In this document: positions 1 to 64,000 of the stretch, piece by piece
How the letters are laid out: each line of letters starts with the position of its first letter
Numbering within the stretch: position 1 is the stretch's first letter
Source: Macrotis lagotis
Lineage: Eukaryota; Chordata; Mammalia; Peramelemorphia; Peramelidae
Length of the DNA stretch: 64,000 nt
Assembly (NCBI RefSeq): GCF_037893015.1
Contig: NC_133658.1
Coordinates: 428,201,890 to 428,265,889 of the forward strand
Direction of reading: 5' to 3'
Translations under genes and position numbers: made by a program
Notes under the pieces: generated by a model
The model's database searches: none
What the model saw: only the letters and a program-made list of their open reading frames with translations
Told to the model about the DNA's origin: nothing

Positions 1-120
1 ATAAAATAAATGAAATCTGAGAAAAGAAGACATGTCTATATAATGCGTATCCATAGAGCTTAGTTGATGTAGGGGCACTCATATGTCCCTAGTTTCTGTG
101 ACTACAACTTGCATTCCCAC

Positions 121-209
121 ATTCCTCAGATAATGGCATTAGACTACAGACAATGGGAATGGTCCAAGCAGGAACTTTGGTTGAATTAGCTAGAATTTGG
201 GTTGAGTAG
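121..209 (+). repeat. 89-bp direct repeat, copy 1
   Basis: This block recurs at 2117-2205 in the same orientation with about 7 mismatches in 89 aligned bases and no gap. It is not low-complexity and is not one of the SINE or LINE families seen elsewhere in the window. The flanks of the two copies do not match, so the repeat ends are sharp. It could be the surviving ends of an old interspersed element or a segmental duplication. Confidence 0.75.
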
Positions 210-219
210 TATATATGTA

Positions 220-308
220 GATGTATGCATACATGTATGTATACATACATACATTTATGCGGAAAGAGATAGAGTGTGTTTGAGAGAGACAGAGAGAGAG
301 AGAGAGAC
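220..308. repeat. Low-complexity ATGT/ATAC and GA-rich tract
   Basis: An alternating tract of ATGTATGC/ATACATAC type is followed by a short (GA)n run ending near 307. No gene is visible here. Confidence 0.7.
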
Positions 309-309
309 T

Positions 310-2110
310 AGGTAACCTGCACATTCTTGAATTGCTAAGAAAAAAGATCATTCTCTCCTTCATTGAGCTGAAACTTTATCAAACTTTCTAATCAAAAAAA
401 TCTCTTTTTTAATTGCATTTTATTGCCTACACTAATCTGTATAAATTTTCTAGTTTCTCCTCAATACATATGTTTGTCTTTTATGACTTGTTAAGTCTTA
501 AATTGGAGAAGCTAAGCTGGAAGAGACTAAATTAACATCTCGTCTTCCCAAGGAAAGTACCATTTACCCTGGACCTCTAAAAATAGAATTGTACCCCAAA
601 TTAGCAAATATATTATTTATAGCAGACAGATATCTATTATGGTACAATCTACTTGGTGTACCCAAAGGAAACTGTGATTAAAAACACTTTTAGATATATT
701 AGGAGAAGGATCATAGATAGATATTCATTTCCTTATCTCCAAGGAAGGTATTGATTTAAAATCATATGAATAACATCAAATATTTGCCAGAAAGGCATCT
801 CATTATCCTAGCTTGGGAACATAAATATTTTCTTAAGATCAAGAAAGCCCTTTGTGATCTTTATTACAAGGAGTTCTTTAGATGAGATCCAGAAGCTATT
901 AATTGGGGCCCATGTTTTATTGCCATTCAAAGGATTTTTTTTTTGGAGTACTCTTTTTTTACTGTTGAAAAATGCCTAAATTGGGTGAACTCTTTAAACA
1001 TCAGGTCATACTCCTGTCTGAAAACCTTTAATGAAGGAAGGAGGAAGGAAAAGTATTCATTTGGTCATTTAGAGATGCCATTGACCCAATTTATTGGTTA
1101 CTGCTAGCCTAATAAATCGATCATGCTAAGAACAATTTACCTTATTTTTCAAACATAATATTTGGCAACTAATGAAGTAATAACAGGAGGGAGACAAAGG
1201 TCCATGAAAAGGTCACCAGGGAAATATATAGAGAAATCATTTTTTAAAAACCCAATTTCCCTGCTCTTCATCTCCATGCCCCCTCCTTCCTCAATTGTGT
1301 CTGCTGTACCTGTCATGGCATGGTTTCCAATGGCCTCAGTAGTCCATCTGCCTCCTGATTCAATGATTGCTCCCATGCCTCCCTTCATCCATGCTCCATC
1401 ATCCCATGATCCCCATCATCCACACTGAATCAATGTGATACCTGCAACATCCTCTGCTCTATCCATCATGGTACTGTGCCCCATGACTATGCCAATAGCA
1501 TTTCTATCCATGTGGTTCCAGTCTCAGTATCATGGAAAATAAGCCTGTTTCAAAGAGACTAAAGACAGAAGATAGCTTTATGCCAAAAAAAAAAAGTTTA
1601 TCAGGAGGAACAATGGTTAACTCACCATTAGAGAAATAAAGTAAAAGTCAGTTACAAAATGGAATTAATTTGACGTGAGAATTGAGAGAATCAATCGAGA
1701 ACACTCACTCCATCTTGTGTTGCCACATATAATATCCTCCATCTTGGGTATTTTTTCCATAAATCATGGAAAAATAAATTATATAAGCCCTCTCTTGTTT
1801 CATAAAATTCAGGTGGGTACAATTAATCGGCATTTCTCAGTTAGAAAGAAAAGACTTTGAAACCCACTTGACCCCTCCCAATTCACCTGAAATCACTCTT
1901 CCCCCCACTCCCAACTTGGAAAAATTCATCATCTTTCCTCTAATTAGAAATCAGATTACCTAATCTCGATTTATATCCTGATTTATATCCTGTTGTTTTC
2001 TTTTAATGTATAAAAATCTGTCTCCCTCTGTATTCAAGGTCCAATGCCAAATTGAGGAAATTTCTCATTTGTCATAGGGGGAAGACATTTTAATAAGGAT
2101 ATGGGAAAAT
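310..2110. other. No gene recognised
   Basis: AT-rich single-copy-looking sequence. Short open frames on both strands at about 1150-1430 lie in a segment of degenerate ATG/CAT-rich repeats and resemble no protein I know. The stretch 1890-2060 has a polypyrimidine block and a TATA-like GTATAAAAA. It might be part of an old LTR, but nothing else supports that. Confidence 0.5.
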
Positions 2111-2116
2111 AGGAAT

Positions 2117-2205
2117 ATTCCTCAGATAATGGCATTAGATTACAGACAATGGGAATGATCCCAGCAGCAACTGTGGTTGAATTAGATGGAATTTGGGTTG
2201 AGTAG
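2117..2205 (+). repeat. 89-bp direct repeat, copy 2
   Basis: Second copy of the block at 121-209, about 92% identical by eye, lying 1,996 bp downstream in direct orientation. It is immediately followed by AT-rich sequence with ATGATA/ATAATG repeats (about 2215-2305). Confidence 0.75.
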
Positions 2206-2309
2206 GTGTCTAATTATAAAGGTGGACATACCAGGTAGAGATACAAATTATACTAATATGATGATAATAATAAACTAAGTAATGATGATAATGATGATGA
2301 TATTTGTCC

Positions 2310-2480
2310 TTAGTTCTTGAAAAAGACTTTGACATCAGAGAAAGTGATGCCATGACAAGCACATGAATTGGATTTGAGTGAGGGGACTCTGTGCTAAATC
2401 ATCAGCCTCATTTTCTCTTCCAGAGTCATCAAGGTCTAGTGACCAGATATGAATTAAGATGACTGGAGATGGACCTGGAT
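2310..2480 (+). mobile_element. MAR-type SINE fragment
   Basis: The sequence contains the hallmarks shared with copies at 3300-3700, 11980-12215 and 12560-12670: a GACATCA box, a GAATTGGATTTGAGTGA segment, CAGCCTCA plus CTCTTCCAGAGTCATC, and GACTGGAGATGG. I take this to be the marsupial MAR family, whose tail resembles RTE. The family name is from memory; the relationship between the copies is seen directly. Confidence 0.6.
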
Positions 2481-2504
2481 GCAAGAAAATCAGGGCTAAA
2501 TGTC

Positions 2505-2612
2505 TTCCCCAAGGTCACACATCTAGTAAGTGTCAAATGTCTGAAGCCACATTTGAATTCCCATCCTCTTGACTCCAAGGCAGGTACTTTATCCACTGTG
2601 CCACCTAACTAA
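2505..2612 (-). mobile_element. tRNA-derived SINE fragment, antisense
   Basis: Reads as the reverse complement of the SINE body common in this window: AAGGTCACACA, then TTTGAATTC, CTTGACTCCAAGG and finally the promoter-side CACTGTGCCACCTAA. Partial and diverged. Confidence 0.6.
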
Positions 2613-2647
2613 CCACAGGAAAAAATGGAGGTAAATATAAGATGGGA

Positions 2648-2876
2648 CACTAGATGGTGTAGTGGATAGAGTGGTGGACCTCAAGTCAAACTATGTGACT
2701 AGCTATGTGACTATGGGCAAATCACTTAATCCTATTTGCCTCAGTTTCTTCATCTGTAAAATGTGCAGAAGAAGGAAATAGAAAGCCACTCCAGTATCTC
2801 AGTTAAGAAAACATCAAAAGGGGTCACAAAAAGTCACATGACTGAAACAATTCAACAACAAAATTACAAAACCATA
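2648..2876 (+). mobile_element. SINE1-like tRNA-derived SINE, sense
   Basis: Begins with the tRNA-like GGTGTAGTGGATAGAG, followed by the GGGCAAATCACTTAA box, CTCAGTTTCTTCATCTGTAAAATG, a GTCACAAAAAGTCACATGACTG segment and a CAA-rich tail. This is the longer SINE1-type structure. Similar copies lie at 49963-50215, 53238-53487, 54722-54940 and 62145-62392. Confidence 0.75.
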
Positions 2877-3289
2877 AACATGACCTTTAGGCAAGTTTTT
2901 CTGAAATGTAGTTGATGGATAAAGTTATCATGGTAAGGAGTTTGGAGGCACACAGCATGGGAGAGTATTAAACCTATGCCAGTTTGATTAAGTCTTCAAA
3001 AGAGAATTAAAATCAATTTACAATTTTATAATTCACCCTTTGATTCTTAGCAGGCCCACCTTCCATGAATCACTTAGCCTGATTAAAGTTTCAAACCACA
3101 GTATGGTTAAAAAATAAAAAGGATGTCTATCAATCTATAATGATTAGTAAAACTGAAGCAAAAAGTGCTGGGGGGCGGGGAAGGACTCAATTCAACTTTA
3201 CAAAGCTATTATGGATCTTTGCAAAAACCCTAGTACTACAAATAATGTAATAGTTGGTACAAAGCAAATATAATAATGAAGCTTATAAC
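2877..3289. other. No gene recognised
   Basis: AT-rich DNA without recognisable coding or repeat structure apart from a short G-rich run at 3171-3181. Confidence 0.5.
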
Positions 3290-3700
3290 CAGGAGAGAGT
3301 ACTATATTCTAGGGCCAATGAGTATCTTGTTGCTTGGACCAATGACATCACAGAATGTTATCTTCATTTGTACATCAACTGAATTTGAGAGGTGGAGTTG
3401 CACCAACTTGTCAGCCTCACTCTCTCTTCCAGAGTCATCTAAGTTCAATGGTAAGAAAAAAGTCAGCATGCCTGGCAATGGCTCAGGATGCAGTGGATGA
3501 CTTCAGTATCTTCAATGTATGACCAAGCTCTAAGATTTCCATAACACCTTCTTCAACTGCTGTTAGGACATTATTCTCATTCGCCCATTCTGACAGAGAA
3601 AGTCTTCACACACTTAGGGTGGACTTCCCCCTCCCCCCAACTCATTTATGGGTTTCATGCTTATTGGTAACCTTCAACCATGGGTTTAGCCCATGTGAGA
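3290..3700 (+). mobile_element. MAR-type SINE, sense
   Basis: Contains the family boxes: a GACATCAC motif, TGAATTTGAGAGG, CAGCCTCACTCTCTCTTCCAG, then TGGCTCAGGATGCAGTGGATGA. It continues through a long 3' part (AAGCTCTAAGATTTCC, CATTCTGACAGAG). The antisense element at 5175-5540 matches its 3' portion. An open frame at 3276-3500 overlaps it but is incidental. Confidence 0.6.
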
Positions 3701-5174
3701 GTTACTTAATATATATAGTTATTGTTTTCAGTGAAAAGAACATTATTCTTATTTTCCTTAAGTGTGAATCAAAGCAGACTAGAGGGGCTCTAAGGTTTCC
3801 TCCAGCCCAAAATCTATAATCCTATTACCCTAATATTAATTTCAATAACTCAAGAAGTGATATGTAAGCATATATAAATACAATGATAATAATGCCCCCC
3901 GAATGAATATGGCACAAAAGATGTTTTGGGAGGTAACTTTCTGTACTTTAATAGATAATCTTTCTAAATTACTCTGGATAAAAAAATAATTCTCATCTTG
4001 TAAGAAACCCTTCTGATCAGGTGTTTCTTCACACTTGGAGAATATGTACACTTCTATGTTCTTTCTCTGCCTTATCCATATTCTTGACAGGGTCTTTGAA
4101 AACCAAAGGTCACTTCCATATAATTATGAAGCATCTGATGTCATACAAGGCTGTGATGAGGCTTTTAAGTAAATAAGCATGTATCGAGGCACTACCTTGT
4201 GACCATAAGTGCTTTGAAGATGTAGACAATTAATTTAGATGCAGACAATTAATTTATGTTTGTGTATGTATGTATGTATATATGATGTATACATTTCTGT
4301 AATACAAATAGCTAGAAATTTGCCTTTCATATAGTCTTCTTTTTAATCAGATCAAATTAGAAAGCAGACTTTGGGTGAGACCACTTTTAATCAAGTCATT
4401 TTAGCAAATTGAAGAGCATTGAGAGGAACTCCCACAATTGTAAACAAAATAAAGGCTTGCCTTCTTTTTTATTTGAAAATATTGAATTTAATAGAAAATA
4501 TCACATTATAAACAAATCCATTTATCCATAAGCTTAAAACAGAATTTTTCTAATCTCATATTAGCTAAAATTGAAATACAAGTAGAAAATATAGTATTCA
4601 AAAAGTTCTGTCAGAGGCACCTAAGGCTTGCCTTCTTAATCCCAAGAGCCTACCCAGCTAAAATCTTTGCTTTGAAGGTCTCATGTCTGATGGCAGTTCC
4701 CCTGCCTCTTCCAGAGTTGCCCTATCCCATCCTAGGTTAGGGGTGCATACCCTTCTTTGATTGAACAAGTTAAAAATGAACATTTCAGATCATGCCTTCT
4801 GATTGTCAAGGTTATCTAAGGACAACAGTAGGCCTCTATCTTGGGGAATCATGATCCACCCCATGCAGGCCTTGTTATTCTTAGAGAAATATCAATAGAT
4901 GTGCTTGTTAAGCTTATTCTGTTTTGCTCTTTCTTAAAGCCTAAATCTCTGATGATGTTTGTCCTTGATTAGGACAACTCTGGGAAGGTTAAGCCATTTA
5001 TTTCCAAAAGGTCAAAACTCATTTTGTAAATTCTCTTTCACAAAGGACATGAAAATATTTCTGACTTTGTAACACTGATATTTTATAATTGATATTTCAA
5101 GTTTACTAAGGAGCAGGACTATGAGTATAAATCTACCCTTTTCCCTCACTTTCCTATTTCTGAGGGTAACTGAG
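3701..5174. other. No gene recognised
   Basis: AT-rich sequence. Only short, unrecognisable open frames and a small TATG/TGTA tract near 4262-4285 are visible. Confidence 0.5.
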
Positions 5175-5540
5175 GGAGTCTCAAACACATCAGTGAGTTG
5201 GGTGGGGTAGAGGTGGGGGGAAGCATGTGATGTCTTCCACTGGTAGCATGGGTGGATGAGAACACTTTGTTCCAATGGCCATGGAAGCAGCTGAAGCAGG
5301 TGCTGTGGAGCACTTTAGAACTTGGTTAGACAACAAAGATGCTAAGGTCATCTACAGCATCTACAGCCATTAATCAGTTGTCTTGACTATCTTACCACTG
5401 GATCATGATGACTTTAGAATAGAGAGTGAGGCCAACAACTTCATGCAACTCTGCCTCACTTAAATCCACACAAATCAAAAGACATCACCCATACCACTTG
5501 CCATTCCTATCTCAAAGTCTTGCGGCAACAGGCAAGTGAC
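5175..5540 (-). mobile_element. MAR/RTE-type SINE, antisense
   Basis: Reverse complement carries the 3' body seen in the copy at 3290-3700, including the ATGGAAGCAGCTGAAG and GAGGCCAACAACTTCATG segments on the plus strand. It lies directly upstream of the RTE element, so its boundary with that element is uncertain. Confidence 0.5.
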
Positions 5541-7811
5541 GAAGCAGCTGCTTTGGATATACTGAGAGCTGCACACAGGCAGCACAGGCCATAGGGTCGT
5601 TTCCTCACTGGAAGCAGTAATGGGATTCAGTAGTGCCTTGGGTGTTTGTGTAGCCCTTTTAAGCCACTGTTTACCACCTGGTATGAAGAAGGGGCTAGAA
5701 AAAGTGCCCTAAAAATTGTATTCTTACCTAACCCTGACCTGATTATCTAGGCAGACTGGGATCCTACACTGCAGTCAAAACACAAAAAAATCTACAAAAA
5801 TTTCTCCAAAGAAAATTCCACTCACCATCACAGCATGGAATATACTCATACTCATAGATGATACAAGATCCAATAGACCTGAAAGATAAACAGTTCTTGT
5901 TGCAAAAGAATCAACAGGTATCATATTCAAATCCCAGCCCTGAGTAAAACAAGGATGGAAGATGAAGGTCAGCTTACTGAAGTTGGAACATATTTTTCTA
6001 GAGTGGCTGCAGAGAATGGGAGTACCATGAAGCTGGGGTAGTTTTTGCAATTAAAACTAATCTAGTCAATAGGCTTGAATGCCTAACAAAAGGAATGAAT
6101 AACAGGTTAATGACAATGAGATTGCCAATTGCAGGAAAACACCATGCCACCATCATCAGTGCCTATGCTCCCACCATGTCAAACCCTGATGAAGAAAAAA
6201 AAAATTATGAAGATCTGAAGACCATTATCATCAATGCCCCCAAAGAAGAAAAGCTTATAATTCTGGGTGACTTTAATGCTAGAGTAGGCTAAATTACCAG
6301 GCATGGCAGGAAGTCCTTGGGAGGAATGGTGTTGGAAACAGCAACAGCAATGGTCACCAACTACTGAAGTCTTGTGCAATTCATGTCTTTCTCCTCACAA
6401 ACAGTCTTCCATTTACCTAAATGCAACAAAACAACCTGGATGCATCCTGGCAGCAAACATTGGTATCTAATAGATGTGATTGCAATGAGAAGAGACAGAC
6501 AAGGAAGGGAGAAAGACAAAGTTAATGTGTGGTGCAGAGTGCTGGACTGATCACAGACTCAATCTTTCCAAGCTAAGTATTCACTTTCAATCAAGCTAGG
6601 ACCGGAGGCAAAATGACTAAATTAACAATTAATGTCAAGAGATTAAAGTGCCCATCTAATTAGAAAGGTTTATTGCTAACTTGGAGGGAAAGTTGAGCCA
6701 AAATACATTTGGCAATAGTGGAGCAGAAAAAGCGTGGATAGTTTTCAGAAATTTGGTGCATAGCACTGCATTTGCTCATCTGGATCAGAACACTCACAAA
6801 CATCAAGACTGGTTTGATGAAAATGATGGGGAAATACAGAAGCTGCTAAATGAAAAATGAGAATTCCACAGGGTTTACCAGAAGGATAGTTCATTCATTT
6901 CTAAGAAGGCAGCACTTAATTCCATCAAAAGTACAGTACAAGTGAAGTTTAGAGAGATACAGGACTCTTGATTTAGTAAGAAAGCAGAAGAAATTCAGTG
7001 TTATGCAGTTAGTAACAATTCAAAGTGTTTTTATGATGCCCTGAAAGCTTTTTATGGGCCAAAGACCTATGGTGCATGTCAATTACTCAGTGCTGATGGA
7101 GTCATATTAATTAATGATAGGGACATGATCCTAGAGACATGGGTTGAACACTGCCACAATGATTTTTTTAATGAATATATATATATATATATATATTTTA
7201 ATTAGCAAGACTTTTTTTTACATTTAAGTGAGGAAACAATGATCCTTTCCTTGTACACAAAAAGCCAGGGCACTAAGGCAACCTTCCTTGAAAGAAGTAT
7301 TTTAAAATAAGCAGATTTTATTTTAAATAAATCCTCCAGCTTGAAATGGAAAGAGTTCATGGTCTTTGCTTGAAAGAAGGCTGTATAAACAATATACTTT
7401 TCAAATATATCCACTCAGCTTAGCAACAGTTCATTATTGGAAAGGATTTTTTCCACATTGGTGGCTGAAAGGACATTTTTGTCTTTAAATTCATTCTCTC
7501 CTTTGGCTTGTTTCTCTCTTGACTCTCCCAGGCTTTATTAATAGTTCTCTTTATTTCTTTATCTCCATTTTCATAAATTTTCTTCAAAACATTCATCAAC
7601 CCCTCACTAGGATCTGTGTCATTATCAAAGTAAGATTTTTCCTTTTCTTTGCATACTTTCTCCAGCTGGGTCAGGTAATCCCATTTCTGTTCCTGCTTCT
7701 TTTTTGCATAGTACAAGATCTTCTTGATCTTTCCTGTACTAGCTTCTACAGAGATGGGCTTCAAAATGTTGTGAACAGTCATTGAGTAATTTTTCCCATT
7801 AAGATCCTTTT

Positions 7812-7958
7812 CTTTTTTTTTCAAGGCAATGGGGTTAAGTGGCTTGCCCAAGGTCACACAGTTAGGTCATTATTAAGTATCTGAGGTCAGAGTTGAACTC
7901 AGGTACTCCTGACTCCAGGGTTGGTGCTTTATCCACTGTGCCACCTAGCCACTCCTCC
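7812..7958 (-). mobile_element. WSINE1-like SINE, antisense, in CACYBP pseudogene
   Basis: Full-length reverse complement of the common SINE, from a poly(T) side through CAAGGCAATGGGGTTAAG to CACTGTGCCACCTAGCC. A short repeat (CATTAAGATYCTTT) at 7797 and 7959 flanks it and looks like its target-site duplication. It splits the pseudogene between LVKNL and NGKNYS. Confidence 0.85.
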
Positions 7959-7973
7959 CATTAAGATTCTTTA

Positions 7974-8117
7974 CGGGGCAGCCAGGTGGTGCAGTGGATA
8001 GAGTACTGGCCCTGGAGTCAGGAGTACCTGAATTCACATGTGGCCTCAGACACTTAATAATGACCTAACTGTGTAGCCTTGGGCAAGCCACTTAACCCCA
8101 TTGCCTTACAAAAAAAA
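7974..8117 (+). mobile_element. WSINE1-like SINE, sense, in CACYBP pseudogene
   Basis: Full SINE reading GGGGCAGCCAGGTGGTGCAG through GGGCAAGCCACTTAACC and an A-rich tail. The target duplication AGATTCTTTAC lies on both sides (about 7963-7973 and 8119-8129). It lies 15 bp from an oppositely oriented SINE, so the pair could form a hairpin. Confidence 0.9.
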
Positions 8118-9831
8118 AGATTCTTTACAAGCACTTTAAATGACCTCTCCTTGAACTGCACCTGTACATTTTCAGTGAGGACTTGATGAATACCATATAA
8201 AGTGATGTAGATTTTCACATATTTATCTGATTGATCCCATCCATAATTGTTGATTTTCACTGAGTACCCAACTGAAATGGAGGCAACTACAGCAGCTGGT
8301 TTCTCATTATCAATGGTTTCTTCTTTCTCCTGTCCCTTCTGGTTTGTCTTGTGCTTGATTTCTGTCTCTAACTTGGTCTTTTCTGCAGTTAGGACATGAT
8401 GGATTCTTTTCCTACTGGCCTTTACCAGCAACTCCTTCACCTCCTCCAGGTCTTTCTGTAGCTCCTCTAGGGCTGCCACTATGGCTTGCTGCCACCACCA
8501 GGAGAAATGGTCTGGGAATCCCCATATCATCACCACCTGGCTACTCCCACCGCTGCCACTTCCAGAGCACAGGCCTCCACAGTGTTCTTAACAGACCATC
8601 ATCAATCAAATGCAGAAACCATTGACCATTTACCTCAAGTTGAAGTCAATCTCTTCCTAATTGAAGTTCCAACTGAAGAAGAGGTTTTGAATAAAATTAG
8701 GCTCCTTTCAAGTAGCAAAGTACCTGGTTCTGATTCTATTCCAGTTGAGTCCATTGCTCATCTGAAAGTTGACTGAAGTTTTCCGGGTTGTATGGTGCAA
8801 AGAGGCTATCAACCAATCAAGGACGCCTCTATCATCCATCTCTATAAAAAATAAAGAGAATAGATTGCCCTATGACAATCACAAGGATGTTTCTCTTTTA
8901 GTCATTGCTGGTATGATTCTTGCCTTAATAAGCTGATCCTTCAAAGATGGTCACTCCCTGAGAGCCAGTGAGACTTCAGAAAGGGTCCAGGAACAGTCAA
9001 TATGGTGTCTGCTGCCCAACAACTCCAGGAAAAATGCCAGGAGCAGAACAGAGGTCCATATACAACATTTATAGATCTGAACAAGGTCTTTGATACCTTC
9101 AGTTATGAAGGTTTATGGAAAATTATGTCAAAATTTGGTTGCTTAGAGAAGTTGATCAGTATTGTACATTATTTTCATGACAGCATGCTTGGCCAGGTTC
9201 TTGACAATAGAAAATGCTCTCATGATTTCCCACTCACCAATGGAGTGAAACAAGGTTGTGTCCTTGCTCCCATACTTTTTAGCATGTTTTCAATTATGTT
9301 ATCAAATGCCTTCAGAGTATTAACACAGCATCAAGGTCAGCTACTATACTTCTAGAAAATTCTTCAACTTGAAAAGGCTACAAGACCAAAGTGTTAGGGA
9401 GTGTTGGTGCATGAACTCCTGTTTCCAGGTGATTGTGTATTCAATGCAATCTCTGAAACTAAGATGCAACAAAGTATGATCAATTTTCTGCTGCTTGTGC
9501 TAATTTTGGCCTAACAATTAACACCAAGAAAACACAGATAAATCCATCAGCCAGCACCACACCATAACGTGAAACCATCACTTACAGTAAATGGAGAAGT
9601 TTTGTGTACTGTGGGAAACTTCACTTACCTTGGCAGTGTCCTTTCCAGGGAGGTACACATTGATAATGAGGTTGACTCAGGCATCTAGAGATAGCTCAAT
9701 ATTTGAGAGACTCCAACAGAATTTATGGGAGAAAAGAGCTGTATTAGACTAATTACCAAACTGAAGGTCGACAGAGTCATTTTGGTGACTTCATTGCTGC
9801 ATGCTGTATGCTGTAAAACCTAGACTATTAG

Positions 9832-9980
9832 GGCAGTTAGGTGGTGCAGTAGATAGAGCACTGGCCCTGGAGTCAGGAGTACCTGAGTTCAAATCCAGCC
9901 TCAGACACTTAATAATGACCTAACTGTGTGACCTTGGGGAAGTCACTTAACCCCACTACCTTACAAAAAAAAAAGAATCT
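9832..9980 (+). mobile_element. WSINE1-like SINE, sense, in RTE
   Basis: Full-length SINE with the GGTGGTGCAGTAGATAGAGC head and GTGACCTTGGGGAAGTCACT body. It is inserted where the RTE protein would read its TWTVY-like segment: the phrase CTAGACTATTA lies before it and CTTGGACTGTTTAC after. Its poly(A) tail is part of the duplicated unit described at 9961-10188. Confidence 0.85.
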
Positions 9981-10188
9981 TAAAAAAAAAACTTGGACTG
10001 TTTACTAGTGCTATAGAAGGAAACTGAATCACTTCTATTTAAATTGTCTTAGGAAGATTCTGAAGATCACAAAAAAAAGATTACAAAAAAAAAGAATCTT
10101 AAAAAAAAACTTGGACTGCTTACTAGTGCTATAGAAGGAAACTGAATCACTTCTATTTAAATTGTCTTAGGAAGATTCTGAAGATCAC
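9961..10188 (+). repeat. Tandem duplication, 120-bp period
   Basis: Positions 9961-10070 and 10081-10188 are near-identical. Each has a TTACAAAA A-rich start, then CTTGGACTG, GCTATAGAAGGAAACTGAA and GAAGATTCTGAAGATCAC. The unit spans a SINE tail plus RTE coding remnant, so the duplication is younger than the SINE insertion. Confidence 0.95.
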
Positions 10189-10689
10189 CTGGCAGAACCG
10201 CACTCTGAGGTCCTTCTTCGAGCTAAAATGCCAAGCATCAAGCAACTATGTTGACCTGGTCATGTATTAGAATGACAAATGTTTGCCAAAAATACTATTT
10301 TATGGGGAAGTCACACAGGGCAAGCACTCACAATGGGGTCACCCTGAAGGTCTCTCTTAAGAACTTTAGAATTGATTATGCAGCATGGTAGATATTTGCA
10401 CAGGACTGCCCAGCATGGTGTGCCCTCATCCATGTGAGGGGGCTGTGCTCTATGAGCAAGGCAGAATTGAAGCAGTTCAAATAAAACTCCAGATAAGTAA
10501 GTTTAAACACAGAAGTGCTCACATGGACTATTTGTTCCCCATCTGTGGTAAAGATTCCAAGCTTATGTGGGTCTGATCAGTCAGTCAGACACACAGTGAT
10601 TTGTCTCTAGCTTAGGGATAATTGTTTTGATCTTCTTCAGCAAGAAAGGACAAAAATCAACCAACCATTTCTGTTCATACAGTGTCATT

Positions 10690-11340
10690 CCCCAGATTTG
10701 TAACCTTAGAGACATTTTTATAGCTTCATTCTACTTCCTCCCTCCTCTGCAACCAGCTGCCAAATCTTATTTTTCTCCATGAGATTTCTCAGATCTGCCC
10801 CCATCTATCTAACTTACATGACCACCATCTCTATCATCTCCTCTCACATGGATTATCACAATAACCTTCTAATTGTTCTCACTACCTTATCATTCACTAC
10901 AGTCTTCTCTCCTATACATCCAATACACAGCTGTCACAATAATCTTTCAAAGCACAACTTTCTTGTTCTCTCTCCTCTAGGATAAAATAGAGCTCTCCTC
11001 TAGGATAAAATAAAAACTCCTCTGTTTGACATTTAAAATCCTTCACAATCTAAATCCAGGTTTATTATTAGCTATTCCCCTTCCTTGAGGGTTACTCTTG
11101 AATCTATCCAAACTGGATTATTTATGGTACCCTCGACATAATATTTTATCTACAGACTGTTCTCACCTTTCTCACCTCTGCCTCCTGGAAGCCCTAGCTT
11201 CCTTCAAAGTTTAGCTTCCTCCTATATGAGACCTTACTTTCACCTTACCCCCAGATCCTTGAAGGTACCTTGTATAGATTTTATGTAGACTAATATGATA
11301 TATGTACAATTATATTCAGATGTTGCACAACATATGCTCT
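10690..11340 (+). mobile_element. L2 LINE 3' fragment, sense
   Basis: Decayed L2 RT C-terminal region and tail. The phrases CATGGATTATCACAATA, AGTCTTCTCTCC, AAAACTCCTCTGTTTG and CACCTCTGCCTCCTGG follow the order of the L2 end, and this is the complement of the relic at 60741-62110. A 23-bp tandem duplication lies at 10970-11012. Identification rests on remembered L2 sequence and on the internal match. Confidence 0.6.
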
Positions 11341-11345
11341 CTATT

Positions 11346-11600
11346 TAGAGGCAACTAGATGACTGGAACTAGAACGATGGACTTGGAATCAGGAAAATCT
11401 GGGTTCAAATCCAGTCTCAGATACTAACTAGTTGTACAATCCTGGGCAACTCACTCAGCCTTCCTTTATCTGTCTCAGTTTCTTCAACTCTAAAATGGGG
11501 ATCATAAATAGAACTTTCCTCATCAGACTTTGTGAGACTCAAATGACATAATATTTATAAAGACCAGTCACATAGTAAGCACTTAATAAATAATTGTTAC
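11346..11600 (+). mobile_element. CORE-SINE (MIR/MON1-like), sense
   Basis: tRNA-like head, GGGTTCAAATCCAGTCTCAG box, CTCAGTTTCTTCAACTC core, AAAATGGGGATCAT and an L2-like tail ending CACTTAATAAATAATTGTTA. Comparable copies lie at 14045-14285 and 57192-57435. Confidence 0.7.
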
Positions 11601-11789
11601 CCTTCCTCCCCAAGCCCATTCATATGTTGCCTCCTCCTATAAATGGAGCTCCTTGAGGACAGACATACATCTTAAAAGACACAGAGATGGGAACTGGAAT
11701 ATCATGTAAGAGGGCCAATTTGGATAGACAGAAGGGTAAGTGAATTAAGTCTTCAAAGGTAGATTGGAGTCAGCTTGTAAAAGGTTTTG

Positions 11790-12215
11790 TGGTTTGTTTG
11801 TCCTTCAATCCTGAAAGGATTGGGGCAGCTAGGTGGGGCAGTGGATAGAGCACTGGCCCTGGAATCAGGAGTACCTGAGTTCAAATCTGGCCTCAGACAC
11901 TTAATAATTATCTAGCTGTGTGGCCTTGGGCAAGCCACTTAACCCTATTGCCATGCTAAAATTAAAAAAAAAATTAAAGACTCCTGATAGGATCAATGAT
12001 ATCACAAAGGAGGTATTTTGACTTTTGAGTGAATTGGATTTGAGTAATCAGCCTCACTCTCTCTCCTCCACAGTTCAGTGGCTAGACAAAGATCAAGATC
12101 AATAGCAAAGGCACTTTGGTATTTCTAAATTAAGGCCTTTCCAAGGTCTCAGTTTGTCTGAGGGCACATTCAGTCAATGACTAAGAGTTAAGCAAGAATT
12201 TACCATCACCAAGAT
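11790..12215 (+). mobile_element. MAR-type SINE, split by a younger SINE
   Basis: The 5' part (TTTGTCCTTCAATCCTGAAA) lies before 11822. The rest resumes after 11978 with ATGATATCACA, GAATTGGATTTGAGT, CAGCCTCACTCTCTC and CTCAGTTTGTCTGAGG. The WSINE1-like copy in the middle is therefore younger. Confidence 0.65.
11822..11978 (+). mobile_element. WSINE1-like SINE, sense
   Basis: Full-length: GGGGCAGCTAGGTGGGGCAG head, TCAGGAGTACCTGAGTTC, GGGCAAGCCACTTAACCC and an A-rich tail. GAAAGGATTGG before it and AAGACTCCTGATAGGATC after are remains of the split MAR element. Confidence 0.85.
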
Positions 12216-12555
12216 ATCAGTAAGGGAGGGGAAAATTCTAAGAAATTTTGAACAAACAAAACAATTGCTATTTATGCTCATTCCAGCTATCAATACCTAA
12301 AAATGGGCCACAGAGACTTTTAGGTTGGGGCTCAAACATGTTTGAGAGTTAAATTTCAAGAAATCAAAAATGAAAATTGTGCAGGGCAAAAATTAAATTG
12401 ACTTGGCTTTGAAAAAAAGAAAGAAAAATTAAAATTTTTGAAAGAGGAGGAGGTGGAAAAGAAGGAGAAGGAAAAAAAGAAGGAAGAGGAGAAGAAAAAA
12501 GACCTCTCTGAGTAGTTACCTCAAGCAGAATCCTTTTGTTGTTTTCCTTCTTAAA
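12216..12555. other. No gene; purine-rich tract
   Basis: AT-rich, with a strongly purine-biased GA/GGA run at about 12405-12500. No coding signal. Confidence 0.5.
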
Positions 12556-12559
12556 AGAA

Positions 12560-12670
12560 GGAAGACTTGCCCCTATCTGAACTGAATTTGAGTGAATCAG
12601 AGCTGAGCAAAGTCATCAACCTCCCTTTCTCCTCCAAATTCATCAGGTAAAAGGTTTTAAGTGCAGAGGA
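12560..12670 (+). mobile_element. MAR-type SINE fragment
   Basis: GAATTTGAGTGAATCAGAGC, AAAGTCATCAACCTCCC and CTCCTCCAAATTCATCA match the head-to-middle part of the MAR copies. Confidence 0.5.
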
Positions 12671-12819
12671 ATACATTGAAGTTTCTAAAGCTGGGGAGTG
12701 AAATTGTTATATTTGTGCTTCAGGAATATCATTTTCACAGCCGAGTGGAAAATGAATTGAAGAGGGAAAGAGACTTAAGTCAAGCTTCTCCTATTAAGAA
12801 GTAATTAAGAGTGGTACAG

Positions 12820-13140
12820 GTGAGAGGTAATAAGGATCTGAATAAACCAATGATAATATGAATGGAGAGAAGAGGATAGAGGGTAGAAAAAACACAATTT
12901 GGCAACTGAGAGAGGATATGTGTTATAAGGGAAAGTGAAGATTTGAGGATGACTCCAAGATCACATTATTCTTTTTTGACAGTAAAGAGACATTCCTACA
13001 GAAGTAGGTTTGAAAAAACAATGAGTTCTGCTTTGGATATGTTGATTTTGAGATGCCTGTAGAATATTCAGTTCAAAATGTCTATTAAACAATTGGCCGT
13101 GTATGATATAGAGCTTAAAAGAGTAAAAATTAATGCCCAC
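12820..13140 (-). mobile_element. L2 LINE fragment, antisense
   Basis: Plus-strand phrases TTTGGCAACTGAGAG, GAGGATGACTCCAAGATC, GTTGATTTTGAGATGCCTGT and ATTCAGTTCAAAATGTC run in the same order as in the long antisense L2 at 60741-62110. This part corresponds to the RT region. Confidence 0.6.
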
Positions 13141-13810
13141 TAGTAGTAATATATCTTGCCCATAAAGGAAGGTTGTGATTGACAGAAAATGATTAATGTA
13201 ATGACAGAAATTGTTAATAGCAAATGTAATATGAACTGCTACTCCCTTATATGATCCTTATAATGTTGGAATTTCAGTAACAACTTTACATTCCTAGTTT
13301 TACGATATGTATTCTTGATTAGGTCTCTCTAGGTCTCCCATCCAGGATTTTGCCTTGTAGGGGGAGTTCAGCTCAAGTTGGATCTCAGCTTCTAATATCC
13401 TTGTCACCTTCCATTGGGATTCATGGTATGAAGGGCAAATCAGACAGAATAAAGTAGCTTTCCTTGCCTGAATTGCCAAGGGCCCCTGAAGTCTCAGGAC
13501 CAGGCCTCAATATCTCATACTGCCCTCCCCCTTTCCTCCTAAAAATATAAGAAGCTTTTGAATGGGCCTTTGGTTGAGAAATCCACTGGATATCCTTTAG
13601 GGTATCCTGTTATCTCAAGTAAGGTTGTTTTATTCTTCAACTCCTGGCTTTAATTTCACTTGACAGGATGGAGGTTTATTCTCACTCTCACCTAGAAGTG
13701 ATAAAAGAATAATGATAATAATAAGAAAAATACCTAGCATTTATAGAGCTGTGTTGATTCCAACCCTCAAATCTTTGAATATTTGTCCTTGCTCTATCTT
13801 TGCTTCCATC
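13141..13810. other. No gene recognised
   Basis: AT-rich DNA with a small ATAATGATAATAATAA patch near 13709. Nothing coding is visible. Confidence 0.5.
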
Positions 13811-13825
13811 ATAATGACCTTGAAT

Positions 13826-13864
<39 letters not shown>

Positions 13865-13866
13865 GT
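13826..13866. repeat. (TG)n microsatellite
   Basis: About 14 TG units followed by ATGTATGTG. Confidence 0.9.
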
Positions 13867-14044
13867 ATTACCCTTTAGCAGAATGTAAATGCCTTTAGAG
13901 TAAGTATTGTGTAATTTTAAATATTTGTTTTCTTATTACTTATCTTGGAGTGCTGCACATTGTAGTGTTTAATAAATGTTTGTTGATTTCTACATCTGTA
14001 CACAATTTGGAGCTTTATTACTTCTTGTTCACAATCTAGGTGAT

Positions 14045-14285
14045 GTGGGAAGCAGCAAGGTGGTATAATGGGTAGAAGCTGAACTTGGAATAAAGATGAC
14101 CTGCCTTAGACCCTTTTGAGTTGTGTCACCAGGACAAGTCATTTAACCTCTGTCACACTCAGTTTCCTCACCTGTAAAATGGGGATGATCTTATGGGTAG
14201 TTGGGAAGATCAAGTGAAATATTTATAAAGCACTTTGCAAGTCTTAAAAAGTTATATAAAGGCTAGTTACTATTGTTATTACCTT
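14045..14285 (+). mobile_element. CORE-SINE (MIR/MON1-like), sense
   Basis: AGCAAGGTGGTATAATGGG head, GACAAGTCATTTAACCTC, CTCAGTTTCCTCACCTG, AAAATGGGGATGATC, AAAGCACTTTGCAAGTC and an ATTGTTATTA tail. Near full length. Confidence 0.75.
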
Positions 14286-15235
14286 TTCTGCCTCTATAAG
14301 ATTTGATACCTTTCTTTCTGGGCCAGATGTTACTAAATTTACTTTGAGTAGACTAAGCAAAGCTTCTCTGCAGAAGGCTGGGTTGTGTGGGTGTTAGGGT
14401 TGCTATCCAAACATAGATGTCAACTTTCAGGGCTCTCCCTTCCTAGTCAATGCTTTCTTTTGGCAGTCTGCAGCCTGGGTAACCCAGAGGTGCCTTTTCA
14501 CCACTCAACACCTATATGTGTGTGGAGAAGAGCAGTTCTTTTCCTAATATATTGCATGAAAGTGTTTGCCTAAGTGAATTTATATAAATAGGCAGTGCTA
14601 AGAATTTGAATTCTGTATTTTCTTTTCTTTTTTTTTTTTTAACCAGAGTCCTTAGATGTCTTTCCAATCAGACATGCTGCCCAACAACTGCAGACTTTAG
14701 TAGAAAGAGCCAGGAATAGTCAAGAGTCCTGGGTGCTGTTCTTCATTCTTCTATTTAAAGTACACAAAACTCAAGTGGGTGAAATGTCCACATTTGTATT
14801 GTGTAACTCTACATATAACAGCTCTTAACATTTTTACATTCTTAGAGGCTAAGGCACATTTTAGCAATTTTAAGGACCCTCCAAATCAATGGTCTATAAC
14901 TCTGTGATTCAAAGGCCTTGTCTTTCTCTGAGATTCTTTATTCCATGGTTTCTAAGGTCCCTTTTAGTTCTCTGACATCCTATGATTTTCTAATCCCATA
15001 AGTTTGCTTTGGTAAATAATGCATCAAACAAATACATTTATTAAACCAGGTACTGTACTAAGTGCCTCTGCCTTCTTCAGACCTCTTTCTTAACCCCCCT
15101 CCTAAAACTTTACTCTCAGATCTTCTTCATACTTTCAGATGTCAATGACTATTGATTTAAAGTCTGGTTAAAGTAAGTAAGATCAGAATCTTAAGGCTGG
15201 TAGATGAAACAATGTAGAGTTTTATCCTTTAGAAG
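14286..15235. other. No gene recognised
   Basis: AT-rich sequence with a short T-run at 14628-14640. No open frame resembles a known protein. Confidence 0.5.
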
Positions 15236-16370
15236 GCATAAGAGGTGGTTGATTGGTTGACTGTTGTCTGTTCTTGAAGAGGATCAAAATGACATCACTA
15301 TGTTGAGTCAAATTACAGTGTGTCCCACTGGGGCTGATCAGATTAATATGAGCTCAGATGTCTACCACAGGTAAGGCATAAAAAGTCCATATGAACAAGA
15401 TTCTCTAAATTTATATATTTAGTATTTCTTTTTAGCTACTTTATTTCTGCTTATAGCACAAAACACCTTTTCTGATGAGGGTACACAATACCAGAAGGTT
15501 CTGTGTCTGTATCTTCCATTTTGCACAATCAAATCCAAAGTTTATAAGAGACCTTGAGAAAATCTTTGTAAGACTTTTCTGAGCACCATGTGAGCACTTG
15601 CCCTGTGTGAATTCTACATAAAAAAGTCTTTTTTTTTTTGCAAGAGTACATTTGGCATTCAAACAATGAAGCCAGACCATCAGAGTTGTCATCTGTGGTA
15701 GAATTTGAATGTCTGGTTGCTTAGTTCAAGAAAGAACCTCAGTATCTAGTATTTTATACAGTCAGGTGATCTTCAAAGTCTTCCTAAGACAATTTAAATG
15801 GAAGCAATTCAGTTTCCTAGCATGATGCTGGTGGACTGTCTAAGTTTATCAGGCATATAAAAATGACCTTCAGGTTGGTCAAATACCTCTTTTCTTCACT
15901 CTTTCCTTTGAAGTCTATCAAACACTGAGCTAGCTGTGGCAATGTATGTGTCAACTTCAATATTAATGTGTGCATCCCTGAAAAACATACTGCCTAGTTA
16001 AGTGGACAACCACAGTATTCAAAATTTTTCCATTTGCTGAAACCAGTGGGTCCACCATACGGTGCTAGCTGGTAGAGCACCTGTGTTTCTTAGTTTTAAC
16101 TCTTAAGCCAAAATTAGGAGAAGTAGCAGAGAATCTCAATTTCACAGATTGCCTTGAGAGCACAATCATCTGCAAACAGAAGATCATGCACCAAGAGTCC
16201 CTCCACTTTGGTCTTGTTTTGTAACCTTTTCAAGTTGAGGAATTGACTAGTGAAACAAGTTTGTGTGCTTGCTTCCAAAGCATGATAGTTTCATCCATGT
16301 TGTCAGATACCTTCAATGAAGACAAATTCAGTATCAAAATAAGCTTAACAGACTGAAAGTAAACCCTATA
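15236..16370 (-). mobile_element. RTE-clade LINE 3' fragment, antisense
   Basis: 15236-15390 is the inverted match to the RTE tail at about 10530-10670 (the GTTGACTG, GAGGATCAAAATGACATCA and GGGGCTGATCAGA segments). 15770-16320 is the inverted RTE C-terminal coding remnant, including ATCTTCAAAGTCTTCCTAAG, CAATTTAAATGGAAGC and AACCTTTTCAAGTTGAGG, which matches 9365-10170 of the sense copy. Heavily decayed. Confidence 0.75.
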
Positions 16371-16402
16371 AGAAGTAAAATATGATGAAGGAAGCAATTT
16401 TA

Positions 16403-16800
16403 TTATGGAATCATAGAATATTGAAGCTGAATGTGACCTTCCAGAGAAGTGGATTTCCCAAGGTCACTGATCTAATTAGTGGTTTTCTGGCTCCTAACCC
16501 CTCCCCTTAAGGTTCTATGCTTTTCCATGATATTAAGAATAATTTCGATATGGCATAGCAGAGAGATCGCTAGAGTCAAAGTTAGTAGACTTGGGTTTGA
16601 ATGCTGGTTTCAATATTATCTCCCTGCCAGGGTTTACTTTGTAAATCTTAAACTATAGAGACTTCTTATTCATCTTTGTATGCACCATAGAGTCTTTCAC
16701 AGGACTTCAAAACAACAATCATTTATTAAATGCCTACTAAATGTCAGGCATCATGCCAAGTGCCACACTAGGCTCACACATAGTAGATGCTCATTGAATG
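16403..16800. mobile_element. Ancient SINE and L2-tail fragments
   Basis: 16403-16540 has GGAATCATAGAATATTGAAGC followed by TTCCCAAGGTCACTGA, an old SINE-like arrangement. 16555-16640 looks like a MIR fragment. 16705-16770 (CATTTATTAAATGCCTACTA and CAGGCATCATGCCAAG) is an inverted L2 tail. All short and diverged. Confidence 0.45.
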
Positions 16801-17044
16801 AATAAAACCAAAGCTGCACCCATGAGACCAGTCAAGTTCATAGTTTGAGGAAGTCTTAGGAGGAGAGAAGAACCTATAAAGACATTGGTCAACTATGATA
16901 GTAGGGATTCCAAAAACTGTCATAATCACATGATATAAAAGACCTCTAGTATGAAAATTTATTATTTACCTCCCTATTCCACAGATTCTACTAAAGAAAG
17001 TATCTTTATTGCTGTGCTATGCATTTTTTAGGGGATTGAGGTCA

Positions 17045-17350
17045 GGATTTGTGATTTCAATCAATCAATCAATAAACATTTATTAAGTGATTACCATGAT
17101 CAAGAAGCATACTAATTACTAGGAAAACAGAGGCAAAAGGCAGATCCTGCCCACAAGAAGTTTACAATCTAATGGGGGGCATTGGATGAAAAACAGTATG
17201 CAGACAGCAAGCTATATACAAGCACTAGGATTAAAAAGGGCTAGGGAAGGCTTCCTAAAGAAGGAAAGGTTTTATTTGGGACTTAAAAAGAAGCCAGAGA
17301 AGTCAGTAGGCTGATATAGTGAACTTCAGGTGAGGAAATTCCACCAATGC
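17045..17350 (-). mobile_element. L2 LINE 3' end, antisense
   Basis: Begins with the typical inverted L2 terminus (TCAATCAATCAATAAACATT, then TATTAAGTGATTACC), followed by AAGTTTACAATCTAATGGGG, GGAAGGCTTCCTAAAG and GGGACTTAAAAAGAAGCCAG. This order matches 60741-61020. Confidence 0.75.
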
Positions 17351-17442
17351 TGGACAGCAATTGTTTTGCAATTTATATTCTTAGATTTTTGTCCGGGAAT
17401 ACTCTAAGCAAAAGACAGCAACTTTAAAAGAACACATGATCT

Positions 17443-18231
17443 GCTCTTTGATCCAGTAATACCACTATTAGGTCTGTATCCTAAAGAGATCACATAAAAG
17501 GGTAAAAAACCCACATGTACAAAAATATTTATAGCAGCTCTTTTCATAGAGGCAAAGAGCTGAAAATTGAAGGGATGCCCATCAACTAGGGAATGACTGA
17601 ACAAATTGTGGTATATAAATATGATAGGACACTATTGTTCTATAAGAAATCATGATTGGGGCACCAGGAGGATGTGAGTTCAAATCTGATCTCAGACACT
17701 TGTTATTTATTGACTGTGTAACCTTGGGCAAGTCACTTAACCCCATTCTCCACATTAACCAAAAAAACAAAAAAAAAAGAAATCATGAGGGGCAGGATTT
17801 CATAATAACCTGGAAAGACTTGCATGAACTGATACTGAACAGAACCAGAAGAACATTGTACATTAGGTGATGATCAACTTGGTTGTAATTGTTCATTTCA
17901 GCAATTCAATAATCAAAGACAATTCTAAAAGACTTGTGATGGAAAATACCATCCGTATCCAGAGAAGGAACTATGGAGTTTAAATGCAGACAAAAGCTTA
18001 CTATCTTCAATTTTTAAAAGTTATCTTATATATTTTATTTTTTTCTGTTTTGATTTGATTCTCCTTTTACAAAATGATTAATATGAATTTATGATTAACA
18101 TTATACTATATATAACTTTCAGGGGGAAGGGAAGGAAGGAGGGAGAAAAATGTGAAACTCAAAACCTTGCAAAAAATTATTGTTGAAAATTATCTTTGCA
18201 TATAGTTGGAAAAATAAAATATTTTTTAAAG
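17443..18231 (+). mobile_element. 5'-truncated L1, 3' end, with 15-bp TSD
   Basis: Starts within the ORF2 3' end (ATCCAGTAATACCACTATTAG, a PSNTTIRSVS-like stretch in translation) and ends in the L1 tail (GTGAAACTCAAAACCTTGC, ATAAAATATTTTTT). The flanking duplication AAGAACACATGATCT at 17428-17442 and 18232-18246 is perfect, so the insertion boundaries are secure. A partial SINE lies inside at 17655-17777. Confidence 0.95.
17655..17777 (+). mobile_element. WSINE-like SINE, 5'-truncated
   Basis: Contains GAGTTCAAATCTGATCTCAG, GTAACCTTGGGCAAGTCACT and an A-rich tail but lacks the tRNA-like head. AGAAATCATGA flanks it on both sides (17644-17654 and 17778-17788), indicating insertion into the L1. 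Confidence 0.8.
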
Positions 18232-18246
18232 AAGAACACATGATCT

Positions 18247-19385
18247 CTTCTTTTAAACCAAACCCACTGACCATAAATGTTTCACAGAGACAATTTAAAG
18301 ATCTTAGAACTCTCAGAAGAATGTAATAAATCAAAAACCCATGTGCCACAATGCAGGAAATATCATAAAAAAAATTCCCAGAACATCTGAATTCAGAAGC
18401 AAAAACCTCAGTAGAAAGAATATAGATTGTCTTCAGAAACACACCCCACCCATAAACCTATACTTCAAACATTAAAAAAACAGTTGTTAAATTCCACAAT
18501 TGCAATGACAAGTGGCTAAGAGGAAAGACCTTCAAATATAAAGGAAAGTAAATTTGAATAATACAAGATCATTATACACTAAGTAAAAATTTCAAAAGAG
18601 AAAAATGGAGAATATTCTTATTGTAACCCTAAGAACTCAAAGTGGTATGCCCTGCAACCCTGGGTCTATTCAACAACAACAAAAGAGACACTTGAGATAC
18701 TCCTGCAAAAAACAAAGATGGACATGAACAAAATATATTTGACTTGATAACCCTCAAAATGGCAGTAACACAAGAAAGGTAAATAAGTACAATTACCAAG
18801 GAAAATCTATTTTTTAAAGAAAAAAAGACTGACATTTAGGATAAAAACAAACAAACCAAAAATTTTAACTACATAAGATGTAAGTTGAATTTAAATAAGT
18901 AGATGTGAAAGTGGAGCAAAGTATTTTCTGAAACAAAATTACAGAAGGGGAGGATGTATAAAGGGAGAGGGAAAACAAAGAGAGGAAGGGACAATGTGTC
19001 CTTATAAAGTCCATGGGTGAACAGTGAAGGGATGATGACTTCTAACATTCCTCAAATAGAAGAGTTTGCAAGAGAATAAGAGAGATAACAGAAGATGGGA
19101 CTTGAAACAAATGAAATGAGGGAACATTTCAAGCCATCAGAGTATTCCCCTGAAAAATGCTCCTTTAGGAAAATAATTGTATGTCTGTGATGAGAAATAG
19201 AGAACTCATGATCAGTTAATAATCTGGGAGGATTTGGTACAGTGGGGAATGTCTTTCTCTGAAGAACATTCTCCTCAGGAGGAAGACTATGTGAGCTTTT
19301 AGTGTAAACCTGCACCCAGAAAAGTGGGAGAGGGATGAACCCAAAGACAAGATGGAATAGTAGGAAGGCAGAGAGAAGAGGAAGG
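18247..19385. other. No gene recognised
   Basis: AT-rich DNA. Several minus-strand open frames of 60-115 codons occur but look like chance frames in purine-rich sequence. No splice-flanked exon is visible. Confidence 0.5.
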
Positions 19386-19770
19386 TTAATAAGCACTTAT
19401 ATAGCACCTATTAGTCGGGCATGTTTTGCAAATATCTTACTTAAACCTCATAATAGTAAGAGAGTAAGAGACAGGTGCTATTATTATCCTCATTTAACAA
19501 GAAGAAACTGAGGTAAAGAGATTAAACAACTTGCCCAGAGTCACCCAGCTCATGATGACTAAAGCTAGCATTTCTAATGATATGCCAGGCATTGTGCTAA
19601 ACACTTTACAATTATCTTATTTAATCTTCACAACAACCCTGAATGGCAGACCCATTTTATGCATGAGGAAACTGAGGAACATAGAAGTTCTCAGGGTCAC
19701 ACAAGTGGATTTGAACTCAGGTCTTCTTGACTGCAAGTCCAGTGCTCTATCTACTGAGTCACCTCCTGCT
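19386..19770 (-). mobile_element. Two CORE-SINE (MIR/MON1-like) copies, antisense
   Basis: 19386-19552 and 19560-19770 each read, on the plus strand, from an inverted tail (CACTTATATAGCACC; CAGGCATTGTGCTAAACACT) through CATTTAACAAGAAGAAACTG or TGCATGAGGAAACTG to the tRNA-like side (GAACTCAGGTCTTCTTGACT, CTCTATCTACTGAG). They are two adjacent copies, the first lacking its tRNA-like half. Confidence 0.7.
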
Positions 19771-20159
19771 ATAGGGGTAAGAACTAAGTCAAACTCCTAA
19801 CTCAATCTCCTGGAAGCGCTTAAAAGGGACTTTGAAAATCAAATAAGAGAGGTGGAAGAAAAATTGAGAAAAGAATGAGAACAATACAAGAAAATAATGA
19901 AAAAAGTCAATAATTTGATAAAGGAAGTAGAAAAAACAGGAAAATATATACAAAAATATACTGAAGAAAACAATACCCTAAAAATTGTCCAAATGGAAAC
20001 GAAGATTTTTTAAAAGTTAATTGAAAAAAATTCCTTTAAAATTGGATTTGGACAAGTGAAAATTAATAACTCCATGAGATATCAAGAATCAATCAAACAA
20101 AATCAAAAGAATGAAAAATAATTGACCTGGAAAAGAGATTGAGAACAGATAATTTTGTT

Positions 20160-20318
20160 TTTGTTTTAATTTTAGGTTTTTGCAAGGCAAATGGGGTTAA
20201 GTGGCTCACCCAAGGCCACACAGCTAGGTAATTATTAAGTGTCTGAGGTCGAATTTGAACTCAGGTACTCCTGACTCCAGGGCTGGTACTCTATCAACTG
20301 CAACACCTAGCTGCCCCT
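20160..20318 (-). mobile_element. WSINE1-like SINE, antisense
   Basis: From TTAGGTTTTTGCAAGG and AAATGGGGTTAAGTGG through TGAACTCAGGTACTCCTGAC to GCAACACCTAGCTGCCCC. Inserted in the old L1 ORF1: GAGAACAGATAATTT before it and GGGAAAAGATAATTTAAG after it belong to ORF1. Confidence 0.85.
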
Positions 20319-21033
20319 GGGAAAAGATAATTTAAGAATTATTGGACTACTTGAAAGCAATGCTCTAAAAAAAATCATATTTCAAGAAATTATCAAAGTA
20401 AACTACCCTGAACCAGATAGTAAAATAGACATTGAAGGAATCCACCAATCAGTTCCTAAAAAGGAGATCCTAAAAGGAAAAGTCATAGGAACATTATAAC
20501 CAAATTCCAGAACTTCCAGGTCAAGGAGAATGTATTGGAAGCAGTCAGAAAGCATCAATTCAAATGTTGTTGAGCCACAGTAAGAACTACACAGGAGTAG
20601 CTTCTACATTGAAGGATCAGAGGGCATGCAATATGATATACTAGAAGGCAAAGAAGTTAGGACTATATTCAAGAATCACTTACCCAGCAAAACTAAGCAT
20701 AATCCTTCAGGGGGTTAAAAAAAAGGGTCATTCAATGAAATAGAGGACTTTCAAGTTTTCCTGTTGAAAAGACCATATTGCCCCCCCCCCCCAAAGCATC
20801 AAGGATGAGAAAGAATTACACTGAGGAAAAGAGTGATAAATAAGGTACATTATCTCACATGAATAGGTGCAGAAGACCCAATACAGTGGAGGGAAGGATT
20901 GGGGGTGGGGAACAGTGGATATCACTTGAACCTTACTCTCAAAGAAAGAATAACAAAAGAATCATTTGGGTATAGAAATCTATTTTACCCTGTAGGGAAG
21001 TAGGAGGGGAGGGGGTTAAGAAAAGGAGGAGGT

Positions 21034-21206
21034 AGCACCTAGGTGGCACATTAGATAGAGTAGAAGTCAGAAGGATTTGAGTTCACATTAGATCTCATAC
21101 TCATTAGCTGAATGAACCTGGACAATTCACTTAATCCCATTTGGAAGGAAGGAAGGAAGGAAGGAAGGAAGGAAGGAAGGAAGGAAGGAAGGAAGGAAGG
21201 AAGGAA
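21034..21206 (+). mobile_element. Old SINE with (GGAA)n tail
   Basis: CACCTAGGTGGCACATTAGA head, GGATTTGAGTTCACATTAG and CAATTCACTTAATCCCATTT, then about 16 GGAA units (21143-21206). The tetranucleotide expansion grew from the SINE tail. Confidence 0.8.
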
Positions 21207-21608
21207 AACTTTAAAAAACTAAAAAAAGAAAGGACTGACAGAAGGGAAGGCAGATTGAGGGGAGGACTTTTCAGAAGCAAAACACTGAGAAGTGGACAGG
21301 AAGAAAAATAGGATGGATAGAAGTACACAGTAATCATAACTTAAGTGTGAATGGAATGAACTAATCCAAAACACAGAAGTAGAAAATAGAGTGGACTAAA
21401 ACTCATAGTACTATAATAAATTATTTATAAGAAATACACTTGAAGTGAAGAGACACACAACAGAGTAAAGGTAAGGGGATGGGCAGAGAATCTATTATGC
21501 TTCAGCTGAAGCAAAAAAAAGCAGGGATAACAATCTTGATCTCAGACAAAACAAAAATAGATCTAATTACAAGAAATAAGGAAGGAAACTACATCTTGCT
21601 AAAAGATA

Positions 21609-22509
21609 TGCAATTTACAGATGAGGAAATCAAAGCTATTCATAGTCAATTGGAAAATTACTCTAAATTATTATTGATTAGATGAATGCAAATTAAAGCT
21701 CTCTGAGGTACCACCTCAGATTAGTCAATATGACCAGAAAGGATAATGATCAGTGTTGGAAGGGATGTGGGAAATCTGGGATACTAAGGCATTGTTAGTG
21801 GAGCTGTGAACTGATCCAACCTTTCTGGAGAGCAATTTGGAATTATGCCCAAAGAGCAATAAAAATATGCATACCCTTTTATCCAGCAATACCACTACTG
21901 GGTCTGTACCCTGAAGAGATCAAGAAAAAGGGTAAAAACATCACTTGTGGAGTGCTAGGTGGTGCAGTGCATAGAGCACCAGCCCTGAAGTCAGGAGTAT
22001 CTGAGTTCACATGCAGCCTCAGACACTTAATAACTACCTAGCTGTGTGGCCTTGGGCAAGCCAATTAACTCCATTTGCCTTGCAAAAATCTAACGCCCCC
22101 AACACCCCCCCCAAAAAAAAAACATCACTTGTACAAAGATATTCATAGTAGCCCTTGTTGTCATAGTAAAGAATTGGAAATAGAGTGAATATCCATCAAT
22201 TGGGGAATAGCTGAACAGATTGTAGTATATGTATCTGATGGAACACTAAAAAGTTGTCTTATGTACTACATAATTTTGCTATCTCTGATATTTTATTTTT
22301 TCCCTCAAGGATATAATTTTTCTCTCAACACATTCAATTTTTATCAATGTATAGCATGGAAACAATGTAAAGATTATCAGATTGCCTTCTGTGGGGAGTT
22401 TGGGGAGGGAAGGGAGGGTGGGGGGAAATTTTAAAACTTAAAACTTTACAAAAAATGATAGGTAGAAACTACTATTGTATATAATTGGGAAACAAATAAA
22501 AATAAAGAT
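21609..22509 (+). mobile_element. Younger L1 3'-end fragment nested in older L1
   Basis: Contains the ORF2 3' end (TCTGAGGTACCACCTCAG, GGAGAGCAATTTGGAATTAT, CAGCAATACCACTACTGGG) and an L1 3' UTR with poly(A) (ATAATTGGGAAACAAATAAA). AAAGATAT on both sides (about 21601-21608 and 22505-22512) is the likely target duplication. The older L1's endonuclease sequence continues across it. It carries its own SINE at 21949-22117. Confidence 0.85.
21949..22117 (+). mobile_element. WSINE1-like SINE with 15-bp TSD
   Basis: The duplication AAAAACATCACTTGT at 21934-21948 and 22118-22132 is exact. The SINE is near full length, with a C-rich interruption in its tail. It is the third nested layer: SINE in L1 tail in older L1. 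Confidence 0.95.
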
Positions 22510-24086
22510 ATAGACAATGAAATAATATCAATATTAAACATGTATGCACCAAGTGGTACAACATCCAAATCCTCAATGGAAAAGTTAAGTGAGTTATAGG
22601 AGGAAATAGATGGTAAAACTGAACAAGTGGGAGACTCAACTTTTCTCTTTCAGAACTAGACAAGTCAAAACACAAAATAAACAAGAAAGAAATTAAGGAG
22701 ATAAATAGAATTTTAGAAGAGTTAGATTTGATAGATCCCTGGAGAAAAATAAATGAGGATAGAAAAGAATTTTTCTCAGTGCCACATGGTACCTACAGAA
22801 AAAGTAACCATATCTAGGGCATAGAAACCACACATTCAAATGCAGAAAGGCAGAAATAGTATATACATCCTGTTTAGATCATAATGCAACAAAAATTACA
22901 TTAAATAAAAAGCAATGGAAAATAGATTAAAATTAATTGGAAACTAAACAATCTAATCCCAAAGAAGAGTGGTTCAAAAAAATTCATGGAAACAATAATT
23001 TCATTAAAGAGAATGACAATGAGATAATTTACCAAAATTTATGGAATGCAAACAAATAATTAGGGGAAATTTATATCTCTAAATAATTACATCAACAAAA
23101 AAGAGAAAGAGCATATTAATAAATGGACATGAAACTACAAAAACTAGAAAAACAAAAAATTAAAAATTCCCAATTAAATACCAAATTGGAAGTCCTGAAA
23201 ACCAAAAGTGAGATTAATAAAGTTGAAGGTAAGAAAACTACTGAACAAATGAATAAAATGAGAGTCTGGTTTTATGAGGAAAAAAATAACATATATAAAC
23301 CATTGATTGATTTTTTTTAAAAGAAAGAAGGGCGGAGCCAAGGTGGCAACAAGAGAAGATCATCTTTTAGGTGTTCTCTCTCTCTGATATTTCCAAACTT
23401 ATAAAATAAGGACTCTAACTGAAGTTTCGAGAGACTGAAGGTTCAAGAGACAGAACCCACAGAAGGAATCCAGTGAGGCAGTTCTCCAACCCAAGGTAAT
23501 CTGGAAAAGAGCAGAAAGGCTCGGCTCCATGGGGTTGGAGGGGCGGCTGCCAGAGTGAAGGAACTTCAGCTTCCAGGAGGCAGCCCCAGGGCACTGGGAG
23601 CCATGGCTTGTGGCAGCGGGGACAGTTTCTTGACCTACACCCCCCCCAGGGAGAACCAAGCACAACTTGGGGGATTAGTAGGGGGGAGACATCTGCCAGA
23701 GCAAGCGTATGAAGCCAGATCTCAGGGCATTCAGCAAGCAGTCTGGCTGGGCAGCCTAGATCCAGGAACCAGAAGCAGGCAGAGCCAGTAAGCAGGAGCC
23801 CCCAGGTGGGAGTGCTGAGTCTAGGTAGGGGAGTGGAAAGATACTTCCAAGGTCTATTCTCTGTCCCTGGAACAGGACTCTGGGGCTCTGACCACATTCA
23901 GATCCTGATCGAAGTCTAGGCCCCCCATAGAATAGCAGGGCCCCCCCACTTCAGCCCTGTGGCAGAGGGGGGCATTTATAGTCATTCACAGACCAGGAGG
24001 GAGGACAGAGCCTCACACACTAAGATCCTTGTGGGGGTGTCCCAAAAGCTCAGGAAGCGCCCCAAAACAAGGCACAATCTGGGGAA

Positions 24087-25186
24087 ATGAGTAAACAGAG
24101 AAAAAAGAGGAACGCCATTGAGAAATAACTTTGCCTGTGACCCCAAGAAGGATCAAAACACTCAATCTGAAGATGAGGAAGTCCAGGCTCCTGCATCTGA
24201 AGACTCCAAGAAAAACAGAAATTGGGCTCAGGCTATGAGAGTGCTCAAAAAAGACTTTGAAAATCAAGTGAGGGAGACAGAAGAAAAATTGGGAAAAGAA
24301 CTGAGAGAGATGGAGGAAAAACATGAAAAAGAAGTAAGCAGCTTAGTCAAGGAGATCCAAAAAAATGCTTGAAGAAAATAACATGTTAAAAACCAGCATA
24401 GGTCAAATGGATAAAACAGTTCAAAAAGTTAGTAAGAAGAAGAATGCTTTAAAAAGCATTGGCCAGATGGAAAAAGAAATAAGAAAGCTCTCTGAGGAAA
24501 ACAAATCCTTCAGATGCAGAATGGAACTGAGGGAGGCTGCTGATTTTACGAGAAATCAAGACACAATACTTCAAAACCAAAAGAATGAAAAAAATTAGAA
24601 GAAAATGTGAAACATCTCATTGAAAAAACAACTGATTCAGGCCAGATAATTTAAAAATCATTGGGATACCTGAAAAACCATGGTCAGGAAAAGAGCCTTG
24701 ACATCATTTTCAAAGAATTACTAGAGGAAAATTGCCTAGATATCCTAGAAGCAGAGGGCAACATAGAAATCCAGGGAATCCACTGATCTCGCCAAGAAAG
24801 AGAACCAAAAAAAAAAAAACAACCCCCAGGAATATGATAGCCAAGTTCCAGAACTCCCAAGTCAAAGAGAATATATTATAAGCAGCCAGAAGGACACAAT
24901 TCAAATATCATGGAGCTGCAGTCAGGATCACACAGCAACTACATTAAAGGCTCGTAGGGCTTGGAATATAATATTCCAGAAAGCAAAAGAGCTCAGAATG
25001 CAACCACGAATCAACTACCCAGCAAAATTGAACATCCTCTTCCCGGGGAAAAAGATGGACTTTCAATGAACCAGTGGAATTCCAAATGTTCCTGTTGGAA
25101 TGGCCAGAGCTGAACAGAAAGTTTGATCTTCAAATACAGGACTCAGGTGAAGCATAGAGAGTGGAGGAGAAGGGGAAAATATGAGG
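24087..25186 (+). pseudogene. L1 ORF1p-like coding remnant, HAL1 copy A
   Basis: ORF1p is the RNA-binding, trimeric chaperone of L1 particles. The ATG at 24087 gives MSKQRKKRN, matching copy B. An indel right after the EK dipeptide breaks the frame. Beyond it one reads QNTQSEDEE, a coiled coil with VRETEEKLGKELREMEEKH-type heptads and IGQMEKEIRKLSEENKSF. The RRM (KIIGIPE-like) and C-terminal domain (PRINYPAKLN-like, then a WTFNEP-like stretch) lie at 24640-25160. Several frameshifts and stops make it non-coding today. Length before decay, about 360 codons, fits L1 ORF1p. Confidence 0.85.
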
Positions 25187-25674
25187 GACTTAATGATGAT
25201 GATGAACTAAATGTATTCCTGTATAGAAAAATGACACTAATAATACTCATATGAACCTTCTCATTTAATAGAGCAGGCAGAAGGAGATTTTATAGATGAA
25301 GCACAGGAGAAAGCTGAATTTGAAGATATAATAATATATTGTAAAAATGGAGTCAATGGCTAAAAGGGAAATGTAATAGGAGAAAGAAAAAGGAGAGGTA
25401 GAAAAAGCTAAGATATTTCATATAATAAGATTTTTTATTACAATGAGCTTTTGCAATGATATGGAAGGGGGGAAGGCAAGGGGGAATGAGGGAAACTTTG
25501 CTCTCATCAGAGGTGGCTAGGAGAGGAAACAGCATACATACTCAATGAGGTATAGACATCTAGAGTAAGAAGGAGAGAAGGGGGACAGGGGGAAGGGGGT
25601 AAATGTGAATGATGGAAGAGAGGATGGACCATAGGGGGAGAGTGGTCAGATATAACACGTTTTCTTTTTTACCT

Positions 25675-25813
25675 CTTGCAAGGGACTGGGATTGGATGGC
25701 CTGTCTGGGACTATAGGGCCAGGTGGATGCTGGGTCTAAGGGGTGGTATGTGGACTCAGGGTCTCTTGGCCCCAGGTCCAGGGATTTGTCTGCTGCGCCA
25801 CTCAGCTTCCCTA
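25675..25813 (-). mobile_element. 3'-UTR SINE 1 of HAL1 copy A, antisense
   Basis: CTCTTGCAAGGGACTGGG through GTCTGCTGCGCCACTCAGC on the plus strand is a diverged antisense SINE. The same SINE at the same position occurs in copies B (29645-29793), C (34228-34373) and D (58420-58563). Element E has no SINE at the matching site (about 46543). Confidence 0.8.
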
Positions 25814-26046
25814 CAGCACATTTAAGAAGAGAGACAGAGTGAAAGGAGAGAGAAAATATAGTATATGGTAGTGGGGAAGTACAAATGGAGGAAATTGCGA
25901 TTAGCAATGGCAATGGTGGAAAAATATGGAAGTAGCTTTTGATAGACAGCATAAAGGATATGATCCACCTGTGACAGAGCTGGAGGTGTTAGAACATAGA
26001 CTGAACCACTATAATAATAATAATAATAATTATTATTATTATTATT

Positions 26047-26193
26047 TGGGGGGGGTTGCAGGGCAAATGGGGCTGGGTGGCTTGCCTGGGGCCATACAGT
26101 TGGGTGATTGTTGGGTGTCTGAGGCCAGATTTAGCCGAGTGCTCCTGGCTCCAGTGCCGGTGCTCTGTCTGCTGCACCACCTGGCCGCCCCTG
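26047..26193 (-). mobile_element. 3'-UTR SINE 2 of HAL1 copy A, antisense, A-to-G-shifted
   Basis: Compared with ordinary antisense SINEs in this window, GGTTAAGTGG reads GGCTGGGTGG, GGTAATTATTAAGTG reads GGTGATTGTTGGGTG, TGACTCC reads TGGCTCC and CACCTAGC reads CACCTGGC. By eye about 17 A-to-G differences stand against about 2 T-to-C on the element strand. Confidence 0.8.
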
Positions 26194-26213
26194 TTATTAT
26201 CATCACCATCATT

Positions 26214-26260
<47 letters not shown>

Positions 26261-26274
26261 TATTTTATTTTAGG

Positions 26275-26432
26275 TCTTTTTTTTTTTTTTGGTTTTTGCA
26301 GGGCAATGTGGTTGGGGTGGCTTGCCCAGGGTCACACAGCTGGGTAATTGTTGGGTGTCTGGAGCTGGATTTAGGCTTGGGTGCTCCTGGCTCCAGGGCC
26401 AGTACTCCGTCACTGCGCCACCTGGCTGCACT
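26275..26432 (-). mobile_element. 3'-UTR SINE 3 of HAL1 copy A, antisense, A-to-G-shifted
   Basis: Preceded by an ATC-triplet run. Reads GCAGGGCAATG, GGTTGGGGTGGC, CAGCTGGGTAATTGTTGGG and TGGCTCCAGGG. Where ordinary antisense SINEs have AA or A, this copy mostly has G. Positional match to SINE 3 of copies B, C and D. Confidence 0.8.
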
Positions 26433-28309
26433 TATTATTGCTATTATTATTATTATTTATTAAATTTAATTTTTTTCTCTTTCTTTTACTTTATCACTCA
26501 TGCAAGTCTATATTTTTTGGGGGGGAGATGGTATTATGTTTACTCTTAAACAAGAATATTTTAGTAATAGTAATGTATAAAACAAGATCATTTGTACAAA
26601 AATAAGAATAAATAAATTTAAAAAAGAAGGACCTGAAGCAGAGAGAAAATTAAAAAAAAAGAAAAAAGAAAGAAAAGCAAATTGTCAGTACTGCCAGAAT
26701 TCATTACCAAGGAAGAGAAAATTAGACTGGATGAATATTTACAAACAGATAAATTGTTTAAATTAACAGAAGAGGAACAAAGTATTTAAATAACCCCATC
26801 TTAGAAAATTAAATTGAACAAGCCATCAGTGAACACCCTAAAAATCATCAGGGTCAAATCATCAAGGGTTCACAAATGAATTCTACCAAACATTTAAAGA
26901 ACAATATGTTCCATTACCATAAAAATATTTGGGCAAAGAGTCCTATGACGCAATTATGTTGCTGATACCTGTGAACCAGGAAGGGCTAAAACAGAGAAAA
27001 CTGGGAGACCAGGAGTGGGAGAATTTTGAACTAATCATTTAAATAATGAGGGGAAAAGAAAGGAAGAAATAAAAAACTAACCTAAGTGAAACCTCAAAAC
27101 TAGGGAAAGGATTGACAAACAGGAGCACAAGGTATTTAACAACCAAAAAATTAAAAGAAGAGAAAAAAAAATTAAACATGAGAAAATTATACTTCAATTT
27201 GCACTTAGGAGTTCAACAGTTCTCCCTCTGGAGGTAGATAGCATATTTTCATCATAATTCTTTGGAACTGTTTTGAATTATTGCAATGATCAGAGTAGTA
27301 AAATCTTATACTACTTATCATCATTAAAACATTGCTATTACTCTGCACACTCTCCCAGTTCTTCTAGCTTCATTTTGCATGAGTTCATATGGCTCTTGCC
27401 AATTATTTTCTGCATTCGCCTCTTATAATACAATAGTAAGTAATCCATTGCAACTATGTGTCACAATTTCTTCAGTCATTCCCCAATTGATGAGGAACCC
27501 CCCCCAAAAGCCTAATTCTTTGCTATCATAAAAAGAGATGCTATAAGTATTTTTGTACATATAGGTCTTTTTTCTTTTTCTTTGATCTCTTTGGGCTACA
27601 TACCCAGTATTGATACTGCTGAATCAAAGTGTATGTAATTTTATTAACTCCACATTATTCTCCAGAATGGTTGGACCAGTTCACTATTCTACCAACAATT
27701 CTTTAGTGTACCTGTTTTCTCCTCATTCCCTCCAAAATTAGTCATTTCTGATAAACACGAAATGATACCTTAGGATTGAATTAATTTTCCTTTCTCTAAT
27801 CAATAGTTATTTAGAGCATTTTTATATGACTATAGATAGTTTCAATTTTCTCATCCAAAGACTTCCTATTTATATCCTTTGACCATTTATCATTTGGGGG
27901 AATGGCTCTAATTTTTATAAATTTGACTCAGTTCTATACTCAGTATATTTGAGAAATAAGTCCTTGATCAGAGAAACTTACTGAAAAATTTTTTGGTATT
28001 ACTTCATTATCTACTGTATCCTTTGTCAAAATGTGGTTTCCTTTAATAAGGTCTATTTTTACTTTTACTAATGTCTGAGGTCATGATTACTACCCCGCTT
28101 TTTATATTTCAGCTGAAGCATATTAGATTTTTCTTTAACCCTTAACTTTAACTCTTTCTCTGCATGTCTTTCTGCTTCAAGTGTGTCTCTTGTAAATATC
28201 ATTTTGTTGGATTCTACTCTCTAACCCATTCTGCTCTCTGCTTCTGTTTTATGCATAAGCTCATTCCACTGACATTCAGTTATTACTGTGTATTTCTCTC
28301 CATTCCTAT

Positions 28310-28311
<2 letters not shown>

Positions 28312-28374
<63 letters not shown>
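28312..28374. repeat. (TC)n microsatellite
   Basis: About 31 uninterrupted TC units within the antisense L1 inter-ORF region. Confidence 0.95.
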
Positions 28375-28377
<3 letters not shown>

Positions 28378-28523
28378 CTTCCTCAAAAGACTGTTTTGCC
28401 TGTTTTGCTTTTTAGCAATGCCTCCTTTAATCTACCCTCTCTTTTTTAATTCCCTCCCCTTTTTTTTGCATTTCTTTCCCCTCTCATTTCCTTTCTGGCC
28501 AAGTCATATTTCTATACACAACT

Positions 28524-28524
<1 letters not shown>

Positions 28525-28563
<39 letters not shown>
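28525..28563. repeat. (TG)n microsatellite
   Basis: About 18 TG units, 150 bp from the (TC)n run. Confidence 0.95.
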
Positions 28564-28567
<4 letters not shown>

Positions 28568-29111
28568 TATCTTCTCTTTTTGAACCAATTCCAAAGACAG
28601 TGAGGTTCAAGTTTTGTCTGTTACTACCATCTCAATTTTCTCTTCCATTTTAAAAGTTTCTCTTTGCATATCCCTTTTTTCTCCATTCCTCCTTTTTCCA
28701 GTACTTCTCTCTTTCTCAACCCTTCATTATTTTTGGAGATCATTCTAATATAATCAACTCAGAGTCATGTTCTCTGTCTATGTAAACTCTAAACTGTCCA
28801 AATAATAAATTTCTTTGCCATTACTTGCATAATCTTCCCACATAGGAAAGTTAAGCAGTTCAATTTTATTGAGTCCCTTAGGATTAGTCTTTCATGTTTA
28901 TCTTTTTATGTTTCTCTTGAGTCTTTTTTTTAATTTATTTTTTTATTCTCATTTTGTAAAAATGTTTTTTTACATTAATAAAATATTCTTGTTTACAAGT
29001 AAACAAAATACCCCTCCTCCCCCATGAATATAGATAATAGACTTGCTTGGGCGAAAAAAGTAAAGGGGAGAGAAAAAAATTAAAATTAAAAAAAAATAAT
29101 AGTAATAATTG

Positions 29112-29793
29112 TAGGTATGGCCAGGTGGCACAACGGACGAAGCACCAGCCCTGGAGCCACAAGCACCTGAGCCCATATCCAGCCTCGTAAACCCAACAAT
29201 CACCCAGCCATGTGACAATGCAAGCCACCCGATCCCCACTGCCCTGCAAAAACCAAAAAAAAAAAAAAAGACCCAAAATAAAATAAAATAGTAATAATAA
29301 TAGGGGTGGCTGGGTGGCAGACAGAGCATTGGCCCTTGAGCCAAGAGTACCTGGGTCCAAATCCGGCCCCAGACACCCATAGATCACCCTGCTATGTGGC
29401 CCCAAGCAGGCCACCCAGCCCCACTTGCCCTGCACCCTCCCCTAAATAATAACAAAAAATGTGCTTGAGTCTTTGTTCCAACACCAACAACTCTGTCATG
29501 GGTGGATCACATTCTTTATGGTAAGTCCATCGCAAAAGTTGCTTCCATATTTTTCGACCGTTGCCATTGCTGATCGCAACTCCCTCCTTTCTTATTTCTC
29601 CACTACCATGTACTATATTTTCTCTCTCCTTTCACTCCGACTCTGCTGTAGGGTCGTTGACTGGCTCAGCAGACAGATCCTTGGTCCTGGGGCCAAGAAG
29701 CCCTGAGCCCCTATATCACCCCTTAGGCCCAGAATCCACCTGGCCTCATGGTCCTGGGCAGGCCTTCCAATCCCAGCCCCTTGCAAGAAGTAA
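29112..29793 (+). mobile_element. Three 3'-UTR SINEs of HAL1 copy B
   Basis: SINE 3 (29112-29272), SINE 2 (29300-29450) and SINE 1 (29645-29793) read in SINE-sense on the plus strand, antisense to the element. Compared with ordinary window copies, SINE 3 has AGCCAC for AGTCAG, GAGCCCA for GAGTTCA, AATCACCCAGCC for AATTACCTAGCT and ACTGCCCTGC for ATTGCCTTGC. The differences are nearly all T-to-C on the SINE strand. Confidence 0.85.
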
Positions 29794-30273
29794 GAAAGAA
29801 AATGTGTTATATCTGACCACTCTCCCCCCACGGTCCATCCTCTCCTCCTTTATTCACATCCCCACCCCTTCCCCCTGCTCCCCCCTCCTTCTTACTCCAG
29901 ATGTCTATACCCCATTGAGTATATATGCTGTTTCCTCTCCTAGCTATCTCTGATGAGAGCAAAGGTTCCCTCATTCCCCCTTGCCTCCCCCCCTTCCATA
30001 TCATTGCAATAGCTCATTGTAATAAAAAAAAAATCTTATGTGAAATATCTTGGACTATTCCCCCCCTCTCCTTTTTCTTTCTCCCATTACATTTCCCTTT
30101 TTTTCTATTGACTCCATGTTTACACCATATTTTATCTTCGGATTCAGCTTTCTCCTGTGCTTCAACTATAAAAGCTCTCTCTACCTGCTCTATTAACTGA
30201 GAAGGTTCATATGAGTATTATCAGTGTCATTTTTCTATGCAGGAATACATGCAGTTCATCGTCATTAAGTCTC

Positions 30274-31390
30274 TCATATTTTCCCCTCTCCTCCAATCTC
30301 CATGCTTCACCTGAATCCTATATCTGAAGATCAAACCTTCTGTTCAGTTCTGGCCATTCCAAAAGGAACCTTTGAAATTCCCCTGGTTCATTGAAAGTCC
30401 ATCTTTTTCCCTGGAAGAGGACATTCAGCCTTGCTGGGTAGTTCATTCTTGGCTGCATTCTAAGCTGTTTTGCCTTCCGGTACATTGTATTCCAAGCCCT
30501 ACAAGCTTCCAATGTATTTGCTGCTAAGTCCTGTGTGATCCTGACTGCAGCTCCACGGTATTTGAATTGTGTCCTTCTGGCTGCTTGTAATATTTTCTCT
30601 TTGACTTGGGAGTTCTGGAACTTGGCTATAATATTCCTAGGGGTTGGTTTTTTTGGGATCTCTTTCTTGGGGGGATCAGTGGATTCTCTCCATTTCTATT
30701 TTGCCCTCTGCTTCTAGAATATCAGGGCAATTTTCCTGTAGTAATTCTTTGAAAATGATGTCAAGGCTCTTTTCCTGGTCATGACTTTCAGGTATTCCAA
30801 TAATTTTTAACTTATCTTTCCTAAGTCTGTTTTCCATATCAGTTGTTTTTTCAATGAAATATTTCACATTTTCTTCTAATTTTTCATTTTTTTTTTTTGT
30901 TTTGAAGTATTGATTCCTGATTTCTGGTAAATTCATCAATCTCCCTGAATTCTGTTCTTTGTCTGAAGGATTTGTTCTCCTCAGAGAGTTTTCTTATCTC
31001 TTTTTCCATCTGGCCAATTTTGCTTTTTAAAGCATTCTTCTCCTCCATAACTTTTTGAATTGTTTTATCCATTTGACCTAAGCTGGTTTTTAGCATGGTA
31101 TTTTCTTCAGCATTTTTTTGGATTTCCTTGACTAAGCTGCTGACTTCATTTTCATGTTTTTCCTGCATCTCTCTCCTTTCTTTTCCCAGTTTTTCTTCCA
31201 ACTCCCTCATTTGATTTTCAAAGCCTTTTTTGAGCTCTGTCATTGCCTGAGCCCAATTTCTGTTTTTCTTGGAGTCTTTAGATGCAGGAGCTTATTCTTC
31301 CTCATCTTCAGACTGAGTATTTTGGTCCTTCTTGGGCTCATTTGTAAAATATTTCTCAATAGTCTTCTTTTTGTTTCTCTGCTTGCTCAT
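30274..31390 (-). pseudogene. L1 ORF1p-like coding remnant, HAL1 copy B
   Basis: Starts MSKQRNKKKTIEKYF, then PKKDQNTQSEDEE. The coiled coil reads MRELEEKLGKERREMQEKH and IGQMEKEIRKLSEENKSF. The RRM contains LKIIGIPESH, and the C-terminal domain has RMNYPARLNVLFQGKRWTF and FLLEWPELNRRFDL. Visible lesions are a stop just after SEDEEE, a shift in the A-run following LQNKKKK, further frame breaks mid-domain, and a stop replacing Gln in the terminal LQIQDS. It ends with an ERGKI-stop also seen in copies C and D. Domain order and about 370-codon length fit L1 ORF1p. Confidence 0.9.
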
Positions 31391-32291
31391 TTTCCGAGCC
31401 TGGGCCTGGTTTGGGGTGTTTCTTGAGCTTTTGGGACACTCCCACAAGGGTCTCAGTGTGTGAGGCTCTGTCCTCCCTCCTGGTCTGTGAATGACCATAA
31501 GCACCCCCCTCTGCCATGGGGCTGAGGTGGGGGGGGCCTGCTGTTCTATTGGGGGGCGCCTAGACTGCTATCAGGATCTGAATGTGGTCAGAGCCCCAGA
31601 GTCCTGTTCCAGGGGCAGAGGACAGAGCTTGCAGTTTCTCTTCACTCCCCTCCCTCAGCTCAATGGGCTCATGCCCTGGGGGCTCCTGCTTCCCGGCTCC
31701 GCCTGCTTCTGTTTCCAGGTCTGGGCTGCAGAAAGAACAAGCTGCTGGCTATGTGCCCTGAGGGCTGAGCTCCATGTTCTCTCTCTGGCAGAGGTCCCCC
31801 ACTGTTCCCCCACTTTGTGCCTGATGCTCCTCGGGGTGCAGCTCTGGAGACTCCCTCGCTGCTGTGAGCGAGGCTCCCAGCGCCCTGGGGCTGCCTCTGG
31901 GAGGCTGAAGTTCTTTGGCTCTGGCGGGCCACCCCTCTGGCAGGCCGCCTCTCTGATCCCGGGGAGCAGAGCCTTTCTGCTCTTTTCCAAGTTACCTTGA
32001 GTAGGAGAACTGCTTCACTGGGTCCCTTTGTGGGTTCTGTCTCTCGAAAGTTTAGTTAGAGTCCTTAGCTGATGAGTTTTATCAGAGAGCTCCTAAGACT
32101 CAATCCCTTCTTGTGGTCATCTTGGCTCCGCCCCCCTGTTTCGCTTTTTCTGACCCTCTTGAGTCTTTTGCTTGTGAGATTTTCTATTCCACATTTGCCT
32201 TTTCATCAGTTATGCTTGAAAGTTCTCTATTTCATTAAATACTCATTTTTCCCAGTAAAGAATTATATTCATTTTCTGGGAGGTGATTCTT

Positions 32292-32449
32292 TTTTTTTTT
32301 TTTTGAGGTTTTTGCTAGGCAATGGGGTTAAGTGGCATGCCGAAGACCACACAGCTAAGTAATTATTAAATGTCTGAGACCGGATTTGAACCCAGGTACT
32401 CCTGACTCCAGGGCCGGTGCTTTATCCACTGTGCCACCTAGCCGCCCCT
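32292..32449 (-). mobile_element. WSINE1-like SINE with 13-bp TSD
   Basis: Antisense SINE flanked by GGAGGTGATTCTT at 32279-32291 and 32450-32462. It lies in the old antisense L1 ORF1 and shows the ordinary, non-A-to-G-shifted sequence (GGGGTTAAGTGG, TAATTATTAAATGTCTGAG). Confidence 0.95.
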
Positions 32450-32669
32450 GGAGGTGATTCTTGATTGGAATCCTGGTTCTTTTCCCATCTGAAACAGCTC
32501 ATTCCAAGCCTTCCATAATCTGGAAGCTGCTATATCTTGTATGATCCTGTCTCAATGATATTTAAATTGTTTCTTTTTGGATTCTTGAAGTATTTTCTTT
32601 TTTTATCTGGCAGTTCTGGAATTTGGCTATAATATTCCTGGGAGTTTTCATTTGAGGATATCTTTCTTT

Positions 32670-32825
32670 TTCAATTTTTAAAATATAAATATTTTAATTG
32701 TTTTCCATTTATAAACAATAGTAGTTTCTACCAATCTTTTTTTTTGGCAAGGTTTTGAATTTTACAATTCCCCCTCCTTCTTTCACCCCCTTCCCCCAGC
32801 AGAAAGCAATCTGATAATCTTTAGA
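32670..32825 (-). mobile_element. Short L1 3'-tail insertion, antisense
   Basis: AAATATTTTAATTGTTTTCC, GGCAAGGTTTTGAATTTTAC and CCCCTTCCCCCAGCAGAAAG are an inverted L1 3' end. ORF1 sequence resumes directly after it (CTCTTTCAGGAGGTGATTG). A degenerate target repeat (GGATATCTTTC and GGACCTCTTTC) flanks it. Confidence 0.7.
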
Positions 32826-33250
32826 GGACCTCTTTCAGGAGGTGATTGATGGACTCCTTCAATTTATATTTTACCTCTGAGTCTAAGATATTAGGACAGT
32901 TTTCTCTGATAATTTCTTGAAACATGATGTTTAGGTTCTTTTTAATGATCATTGCTTTCAAGCAGTCCAATAATTCTTTAATTCACTCTCCTAATCTGTT
33001 TTCCAGGTCAGTTATTTTTCCAATGACATATTTCACATTTTCTACTTTTTCCCCATTTGTTTAATTTGTTTTAATGTTTCTTGATATCTCATGGAATCAT
33101 TAGCTTCCACTTGCCCAATTTTAATTTTTAAGGAATTATTTTCTTCAGTGAGATTTTGTACATCTTTTTTTCCATAAGATCAATTCTACTTTTTAAGAAG
33201 CTATTCTTTTCAGAGAATGTGTCTCTTACTGTTTGACCAATTCTATTTTT

Positions 33251-33404
33251 TCGTTCATTATTTTTTAGATTTTTGCAAGGCAATGGGATTAAGTAGCTTG
33301 CCCAAGTCCACACAGCTAGGTAATTATTAAGTGTCTGAAGCCGTATTTGAACTCAGGTACTCCTGACTCCAAGGCTGGTGCTCTATCCACCTCCTAGCTG
33401 TGCC
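33251..33404 (-). mobile_element. WSINE1-like SINE with 17-bp TSD
   Basis: Antisense SINE bounded by TGACCAATTCTATTTTT at 33234-33250 and 33405-33421. It lacks a few bases of the tRNA-like head (TCCACCTCCTAGCTGTGCC). Confidence 0.95.
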
Positions 33405-33513
33405 TGACCAATTCTATTTTTAAGGCATTATTTTCTTCAGTATTTTTAGGGTCTCTTTTACTAAGCTGTTCATTCTTTTGTCATAATTATCTTATATCAT
33501 TCTCATTTCTTTT

Positions 33514-36500
33514 TTAATTTAATATTTATTCTCATTTTGTACAAATAATTTTATATACATTAATAAAATATTCTTGTTTAAGAGTAAATGAAATACCCCC
33601 TCCCCCCATAAATATAAACTCACTTGAGTGATAAAGCAAAGGGGAGAGAAAAAAATTAAAATAAAAAAAATAATAGTAATAATTGTAGGTATGGCCAGGT
33701 GGTGCAATGGAGAGAGCACCAGCCCTGGAGTCATGAACACCCGAGCCCACATCTGGCCCCGTACACCCAACAGTCACCCAGCCATGTGACATGCAAGCCA
33801 CCCGAATCCCACTGTCCTGCAAAAACCAATAAAAAGAATAAAAAAGACCTAAAATAAAATAAAATATTAATAATAATAGTAGGGGTGGCTGGGTGGCGGA
33901 CAGAGCATTGGCCCTTGAGCCAGGAGCACCTGGGTCCAAATCTGGCCTCAGACACCCAATGATCACCCTGCTATGCGGCCCCAGGCAGGCCACCCAGACC
34001 CATTTGCCCTGCACCCCCCCCAAATAATAATAATAAAAATGTGCTTGGGTCTTTGTTCCAACACCAACAACTCTGTCATGGGTGGATCACATTCTTTATG
34101 GTAAGTCTATCACAAAAGTTACTTCCATATTTTTCCACCGTTGCCATTGCTGATCGCAACTCCCTCCTTTCATATTTCTCTAATACCATGTACTATATTT
34201 TCTCTCTCCTTTCACTCTGACTCTGCTGTAGGGTAGCTGAGTGGTGCAGCAGACAGATCCCCGGCTCTGGGGCCAAGAGGTGCTGAGCCCCCATACCACC
34301 CCTTAGGCCCAGCATCTAGCTGGCCCTATGGTCCCGGACAGGCCTTCCAATCCCAGCCCCTTGCAAGAAGTAAAAAAGAAAATGTGTTTTATCTGACCAC
34401 TCTCCCCCCATGGTCCACCCTCTCCTCCATCACTCACATCACCCCCCTTCCCCCTGTCCCCCCCTTCTTACTCCAGATGCCTATACCCCATTGAGTATAT
34501 ATGCTGTTTCCTCTCCTAACCACCTCTGATGAGAGCGAAGTTTCCCTCATTCCCCCTTGCCTTCCCCCCTTCCATATCATTGCAATAGCTCATTGTAATA
34601 AAGAAAAATCTTATTATATGAAATATCTTGGCCTATTTCCCCCTCTCCTTTTTCATTCTCTCATTACATTTCCCTTTTTTCTATTGACTCCATTTTTACA
34701 CCATATTTTATCTTCAAATTCAGCTTTCTCCTGTGCTTCAACTATAAAAGCTCCCTCTATCTGCTCTATTAACTGAGAAGGTACATACGAGTATTATCAG
34801 TGTCATTTTTCTATGCAGGAATACATGCAGTTCATCATCAAGTCCCTCATATTTTCCCCCTCTCTTCCAATCTCCATGCTTCACCGGAGTCCTGTATTTG
34901 AAGATCAAACCTTCTGTTCAGCTCTGGCCATTCAAAAAGGAACCTTTGAAATTCCCCTGGTTCACTGAAAGTCCATCTTTTTCCCTGGAAGAGGACATTC
35001 AGCCTTGCTGGGTAGTTAATTCTTGGAAGCATTCTAAGCTCTTTTGCCTTCCAGTATATTATATTCTAAGCCCTATGAGCTTCCAAGGTAGTTGCTGCTA
35101 AGTCCTATGTAATCCTGACTGAAGCTCCACGATATTTGAACTGTGTCCTTCTGGCTGCTTGCAATATTTTCTCTTTGACTTGGGAGTTCTGGAATTTGGC
35201 TATAATATTCCTAGGGGTTGGTTTTTTGGGATCTCTTTCTCGGGGGGATCAGTGGATTCTCTCCATTTCTATTTTGCCCTCTGCTTCTAGAATATCAAGG
35301 CAATTTTCCTGTAGTAATTCTTCGAAAATGATGTCAAGGCTCTTTTCCTAATCATGACTTTCAGGTATTCCAATAATTTTTAAATTATCTTTCCTAAGTC
35401 TGTTTTCCATATCAGTTGTTTTTTCAATGAGATGTTTCACATTTTCTTCTAATTTTTCATTTTTTTTTGTTTTGAAGTATTGATTCCTGATTTCTGGTAA
35501 ATTCCTCAATCTCCCTGAATTCTATTCTTTGTCTGAAGGATTTGTTCTCCTCAGAGAGTTTTCTTATCTCTTTTTCCATCTGGCCAATTTTGCTTTTTAA
35601 AGCTTTCTTCTCAATTACTTTTTGAACTGTTTTATCCATTTGACCTAAGCTGGTTTTTAGCATGCTATTTTTCTTCAGCATTTTTTTGGATTTCCTTGAC
35701 TAGGCTGCTGACTTTCCTGCATCTCTCTCATTTCTTTTCCCAGTTTTTCTTCTAACTCCCTCATTTGACTTTCAAAGTATTTTTTTTTGAGCTCTGTCAT
35801 AGCCTGAGCCCAATTTCTGTTTTTCTTGAAGTCTTTAGATGTAGGAGCTTGTGCTTCCTCATCTTCAGACTGAGTATTTTGATCCTTCTTGGGTTCATAT
35901 GCAAAATATTTCTCAATGGTGTTCCTCTTGTTTGTGTGCTTGTTTATTTTCCCAGCCTGAGCCTGTTTTGGGGTACTTCCTGATCTTTTGGGACACTCCC
36001 CCAAGGGTCTCAGTGTGTGAGGCTCTGTCCTCCCTCTTGGTCTATGAATGACCATAAATGCCCCCCTCTGCCATGGGGCTGAGGTGGAGGGGGCCCCCCT
36101 GCTGTTTCTCTGGGGGGACCTAGATTGCAATCAGGATCTGAATGTGGTCAGAACCCCAGAGTCTTGTTCCAAGGGCAGAGCTCTGCAGTCTCTCTCTCTT
36201 CACTCCCCTCCCTAGGTTCAATGGGCTCATGCCCTGGGGGCTCCTGCTTATGGGCTCTGCCTGCTTCTGTTTCCTGGAACTCAGCTGAGCTGGCCTTGCT
36301 GCTTTCTGTGTGCCCTGAGGGCTGGGCTTCACATGCTCACTCTGGCAGAGGCCCCCCCCCCCCAATTTGTGCCCGGTGCTCCCCAGGGGCGTAAGTCAGG
36401 AAACTCCCCTGCCGCTGTGAGCCCCGGCTCTCAGCGCCCTGGGGCTGCCTCTGGGAAGCTGAAGTTCTTTCGCCCTGGCGGGCCACCCCTCTGGCAGGCT

Positions 36501-36683
36501 GCCCCTCCAACCCTGGGGAGCAGAGCCTTTCCACTCTTTTCCAGGTTACCTTGAGTAGGAGAACTGCCTCACTGGGTCCCTCTGCGGGTTCTGTCTCTCA
36601 AAAATTTAGAGTCTTTAGATGATAAGTTTTATTAAGAGTGCCTACGACAGGATCCCTTCTTGTAGCCATCTTGGCTCCACCAG
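33514..36683 (-). mobile_element. HAL1-like ORF1-only retrotransposon, copy C
   Basis: Bounded by a perfect 17-bp duplication TCATTCTCATTTCTTTT (33497-33513 and 36684-36700). Minus-strand order is a 5' UTR starting GGTGGAGCCAAGATGG (36683-35948), ORF1 remnant (35947-34847), and a 3' UTR with SINE 1 (34228-34373), SINE 2 (33885-34023), SINE 3 (33690-33832) and an A-rich end. It is a direct repeat of copy B with 1.36 kb between them, and both lie in the same old antisense L1. Confidence 0.95.
34847..35947 (-). pseudogene. L1 ORF1p-like coding remnant, HAL1 copy C
   Basis: The initiator is ATA instead of ATG (INKHTNKRNTIEKYF). There follow PKKDQNTQSEDEEAQAP, a coiled coil shortened where REMQEKHENEV is partly deleted, IGQMEKEIRKLSEENKSF, the RRM, and the C-terminal NYPARLNVLFQGKRWTF, FLFEWPELNRRFDL and EAWRLEERGKI-stop. 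Several frameshifts. Not translatable as a whole. Confidence 0.9.
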
Positions 36684-37720
36684 TCATTCTCATTTCTTTT
36701 CCCATTTTCCCTCTACCACTTATTTCTTTCTATAACTCTAATTGACTTTGGGATCAATTTGAATTTTTAAGGCTTTGTTTGTAGCTTTTTTTACAAGTTA
36801 TCTTCCTCTGAGTTTGTGTCTTAGTCTTCCTTGCCCCTGTGGTAGCTTTTTTATGGTAAAATACATTTTTTGTGGTTCATTTTTTTAGCCCATTTCTTGA
36901 CTTTGAACTTGATATTAAAGTTAGTCTCTGTTCATTTTGGGTTGGGAAGATATGTCCCAAATTTCAAGCTTTTTCGTGCTGCTGTCTTTGGAGTTATTTC
37001 TGGGAGTCTGCAAATTTGGGGTGCTTCCGAGTTGGTATGAGAGGAAAGGTATGATCATTGTTCTCTATGTCTGAACTATGGTCTTTACCCAGGAAGGGCC
37101 CCTGCTTCCTTGGAGCTCTAAGCACTAGAACTCTCTTTACCTTGAAACTGTGACCAGGGCACCTGCTCCCTTATGACCAACCACCAATAATCTTCTCCAC
37201 TTTGGCACTGCAACTCAAAACTGATGACCAATAGAGCTGCCAGTCACTACCAGTTATATCTAGTACTAGCCAAGAGTTCCTTGTAATCTCTTTATAACCA
37301 GTTGTGTGACCCTTTTATCTAGATTCTGGGTCAAGACTCCTAAAGTTGTTGCTACTTTGGTAGCTATTGATACCACCATGTGTGTAGGATCTGGAAAGGT
37401 ATCCATTCTAGTTTCACTGATTTTTCTTGCCAACTTCTTAAATTTTCTAAGGTTGGAAAATGTCTCACCCCAGAATTTTGTTGGTTCTGCAGATCCAAAA
37501 TTTGGTTTGATAAATTATTTTGAAATTGTTTGGAGGCAAATGTTGGGAAAGTTCAGCTGGGTGATTGCCCCTAATCTGCTATCTAGGCTCTGCCTACTCA
37601 CATGTTTGTTGCTCAATTTTACAAATGAGGAGTCATGGAGCAATTTGCTTATGGTCATACGTAACTGAAAAGGCAAGGTCCAACAATTCTCCACTATATT
37701 CTTCTACTCCTAACCAAACT

Positions 37721-38594
37721 AGTCTTTTCAACAATTATCCCAGATTAGTGTCATTTTTCTATATTTTCCCAAGGGACTTTTCAGTAGAGCCAATAACAGC
37801 ATTTCATGGAACAAGAATGTGTTCCCCCCAGATATTCAGATTAATTTTCTGTAAATCGGGCCTTGAGTAAGAATAATCTAGGCTACCAATTGAGAAACTA
37901 ATTGTTTTCTTTCCTGTATGAATCTATTCAGCAAATAAGCAGAGCAAATAGAAAAGAAGAATCCTGTCTGGAAAAAGCCTAAGGCTTTGTCCCTTACTAA
38001 TAGGAAAAAAAATTTGATGTAGGTTTTGTAAAGTTATCAAGCCTTTTAAAGTTACCAAATCTTACAATAATATACCTTAGAAAGAATGGAAGTTTCCTAA
38101 ATTGGAGAATTAAGAACTTGAAGAGATCATCTAATCCACTCATCTAGAGATTATCTAATCCACCTCTTAATCTTACAGATATAGAAACTAAGCCCCAAAG
38201 TAGTTATGAAACCTAAAATTACAAAAAATGCAAAATAACATCTAAAATATCACCTCAGGTCTTCTGACTTACCCTGGCTCTCAGATGACCCCAAATTGCA
38301 AATAAATTCTCACACAATCTTCATATACTTAATGATATATAAAGTCATTGTTCAGCTTTCATTTCTCCAAGCTAAATAATTCTTTAACGCTCCCTCACAT
38401 AGGGCCTATTTTCTGAAATGTTAATTATCTTTTATTCTATAATGAGAAAGTTCCCTTATTGCATTGCTAGAATTGATTTCTCTGTCACCTGATGTTAGGT
38501 AAATTTGAGTATATCATTTTCTCTGTGCTACAAATTTCCTCCCCTATAGTAGAAGGGGAAAAGATTGGACCAGATGGTCATTGCAGTTCCAAGC
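37721..38594. other. No gene recognised
   Basis: AT-rich DNA with no convincing repeat or coding signal. Confidence 0.45.
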
Positions 38595-39210
38595 CACTAA
38601 TAAGAGAAAAGTAAATCAAAACAACCTTTAAGTTTTCTCTCATACCTATCAAATTGCAGGGGGCAGGGTGGGGAGGGAGGAGGGGGGAGGGGGTCAGAAA
38701 TAGTGTTGGAGGGATAAGTGGGGAAAGATGTATAAATGCAATGTTGGTGGAATTATGAATTTGCAACTATTCTGAAAAGCAATTTGATACTATATAAATA
38801 AATAATATCCATACCTTTTGACCTAGAGATTTCACTGCTATACAGAGAGGTCATTGATATAAAGAAAGACTCCAAATATACAAAAATATTCTTGTTGCAG
38901 CAATTTTTGAGGTAGCAAAAACCTGGAAACAAAAATAGATGTCCATAAAAGAAGGACTAAACAAGTTGTGGTCCATGAGATAGAATACTACCTAGGATAT
39001 AAGAAACAGTAAATATATTTGAAAACAGTAGTGCATAAAAAGACATAAACTGCTGCAGAAAAACACTGTATACAATGTCTACTAAAATGTAAATGGAAAG
39101 AACCACCATAAAATAATAGAAATTGAATGTTATACAGTGATAATGATCAAGGATGGTCCAAATAAAATATGAGAGGCTATGATTATGAAATACTGCCTGT
39201 AATGTCAAAT
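38595..39210 (+). mobile_element. Old L1 ORF2 3'-end fragment, sense
   Basis: AAGTAAATCAAAACAACC, GTTGGTGGAATTATGAATTT, TCTGAAAAGCAATTTGATAC, CATACCTTTTGACCTAGAGA and ATTCTTGTTGCAGCAATTTT follow the order of the L1 ORF2 3' end. A G-rich tract (38659-38693) interrupts it. More diverged than the other L1 tails. Confidence 0.7.
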
Positions 39211-39271
39211 TTTTAAAATATAGTTTTGCTAAATTATTTTTACCTTGGTCTTTATTCTTTTTCATGAGAGG

Positions 39272-40116
39272 TACCATATTTTCCCATGTATAAGATGCAC
39301 CATTTTCTGAAATATTTGGGGTCTAAAAACTGGGAGCATCTTATAGAGTGGTTGTAGATTTTTTTTAACTTGCATTTCTCACTTTTTTGAACTTGTTGCC
39401 TTTGCACTAATTGTTTCAAATTTCTTCCAGTATAATAGGTTATGTTTTGCCACATTTAGCCTAGAAATGGCTCAGAAAATATTTTCAAACAGTGGTGAAT
39501 TCAAATTCCAAGTGATCCAGTTTGCAAATGGGAATGGAAATCGTGCTGCTGAACATCAGTTTGGTCTTCCTCCAACTGAGAAAACAATCCAAAACTGGCT
39601 AAGGGAAGAAGAAACCCTACTGAAAACACCAAGGCAGAAGAAGGCTATGAAAGGCAAGTCAGTCAAATGACCCGAGTTAGAGAGGAAACTGAAAAGATGG
39701 ACTGAAGAGCAAAGGATCATTGGAATTCCTGTGTTCACAAAGATGGTTCAGCAGGAGGCAGGAAGAATTATGATGAAAAAGTTGCTTATTTCAAAGGAGA
39801 GCACAGGTGGTGTTTCAGGATCATGAAACAGAATGGACTAAGCATGCATCCATGCACCAGACTTGCCCAGGGAGAGCTTGTGGTCGACCACAGATCAGAG
39901 CACAGACAGGAAAGCAGGCAGAGACTCCCCTAAGACAGGGATTCATCATCAAACACAGATGAGGACGAGTTAATGGATGGGAGTTCTGGCAGTGATGAAT
40001 TGCATGAATTTTATGATGAATAAAACCTGAGTTCAATAACTTTATATAATACATTTTTTTTTTCAAATTTCAGGCCCCCAAATTAAGGTGTATCTTATAT
40101 ATGGGGAAATACAGTA
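39272..40116 (+). mobile_element. Internally deleted pogo-type DNA transposon with TIRs
   Basis: Terminal inverted repeats of about 28 bp (TACCATATTTTCCCATG... and its complement ending ...GGGGAAATACAGTA), with TA at both outer ends. The left part encodes a transposase N-terminus at 39467: a Psq/CENP-B-like helix-turn-helix, SGEFKFQVIQFANGNGNRAA then LPPTEKTIQNWLREEE. A TGA replaces the expected Trp codon at 39668. The same frame runs on with PELERKLKRW, EEQRIIGIPVFTKM and a later DFKGEHRWC-like segment in a shifted frame. It ends with an acidic tail, TDEDELMDGSSGSDELHEFY. The central DDE catalytic region is missing, so the copy could only move in trans. About 845 bp against roughly 2 kb or more for full pogo elements. 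Confidence 0.9.
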
Positions 40117-41465
40117 CATTGGAATACACTGTAAAATGCAGGTGATGCAATATCAGAATTTTTTTAAAATAAAGCACAAGATGGTCAACTAATTCTCAGT
40201 ATTTTCTTAAACAAGTCCTTTTTTCTTCCTCAATGGAATCATCATTGAGGTCCCATCAACAAACATAATTGACCATGGAGTGGGAACCAGAGAACATCCT
40301 ACAGATAAATATTTCAACTAGTTGAGATAAGAATCCCAACTAGTATTCCCTCAGACTTGACCCAAGAGAGACCAGCAGTGTCATCTCTTTAGTGATCTAA
40401 GTTGCTCTGTATTCATGAATAGGTTTGAAGTCCTTGAAGGTTTTTGTTGGACCATTAGACCCAAAAGTGCTTAAAGGTTGGACACCCCTGTTTTAAAACA
40501 TTTTCTACTATACCTAGGTTACATATCAGTTTACCAACTTTTCTTCCCTATGAAAATTTTTACTTCACTATTCCTCAAGTTTTTCATCATTTTTATTTTA
40601 GCAACCAGTTAGCTCTTCCCTATCAGTTAGTTCTAGGTCCAGAATGTGATTTTTCCTCAATGGTTCTTCTACCTTTTGAAAGTAAAATTATCATTAAGGC
40701 ATTGATAAAAGGCAACTTTGGAGAAGCAAAATAGACCTTAAGACTAAGCAGACTGGGAACGATCACAGATCTCAAACTCCTCAGGGATGGCCACACCAGC
40801 ATCATCAGGGTTCCTACTTCCAATATGGTGGCTCCAGTCACCTGACCTAATGATGTAAGTCAGAAAGTTGTCAGGGGTAGGAAAACTACCAGAATCAAGG
40901 TGGAACATTCTCTGGTTATGGAAAAGATACTTCCACTAATCATTCAAACATGGGTTTGTTTTTTTTTTAAAAAAAGCCGTTTTCATTTTGAATCCTCCAC
41001 AACAATCCCCATTCATTGATCAGGAACAGTGACTGGATGACTGATTGACATACGAAGCATGGCCTTGGTATTTAGACTAGATATACTCAGCTATGTGAGT
41101 TTGATGCTCAGTCATTCACGAAGCAAAACAACTCAGAGCCAGGTGATACAATATCTGGAACTATTCCAGAGCTGGGTGGATTAAATTACAAGAAGTACAG
41201 AAGTACAGCAGGAAAAAAGTCATCCAGTTAACTTGGAGGGTAAAAAATTTCTCAGAGTTGACTAATTAAAAGACAAATACCATCGAAGTCATATTATTAG
41301 AGTACCAAGGTTTAGGGAGCTAAACAATCCACCTCTGGTCAATACCCACAAGGGTTTAGCAATGTTTATGCTTAATCCCAAAACTCTACCAAAGCAGTGG
41401 GACCTTTAATTCAAAGTGCCCTAGGAAGCAGCTGCAAATTGATCATGTTAAAATAACATTGCTCC
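40117..41465. other. No gene recognised
   Basis: Single-copy-looking DNA. A small GGTTGGACACCCCTG motif at about 40477 looks like a transposon end but no partner is visible. Confidence 0.45.
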
Positions 41466-41805
41466 TTTGTACATGGTACATTTCACTTTATATCAGCTTG
41501 TGTATGCCTTTCCAGATTTTTCTGAGAGCCTCCTGCTCATTATTTCTCAAAGCACAATAAAATTTCATTATAATCACCTATCACAATGTGTTCAGCCATT
41601 CCCAATTGATAGACATCCCCTCAATTTCTAATAATTTTCTACTAGAAAAGAATGGTTCTAAATATGCTTGTATATATAAGTTCTTTTCCTTATTTTTTAT
41701 TTCTTTTGGGATACAGACCTAGTAGTGGTATTGCTAGGTCAAAAGGTATGCATGGTTTTATAGTCCTTTGGTCATAGTTCCAAATTGTTTGACAGAATGA
41801 ACAAA
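41466..41805 (-). mobile_element. L1 ORF2 3'-end fragment, antisense
   Basis: CAGCCATTCCCAATTGATAG, GACCTAGTAGTGGTATTGCT and GTCATAGTTCCAAATTG are the inverted ORF2 3' end. Confidence 0.75.
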
Positions 41806-41925
41806 CATGAATTTGGACAGACTTTGAAAGATAGTGGAGGATAGCAGAGCCTGATGTGATATGATCCATGAGGTCATGAAGAATCTGACACTACTGAATG
41901 GCTGAACATCTCTAAATGCTTTAGG
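41806..41925 (+). mobile_element. RTE/BovB-type 3' tail fragment
   Basis: CATGAATTTGGACAGACTTT, AAGATAGTGGAGGATAGCAG, ATGATCCATGAGGTCATGAA and GACACTACTGAATGGCTGAA parallel the well-known tail shared by BovB-type RTE LINEs and their SINEs. Confidence 0.6.
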
Positions 41926-42003
41926 CAAGAAGTACAAATGAGATTCAAAAAGGAAATAAAACTGAGAACCAAGGGTATACATGGTTAACCTATTTTTTTT
42001 TTT

Positions 42004-43135
42004 TAGTTTGAAACCCTGACAGGGTTTTATTTCAAACAACTGCTCCTCTTTCTTGAACTGAAAAGGAGGCCAATGGTGGCTTCTTTTTGTTCTCAGAAGT
42101 CATAACATTTGGAAGACCTGGTTTCAGATGCTCTGTGAAATGCTCCAAATCCAAATCAACAGACTTTCCCATCCCATCCTACTTGTGCCACTGAGTTGGC
42201 TGAGACTTTTTAACCTGCACGTTCATCATCTCTTCATATTCTTCCCATAGCTGGAGTTTGGGACCCAGGATCATCACCATCTTGGGGATGGGATCTTTAG
42301 AAGGGGTCCAAGCAGGGACAATTTTGCCGTGCATTCTCCAGGCTCCACATGGGTTTAAGTGTCTCTCAAATACCACATACTCTAACACATCATTGGGTAC
42401 ATCTTGTCCATACATCAACCACCCAAAACCATCATAGATAGCCAGGGTCTGACAAGTGTGCATGCGGATGGTGACCTGGCCATATATGTTGCCCTTACCC
42501 ACCATATTTGGGCAACGAACATGAACTACCCTTGGTGGTTCCAGAGATTTCACAAAGCTTCAACATACGTTTTAAGTTGGATGTCCCACACTATTTCTGG
42601 GAAGCAGTGCTCTGTTACTAGGGCGTGAAGTCAGTCATGATCTGAAGTACTGAGGCATTGATGAGCTTCAACAAAGATCCACTGACCTTTTTCTGGGAAG
42701 GTCTTGATTCAGAAATCATCATCATATTCTCTCACTTTCCAAATTGCCAACTTTGAAGCCACACCATGCTTTAGCTTCTCTGCCTTCTGCTTCAGGCCAG
42801 CCTTGGAGAGGGATGTTAGTCAAGCATCCCCCTCAGGAGCAATATAAGCATCAAAAATCCCAGCTGTGCAGGTCAAATGAATGGGATGCTCAAGACATTC
42901 TTTGGGGATGACAATCCCTGCTACCCGGGCATGGTCTCGAAACTCCTTCTCAGTTTTGTATTTAGGCTCATAAATAGGGGGTGTAAGACGCTTCTTGGTC
43001 CTTACTGGGATCACAGTGATAGGCTGGGTCACTTGGGCTGGATGGAATGAGATTTCGAAACTCTGGCGAGAACACCAACCCAGAAGCTGAGACTGGGAGA
43101 ATAACCCCTGCCTCATGGGTGCCGCCATGTTGTAA
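42004..43135 (-). pseudogene. MRPL45: MRPL45 processed pseudogene
   Basis: MRPL45 is a protein of the large subunit of the mitochondrial ribosome. On the minus strand the ATG is at 43128 with [10 protein letters not shown], then [34 protein letters not shown] and [11 protein letters not shown]. The middle (42820-42560) reads GLKQKAEKLK, VREYDDDF and TEHCFPEIVWDI with stops and frame changes. The C-terminal part (42553-42179) reads [42 protein letters not shown] and PKMVMILGP. Intron-free; a T-run at 41993-42004 marks the poly(A) side, with an inverted AATAAA just inside the 3' UTR. It has multiple lesions: a stop soon after APEGDA, a stop after DDDF, and at least one frameshift before SLEPP. 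A clear retrocopy with no sign of expression. Confidence 0.93.
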
Positions 43136-43590
43136 GCAACCTTCTATTTCAAAGTTTTGTTTTGGGTTGACAGTGCTGATGATGAATCTGTTCTAAATGG
43201 TTCTAATGGTTCTAGAAAACTGAGTACCTTGCTTTTTGATGATTTTGAACAACCTTCAAAAAACATTTTTAAACTATCATCTGTTACTGATGTTGTTATA
43301 GGTGTACAGAAACAGAGGCTAAAACCAAATCCCCCTTAACTTACATAGATATTGATCAAAGCAAGTTAAAAAAAATCCCTACCATTAAAGAACTAAACTT
43401 ACAAAGAAATTGATTTATCAAGACATCATTATTACTTTTTTAAAATCATGAGTTTAAAGCCTATTTACCAGTTTGCTGGGTCTTCTTAATATCCTTATGA
43501 TAACAAACTTTTCCTTTGAGGGTAGATTTAATTATTAGAAACAGTGAAAAGCTAAGTCTGAGGAGATCATCAAACTGGGTAAAAATGTTT
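43136..43590 (+). other. Unassigned protein-like open frame and flanking DNA
   Basis: The frame at 43157-43339 reads DSADDESVLNGSNG, then LLFDDFEQPSKNIFKLSSV, and ends with a stop. Shifted frames downstream continue with TYIDIDQSKLKKIPTIKEL. Its composition is protein-like, but I do not recognise a family. No splice-site-bounded exon or upstream gene is evident. It could be an old retrocopy or chance. Confidence 0.3.
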
Positions 43591-43595
43591 CTTTG

Positions 43596-43739
43596 TTTAT
43601 TTTTGCAAGGCAATGGGGTCAAATGACTTGCCCAAGGTCACAAAGATAGGTAATTATAAGTGTCTGAGTCTGGATTTGAACTCAGGTCCTTCTGACTCCT
43701 GAGCAGGTGCGCTATTCACTGTGCCACCTAGCTGCCCCT
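43596..43739 (-). mobile_element. WSINE1-like SINE, antisense
   Basis: Full antisense SINE with TGTTTATTTTTG repeated on both sides (about 43585 and 43739). Confidence 0.9.
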
Positions 43740-43943
43740 GTTTATTTTTGACATTTCATTTTATTTTATTTTTCCCCAGTTATATGTAAAAACAAGTTTT
43801 AACATCTGTTTTTAAACTTTTGAGTTTTAAACTTTGAATTCTCTCCCTTCTTCCCATATCACCCCCCCATTGAGAAAACAAGTTATTTGATATAGATTAA
43901 AAATGTATAGTCGTGTAAAATATTATCATAATAGTCATGTTGT
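43740..43943 (-). mobile_element. L1 3' tail, antisense
   Basis: TTTTTCCCCAGTTATATG, AACAAGTTTTAACATC and GAATTCTCTCCCTTCTTCCC form the inverted L1 3' end. Confidence 0.65.
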
Positions 43944-43954
43944 GAAAGTAAAAC

Positions 43955-44099
43955 TGGGGCAGCTAAGTGCTGCGGTGAATAGAGCACCAGCCTTGGAGTC
44001 AGGAGGATCTGAGTTCAAATCCAGCCTTAATAACTGCCTAACTGTGTGACCTTGGGCAAGTCACTTAACCCCATTGCCATAAATATTTTTTTTAAAAAA
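43955..44099 (+). mobile_element. WSINE1-like SINE, sense, 10-bp TSD
   Basis: GAAAGTAAAAC (43944-43954) and GAAAGTAAAC (44100-44109) flank a full SINE. It lies immediately upstream of the 5' end of element E. Confidence 0.9.
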
Positions 44100-44944
44100 G
44101 AAAGTAAACCTAACCCAGGGACAGAGTCAAGATGGTGGAGAAGTGGGGACTCCTACAAGCTCTCCCCCAACCACTCCAAAACCTTTAAATAATGAGACTA
44201 ACGGAAATCTAAAGTGGCAGAACCTACAAAAAGACCGAGTTAAACAATTTTCCAGCTGCAGGGAGGGTTGGTTGCACTGAAGTTAGTTAGAAAGGGTCCA
44301 CAGCACAGCCTGAGCCACACCAGAGCAAACTGGTTCCAGCCATCCAGGAACAGTCCAAGGGGCACCTGAATACCTGGGGAGCATCTGGGTCTGTGACAGT
44401 GGTAGCAGTTTCTAGACCTCTCAGCCTAGGGATTTCCAAGAACAATTGGGAAGGTCAGCAAGAAAACTCTGCTGCTCCAGAGAGAGAGCAGAGTGCTGGC
44501 CTCAGCACAGACCCTGACCCAGGGACCAGGAGCCAGCCTGGGGAGCCACCCAGCAGCTGCTCCAGAGTGCTCAGCCCACAGCCAGTAAGGGGATCCAGGG
44601 AGACTGCAGAGATCTCTCTGCTATTTCTGAGGCAGGACTCAGTTGCTTTGCCCACACTCAGATCTAGGTCACAGTCTGGGGCCCCAGTGTTAGGAAAAGG
44701 AGCAGAAGACAGCAGAGCTCATGACCTGCAGAGGAGCAGAGACGCTCCCTCCAGGGCAAAGGGAGAACTGAGTGCAGGCCAGGAGAACAGTTATAGAATC
44801 TCATAAGACCCTGAAGGAATTGAGAACTTGCAGGTTCCAGGGGCTGTCCCAAAAACTCTCAAAAGCTTGGGACAGTGCATTCTCCACCCAGGAAGCAGAG
44901 ACCCACCTTAACAAAAAGATAAAACCAAATCATAGGCTGGGGAA

Positions 44945-46055
44945 ATGGGCAAACAACAGAAGAAAATAAATCCTACCATAGACAATTACTTTGGTCTTAT
45001 AGAAGATCAAAATACACACTCTGAAGAAGATAACAAAGTCAAAGCTTTTGCATCCAAAGCATTTTATGTGAAATAACTTTCCTCATTCTACCGTCTCCTT
45101 TCACTTTCTCCCAGTACATTCTTTTCTCCCCCATTAACTCCATTTAAAATATATATTATTCCTTCAAATTCAACACTCTACTGTGCCTTGTCTCTATATA
45201 TGCTCCTTCTAACTGCTCTAATAAATGAAAATCAAGTAAGGGAGGGGGGGAGAGAGAGGAAAAATTAGGAAGAGAAATGAGGGAGATGCAGGAAAATCAT
45301 GAAAACCAAGTCAGCAGCTTGGTGAAGGAGATACAAAAAATACCGAAGAAAATAACATCTTAAAAAAGTTTGGGTCAAATGGAAAAAGCAGTTCAAAAGG
45401 TTAGGGAGGAGAAGAATGCCTTAAAAAGTAGAACGGGCCAGATGGAAAAGGAGATACCAGCTGTCTGAAGAAAATAATTATTTAAAATGTAGATGGAGCT
45501 AAGGGAAGTCAAGAAATAAACTAATAAAACCAAAAGAATGAAAAACTAGAAGAAAATGTGAAATAGCTCATTGAAAAACAACTGATGTGGAAAATAGATC
45601 CAGAAGAGATAATTTTAAAATTATTGGAGTTCCTGAAAGTCATAACCAAAAAAAAAAAGCCTAAATGTCATTTTTTTCAAGAAATTCTCCAGGAAGCCTG
45701 CCCTGATATCCTAGAAGTAGAGGGTAAAATAGAAATTGAAAGAGATCCCAAAATGAAAACTGCCAGGCATATTATAGCAAAATTACAGAACTCCCCAGTC
45801 AAGGAAAAATATTATAGTCAGAAAGAATAAGACTTAGCAGCTTCTACATTAAAGACTCATAGAGTTTGGAATATGATATTATAGATGGCAAAAGAGCTTG
45901 GATTACAACCAAGAATCAACTGCCTGGAAAAGATGAACATCTTTCAGAAAAGATGGACTTTCAATGAAACAGGGGCCTTTCAAACTTTCCTGAAGAAATA
46001 ATCAGAGCTGAACAGAAAGTTTGATATTCTGGTACAGGACTCAAGTGAAGCATAG
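44945..46055 (+). pseudogene. L1 ORF1p-like coding remnant, element E
   Basis: ATG at 44945 gives MGKQQKKINPTIDNYFG, then EDQNTHSEEDNKVKAF, after which the 45062-45228 inversion replaces the expected linker. The coiled coil resumes with ENQV, then EMRE- and MQENHENQ-type heptads. The RRM region includes ILKLLEFLKV-type decay of KIIGVPE. The PCPDILEVEGKIEIE-like block, the KLQNSPVKEK block and the terminal RWTFNE- and LNRKFD-like pieces lie at 45690-46040. Multiple frameshifts. Confidence 0.8.
45062..45228 (-). repeat. Inverted copy of the element's own 3' UTR
   Basis: Its reverse complement matches 46150-46310 over about 165 bp, roughly 90% by eye: TCATTTATTAGAGCAGTTAG at one end, GTTATTTCACATAAAA at the other. 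It sits in place of an ORF1 segment and has no element terminus or poly(A), so it is not a separate retrotransposition. Confidence 0.9.
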
Positions 46056-46149
46056 AGAAGGTGGAGGGACAGGCTAATTATGTGGAATTTAATGATGTTG
46101 AATTGCTTGTATTCCTGCATAAGAAGATACCGATAACTCATGAACCTTC

Positions 46150-46310
46150 TCATTTATTAGAGCAGTTAGAAGGAGCATATATAGACAAGGCAGGGGAGAG
46201 TATTGAATTTGAAGGAATAAAATATTTTTAAATGGAGTTAATGGAGGAACAAAGAATATACTGAGAAAGTGAAAGGAGAGGTAGAATGGGGAAAGTTATT
46301 TCACATAAAA
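46150..46310 (+). repeat. 3'-UTR partner of the inverted copy
   Basis: Normal-orientation partner of 45062-45228. It corresponds to the post-ORF1 region of copies A-D, for example AACCTTCTCATTTAATAGAG in copy A near 25255. The two arms are separated by about 920 bp and could pair as a hairpin. Confidence 0.9.
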
Positions 46311-46885
46311 GCAAGAAAAAATTTTTTACAGTGGAAGAGGGAAGATGAGGAGTGAGTGAGCCTTATTCTCATTGGAAGTGGCTCAGAGAGGGAATAACAT
46401 ACACACTCAATTAGATATAGACATCTATCTTACTTTAGGAGAAAATTGGAGAAAAATTGGGAGAAAGGGGATGAGTGAAGGGGATGGTGGGGAGATGATT
46501 AAAAAAAGGCAGGATTGTGGGAGAGGGTAGTCAGATGCAACACACTTTTCAGGAGGGACAGGGTGAAAGTAGAGAGAGAATAGAATGGGAGTGGGAGGAA
46601 TAGGATGGAGGGAAATACAACTAGCAATTGCAACTGTGGGAAAAAAAATATTGACCCAAGTTCTTGCTATGCACCCCAAAGACAGAGTTGATGGTGTCTG
46701 AATACAGCCTAATGCATACTTTTTTCCCCCCTCATTTTATTTTTCTTGAGGTTTCTCTTTCTTTGTATATGGGGAGGATGGAGGGATTATGTTTACTTTT
46801 ACACGACTATTGTAATATTTTTCAAGGTTACACATTTTTAACCTACACCAAGTCACTTGTTTTCTGTTTCCCCTTCCCCAGGGGA

Positions 46886-47904
46886 GTGGTGCTGTGGTTA
46901 ATTATTGCCGAAGGAGAGAGGCTGAGGAGGCCCAATTCAGTCTGTGACTATTTTAAAGATTTTGGATTGTAGTGGGGGCTGTGTAGAGCTGGTGGTGGAA
47001 AAGGATGACCCAATGTGACCCTCTCAACGAGTGAGTAGGTGAAGCCAAGACCCAGGCTGGCAGGTCGGAATGGCAGAGAGCATGGGGGCCGGTGGTTCTA
47101 CAACCTGGAAACCCACCCCCACCAGTGATCCCGGGCCTGCGCCCCGGAGAAGTCAGGACGGTTGCGCGTGGGCTGGAAGTGGAGATGTCAGCCTGTGCCA
47201 CGCCGGCGATGGCCGCAACTGGCACAGCCCGGGCCGCGGAGCCCCGGAGGGCACCGCGCGGCCGGGTCCCTTGGATCTCTGTGTCTGTGGGCGGAGAAGC
47301 GGCCCGTCCGGTCCGGTCCGGCTGACGGATGCGGCGGCCCCGTGGTCGGCGCGGACGCTGCGCCGGGGCGGCTCCCCAAGTTGAAGGCGGCGGCGGGCAT
47401 CCAGGCGGGGGCCGCCCGCCGGCCCCGGTGCCCTCGCCGAGGCCCGCAGGGAGGCACAGAACTCCCCAGCGCGCCCTGCTTGCCTCGGCGGGCCGGCCGC
47501 GGCCCTCCAGTGTCCTCGCTCTGAGCCTGCGCCTTCCGGCGCGCAGGGCACAGCGGCCGTGGCCCCGGGCACTGCCGCGGCCCGGTTCCGGCGCGGCTGT
47601 GCAGGGTGGGGGGCACCGGCTCGCCTCTCGGCGGGCCCCGCCCCTGGGCTGTTTCCGCCAGCTGGGCGCCCCCCCCCCCCGCAGTCACGCCCCGCCCCCG
47701 CCTCCGCCTGGAGGAGCCGGCCACTGCGAGGGCGGGGGGGGGGGCGGGATGGAGGCAGCCCCTGGGGGGAGGGGCGGCGGCCGAGCCCCCCTGCGCCTGC
47801 TTGGGGCCGGGCTGGAAGGGGCTTCCTGGGCCCTCAAGCACCACCCTCCACGGACTCAAGGGGGGAGGGCGCCGGGGCCACGTCCACTTGTTTTCATCTT
47901 GAGA
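46886..47904. promoter_or_regulatory. CpG-island-like block inside an L1-type 3' UTR
   Basis: Core 47130-47760 is strongly GC-rich with dense CpG (for example GCCGCGGAGCC, CACCGCGCGGCCGGG, GCGGCGGGCATCC), unlike the AT-rich surroundings. It carries GGGGCGGGAT and CCCCGCCCC, which fit Sp1-type GC boxes. Long open frames on both strands, up to about 250 codons, follow from the GC content and match no protein I know. L1 tail sequence lies on both sides, so it appears inserted. It may be a promoter-type CpG island, a captured GC-rich first exon, or a retrocopy fragment. No TATA box, clear splice donor or poly(A) identifies which. Confidence 0.6.
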
Positions 47905-48029
47905 GAAGTGGGGTGGGAGGGAGGGAGAGAATTTGGAACTCAAGGTTTGGAAGTAAATGTTGAAACTTGCTTTTGCATGCAGCTAAAGGACAAATTTTAA
48001 AATAAAATAATGAAAGAAAAAATGAATAA

Positions 48030-49215
48030 AATATTAAATTCCAACACAGGAAAAAAGTCAACCTAGCCTTCCCAACCCCCCCCAAAAAAGAGAAACCTCA
48101 AGAAAAATAACGTAAAATAAATTGTGCTTCAATTTGTATTCAGATACCACAGCTCTGTCGGTGAGAATGGATAGAATTATTTATCATAAGCCCCTCGGAG
48201 CTGTCTTGGGTCACAGCACCTCTAAGAAAAGAAGGGTTATTCACAGCTGATAATGCTGCAATATTGCTATTACTTTGTATATAGCCCATTTCCCATTGCA
48301 TCTGCTCATCTAAGTCATTCCAGGTTTTACTCAGAACATCCTATCCATCATTTTTTTTTAAGAACCAGATTTTTGTCATTTAATTCCCTTGAAATTTTGG
48401 GTTTTTTTTTTTTAGGTTTTTGCAAGGCAAGTCCACACAGCTAGGTAATTAAGTGTCTGAGACCGGATTTGAACCCAAGTACTCCTGACTCCGGTGTAGG
48501 TGCTTTATCCACTGCACCACCTAGCCACCCCTCCTTGAAATTTTTTTACGTAAAAGATTTTGAGTTTTACAATTTTTCCCCTGATCTTGCTTCCCTCCCC
48601 CCACCCCCAAAGGCAATTTGTCAGTCTTTGCATTGTTTCCATGGTATATATTGATTCAAATTGAATATGAGAGAGAAATCATATCCTTAAGGAAGAAACA
48701 AACTATCAGAGATAACAAGATCAGATAATAAGATATTATTTTGATTTTTTTTTCTAAATAATAGTCCTTGGTCTTTGTTCAAATTCCTCAGTTCTTTCTC
48801 TGGATACAGATGGTATTCTCCATTGCAGACAGCCCCAAATTGTCCCTGATTGTTGCACTGATATCCATCATTTCTTACAGCAGGATAGTATTCCATAATT
48901 TCTTAGAGCTGGAGAATATTGTCATAATTATATACCACAATTTGTTCAGTCATCCCAGAAATGAGCTACTATATACTTATACAAATAAGTCCTTTTCATT
49001 CCTGATTTTCATCTCTTCAGGAATATAGACCTAGTAGTGGTACTACAAGGTCAAAGGATAGGCATGGTTTTATAGCCCTTTAGGCATAGTTCCAAATTGC
49101 TCTAGAATTACTGAATGATTTCACAACTCCTCTATTAGGGCATTAATCTCTCATTTTCTTTACATCTCTTCCAGCATTTGTCATTTCCTCTTTCTATAAT
49201 ATTAGAAAAAAATGT
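48030..49215 (-). mobile_element. L1 3'-end fragments, antisense
   Basis: 48030-48360 has AGAGAAACCTCAAGAAAAAT and TTGTGCTTCAATTTGTATTC, the inverted L1 3' UTR and ORF2 end. 48545-49215 is a second inverted copy from the tail (GAGTTTTACAATTTTTCCCC) to ACCTAGTAGTGGTACTAC and CATAGTTCCAAATTGCTC. They appear to be two separate insertions. Confidence 0.7.
48399..48532 (-). mobile_element. WSINE1-like SINE, antisense, 12-bp TSD
   Basis: CCTTGAAATTTT at 48387-48398 and 48533-48544 flanks a SINE missing a short internal stretch near CAAGGCAAGTCCACACAG. Confidence 0.9.
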
Positions 49216-49362
49216 TTGGGTTTTTTTTAATTTTTTACAAGGCAGTGAGGTTAAGTGACCTGCCCAAGGCCACACAGCTGGGTAATTATCTGAGGCTAGA
49301 TTTGAACTCCCGTACTCCTGACTCCAGGGCCAGTGCTCTATCCATTGCATCACTTAGCTGCC
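49216..49362 (-). mobile_element. WSINE1-like SINE, antisense
   Basis: TTTTTTACAAGGCAGTGAGG through CATTGCATCACTTAGCTGCC. A repeat of AAAATGTTT on each side (about 49207 and 49366) suggests the target duplication. Confidence 0.85.
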
Positions 49363-49489
49363 CTCTAAAATGTTTACATTTAAAGTAAAACAAAACCAAG
49401 AGCTAATATCCATCAAATAAAAGGTGAAAAGATATGAGAACTTGTTTATATTTTGATTTGAAAAGTATAAATATCCATATAAAAATTGT

Positions 49490-49955
49490 TCCAGATTCCT
49501 AGTAATAATTAAAATTAAAACAACTCTGAGGTTTTGCTTCATATGAAGAAACTTGTTAAGGCTAACAAAAAGACAGAAATATGTTAGGGAGGGGGTCACA
49601 GGAAGATAGGAACACTAATACACTAGTAGCATAGCTGGACTCATTCTGGAAACCAATTTAAAATTAATTAATAAAGTCACTAACTTGTGAGAGTGTATGA
49701 TAGACAGACAGACAAACAGAGATACTCCAAAGAGTTCAAAGGCAGAATGAAAGATGCTTTATTCACCAAAAAATTAAGTGGCATGATGTGGTACCAAAGA
49801 AATAGATGCATATACATTACTGAATGGTTGGATAAATTTTAATAAACATAATTAAACAGTGCTATGCCTTAATACAGAATTCAGAGATGTATAAGATGAC
49901 ATATAAGGAGAACCAGGAAAATATATACATCCATAATGTCATAAATAGAACAAAA
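49490..49955 (+). mobile_element. Old L1 3'-end fragment, sense
   Basis: TAAAACAACTCTGAGGTTTT, GGAACACTAATACACTAGTA and TTCTGGAAACCAATTT follow the ORF2 3' order, and the remainder is strongly diverged. Confidence 0.55.
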
Positions 49956-49962
49956 ATTTAAC

Positions 49963-50215
49963 ACTGTTATTGTTTAGTTGTGTCCAACTCTTTGTGATCC
50001 CATTTGTGGTTTTCTTGGCAAAGTTATTGGAATTGTTTGCCATTTACTTCTCCAACTTATTTTATAGAAACTGAGGGAAACAGGGTGAAGTAACTTGCCC
50101 AGGGTCACACTGCTAGTAAGTGTCTGAGGTCATATTTGAACTCAGGAAGATGAGTCTTCTGGACTCCAAACCAGGCACTCTATCTACTGTACCACCTAGT
50201 TTCCCTAATTAAATT
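49963..50215 (-). mobile_element. SINE1-like SINE, antisense, near full length
   Basis: GTTTAGTTGTGTCCAACTC, GTTTTCTTGGCAAAGTTATT, AACTTGCCCAGGGTCACAC and TACTGTACCACCTAGTTTCC: complete inverted SINE1-type body. Confidence 0.8.
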
Positions 50216-50829
50216 CTTTGTAAATAGAATGACCAAACTTGATTCTAGAGAAGAACTGAAAAATATACTTACTTTCTAACATGGGGGACTTTGAGGACAG
50301 AAAGTTACAAATATTGTCCAACAGGATCAAAACAATGGTTAGTTTTGCTGCTCCTCTTTCCCCCTTTTTTAAATTCTTTGTTTCAAGAGATAGCTTGGTG
50401 GAGAAAGGAATAGGGATAGGTATATTTAGGAATGAAGTTCTTCTAAAAACAAAATAAATAAAAATTTTAGTAACTTAAAAGTAATTTTCATTGCTTGGAT
50501 CTTAAAGTTTACTTTACAGCCCATTAATATACAAACTTTTGGGGGAAATGTACCACATGTGATGGATCCTGCTATTTCATTCCTTGGCAATTCTGCTTAT
50601 CCTTACTGAGAAACAGCATTAAATGCTTTTTGTATAACACAGATTCAAAAGTGTACAAGACATCAGTTTATGCAATTAAGACTATTATCAGTAATGAAGT
50701 TCATTAGTAAAAATTCTAAATGTGCTTTTCTGTCTATTTTCACCAAAGAAACTTATTAGTCAATCACCTTAAATATGAGTTGCTATTCAGTTTTCAACTG
50801 AAATGTCAGACAAGTATCATGTGTGTGTG

Positions 50830-50863
<34 letters not shown>

Positions 50864-51880
50864 AGATATCTTTACTCTTCACCAATTAAATATGAATGTA
50901 TATGTTTAAGAGAAAGTCAGGTTCAAATACTCTAATATTTCCAAGTACTTTCAATTTCCTCTTTCACCAATTTTTTACTTTTTTTTGCAGTTTTTTGTGA
51001 CAACCTCCATTGGCACTAACATTTCAGAAAATATCTTTTGCCAGTTGGGAAAATTCCAGTGTGGTAAGATTAATGTATTGGAAAACAAAAACTAAACAAA
51101 GTTAGCATGTCAGTCTTAGCATGGTTCAGCATATAACTCTCATTTAGCTTAGAGTGTTACTGAAGTATAAAAGCTTACATTCATTCAACCCAGAAACTAA
51201 AGGAAGCAACAAACACTCTCAGGAACCCTCTATTGGTTTCCTCTTTATAGGATTCTAAGTAGGCCACTATATCCCATCTTTAAAATAATAAACAAACTTG
51301 GCCTTAGCTTGACCAAAGTTCAGTTTGAATTTTAAAGGAGATATACATGGTTCTGAAAGAAGTTGAAACTGAGAATTTCACGACTGGCTATAGCTGGTAG
51401 ATTCCAGAGTTGAGATAATTTAAAAGATAGCAGTTTCTTTGATTATTACTTTGAAAATTGCTTTCTTTAAGGTAGCTATCACAGATCTTCTAGCTGGGAT
51501 ACAGATAAAGTAAAATATCCCATGGAGAACTCCTGATAGTATCTACACTTAGAAAAATCATGATTAGCTATAGGCGAGACATATTAGTTTCTTAAAGATC
51601 AAAAGCACTGTCTTGTTGGGACAGTTTGCTATATACTCTTCAAATTCTGTTCCCTCAAAAGATCCACATCTTTCTTTTCATTAGAAAATCAAAGAAATAT
51701 TTTCTGAAATTCTTCATTTTCTAAGATGACAGGCTGAGGCAGAGCTAGGTTAGGAGAGTGATAGGAAGTGGTATAGTGAACTATTCTCTATAAACTCCTC
51801 CTAACACATGTCTAGAAAATTCTCCAGACCAAATTCTGATGAGATTTAGAAAAAGTTCCAGTGAATCCTTGGTCCAGATC
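50216..51880. other. No gene recognised; (TG)n at 50822-50862
   Basis: AT-rich single-copy-looking DNA with one TG microsatellite. No coding or repeat signal otherwise. Confidence 0.5.
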
Positions 51881-52552
51881 ATCTTAGCATATGGAGTCTG
51901 ACAGGCAAATTTTCAGACATTGGGAGACAGGAGTATCCATGCTTCCAGCAGAACACCTCAAGGTTGTAGGCTGTGCTCCAGGGCAAGAAGAGGTCTCAGA
52001 ACCAAACTGGGTATACCCGGATCCACTCACAGCATTTGTAAGTGATAGGTGCCAAAAGTTCTGGATTGTAGAATCAGAATGGTTAAGAAGGGAACGACAG
52101 TAGTACGACAGTAGCAGGGAGGCCATTGACAGTATACAGAGAAAGGAGGAAGCAATAGCAGCTCAAGTGGTGTGGCTCAGACCTAAGGCACAAAACAAAG
52201 TCCCACCTCCAATAGCTAGCCCACCCTGTAGAGGAATACCAGGTCAGGGAGAAGTTTACAATTCTGCCACTCTGAGTCCATAGAACCTTCCAGGCCAGTG
52301 TCATTCTAAGTTTCTTAGACCCAAACCAGGTCAGACTTTACCTTGGGATCAGACTACTTTGGAAGCACTGAAAGCTTGAGGATCCCCAACCTGAGAACAC
52401 AAATCAATTAATAAATCAATCAATATCTTGAGAAAGTAGCAAAAGAATCAGTCCCATACCTTCCCTCCCAAACTGCCACAGGGCCCTGACCTAACATCAA
52501 GTCTGAAGTCAGGAAGATTAAAAAATGAGCAACTAAAAAAGAACCCCTGGAG

Positions 52553-52711
52553 GGGCGGCTAGGTGGCGTAGTGGATAAAGCACTGGCCTTGTAGTCAGGA
52601 GTACCTGGGTTCAAATCCGGTCTCAGACACTTAATAATTACCTAGCTGTGTGGCCTTGGGCAAGCCACTTAACCCCATTTGCCTTGCAAAAATCTAAAAA
52701 AAAAAAAAAAA
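52553..52711 (+). mobile_element. WSINE1-like SINE, sense, well preserved
   Basis: GGGGCGGCTAGGTGGCGTAG head with intact CpGs, TCAAATCCGGTCTCAG and TTGCCTTGCAAAAATC, ending in a run of about 17 A. Near-identical to the copy at 55566-55714. Both look young. Confidence 0.95.
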
Positions 52712-53237
52712 ACCCACCGTAATGACTTATAACATACGCAGTTGGATAATTAAGACACAAGAAGAGGACTCCAGAAACACTTAAAAGCTTTGTCTCAAAG
52801 CAAAACACAGCTTGGGCACAAACTGAACTAGAATCCTAGAAGAGGAAGAAAGAGGGGTTTATTGGGGTCTTTTTTATTGTTGTTTTGGTATTTTTTTAAT
52901 AAGAGAGCTAAAAATGTTTTTTACAAATGGAATGAGAGCACTTGAGGAGGGAAAAGGTTGGAAAAGAAATGAGAGCCTTGGAAGAGTAGTTGGAAAGGGG
53001 ATTAATAGTTTGGCACAAGAGGTACAAACCTTGCCCAAGCTAAAAACAAATTCCCTAAAGATTAGAATAGAACAAATATAAGCCAATTATTTCAGGAAAC
53101 AATAAGAAATATTAAAACGAAGTTAAAAGGCTTAAAAATAGAAGAATATTTAAGATATCACAGCAAAAAAAAAAAAACCTGGAAAACAGACTGAGAAAAG
53201 AGTTGAGTTACCAAATTATTGGAATGCCATGTCCAAA

Positions 53238-53487
53238 AGAGGATAGCTAGGTGGCACAGGGGAAAGGACTTGGTCTGGAGTCTGGAAGACTTGTCTTCCT
53301 GAGTTCAAATCTGGCTTCAAATTCTTACTAGTTGTATGGCCCAGGGCAAGTCACTTCACCCCATTTGCCTCAAATTCCTCATCTTTATTATGAGCTGGAG
53401 ACGAAAATGACAAACAACTCCGGGTTGAGGAAACCCCAAAATGCAGTTACAAAAAGTTGAATATGATTGAAACAACTGAACCACAAG
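53238..53487 (+). mobile_element. SINE1-like SINE, sense
   Basis: GGATAGCTAGGTGGCACAGG head, GGGCAAGTCACTTCACCCC, CAAACAACTCCGGG and AAACAACTGAACCACAA tail. Inserted in the old L1 ORF1. Confidence 0.8.
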
Positions 53488-54444
53488 ATAATGATTTTTC
53501 AAGAAATCCCAAAAAGAAAACTTCCCAGAGCTCTTTGAACTAGAGAGCAAAGTGGAAACAGAAAGACTCCAGCAGTCATTTACTGAAAGAAATTCCAAAA
53601 TGAAAAATCCCAGGGTTAAAATCCAGAATTTCCAGTCAAAGAAAAAATACTGCAAGCAGCCAGAAAGAAAAAATTCAAGTACTTAGGAGACACAGTCAGG
53701 ATTACATATTTAACATAACCACTATGAAGCTGCAGAGAATTTGGAATAATGATATTCTAAACAGCAAAGGATATGGGCTTTTGTGGCCAAGAATAACTTA
53801 TCCAGTAAAATTGAGTATAATACTACAAGGAAAAGTAGACTTCTAAAGAAATAGCGGACTGCCAAGAGATTCTAATGAAAAGGCCAGAGCCGCAGAGGAA
53901 CTTTGAAGTATAAACACAGGAGAGAAACATAAAAAAGGTAATGAACAATGATAAATAACAAAAGAAAAATCTCCTTATATTTAAATATGGGGAGATGATA
54001 TAAATGTCCCCTATGAACCCAACATCATTGAGATCATAGAAGGAGTTCAAGTAGACAAGGCTTGGGAGTAGTTCTGTTATGTCTTGATGATCTTAAGAAA
54101 AAAATAGAAAGACAGAAGAAGAATATATTGCAGGAAGGAGGAGGAAGGGAAAAGAAAGTTAAGGAAAATTATCTCACATACAGACTATACAAGTAAGCAT
54201 CTTATTTGTATAAATAAGGAGGAGAGAGGGGACAGTTGACACTTGAACCTCATTTCATCTAAACGAATTAAAAGGAAGAATATACATGCACAAAGAGAGT
54301 TAGGTACAGAAATACCTTCCATTCAATAGTAAAATAGAAGGGAAAGGGAAGAAGGGAGAGCTGAATTAGAGGGAGAGTAAATTAAAGGAAGGAATAGTCT
54401 TAAGCAAAACAAATTTAAAGATGCACAAAACTATTCTGTATAAC

Positions 54445-55551
54445 TTTTATAAAACTTTAAAAATAAATTTATTTTTCCAACTACATGCAAATTTAGTTTT
54501 CAACATTCATTTTTCTATAAGGGTTTGAATTCCATATTTTTCCTTCTCCCTCTCCTGCTCCTCTCCCCTTGACAGCAAGCAATTTAATATAAGTTATACA
54601 TATATAACTATATTAAACATATTTCCATTATACAGTTCTTTTTGAGGAAGCAAAAAAAATGGAAATCTGAGGTGGTATCCATAAATTGGGAAATAGATGA
54701 ACAAAAAATGGTAGATAAATGTTTTATTTAGTCAACTAGTCATATGTCTGACGTTTTGCTGATCTCATTTGAGGCTTTAGCAAAAGATACTGAAAAGATT
54801 TGCTGTTTCCTTTTCCAACTCATTTTACAGATAAACTGAGACAAACAGGGATCACATAGCTCAGGGTCAGACAGTAAATGTCTGAGGTCAGATTTAAACT
54901 CAGTCCCTCTTAATTCAGTCTACTGTCACCTATTGTGCTGATCTCTCATCAGCATCATAAAAGACCAACCAGGATTCCAGAGAACTAATGATGAAACATT
55001 TTTACCAATATCTCAATAAAAAGATAAAGGGCTTAGAATGCAGAATTAAACAAATATTTTTTAGGACACAGGAATGTAGAAATTTTTTTCTACTATCTAC
55101 ATGGCAAAAGGTTTGATGTGTGTACATTCTCATTGGGGTATGAAGATGTAAGATGTAAGAACTAAACCTGGTTGATTAAAATTATCTATCTACATATATA
55201 TGCATATAGTTTATATGTGAGTTTATGAGTACGTTTTTATATACAGTATATAGATGGGAAAATTTGTGAATGCTGATCACACAATGACTGACCGTAATTC
55301 CCAAGGACATGGAATGAAAAATACTGCCCACCTCTTGTTAAAGAGATGATGAACTCAGAGCATGGATGAAAACATTTTTTTAGACATGGCTAATGAGAAA
55401 TTATTTTGTTTTGCCTATTTATTCATACTTGTAACAGGGGTTTTGTTTTTCTTTCTAAATTGGAGGGAGGGATGGGGGTGGGGAAGGGGCGTAAGAGAAT
55501 GGAAATAGGAAAAAAAGGCTGATCTTTGTTTGAAAATAAAATTTAATTTAA
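54445..55551. mobile_element. L1 3'-end fragments, both orientations, with a SINE1-like copy
   Basis: 54445-54640 is an inverted L1 tail (AACATTCATTTTTCTATAAG). 54660-54721 and 54945-55551 form a sense ORF2 3' end plus tail (GGTATCCATAAATTGGGAAA, TGGATGAAAACATTTTT, TTGTTTTGCCTATTTATTC). 54722-54940 is an antisense SINE1-like copy between the two sense halves. Confidence 0.65.
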
Positions 55552-55565
55552 AAAATGACAATCTG

Positions 55566-55714
55566 GGGCGGCTAGGTGGCGTAGTGGATAAAGCACCAGC
55601 CTTGGAGTCAGGAGTACCTGGGTTCAAATCTGGTCTCAGACACTTAATAATTACCTAGCTGTGTGGCCTTGGCCAAGCCACTTAACCCCATTTGCCTTGC
55701 AAAAACCTAAAATA
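55566..55714 (+). mobile_element. WSINE1-like SINE with 14-bp TSD
   Basis: AAAATGACAATCTG at 55552-55565 and 55715-55728 is perfect. Full length, few differences from the 52553 copy. Confidence 0.97.
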
Positions 55715-55728
55715 AAAATGACAATCTG

Positions 55729-56249
55729 CAAATATGATTCAAAAACTTTTGAGGCCAAGTTTCTAATATGTTTGAAAAGACTTTCTGCAGTTTTTATACA
55801 TTTCTTGAACTTTTTGCACCTTTACCAAAGGCTTCTTTCCACTCATTAGCACCTGTATCTTAAAGACCTGACTAATTCATGAACACTTCCAAATTGCTGG
55901 GCAATTTGTCAATATAAATATATCAAGAGATAGAGCAGTCTTGCCAAAATATAATTGTGTTGTATAACCTCTCCAGATTGTTCTTTGTAGTAAAATGGCA
56001 GGAAGAACTTCATTGTCTGGTCTCACCTCCTTCCCACCCCCACCTTGTATGACCCTTTTATAACTTAACCAAAGTCTTCCCTCAACTCTGTTTAGCTTCA
56101 TTGAGAGTGCCTGAAATAATCTTAATTATGCAGTGATCCTAAACAAGCATATTTATTATCCCAATTTAAGCCCCACCTCATTCCAGAGTATATACTCTAT
56201 TCACACCACTATGCAAGCAGTCATATATCAAATAGCAATGTATTTAGTT
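55729..56249. other. No gene recognised
   Basis: AT-rich DNA without recognisable coding or repeat structure. Confidence 0.5.
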
Positions 56250-56265
56250 AAGAAAGAATTTCAAG

Positions 56266-56410
56266 GGGCAGCTAGGTGGTGCAGTGGATAGAACAGTGAC
56301 CCTGGAATCAGGAGAATCTGAGTTCAAATCCAGCCTCAGATATTTAATAATCACCTAGCTGTGTGACTTTGGGCAAGCCACTCAAACCCATTGCCTTGCG
56401 AAACAAAACA
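56266..56410 (+). mobile_element. WSINE1-like SINE with 16-bp TSD
   Basis: AAGAAAGAATTTCAAG at 56250-56265 and 56411-56426 flanks a full SINE ending in a CAAAACAA-type tail. Confidence 0.97.
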
Positions 56411-56426
56411 AAGAAAGAATTTCAAG

Positions 56427-57190
56427 GTAATTTACAAAAGAAAAAATAGGCAGCAGAATCCTTCCCAGTTTCTGCCACTTCCCTACCAAAAGGAATTCTG
56501 CCTCCACAAGTTTACAAGCTGGTGGGGAAATAACTAATTATAAAGAAAATGGGCAACTTTACTCAGCAGGTAGGAAAAAATAAGTTTCAGTGCCAACATG
56601 AATATCCACAAGTAATCTGTCAGATACAGGAGTTTTGCCTTGCCTCCACCATCATCCTGGCCATCCCCTACCTTAAGGAGCTGATCTCCTGGGTTCCACT
56701 CCTCTGGAATCTAAGCCTCTACTTAGAGGATCTGCTTTAGCAAGCTAACACCCAGACTACAACCTGGCATCACCTGGAACCAAGTTGCTTCAGCTTTTCC
56801 CTGTCTTCATCAGACCCTTCTGTGACTAGGAAAAAAAAGATTGTCTTGTCAACATTATGCCTACTTCTGATGTCGCTCTTCTTCCCTAATCAAATCTATG
56901 CTTCCTGATGCATTCCTTGTACCTGGGAAGAATTCTTATGGATTTTGATGTTTTTGAGTTTCTCAGAGATTATAAGAAATGAGATCAGATAGGAATCAGT
57001 TATTATCAGCAATGACCAACATATAATTACTACATCTTCTCTTTGGTAAAAAAAAAAATGTGTAGTCATTGCAAATCACAGATGTAGAGTTATATTTGTA
57101 AGCACACATCATAAAACATCCACTAATTTGCATAGTATATTTTCAGACAATTCTCCTAGATACACAGGCTCCCTCCACAGGCGTGTAATG
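56427..57190. other. No gene recognised
   Basis: Includes a more GC-balanced stretch (56450-56830) with a 63-codon open frame that resembles nothing known. Confidence 0.45.
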
Positions 57191-57191
57191 A

Positions 57192-57435
57192 GGCCTCTAG
57201 GGCATAGCCTACTGGACTTGGATTTAGGAAGACCAAAGTGTAAATCGGGCCTCAGACACTGTCTCAACAGCTGCCCAGCAATTAAGCTGGATAAATCATT
57301 TAACCTCTTTGTCAATTTCCTCATCTGAAAAATGAAGATCATAATTACACCTACCTCATGTAACTGGAAAGCACAAATGAAGAAATGCATGTAAAACACT
57401 TTGCAAACTATACAAATGCTAGCTTTTATTATTAC
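57192..57435 (+). mobile_element. CORE-SINE (MIR/MON1-like), sense
   Basis: GGACTTGGATTTAGGAAGAC, TCAATTTCCTCATCTG, AAAATGAAGATCATAATTAC, AACACTTTGCAAAC and a TTTTATTATTAC tail: near full length. Confidence 0.7.
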
Positions 57436-57714
57436 TTGCAGATATATAGTACATAAAATATCCAAATGAGAGTATCATGTCATAGGTCAGACATAAAAGA
57501 TCATATACAGAAGTATAACAACATCACTTTTCATGGCTGAATAGAGGAGACCATACATACATCAAATGTCAGAAGAGCACTGAAATATATACAAAGAACA
57601 TTTTAAAAAGAGTTCACTAGTGGTCACTTCCTAATGACATGTAATTTATTAATCCATTCTTACATTTCATATTTTAATCTGGCTACTAGCTAAATCCCCA
57701 GCACTTCTTTTTTT

Positions 57715-59610
57715 GTTCTTTTTTTTTATTCTCATTTTGTACAAATGTTTTTTTTACATTAATAAAATATTCTTGTTTAACAGTAAACAAAATACCCCTC
57801 CCCCCATGAATATAGACTTGCTTGGGCGATAAAGTAAAGGGGAGAGAAAAAAATTAAAATTAAAAAAAATAATAGTAATAATTGTAGGTATGGCCAGGTG
57901 GCGCAATAGATGAAGCACCAGCCCTGGAGCCACGAACACCCGAGCCCACATCCAGCCCCATAGACCCAACAATCACCCAGCCGTGTGATATGCAAGCCAT
58001 CTGATCCCCACTGCCCTGCAAAAACCAAAAAGAAGGGGGGAAAAAAAGACCCAAAATAAAATAGTAATCATAGTATGGGTGGCTGGGTGACAGAGCATTG
58101 ACCCCTGAGCCAGGAGCACCCGGGTCCAAATCCAGCCTCAGACACTCAAAGATCACCCTGCTATGTGGCTCCAGGCAGGCCACCCAGTCCCATTTGCCCT
58201 GCACCCTCCCCCAAATAATAATAGTAAAAAATGTGCTTCAGTCTTTGTTCCAACACCAACAACTCTGTCATGGGTGGATCGCATTCTTTATGGTAAGTCC
58301 ATCGCAAAAGTTGCTTCCATATTTTTCCAATGCTGCCATTGCTGATCACAACTCCCTCCTTTCTTATTTCTCCACTACCATGTACTATATTTTCTCTCTC
58401 CTTTCACTGACTCTGCTGTAGGGTTGCTGAGTGGTGCAGCAGACAGATCCCTGGTCCTGGGGCCAAGAAGCCCTGAGCCCCCTACCACCCCTTAGGCCCA
58501 GAATCCATCTGGCCCTATGGTCCCGGACAGGCCTTCCAATCCCAGCCCCTTGCAAGAAGTAAAAAAGAAAATGACCACTCTCCCCCCATGGTCCATCCTC
58601 TCCTCCTTTATTCACATGCCCCCCTTCCCCCTGCTCCCCCCTCCTTCTTACTCCAGATGCCTATACCCCATTGAGTATATATGCTGTTTCCTCTCCTAGT
58701 CACCTCTGATGAGAGCAAAGGTTCCCTCATTCCCCCTTGCCTCCCCCCCTTCCATATCATTGCAATAGCTCATTGTAATAAAAAAAATCTTATTATATGA
58801 AATATCTTGGCCTATTCTCCCTCTTTTTCTTTCTCCCATTACATTTCCCTTTTTTTCTATTGACTCCATTTTTACACCATATTTTATCTTCGAATTCAGC
58901 TTTCTCCTGTGCTTCAACTATAAAAGCTCCCTCTACCTGCTCTATTAACTGAGAAGGTTCATATGAGTTTTATCAGTGTCATTTTTCTATGCAGGAATAC
59001 ATGCAGTTCATCATCATTAAGTCCCTCATATTTTCCCCCCTCTCCTCCAATCTCCATGCTTCACCGGAGTCCTGTATCTGAAGATCAAACCTTCTGTTCA
59101 GCTCTGGCCATTCCAAAAGGAACCTTTGAAATTCCCCTGGTTCATTGAAAGTCCATCTTTTTCCCCTGGAAGAGGACATTCAGCCTTGCTGGGTAGTTCA
59201 TTCTTGGCTGCATTCTAAGCTCTTTTGCCTTCTGGTATATTGTATTCCAAGCCCTACAAGCTTCCAATGTAGTTGCTTCTAAGTCTTGTGTGATCCTGAC
59301 TGCAGCTCCATTATATTTGAACTGTGTCCTTCTGGCTGCTTGTAATATTTTCTCTTTGACTTGGGAGTTCTGGAACTTGGCTATAATATTCCTAGGGGTT
59401 GGTTTTTTGGGATCTCTTTCTTGGGGGGATCGGTGGATTCTCTCCATTTCTATTTTGCCCTCTGCTTCTAGAATATCAGGGCAATTTTTCTGTAGTAATT
59501 CTTTGAAAATGATGTCAAGGCTTTTTTCCTGATCATGACCTTCAGGTATTCCAATAATTTTTAAATTATCTTTCCTAAGTCTGTTTTCCATATCAGTTGT
59601 TTTTTCAATG
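57715..59610 (-). mobile_element. HAL1-like element, copy D, 5'-truncated
   Basis: Minus-strand order: ORF1 from the RRM onward (59610-59026), then a 3' UTR with SINE 1 (58420-58563), SINE 2 (58073-58215) and SINE 3 (57888-58032), ending in a T-run (plus strand) near 57715. The ORF1 part reads IEKTTDMENRLRKDNLKIIG, IPEGHDQEKSLDIIF, PTPRNIIAKFQNSQVKEKIL, RMQPRMNYPARLNVLF. An inserted C shifts the frame at QGK, after which WTFNEPGEFQRFLLEW follows. This is the best-preserved C-terminal half of the family. At 59610 it is joined to unrelated sequence (59611-59940). No target duplication was found. Confidence 0.9.
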
Positions 59611-59940
59611 CCACATTTCTCATTTGGATCATAATTTAGATGCTCCAGATATGGATCACTGGCTAACACCAATTGTTCATCAGGACCAGGGAGGGTCCTG
59701 CTTGGAGCCTGCCTTCACCGACTCTTTGTTGCTCCTATCCCCCTTATTGCCAGGGAGTCCAACCAACTTTCCTCTAGGCATTAGATTGCTGTGATACATC
59801 AAGTTTTCAGGATTCCAATCAGTGTCTGGGGCTATATTTTGTAGATTTCTTAGCCTTTCAAAAACTTCATATTGTTTAACTCTCCACCTGCCAGTTTTCA
59901 TCTGTTGTATTAAACACCCAAGATTTAGGAGCAAAACTGG
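59611..59940 (-). other. Unassigned protein-like segment fused to HAL1 copy D
   Basis: A minus-strand frame at 59934-59680 reads MKTGRWRVKQYEVFERLRNL, then DTDWNPENLMYHSNLMPRG and LPGNKGDRSNKESVKAG, ending in a stop. Beyond the stop, a frame continues into the HAL1 ORF1 remnant. I do not recognise the family. The abrupt junction with ORF1 sequence could be a template-switch chimera or a later rearrangement. Confidence 0.35.
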
Positions 59941-60740
59941 CTAGTTTCTGACTGTATAGTTGGTTGTTATACTGTCACAAGGTCCTTTCTAAGCATTTTG
60001 GATTTAGTTCATAGTTAGGGGGGTAGGTCTCCTTCAATTGATCCTCATCTAAGTAATACACTAATGGGTCAGGAATGTACTAGAACCATCTTAAACTGAC
60101 TCACAAGAACTGATTTTTTTAGGTGTAAACATTTTAGGTGTAAACATTTATCACCTTGGAAATCAGTAAATACTATGAATAAGGGTTTATTTTGTTGACT
60201 TCTAGACTTAAAAAAATGGAGAAAATAGTAATGCAGATTGAAAGCATGATACGAACACTGTTTTTGAGTCAGTTATTAAACACTGGATGTTAGCCTCCAT
60301 ATTTCCCCTTTAGCTCTCCAAAGTCCAATGCACAGATCAACAGAGAATATGATTCTCATTCAAACACCATTGAGTACAAATTAAATCCTGTGATCTTATT
60401 CCAGAAGGTACAAGAAAGATGATTTTCAAATTCTACTTAATTTTCTTCTCAGACCTAAGGATACCCTACATGTTGAGTAGAATGCAATTAAGATACTGTA
60501 GCAGCAGGTTGTCTTGAAGATAGTAAAGGGTGGTTATACATTTCTTCATTCCTCCCTATTCCTCCCTTCCTCAAACAATTGCTCTCAAAATCTCAACTTT
60601 GATTATAAGGGATCTTTCTAGGTATGTCATACACAGAAAAATATTTCTTTCGTGATAGTTAAGTTACTTTAGAAACCTGTTGGTTCCTGCTTGGGTAGAA
60701 TTGTACATTTTGTGTGAAATGTAACCATATTGATAGATCT
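59941..60740. other. No gene recognised
   Basis: AT-rich DNA with a small tandem repeat of TTTTAGGTGTAAACA at 60117-60147. Nothing coding. Confidence 0.5.
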
Positions 60741-62110
60741 CCTCCCAGAGATGTTATTTAGTCAGTCAAAAATATTTGTACTAAGCATGTACTATGTCCC
60801 AATGGGCTAAATAAATGCTAGGGATATAAAAAAAGAAAGATACAAGATAGTCTCTGCTCTCAGAATGTTTAAGGGAAACAACATGCCAACAACCATGTAC
60901 AAACTAGATCCATATAGAATATAATGGAAATAACAGAGAGAAGACATCATTATTGAGGGAATCAGGGAAGGCTTTCTGTAAATGGTAGGATTGAAGCTGG
61001 AACCTGAAGGAAGCCAAGAGGCAGAGAAGAGGAATGAAAAAATTTCATGCACAAGGGACAGCCAGTGAAAATGCCCAGAGTAAAGATATGTAGCTTTTTG
61101 TTCAAGGAACGATTAAGTGGTTGCTGAGAACAGAATGTGTAGGAGGAGAGAAAGGATAAAGTATTAAAAAAAAACTGAAAAATGGGGAGAGAAGAGACTT
61201 GAAGGCAAGGCTTTGAAGAAAAAAAATGGAGAAATTTTTCTTTTGATCTTGAAATGATAAAGAACCACTGGAGTTTATTATGAGTGGGATGATATGGACT
61301 TTAGGAAAATTACTGAAAAATTACTGTCAGCTGAATTGAGGATGAGGAGAGGCTTGAGGCAGGGAAATCAATCAGTAGGTCGCTTCAACAGTGCAGGTAT
61401 GAGATGACGAAGGCATATACCAGAATAATGATAGTGTCAGAGGAGTGAAGAGCCCCCAGGCGAGAAATGTTACAAAAGTAAAATGACAGATTTTGGTAAC
61501 AGGTTGGACATGGGAGGAGGGAAGGGTAAAATAGAGAAGTCAAGACTGACACCCAAGTTAAGCTTGAGTAACTAGGAGGATAGTGGTACCCTCAAAAATA
61601 ATACTGAAGTATGCAAGTGGGGAGGGTTTGGGGAGAAAGAGACTAAGTTCAGTTTTGGAGACTGTTTAAGGTGCTTATGGGATATCCAGTTTAAGGTGTC
61701 CAATAGGGATCTGGAGACATAAGACAGGAGATTAGGGGAGAATTAGGGCTAGACAAGTATATATGAATATCATCTGCATGGAGAGGATAAATGCAACTAT
61801 GGGAGTTATGAGAGCACCAAAGGAAAGAGTACAGAAGGAAAAGAAGATCTAAGACAGGATTCATCAGACATGACTTGAATGAACATACAACTATGGAGAT
61901 TGAGAATGTGCAGTCAGAAAGATAGAAGACCCAGGAAAAAGTGCTAGAAAACCTAAAGAGAAGAGAGTTTCATGGAGAAGAAAGTGATTGCTAGTTTCCA
62001 AGGCTCCAGAGAGGTCAAGAAAGATTAAGATGGATATAAGGCCTTTAGATTGGCCAATTAAGAAATCAAAGATAACTCTGGAAAGCAATTTCAGTTGAAT
62101 GATGAAGTCA
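60741..62110 (-). mobile_element. Long L2 LINE relic, antisense
   Basis: About 1.37 kb of nearly continuous L2 3' half. Plus-strand landmarks: the inverted terminus (CTAAGCATGTACTATGTCCC), GGAAGGCTTTCTGTAAATGG, GCCAGTGAAAATGCCCAGAG, CCACTGGAGTTTATTATGAG, ACTTGAGGCAGGGAAATC-like sequence, AGTCAAGACTGACACC, TTTTGGAGACTGTTTAAGG and TCAGTTGAATGATGAAGTC. In the minus direction this corresponds to the C-terminal part of the L2 reverse transcriptase protein. Shorter pieces of the same element lie at 10690, 12820 and 17045. Confidence 0.75.
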
Positions 62111-62144
62111 GAAGCCAGAGAATTTAAGAAATCACAATGGTGAG

Positions 62145-62392
62145 TTAAATTTTTCCCCCAGTAGTGTTCAATTCTCGGGAACCCCTTTTTGGGGAGATTT
62201 TCTTGGCAAAGTTACTGAAATGGCTTGCTATTTCCTTCTATAGTTCATTTTACAAATGAGGAAACTGAGACAAATAAGATGAAGTGGTTAGCCCAGGGTC
62301 ACACAGTTGGTTAAATATCTGAAGCCACAGGAGCCTTCCTGACCCCAAGGCCAAGTACTCTATCCATCAGGTCACCTGACTGCCCAGTGAAT
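62145..62392 (-). mobile_element. SINE1-like SINE, antisense
   Basis: TTTTCTTGGCAAAGTTACTG, ACAAATGAGGAAACTGAGAC, TAGCCCAGGGTCACACAG and ATCAGGTCACCTGACTGCCC: complete inverted SINE1-type copy. Confidence 0.8.
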
Positions 62393-62631
62393 TAGGGAGG
62401 GGTAAAAGGATAGGGAAGAGGTAGAGGTAGAATGACACCAGATTGTGATTAGCTAAGGGAACTTCAGTTCATAAAGATGAAAGTGGGTGACGGTAAGAAT
62501 TTTATCCATTACAATTCTAAGGGTTTGCTGGTGTTCATGCTCTTTGGCCAAGTGGTACGAGTCATTAACACTTTGCTTTGGACCTACCAAGTACAATTCT
62601 CACACTTAAATCTGTTTTTTTCTTCTTATAT

Positions 62632-62632
<1 letters not shown>

Positions 62633-62675
<43 letters not shown>

Positions 62676-62690
62676 TATATATATAGCGGT
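62633..62690. repeat. (TA)n microsatellite
   Basis: About 18 TA units (62635-62672) with a short imperfect continuation. Confidence 0.95.
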
Positions 62691-63782
62691 AGCATAAACT
62701 GTTCCAAAGCAGTTTCAGAGTTCTGGCCCTATTGTCCAAAGTCACCATCTGTGGAACATCATCTTTGAGCTGGATTAACTAATATCTGGTACAGCAGTTC
62801 ACTGCTTAGCTCTAACTTCTGATGCTCTTATCAATAGTAGTATGTCCTTCAGAGAGCTTAAGCTTGAGTCCCTAAGGATCATTTAATCAAATGTCTTCTC
62901 ATATGCCTTCATTTTGAAGTTCTTCCTGGTTAAAATACTTCCATCAATGGCACACTCTCATCCCAGACTTTCATCTCAAGCCAAAAAGTTTGCTGCATTT
63001 TATAGACTGCCTTCATGAGTACCACCTAGGTTTCTAATGCATAATGATAATTTGCACTATGTTCATCATTTCTAGCTAATAATGCACATGATACACTTAT
63101 TAATTGTACGGTGCTGCTATTTATCTCTGGTTGACAGGCTGGCAAAAACCAACTTAGGACTTGTCAGTCTATAAATAGTTGACTGTCATTCATCAATTCC
63201 TGGAATTGGATTCCATGCACATAATCTTGAAGCTTCTCAGTATCAATCCATTTTGAAGCCAAGAATTCCAATTTGTGAATAGGATAATGCCAGTGAGTAC
63301 TCTATGAGACAATGCCATAGATTTCTGATGTTTACTGCTCTGATTTAAAATGTGGGCATTAGCCTATAGGCTTAATAATGTAGGAATTTGCATTTCTATA
63401 GTCCCTTAAATTTTGTGAAGAAATTATAAATCTCATTTGATGTGAATCATCCTGTGGTACTATTACAAACTGCGGGTTAGGGAAGTTTAAACTATTTTTA
63501 TTGTAGAGGAGAAGTCAAAGATCACTAGCCCTTTGAGACTATACTAAGCTTAGTCCTTGGAATTTTTATGAATATGAGGGGAATTATGAGGGGAAGACCA
63601 AGAAAAATTTGATCAGAGTCTCAGCCCCATAGATTCACCCAGATCCTTTACAGTTTTTGCTAAATGGTACCCACAAGAAATTACTTGCCTGGACCAGATA
63701 TATTAGGAATTTTATGTCCATATCTCACATGAGAATTAAATTGAGAAAATCAGAGAAGCAAGAAAAAAATCCAGTTTACTTA
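62691..63782. other. No gene recognised
   Basis: AT-rich single-copy-looking DNA. Confidence 0.5.
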
Positions 63783-63850
63783 TATCAATCAGCAAACCTT
63801 TATGAAGTCTACTATTTGCCAGATACTGTATTAGATGCTCAGGATATTTT
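63783..63850 (-). mobile_element. L2-type tail fragment, antisense
   Basis: AATCAGCAAACCTTTATGAA, TCTACTATTTGCCAGATACT and TATTAGATGCTCAG resemble the inverted L2 terminus. Confidence 0.5.
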
Positions 63851-63910
63851 TAATGGAGTCTGAATCAGAAAGAAATAATGTAGGGATTCTAGATTTAGAG
63901 CCTGAAGAGG

Positions 63911-63940
63911 TGTGCGCGCGCGCACACACACACACACACA
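63911..63940. repeat. Alternating purine-pyrimidine tract (TG/CG/CA)
   Basis: Thirty bases of perfect alternation: TGTG, then CGCGCGCG, then (CA)n. Such sequence favours Z-DNA and is a hypermutable microsatellite. Confidence 0.9.
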
Positions 63941-64000
63941 GACACAAACACCCCCTCACATAGACAAAACCTGAGGTTTGGCTTGCCTTTATTGAGAGGA

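Follow-up and report, generated by a model that had tools for sequence, protein, structure and literature searches.

An A-to-G footprint, probably left by RNA editing, in three antisense SINEs of a spreading HAL1-like family

Results

HAL1-like elements and their captured SINEs

Four copies of a HAL1-like element were located in the window, the 64-kb stretch of DNA analysed here, and the family was followed in the genome (3.66 Gb in 607 contigs searched). Copy A (23330..26629, + strand) consists of a 5' UTR, ORF1 and a 3' UTR with three antisense SINEs; it was delimited by alignments to copies B-D and contains a Pfam Tnp_22_dsRBD match in 24767-25069. Copy B (28926..32133, - strand) has the 5' end common to A and C, and its ORF1 domains Transposase_22 and Tnp_22_dsRBD lie at 30318-30695. 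Copy C (33507..36682, - strand) was identified by its alignment to the other copies, and copy D (57702..59625, - strand) aligns only from inside ORF1 to the 3' end. Copies B, C and D form one subclade apart from copy A in the tree and have a small deletion near the end of SINE2 (3' part) in common. A further HAL1 relative (45226..46840, + strand), likewise found by alignment, is without any of the three SINEs in its 3' UTR.

Copies A, B and C measure ~3.2 kb each and have both ends in common; the common 5' end is presumably L1 5' UTR-like. Pieces of ORF1 match Transposase_22 and Tnp_22_dsRBD, the L1 ORF1 RNA-binding and C-terminal families, above the cut-off, and the ORF1 reading frames of the window copies are interrupted by stops. 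No match to a reverse transcriptase was obtained in the 12 ORFs scanned for domains. As A, B and C have the same two ends at ~3.2 kb, there is no room for an ORF2. The anatomy of the window element is that of HAL1, with L1 ORF1 encoded and ORF2 lacking, and this anatomy suggests that the family was mobilised by L1. HAL1 (half-L1) is an ORF1-only element according to the part of PMC5753468 that describes it. The window family resembles HAL1 as described there in having ORF1 only, L1 ORF1 domains and an A-rich 3' end, but it differs in its 3' UTR, which bears three WSINE1b-like SINEs in antisense orientation.

Each of the copies A-D carries these three antisense SINEs in its 3' UTR. In copy A (+ strand), they are SINE1 (25665..25815), which is A-to-G-rich on the oldest background, SINE2 (26051..26195), with 17 A>G among 29 As, and SINE3 (26286..26434), with 17 A>G among 30 As. 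On the - strand, SINE3, SINE2 and SINE1 are found at 29119..29259, 29299..29440 and 29644..29802 in copy B, at 33693..33832, 33882..34019 and 34224..34382 in copy C, and at 57892..58031, 58078..58209 and 58414..58571 in copy D. We take them to be WSINE1b-like from the resemblance of the body, including a stretch taken as the 7-nt insert; WSINE1b has the WSINE1 body with a 7-nt insert near position 80 and is without the 11-nt insert. Their length and insert region are compatible with WSINE1b.

SINE2 and SINE3 are flanked in most copies read (26194-26285; loci L079-L086) by (TTA)n/(TCA)n/(CTA)n-like microsatellites of variable length; the two SINEs appear either to have inserted into an expanding simple repeat or to have given rise to it. 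Where a T-run would be expected before SINE2 (26046-26056, likewise in B-D), there is a G-run, e.g. TTTGGGGGGG, and SINE3 retains its T-run; the T to G in this run is not accounted for by A-to-G editing.

A-to-G bias in the window

Compared with the consensus of the ordinary SINEs of the window, SINE2 of copy A has 17 A>G, 3 T>C, 3 G>A and 4 C>T changes and 1 transversion. This agrees closely with the original prediction, made from the sequence of the window, which had counted about 17 A>G against about 2 T>C and 4 C>T. SINE3 of copy A has 17 A>G, 1 T>C, 4 G>A, 4 C>T and 6 transversions on the same comparison. All 12 family SINEs of the window (SINE1-3 of copies A-D) carry 14-18 A>G versus 1-6 T>C each on the sense strand of the element, and the like bias claimed for SINE3 of copies A and B was thereby borne out. 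A bias of SINEs 2 and 3 had been claimed and was present in both, but it is not limited to these, as SINE1 is also biased, on an older background.

The 15 ordinary SINEs of the window, each compared with the consensus of the other 14 and with 4 MIR/MAR-like SINEs left out of the set, have 15 A>G and 23 T>C in total. Two of them that lie near the family copies (32287..32455 and 33248..33412, both + strand) served as controls and show 1 A>G each, in agreement with the claim that neighbouring ordinary SINEs keep their As.

The bias in the genome-wide family

Genome searches gave 86 loci which, together with 4 window slices, represent 66 distinct family copies. The family consensuses were derived from 52 (SINE1), 53 (SINE2) and 63 (SINE3) distinct copies, and 56 distinct ordinary SINEs were used as reference. 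Counted without duplicates, 62 ordinary entries correspond to 56 distinct ones, 59 SINE3 copies to 57 and 54 SINE2 segments to 53; the statistics on neighbours, flanks, rates and divergence used sets still holding a few duplicates. Removal of the duplicates lowered the strict A>G of SINE2 from 17 to 16 and had no other notable effect. A site was called strict when the derived base occurred in <=15% of the ordinary SINEs and in >=60% of the family.

The SINE2 consensus differs from the reference by 17 A>G, 3 T>C, 1 C>T and 1 G>A (strict: 16 A>G, 1 T>C, 1 C>T, 0 G>A) and that of SINE3 by 16 A>G, 1 T>C, 2 C>T, 1 G>A and 1 C>A (strict: 16 A>G, 1 T>C, 1 C>A). Thus, A>G makes up 16/18 strict changes in SINE2 (17/19 with duplicates kept) and 16/18 in SINE3. 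Among ordinary SINE changes its share is 9.2%, and the binomial P for 16/18 is about 4e-15. At consensus level, 17/29 As of SINE2 and 16/29 As of SINE3 were turned into G. The SINE1 consensus has 18 A>G, 6 T>C, 8 C>T, 5 G>A and 14 transversions; its 45 strict changes are 17 A>G, 6 T>C, 6 C>T, 3 G>A and 13 transversions. Balanced A>G and T>C counts, which the original prediction had named as an outcome speaking against it, did not occur, with 33 A>G versus 4 T>C for SINE2 and SINE3 together on the HAL1 sense strand.

Counts per copy were made on copies of >=110 nt after removal of entries with an identical central 60-mer. SINE1 (n=44) had A>G at 612/1255 As versus T>C at 210/1289 Ts, SINE2 (n=41) 640/1198 versus 128/1212 and SINE3 (n=57) 945/1706 versus 61/1708. 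Ordinary SINEs (n=45; 47 with duplicates) had 50/1315 and 53/1319, with <=3 A>G per copy. Two entries, L074:1904 and L032:1304 (13 and 16 A>G), had been dropped from 49 first classed as ordinary because they sit at the place expected for the family SINE2.

G is the derived base at the edited sites, since ordinary SINEs carry G at <=4% at every one of them and the older MIR/MAR-like SINEs of the window have A at most of them. The second outcome named beforehand as contrary was a SINE subfamily outside HAL1 that already bears these Gs. None was found at the scored places inspected, which were 40/40 for the SINE3 query and 12/40 for the SINE2 query. The HAL1 3' end is present at 86/86 fetched loci and in the 4 window slices, and it follows the SINE in the layouts of L001-L058 and L079-L086. 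A separate G-bearing subfamily was rejected on the basis of these 86 loci and of the 45 distinct ordinary SINEs, which came from the same loci and the window slices.

Timing and age of the changes

The A-to-G changes arose as a burst and not by drift. A core 25-mer that covers five edited As has 176,887 unedited occurrences in the genome and 1,674 in which all five are G, and all 32 A/G combinations sum to 190,758. Under independent change, far below one copy of the five-edit core is expected. The one three-edit form tried was found 6 times, and ~9 (9.5) are expected from decay of the five-edit class. SINE2 and SINE3 each have two strict changes other than A>G in 135 nt.

The mirror core, with five T>C in the same word, has 4 occurrences (C1:354969410, C3:242250513, C4:276018574 and C9:95575568 of G000), and almost none is expected from independent change. 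In these four, the sense strand of the SINE itself could have been edited.

The edits were fixed before the family amplified. Most A>G sites are common to copies A-D, and G is present in >=80% of the family copies at most edited sites, in line with the earlier proposal that shared changes predate amplification. Within the family, the rates of A>G per A and T>C per T are 0.042/0.037 in SINE2, 0.020/0.021 in SINE1, 0.043/0.024 in SINE3, 0.022/0.046 in the spacer between SINE1 and SINE2, 0.041/0.026 before SINE1 and 0.021/0.030 after SINE3. As the edited sites are mostly common and the changes within the family are without strong bias, the bias belongs to the stem before the radiation. Family copies diverge by 8-11% from their own consensus and ordinary SINEs by 9%, which makes the family about as old as the ordinary SINE copies.

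Neither a copy with an unedited SINE at a family position nor one predating SINE3 was found among the 66 distinct copies. Two copies, L013 and L080, have SINE2 and no SINE3. They were rejected as pre-SINE3 copies: L080 nests beside the SINE3-bearing L083 (support 0.84), and L013 keeps an apparent remnant of the SINE3 tail. The absence of SINE3 in both is probably due to secondary deletion in the simple repeats around it.

Neighbour preference

In SINE2 and SINE3 together, the As changed were 15/16 after T, 9/14 after A, 5/8 after G and 4/20 after C. As after T were changed more often than the rest (18/42; P=4e-4) and As after C less often (rest 29/38; P=6e-5). With regard to the 3' neighbour, 15/20 were changed before G (P=0.055), 9/14 before A, 6/14 before C and 3/10 before T. 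SINE1 alone showed no preference (5/8 after T, 5/10 after C), perhaps owing to its age.

The preference of ADAR1 is given as U>A>C>G on the 5' side and G>C~A>U on the 3' side in the pertinent part of PMC11019741. For mammalian hyper-editing, the section of PMC5625713 on sequence context reports a depleted upstream G and a preferred downstream G, with sparse data for opossum. The pattern in SINE2 and SINE3 fits ADAR1 in part: the order T, A, C on the 5' side agrees with it and the 3' side tends towards G, whereas 5'-G is a misfit. ADARs strongly avoid a 5'-G. The depletion of 5'-G that had been predicted is absent, although the 5/8 changed As derive from four positions; with SINE1 added, the count is 8/12.

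Proposed editing mechanism

Taken together, ADAR most probably hyper-edited the antisense SINEs in HAL1 RNA, and the edits would then have entered the DNA by reverse transcription ahead of the spread of the family. The interpretation of the original prediction as fossilised editing is supported; the enzyme would be ADAR, and pairing would have taken place in trans with sense SINE RNA.

In the proposed course of events, three WSINE1b-like SINEs would have inserted antisense into the 3' UTR of a HAL1-like lineage. The RNA of this lineage may then have formed a duplex of ~135 bp, either with sense SINE RNA, which is abundant, or with a sense SINE located on the same RNA molecule, and ADAR would have deaminated over half of the As on the HAL1 side of this duplex to inosine. 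The L1 machinery would read inosine as G, and one or a few hyper-edited RNAs could thus have become the parents of the spreading family. SINEs 1-3 would have been edited separately and not at one time.

The edited molecule must have been HAL1 RNA, in which the SINE is antisense, because editing of the sense transcript of the SINE itself would leave T>C changes on the HAL1 sense strand. The strand thereby excludes the RNA of the SINE as the edited molecule, and also cDNA in an RNA:DNA hybrid, the editing of which would give T>C as well. APOBEC would cause the wrong type of substitution. Sense SINE matches were present in 8/66 slices and were taken as later insertions or flank; none of the 66 slices had a sense SINE as part of the family 3' UTR. 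Therefore, the duplex was probably formed with SINE RNA supplied in trans or with a sense SINE next to the source locus.

For completed ADAR reactions on long dsRNA, the relevant part of PMC11019741 states a conversion of 40-50% of As, and for cDNAs of hyper-edited viral RNA about 50%. The conversion of SINE2 and SINE3 slightly exceeds the usual 40-50%.

Alternative explanations and comparison with the flanks

It is unlikely that one SINE was edited once and that the other two acquired the changes by duplication or by homogenisation through gene conversion. SINE2 and SINE3 have 14 of their 17 and 16 edited sites in common (hypergeometric P=7e-4), and the three SINEs lie in one orientation inside 800 bp. 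However, common preferred sites are expected as well if one enzyme acted twice, and no strict change other than A>G is common to the two (T15C and C29T in SINE2, T110C and C133A in SINE3). Moreover, SINE3 has its own T run (antisense A-tail), which SINE2 is without, and SINE1 has a different edited set plus many other changes.

A strand-asymmetric error of the retrotransposition cycle, in transcription or reverse transcription, that steadily made A into G is very improbable. The flanks were polarised against a single decayed outgroup, the SINE-less relative at 45226-46840. The spacer between SINE1 and SINE2 has 8 A>G, 5 T>C, 7 G>A and 7 C>T, and the 3' UTR tail after the SINEs 4, 5, 2 and 11, respectively. 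Pooled, they are balanced with A>G at 12/86 and T>C at 10/89. As turned into G were 33/58 in SINE2 and SINE3 versus 12/86 in these flanks (Fisher P=1.2e-7; one outgroup), and the flank figure should even be inflated because one decayed relative was used for the flanks and an ordinary-SINE consensus for the SINEs. ORF1 has 21 A>G and 19 T>C, unpolarised.

The polypurine stretch before SINE1 favours such an error, with A>G at 26/84 versus T>C at 8/49, although G>A is high as well (17/68) and the region aligns poorly with the outgroup. Its rates within the family (0.041/0.026) have the same tendency, and changes shared by B, C and D in this region are 5 A>G and 0 T>C. With the stretch included, the comparison is 33/58 versus 38/170 (P=2.5e-6). 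The predicted confinement of the A>G excess to the SINEs holds for the flanks beside SINE2 and SINE3 (12 versus 10) and is less clear-cut for the stretch before SINE1. Private changes of B, C and D over the whole element also favour A>G in raw counts (53 versus 30 T>C), but these correspond to ~2.3% per A and 2.0% per T once normalised by sites. In addition, there was little time for a steady change, since SINE2 and SINE3 have so few other strict changes (2 each).

The G content of the HAL1 3' UTR can hardly have been raised by selection favouring G-runs or G-quadruplexes. L1 3' UTRs are G-rich and many of the changes extend G runs (e.g. TAAG to TGGG), but the consensus changes of SINE2 and SINE3 comprise 0 transversions to G versus ~11 predicted by the ordinary spectra, and As without an adjoining G were still changed (8/16 and 6/16). 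It is barely conceivable that pairing with sense SINE RNA was under selection, so that none but wobble-preserving changes were tolerated. A>G shifts the predicted duplex only from -303.7 to about -298 kcal/mol, and equal numbers of random T>C to about -233 to -236, yet C>T, which preserves pairing as well and in ordinary SINEs outnumbers A>G by a factor of 3.3, amounts to 3 (1 strict) versus 33 A>G in SINE2 and SINE3. Self-limitation of editing through lost pairing is unsupported, as the edited sequence is still predicted to pair.

Discussion

The hyper-editing by ADAR that is proposed here resembles the biased hypermutation of viral and cellular dsRNA in its clustered A-to-G changes on one strand, in the conversion of about half of the As and apparently in a preference for 5'-U and 3'-G. 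It differs in that the changes are fixed in genomic DNA, affect three SINEs and are carried on by a family whose core has 1,674 exact matches, and in that 5'-G is not depleted. APOBEC editing of retroelement DNA, which leaves G-to-A clusters in the examples covered by the part of PMC2873906 concerned with it, is similar as a deaminase signature left in retroelement copies; here, however, the changes are A-to-G in SINE segments and would belong to the RNA stage, and the edited copy founded a family. As in the A-to-I editing of inverted Alu pairs in mRNA, treated in one part of PMC4982230, SINE duplexes would be the substrate, but the HAL1-like element has no inverted SINE, and its edits would have been reverse transcribed and propagated. 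The captured SINEs appear to share the body sequence of the CORE-SINE WSINE1b as far as it is presented in part of PMC3403934, and differ in that more than half of the As are now G on the antisense strand in the HAL1-like family.

ADAR hyper-editing, HAL1 and fossil APOBEC footprints in retroelements are known already. The literature searched, which scarcely covered subscription journals, yielded no description of a SINE with A-to-G edits that had become fixed in a spreading family of LINEs. As far as this literature shows, a spreading LINE family whose founding state was an ADAR-like footprint, present in three SINEs, is new.

The HAL1-like family offers an internal control for fossil editing in its flanks and external controls in the ordinary SINEs. 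SINE-less HAL1-like relatives, namely that at 45226-46840 and places in the genome (~40 scored, 5,413 candidates at first look), represent a natural outgroup.

The finding makes testable whether RNA editing feeds germline mutations through reverse transcription, and whether editing lets elements with antisense SINEs persist. A more tentative reading, and one that we consider rather doubtful, is that ADAR acted as a germline mutator of this LINE lineage three separate times, with each captured antisense SINE being hyper-edited in the RNA and the edited daughter spreading. If true, editing would have shaped which retrotransposon lineages survive.
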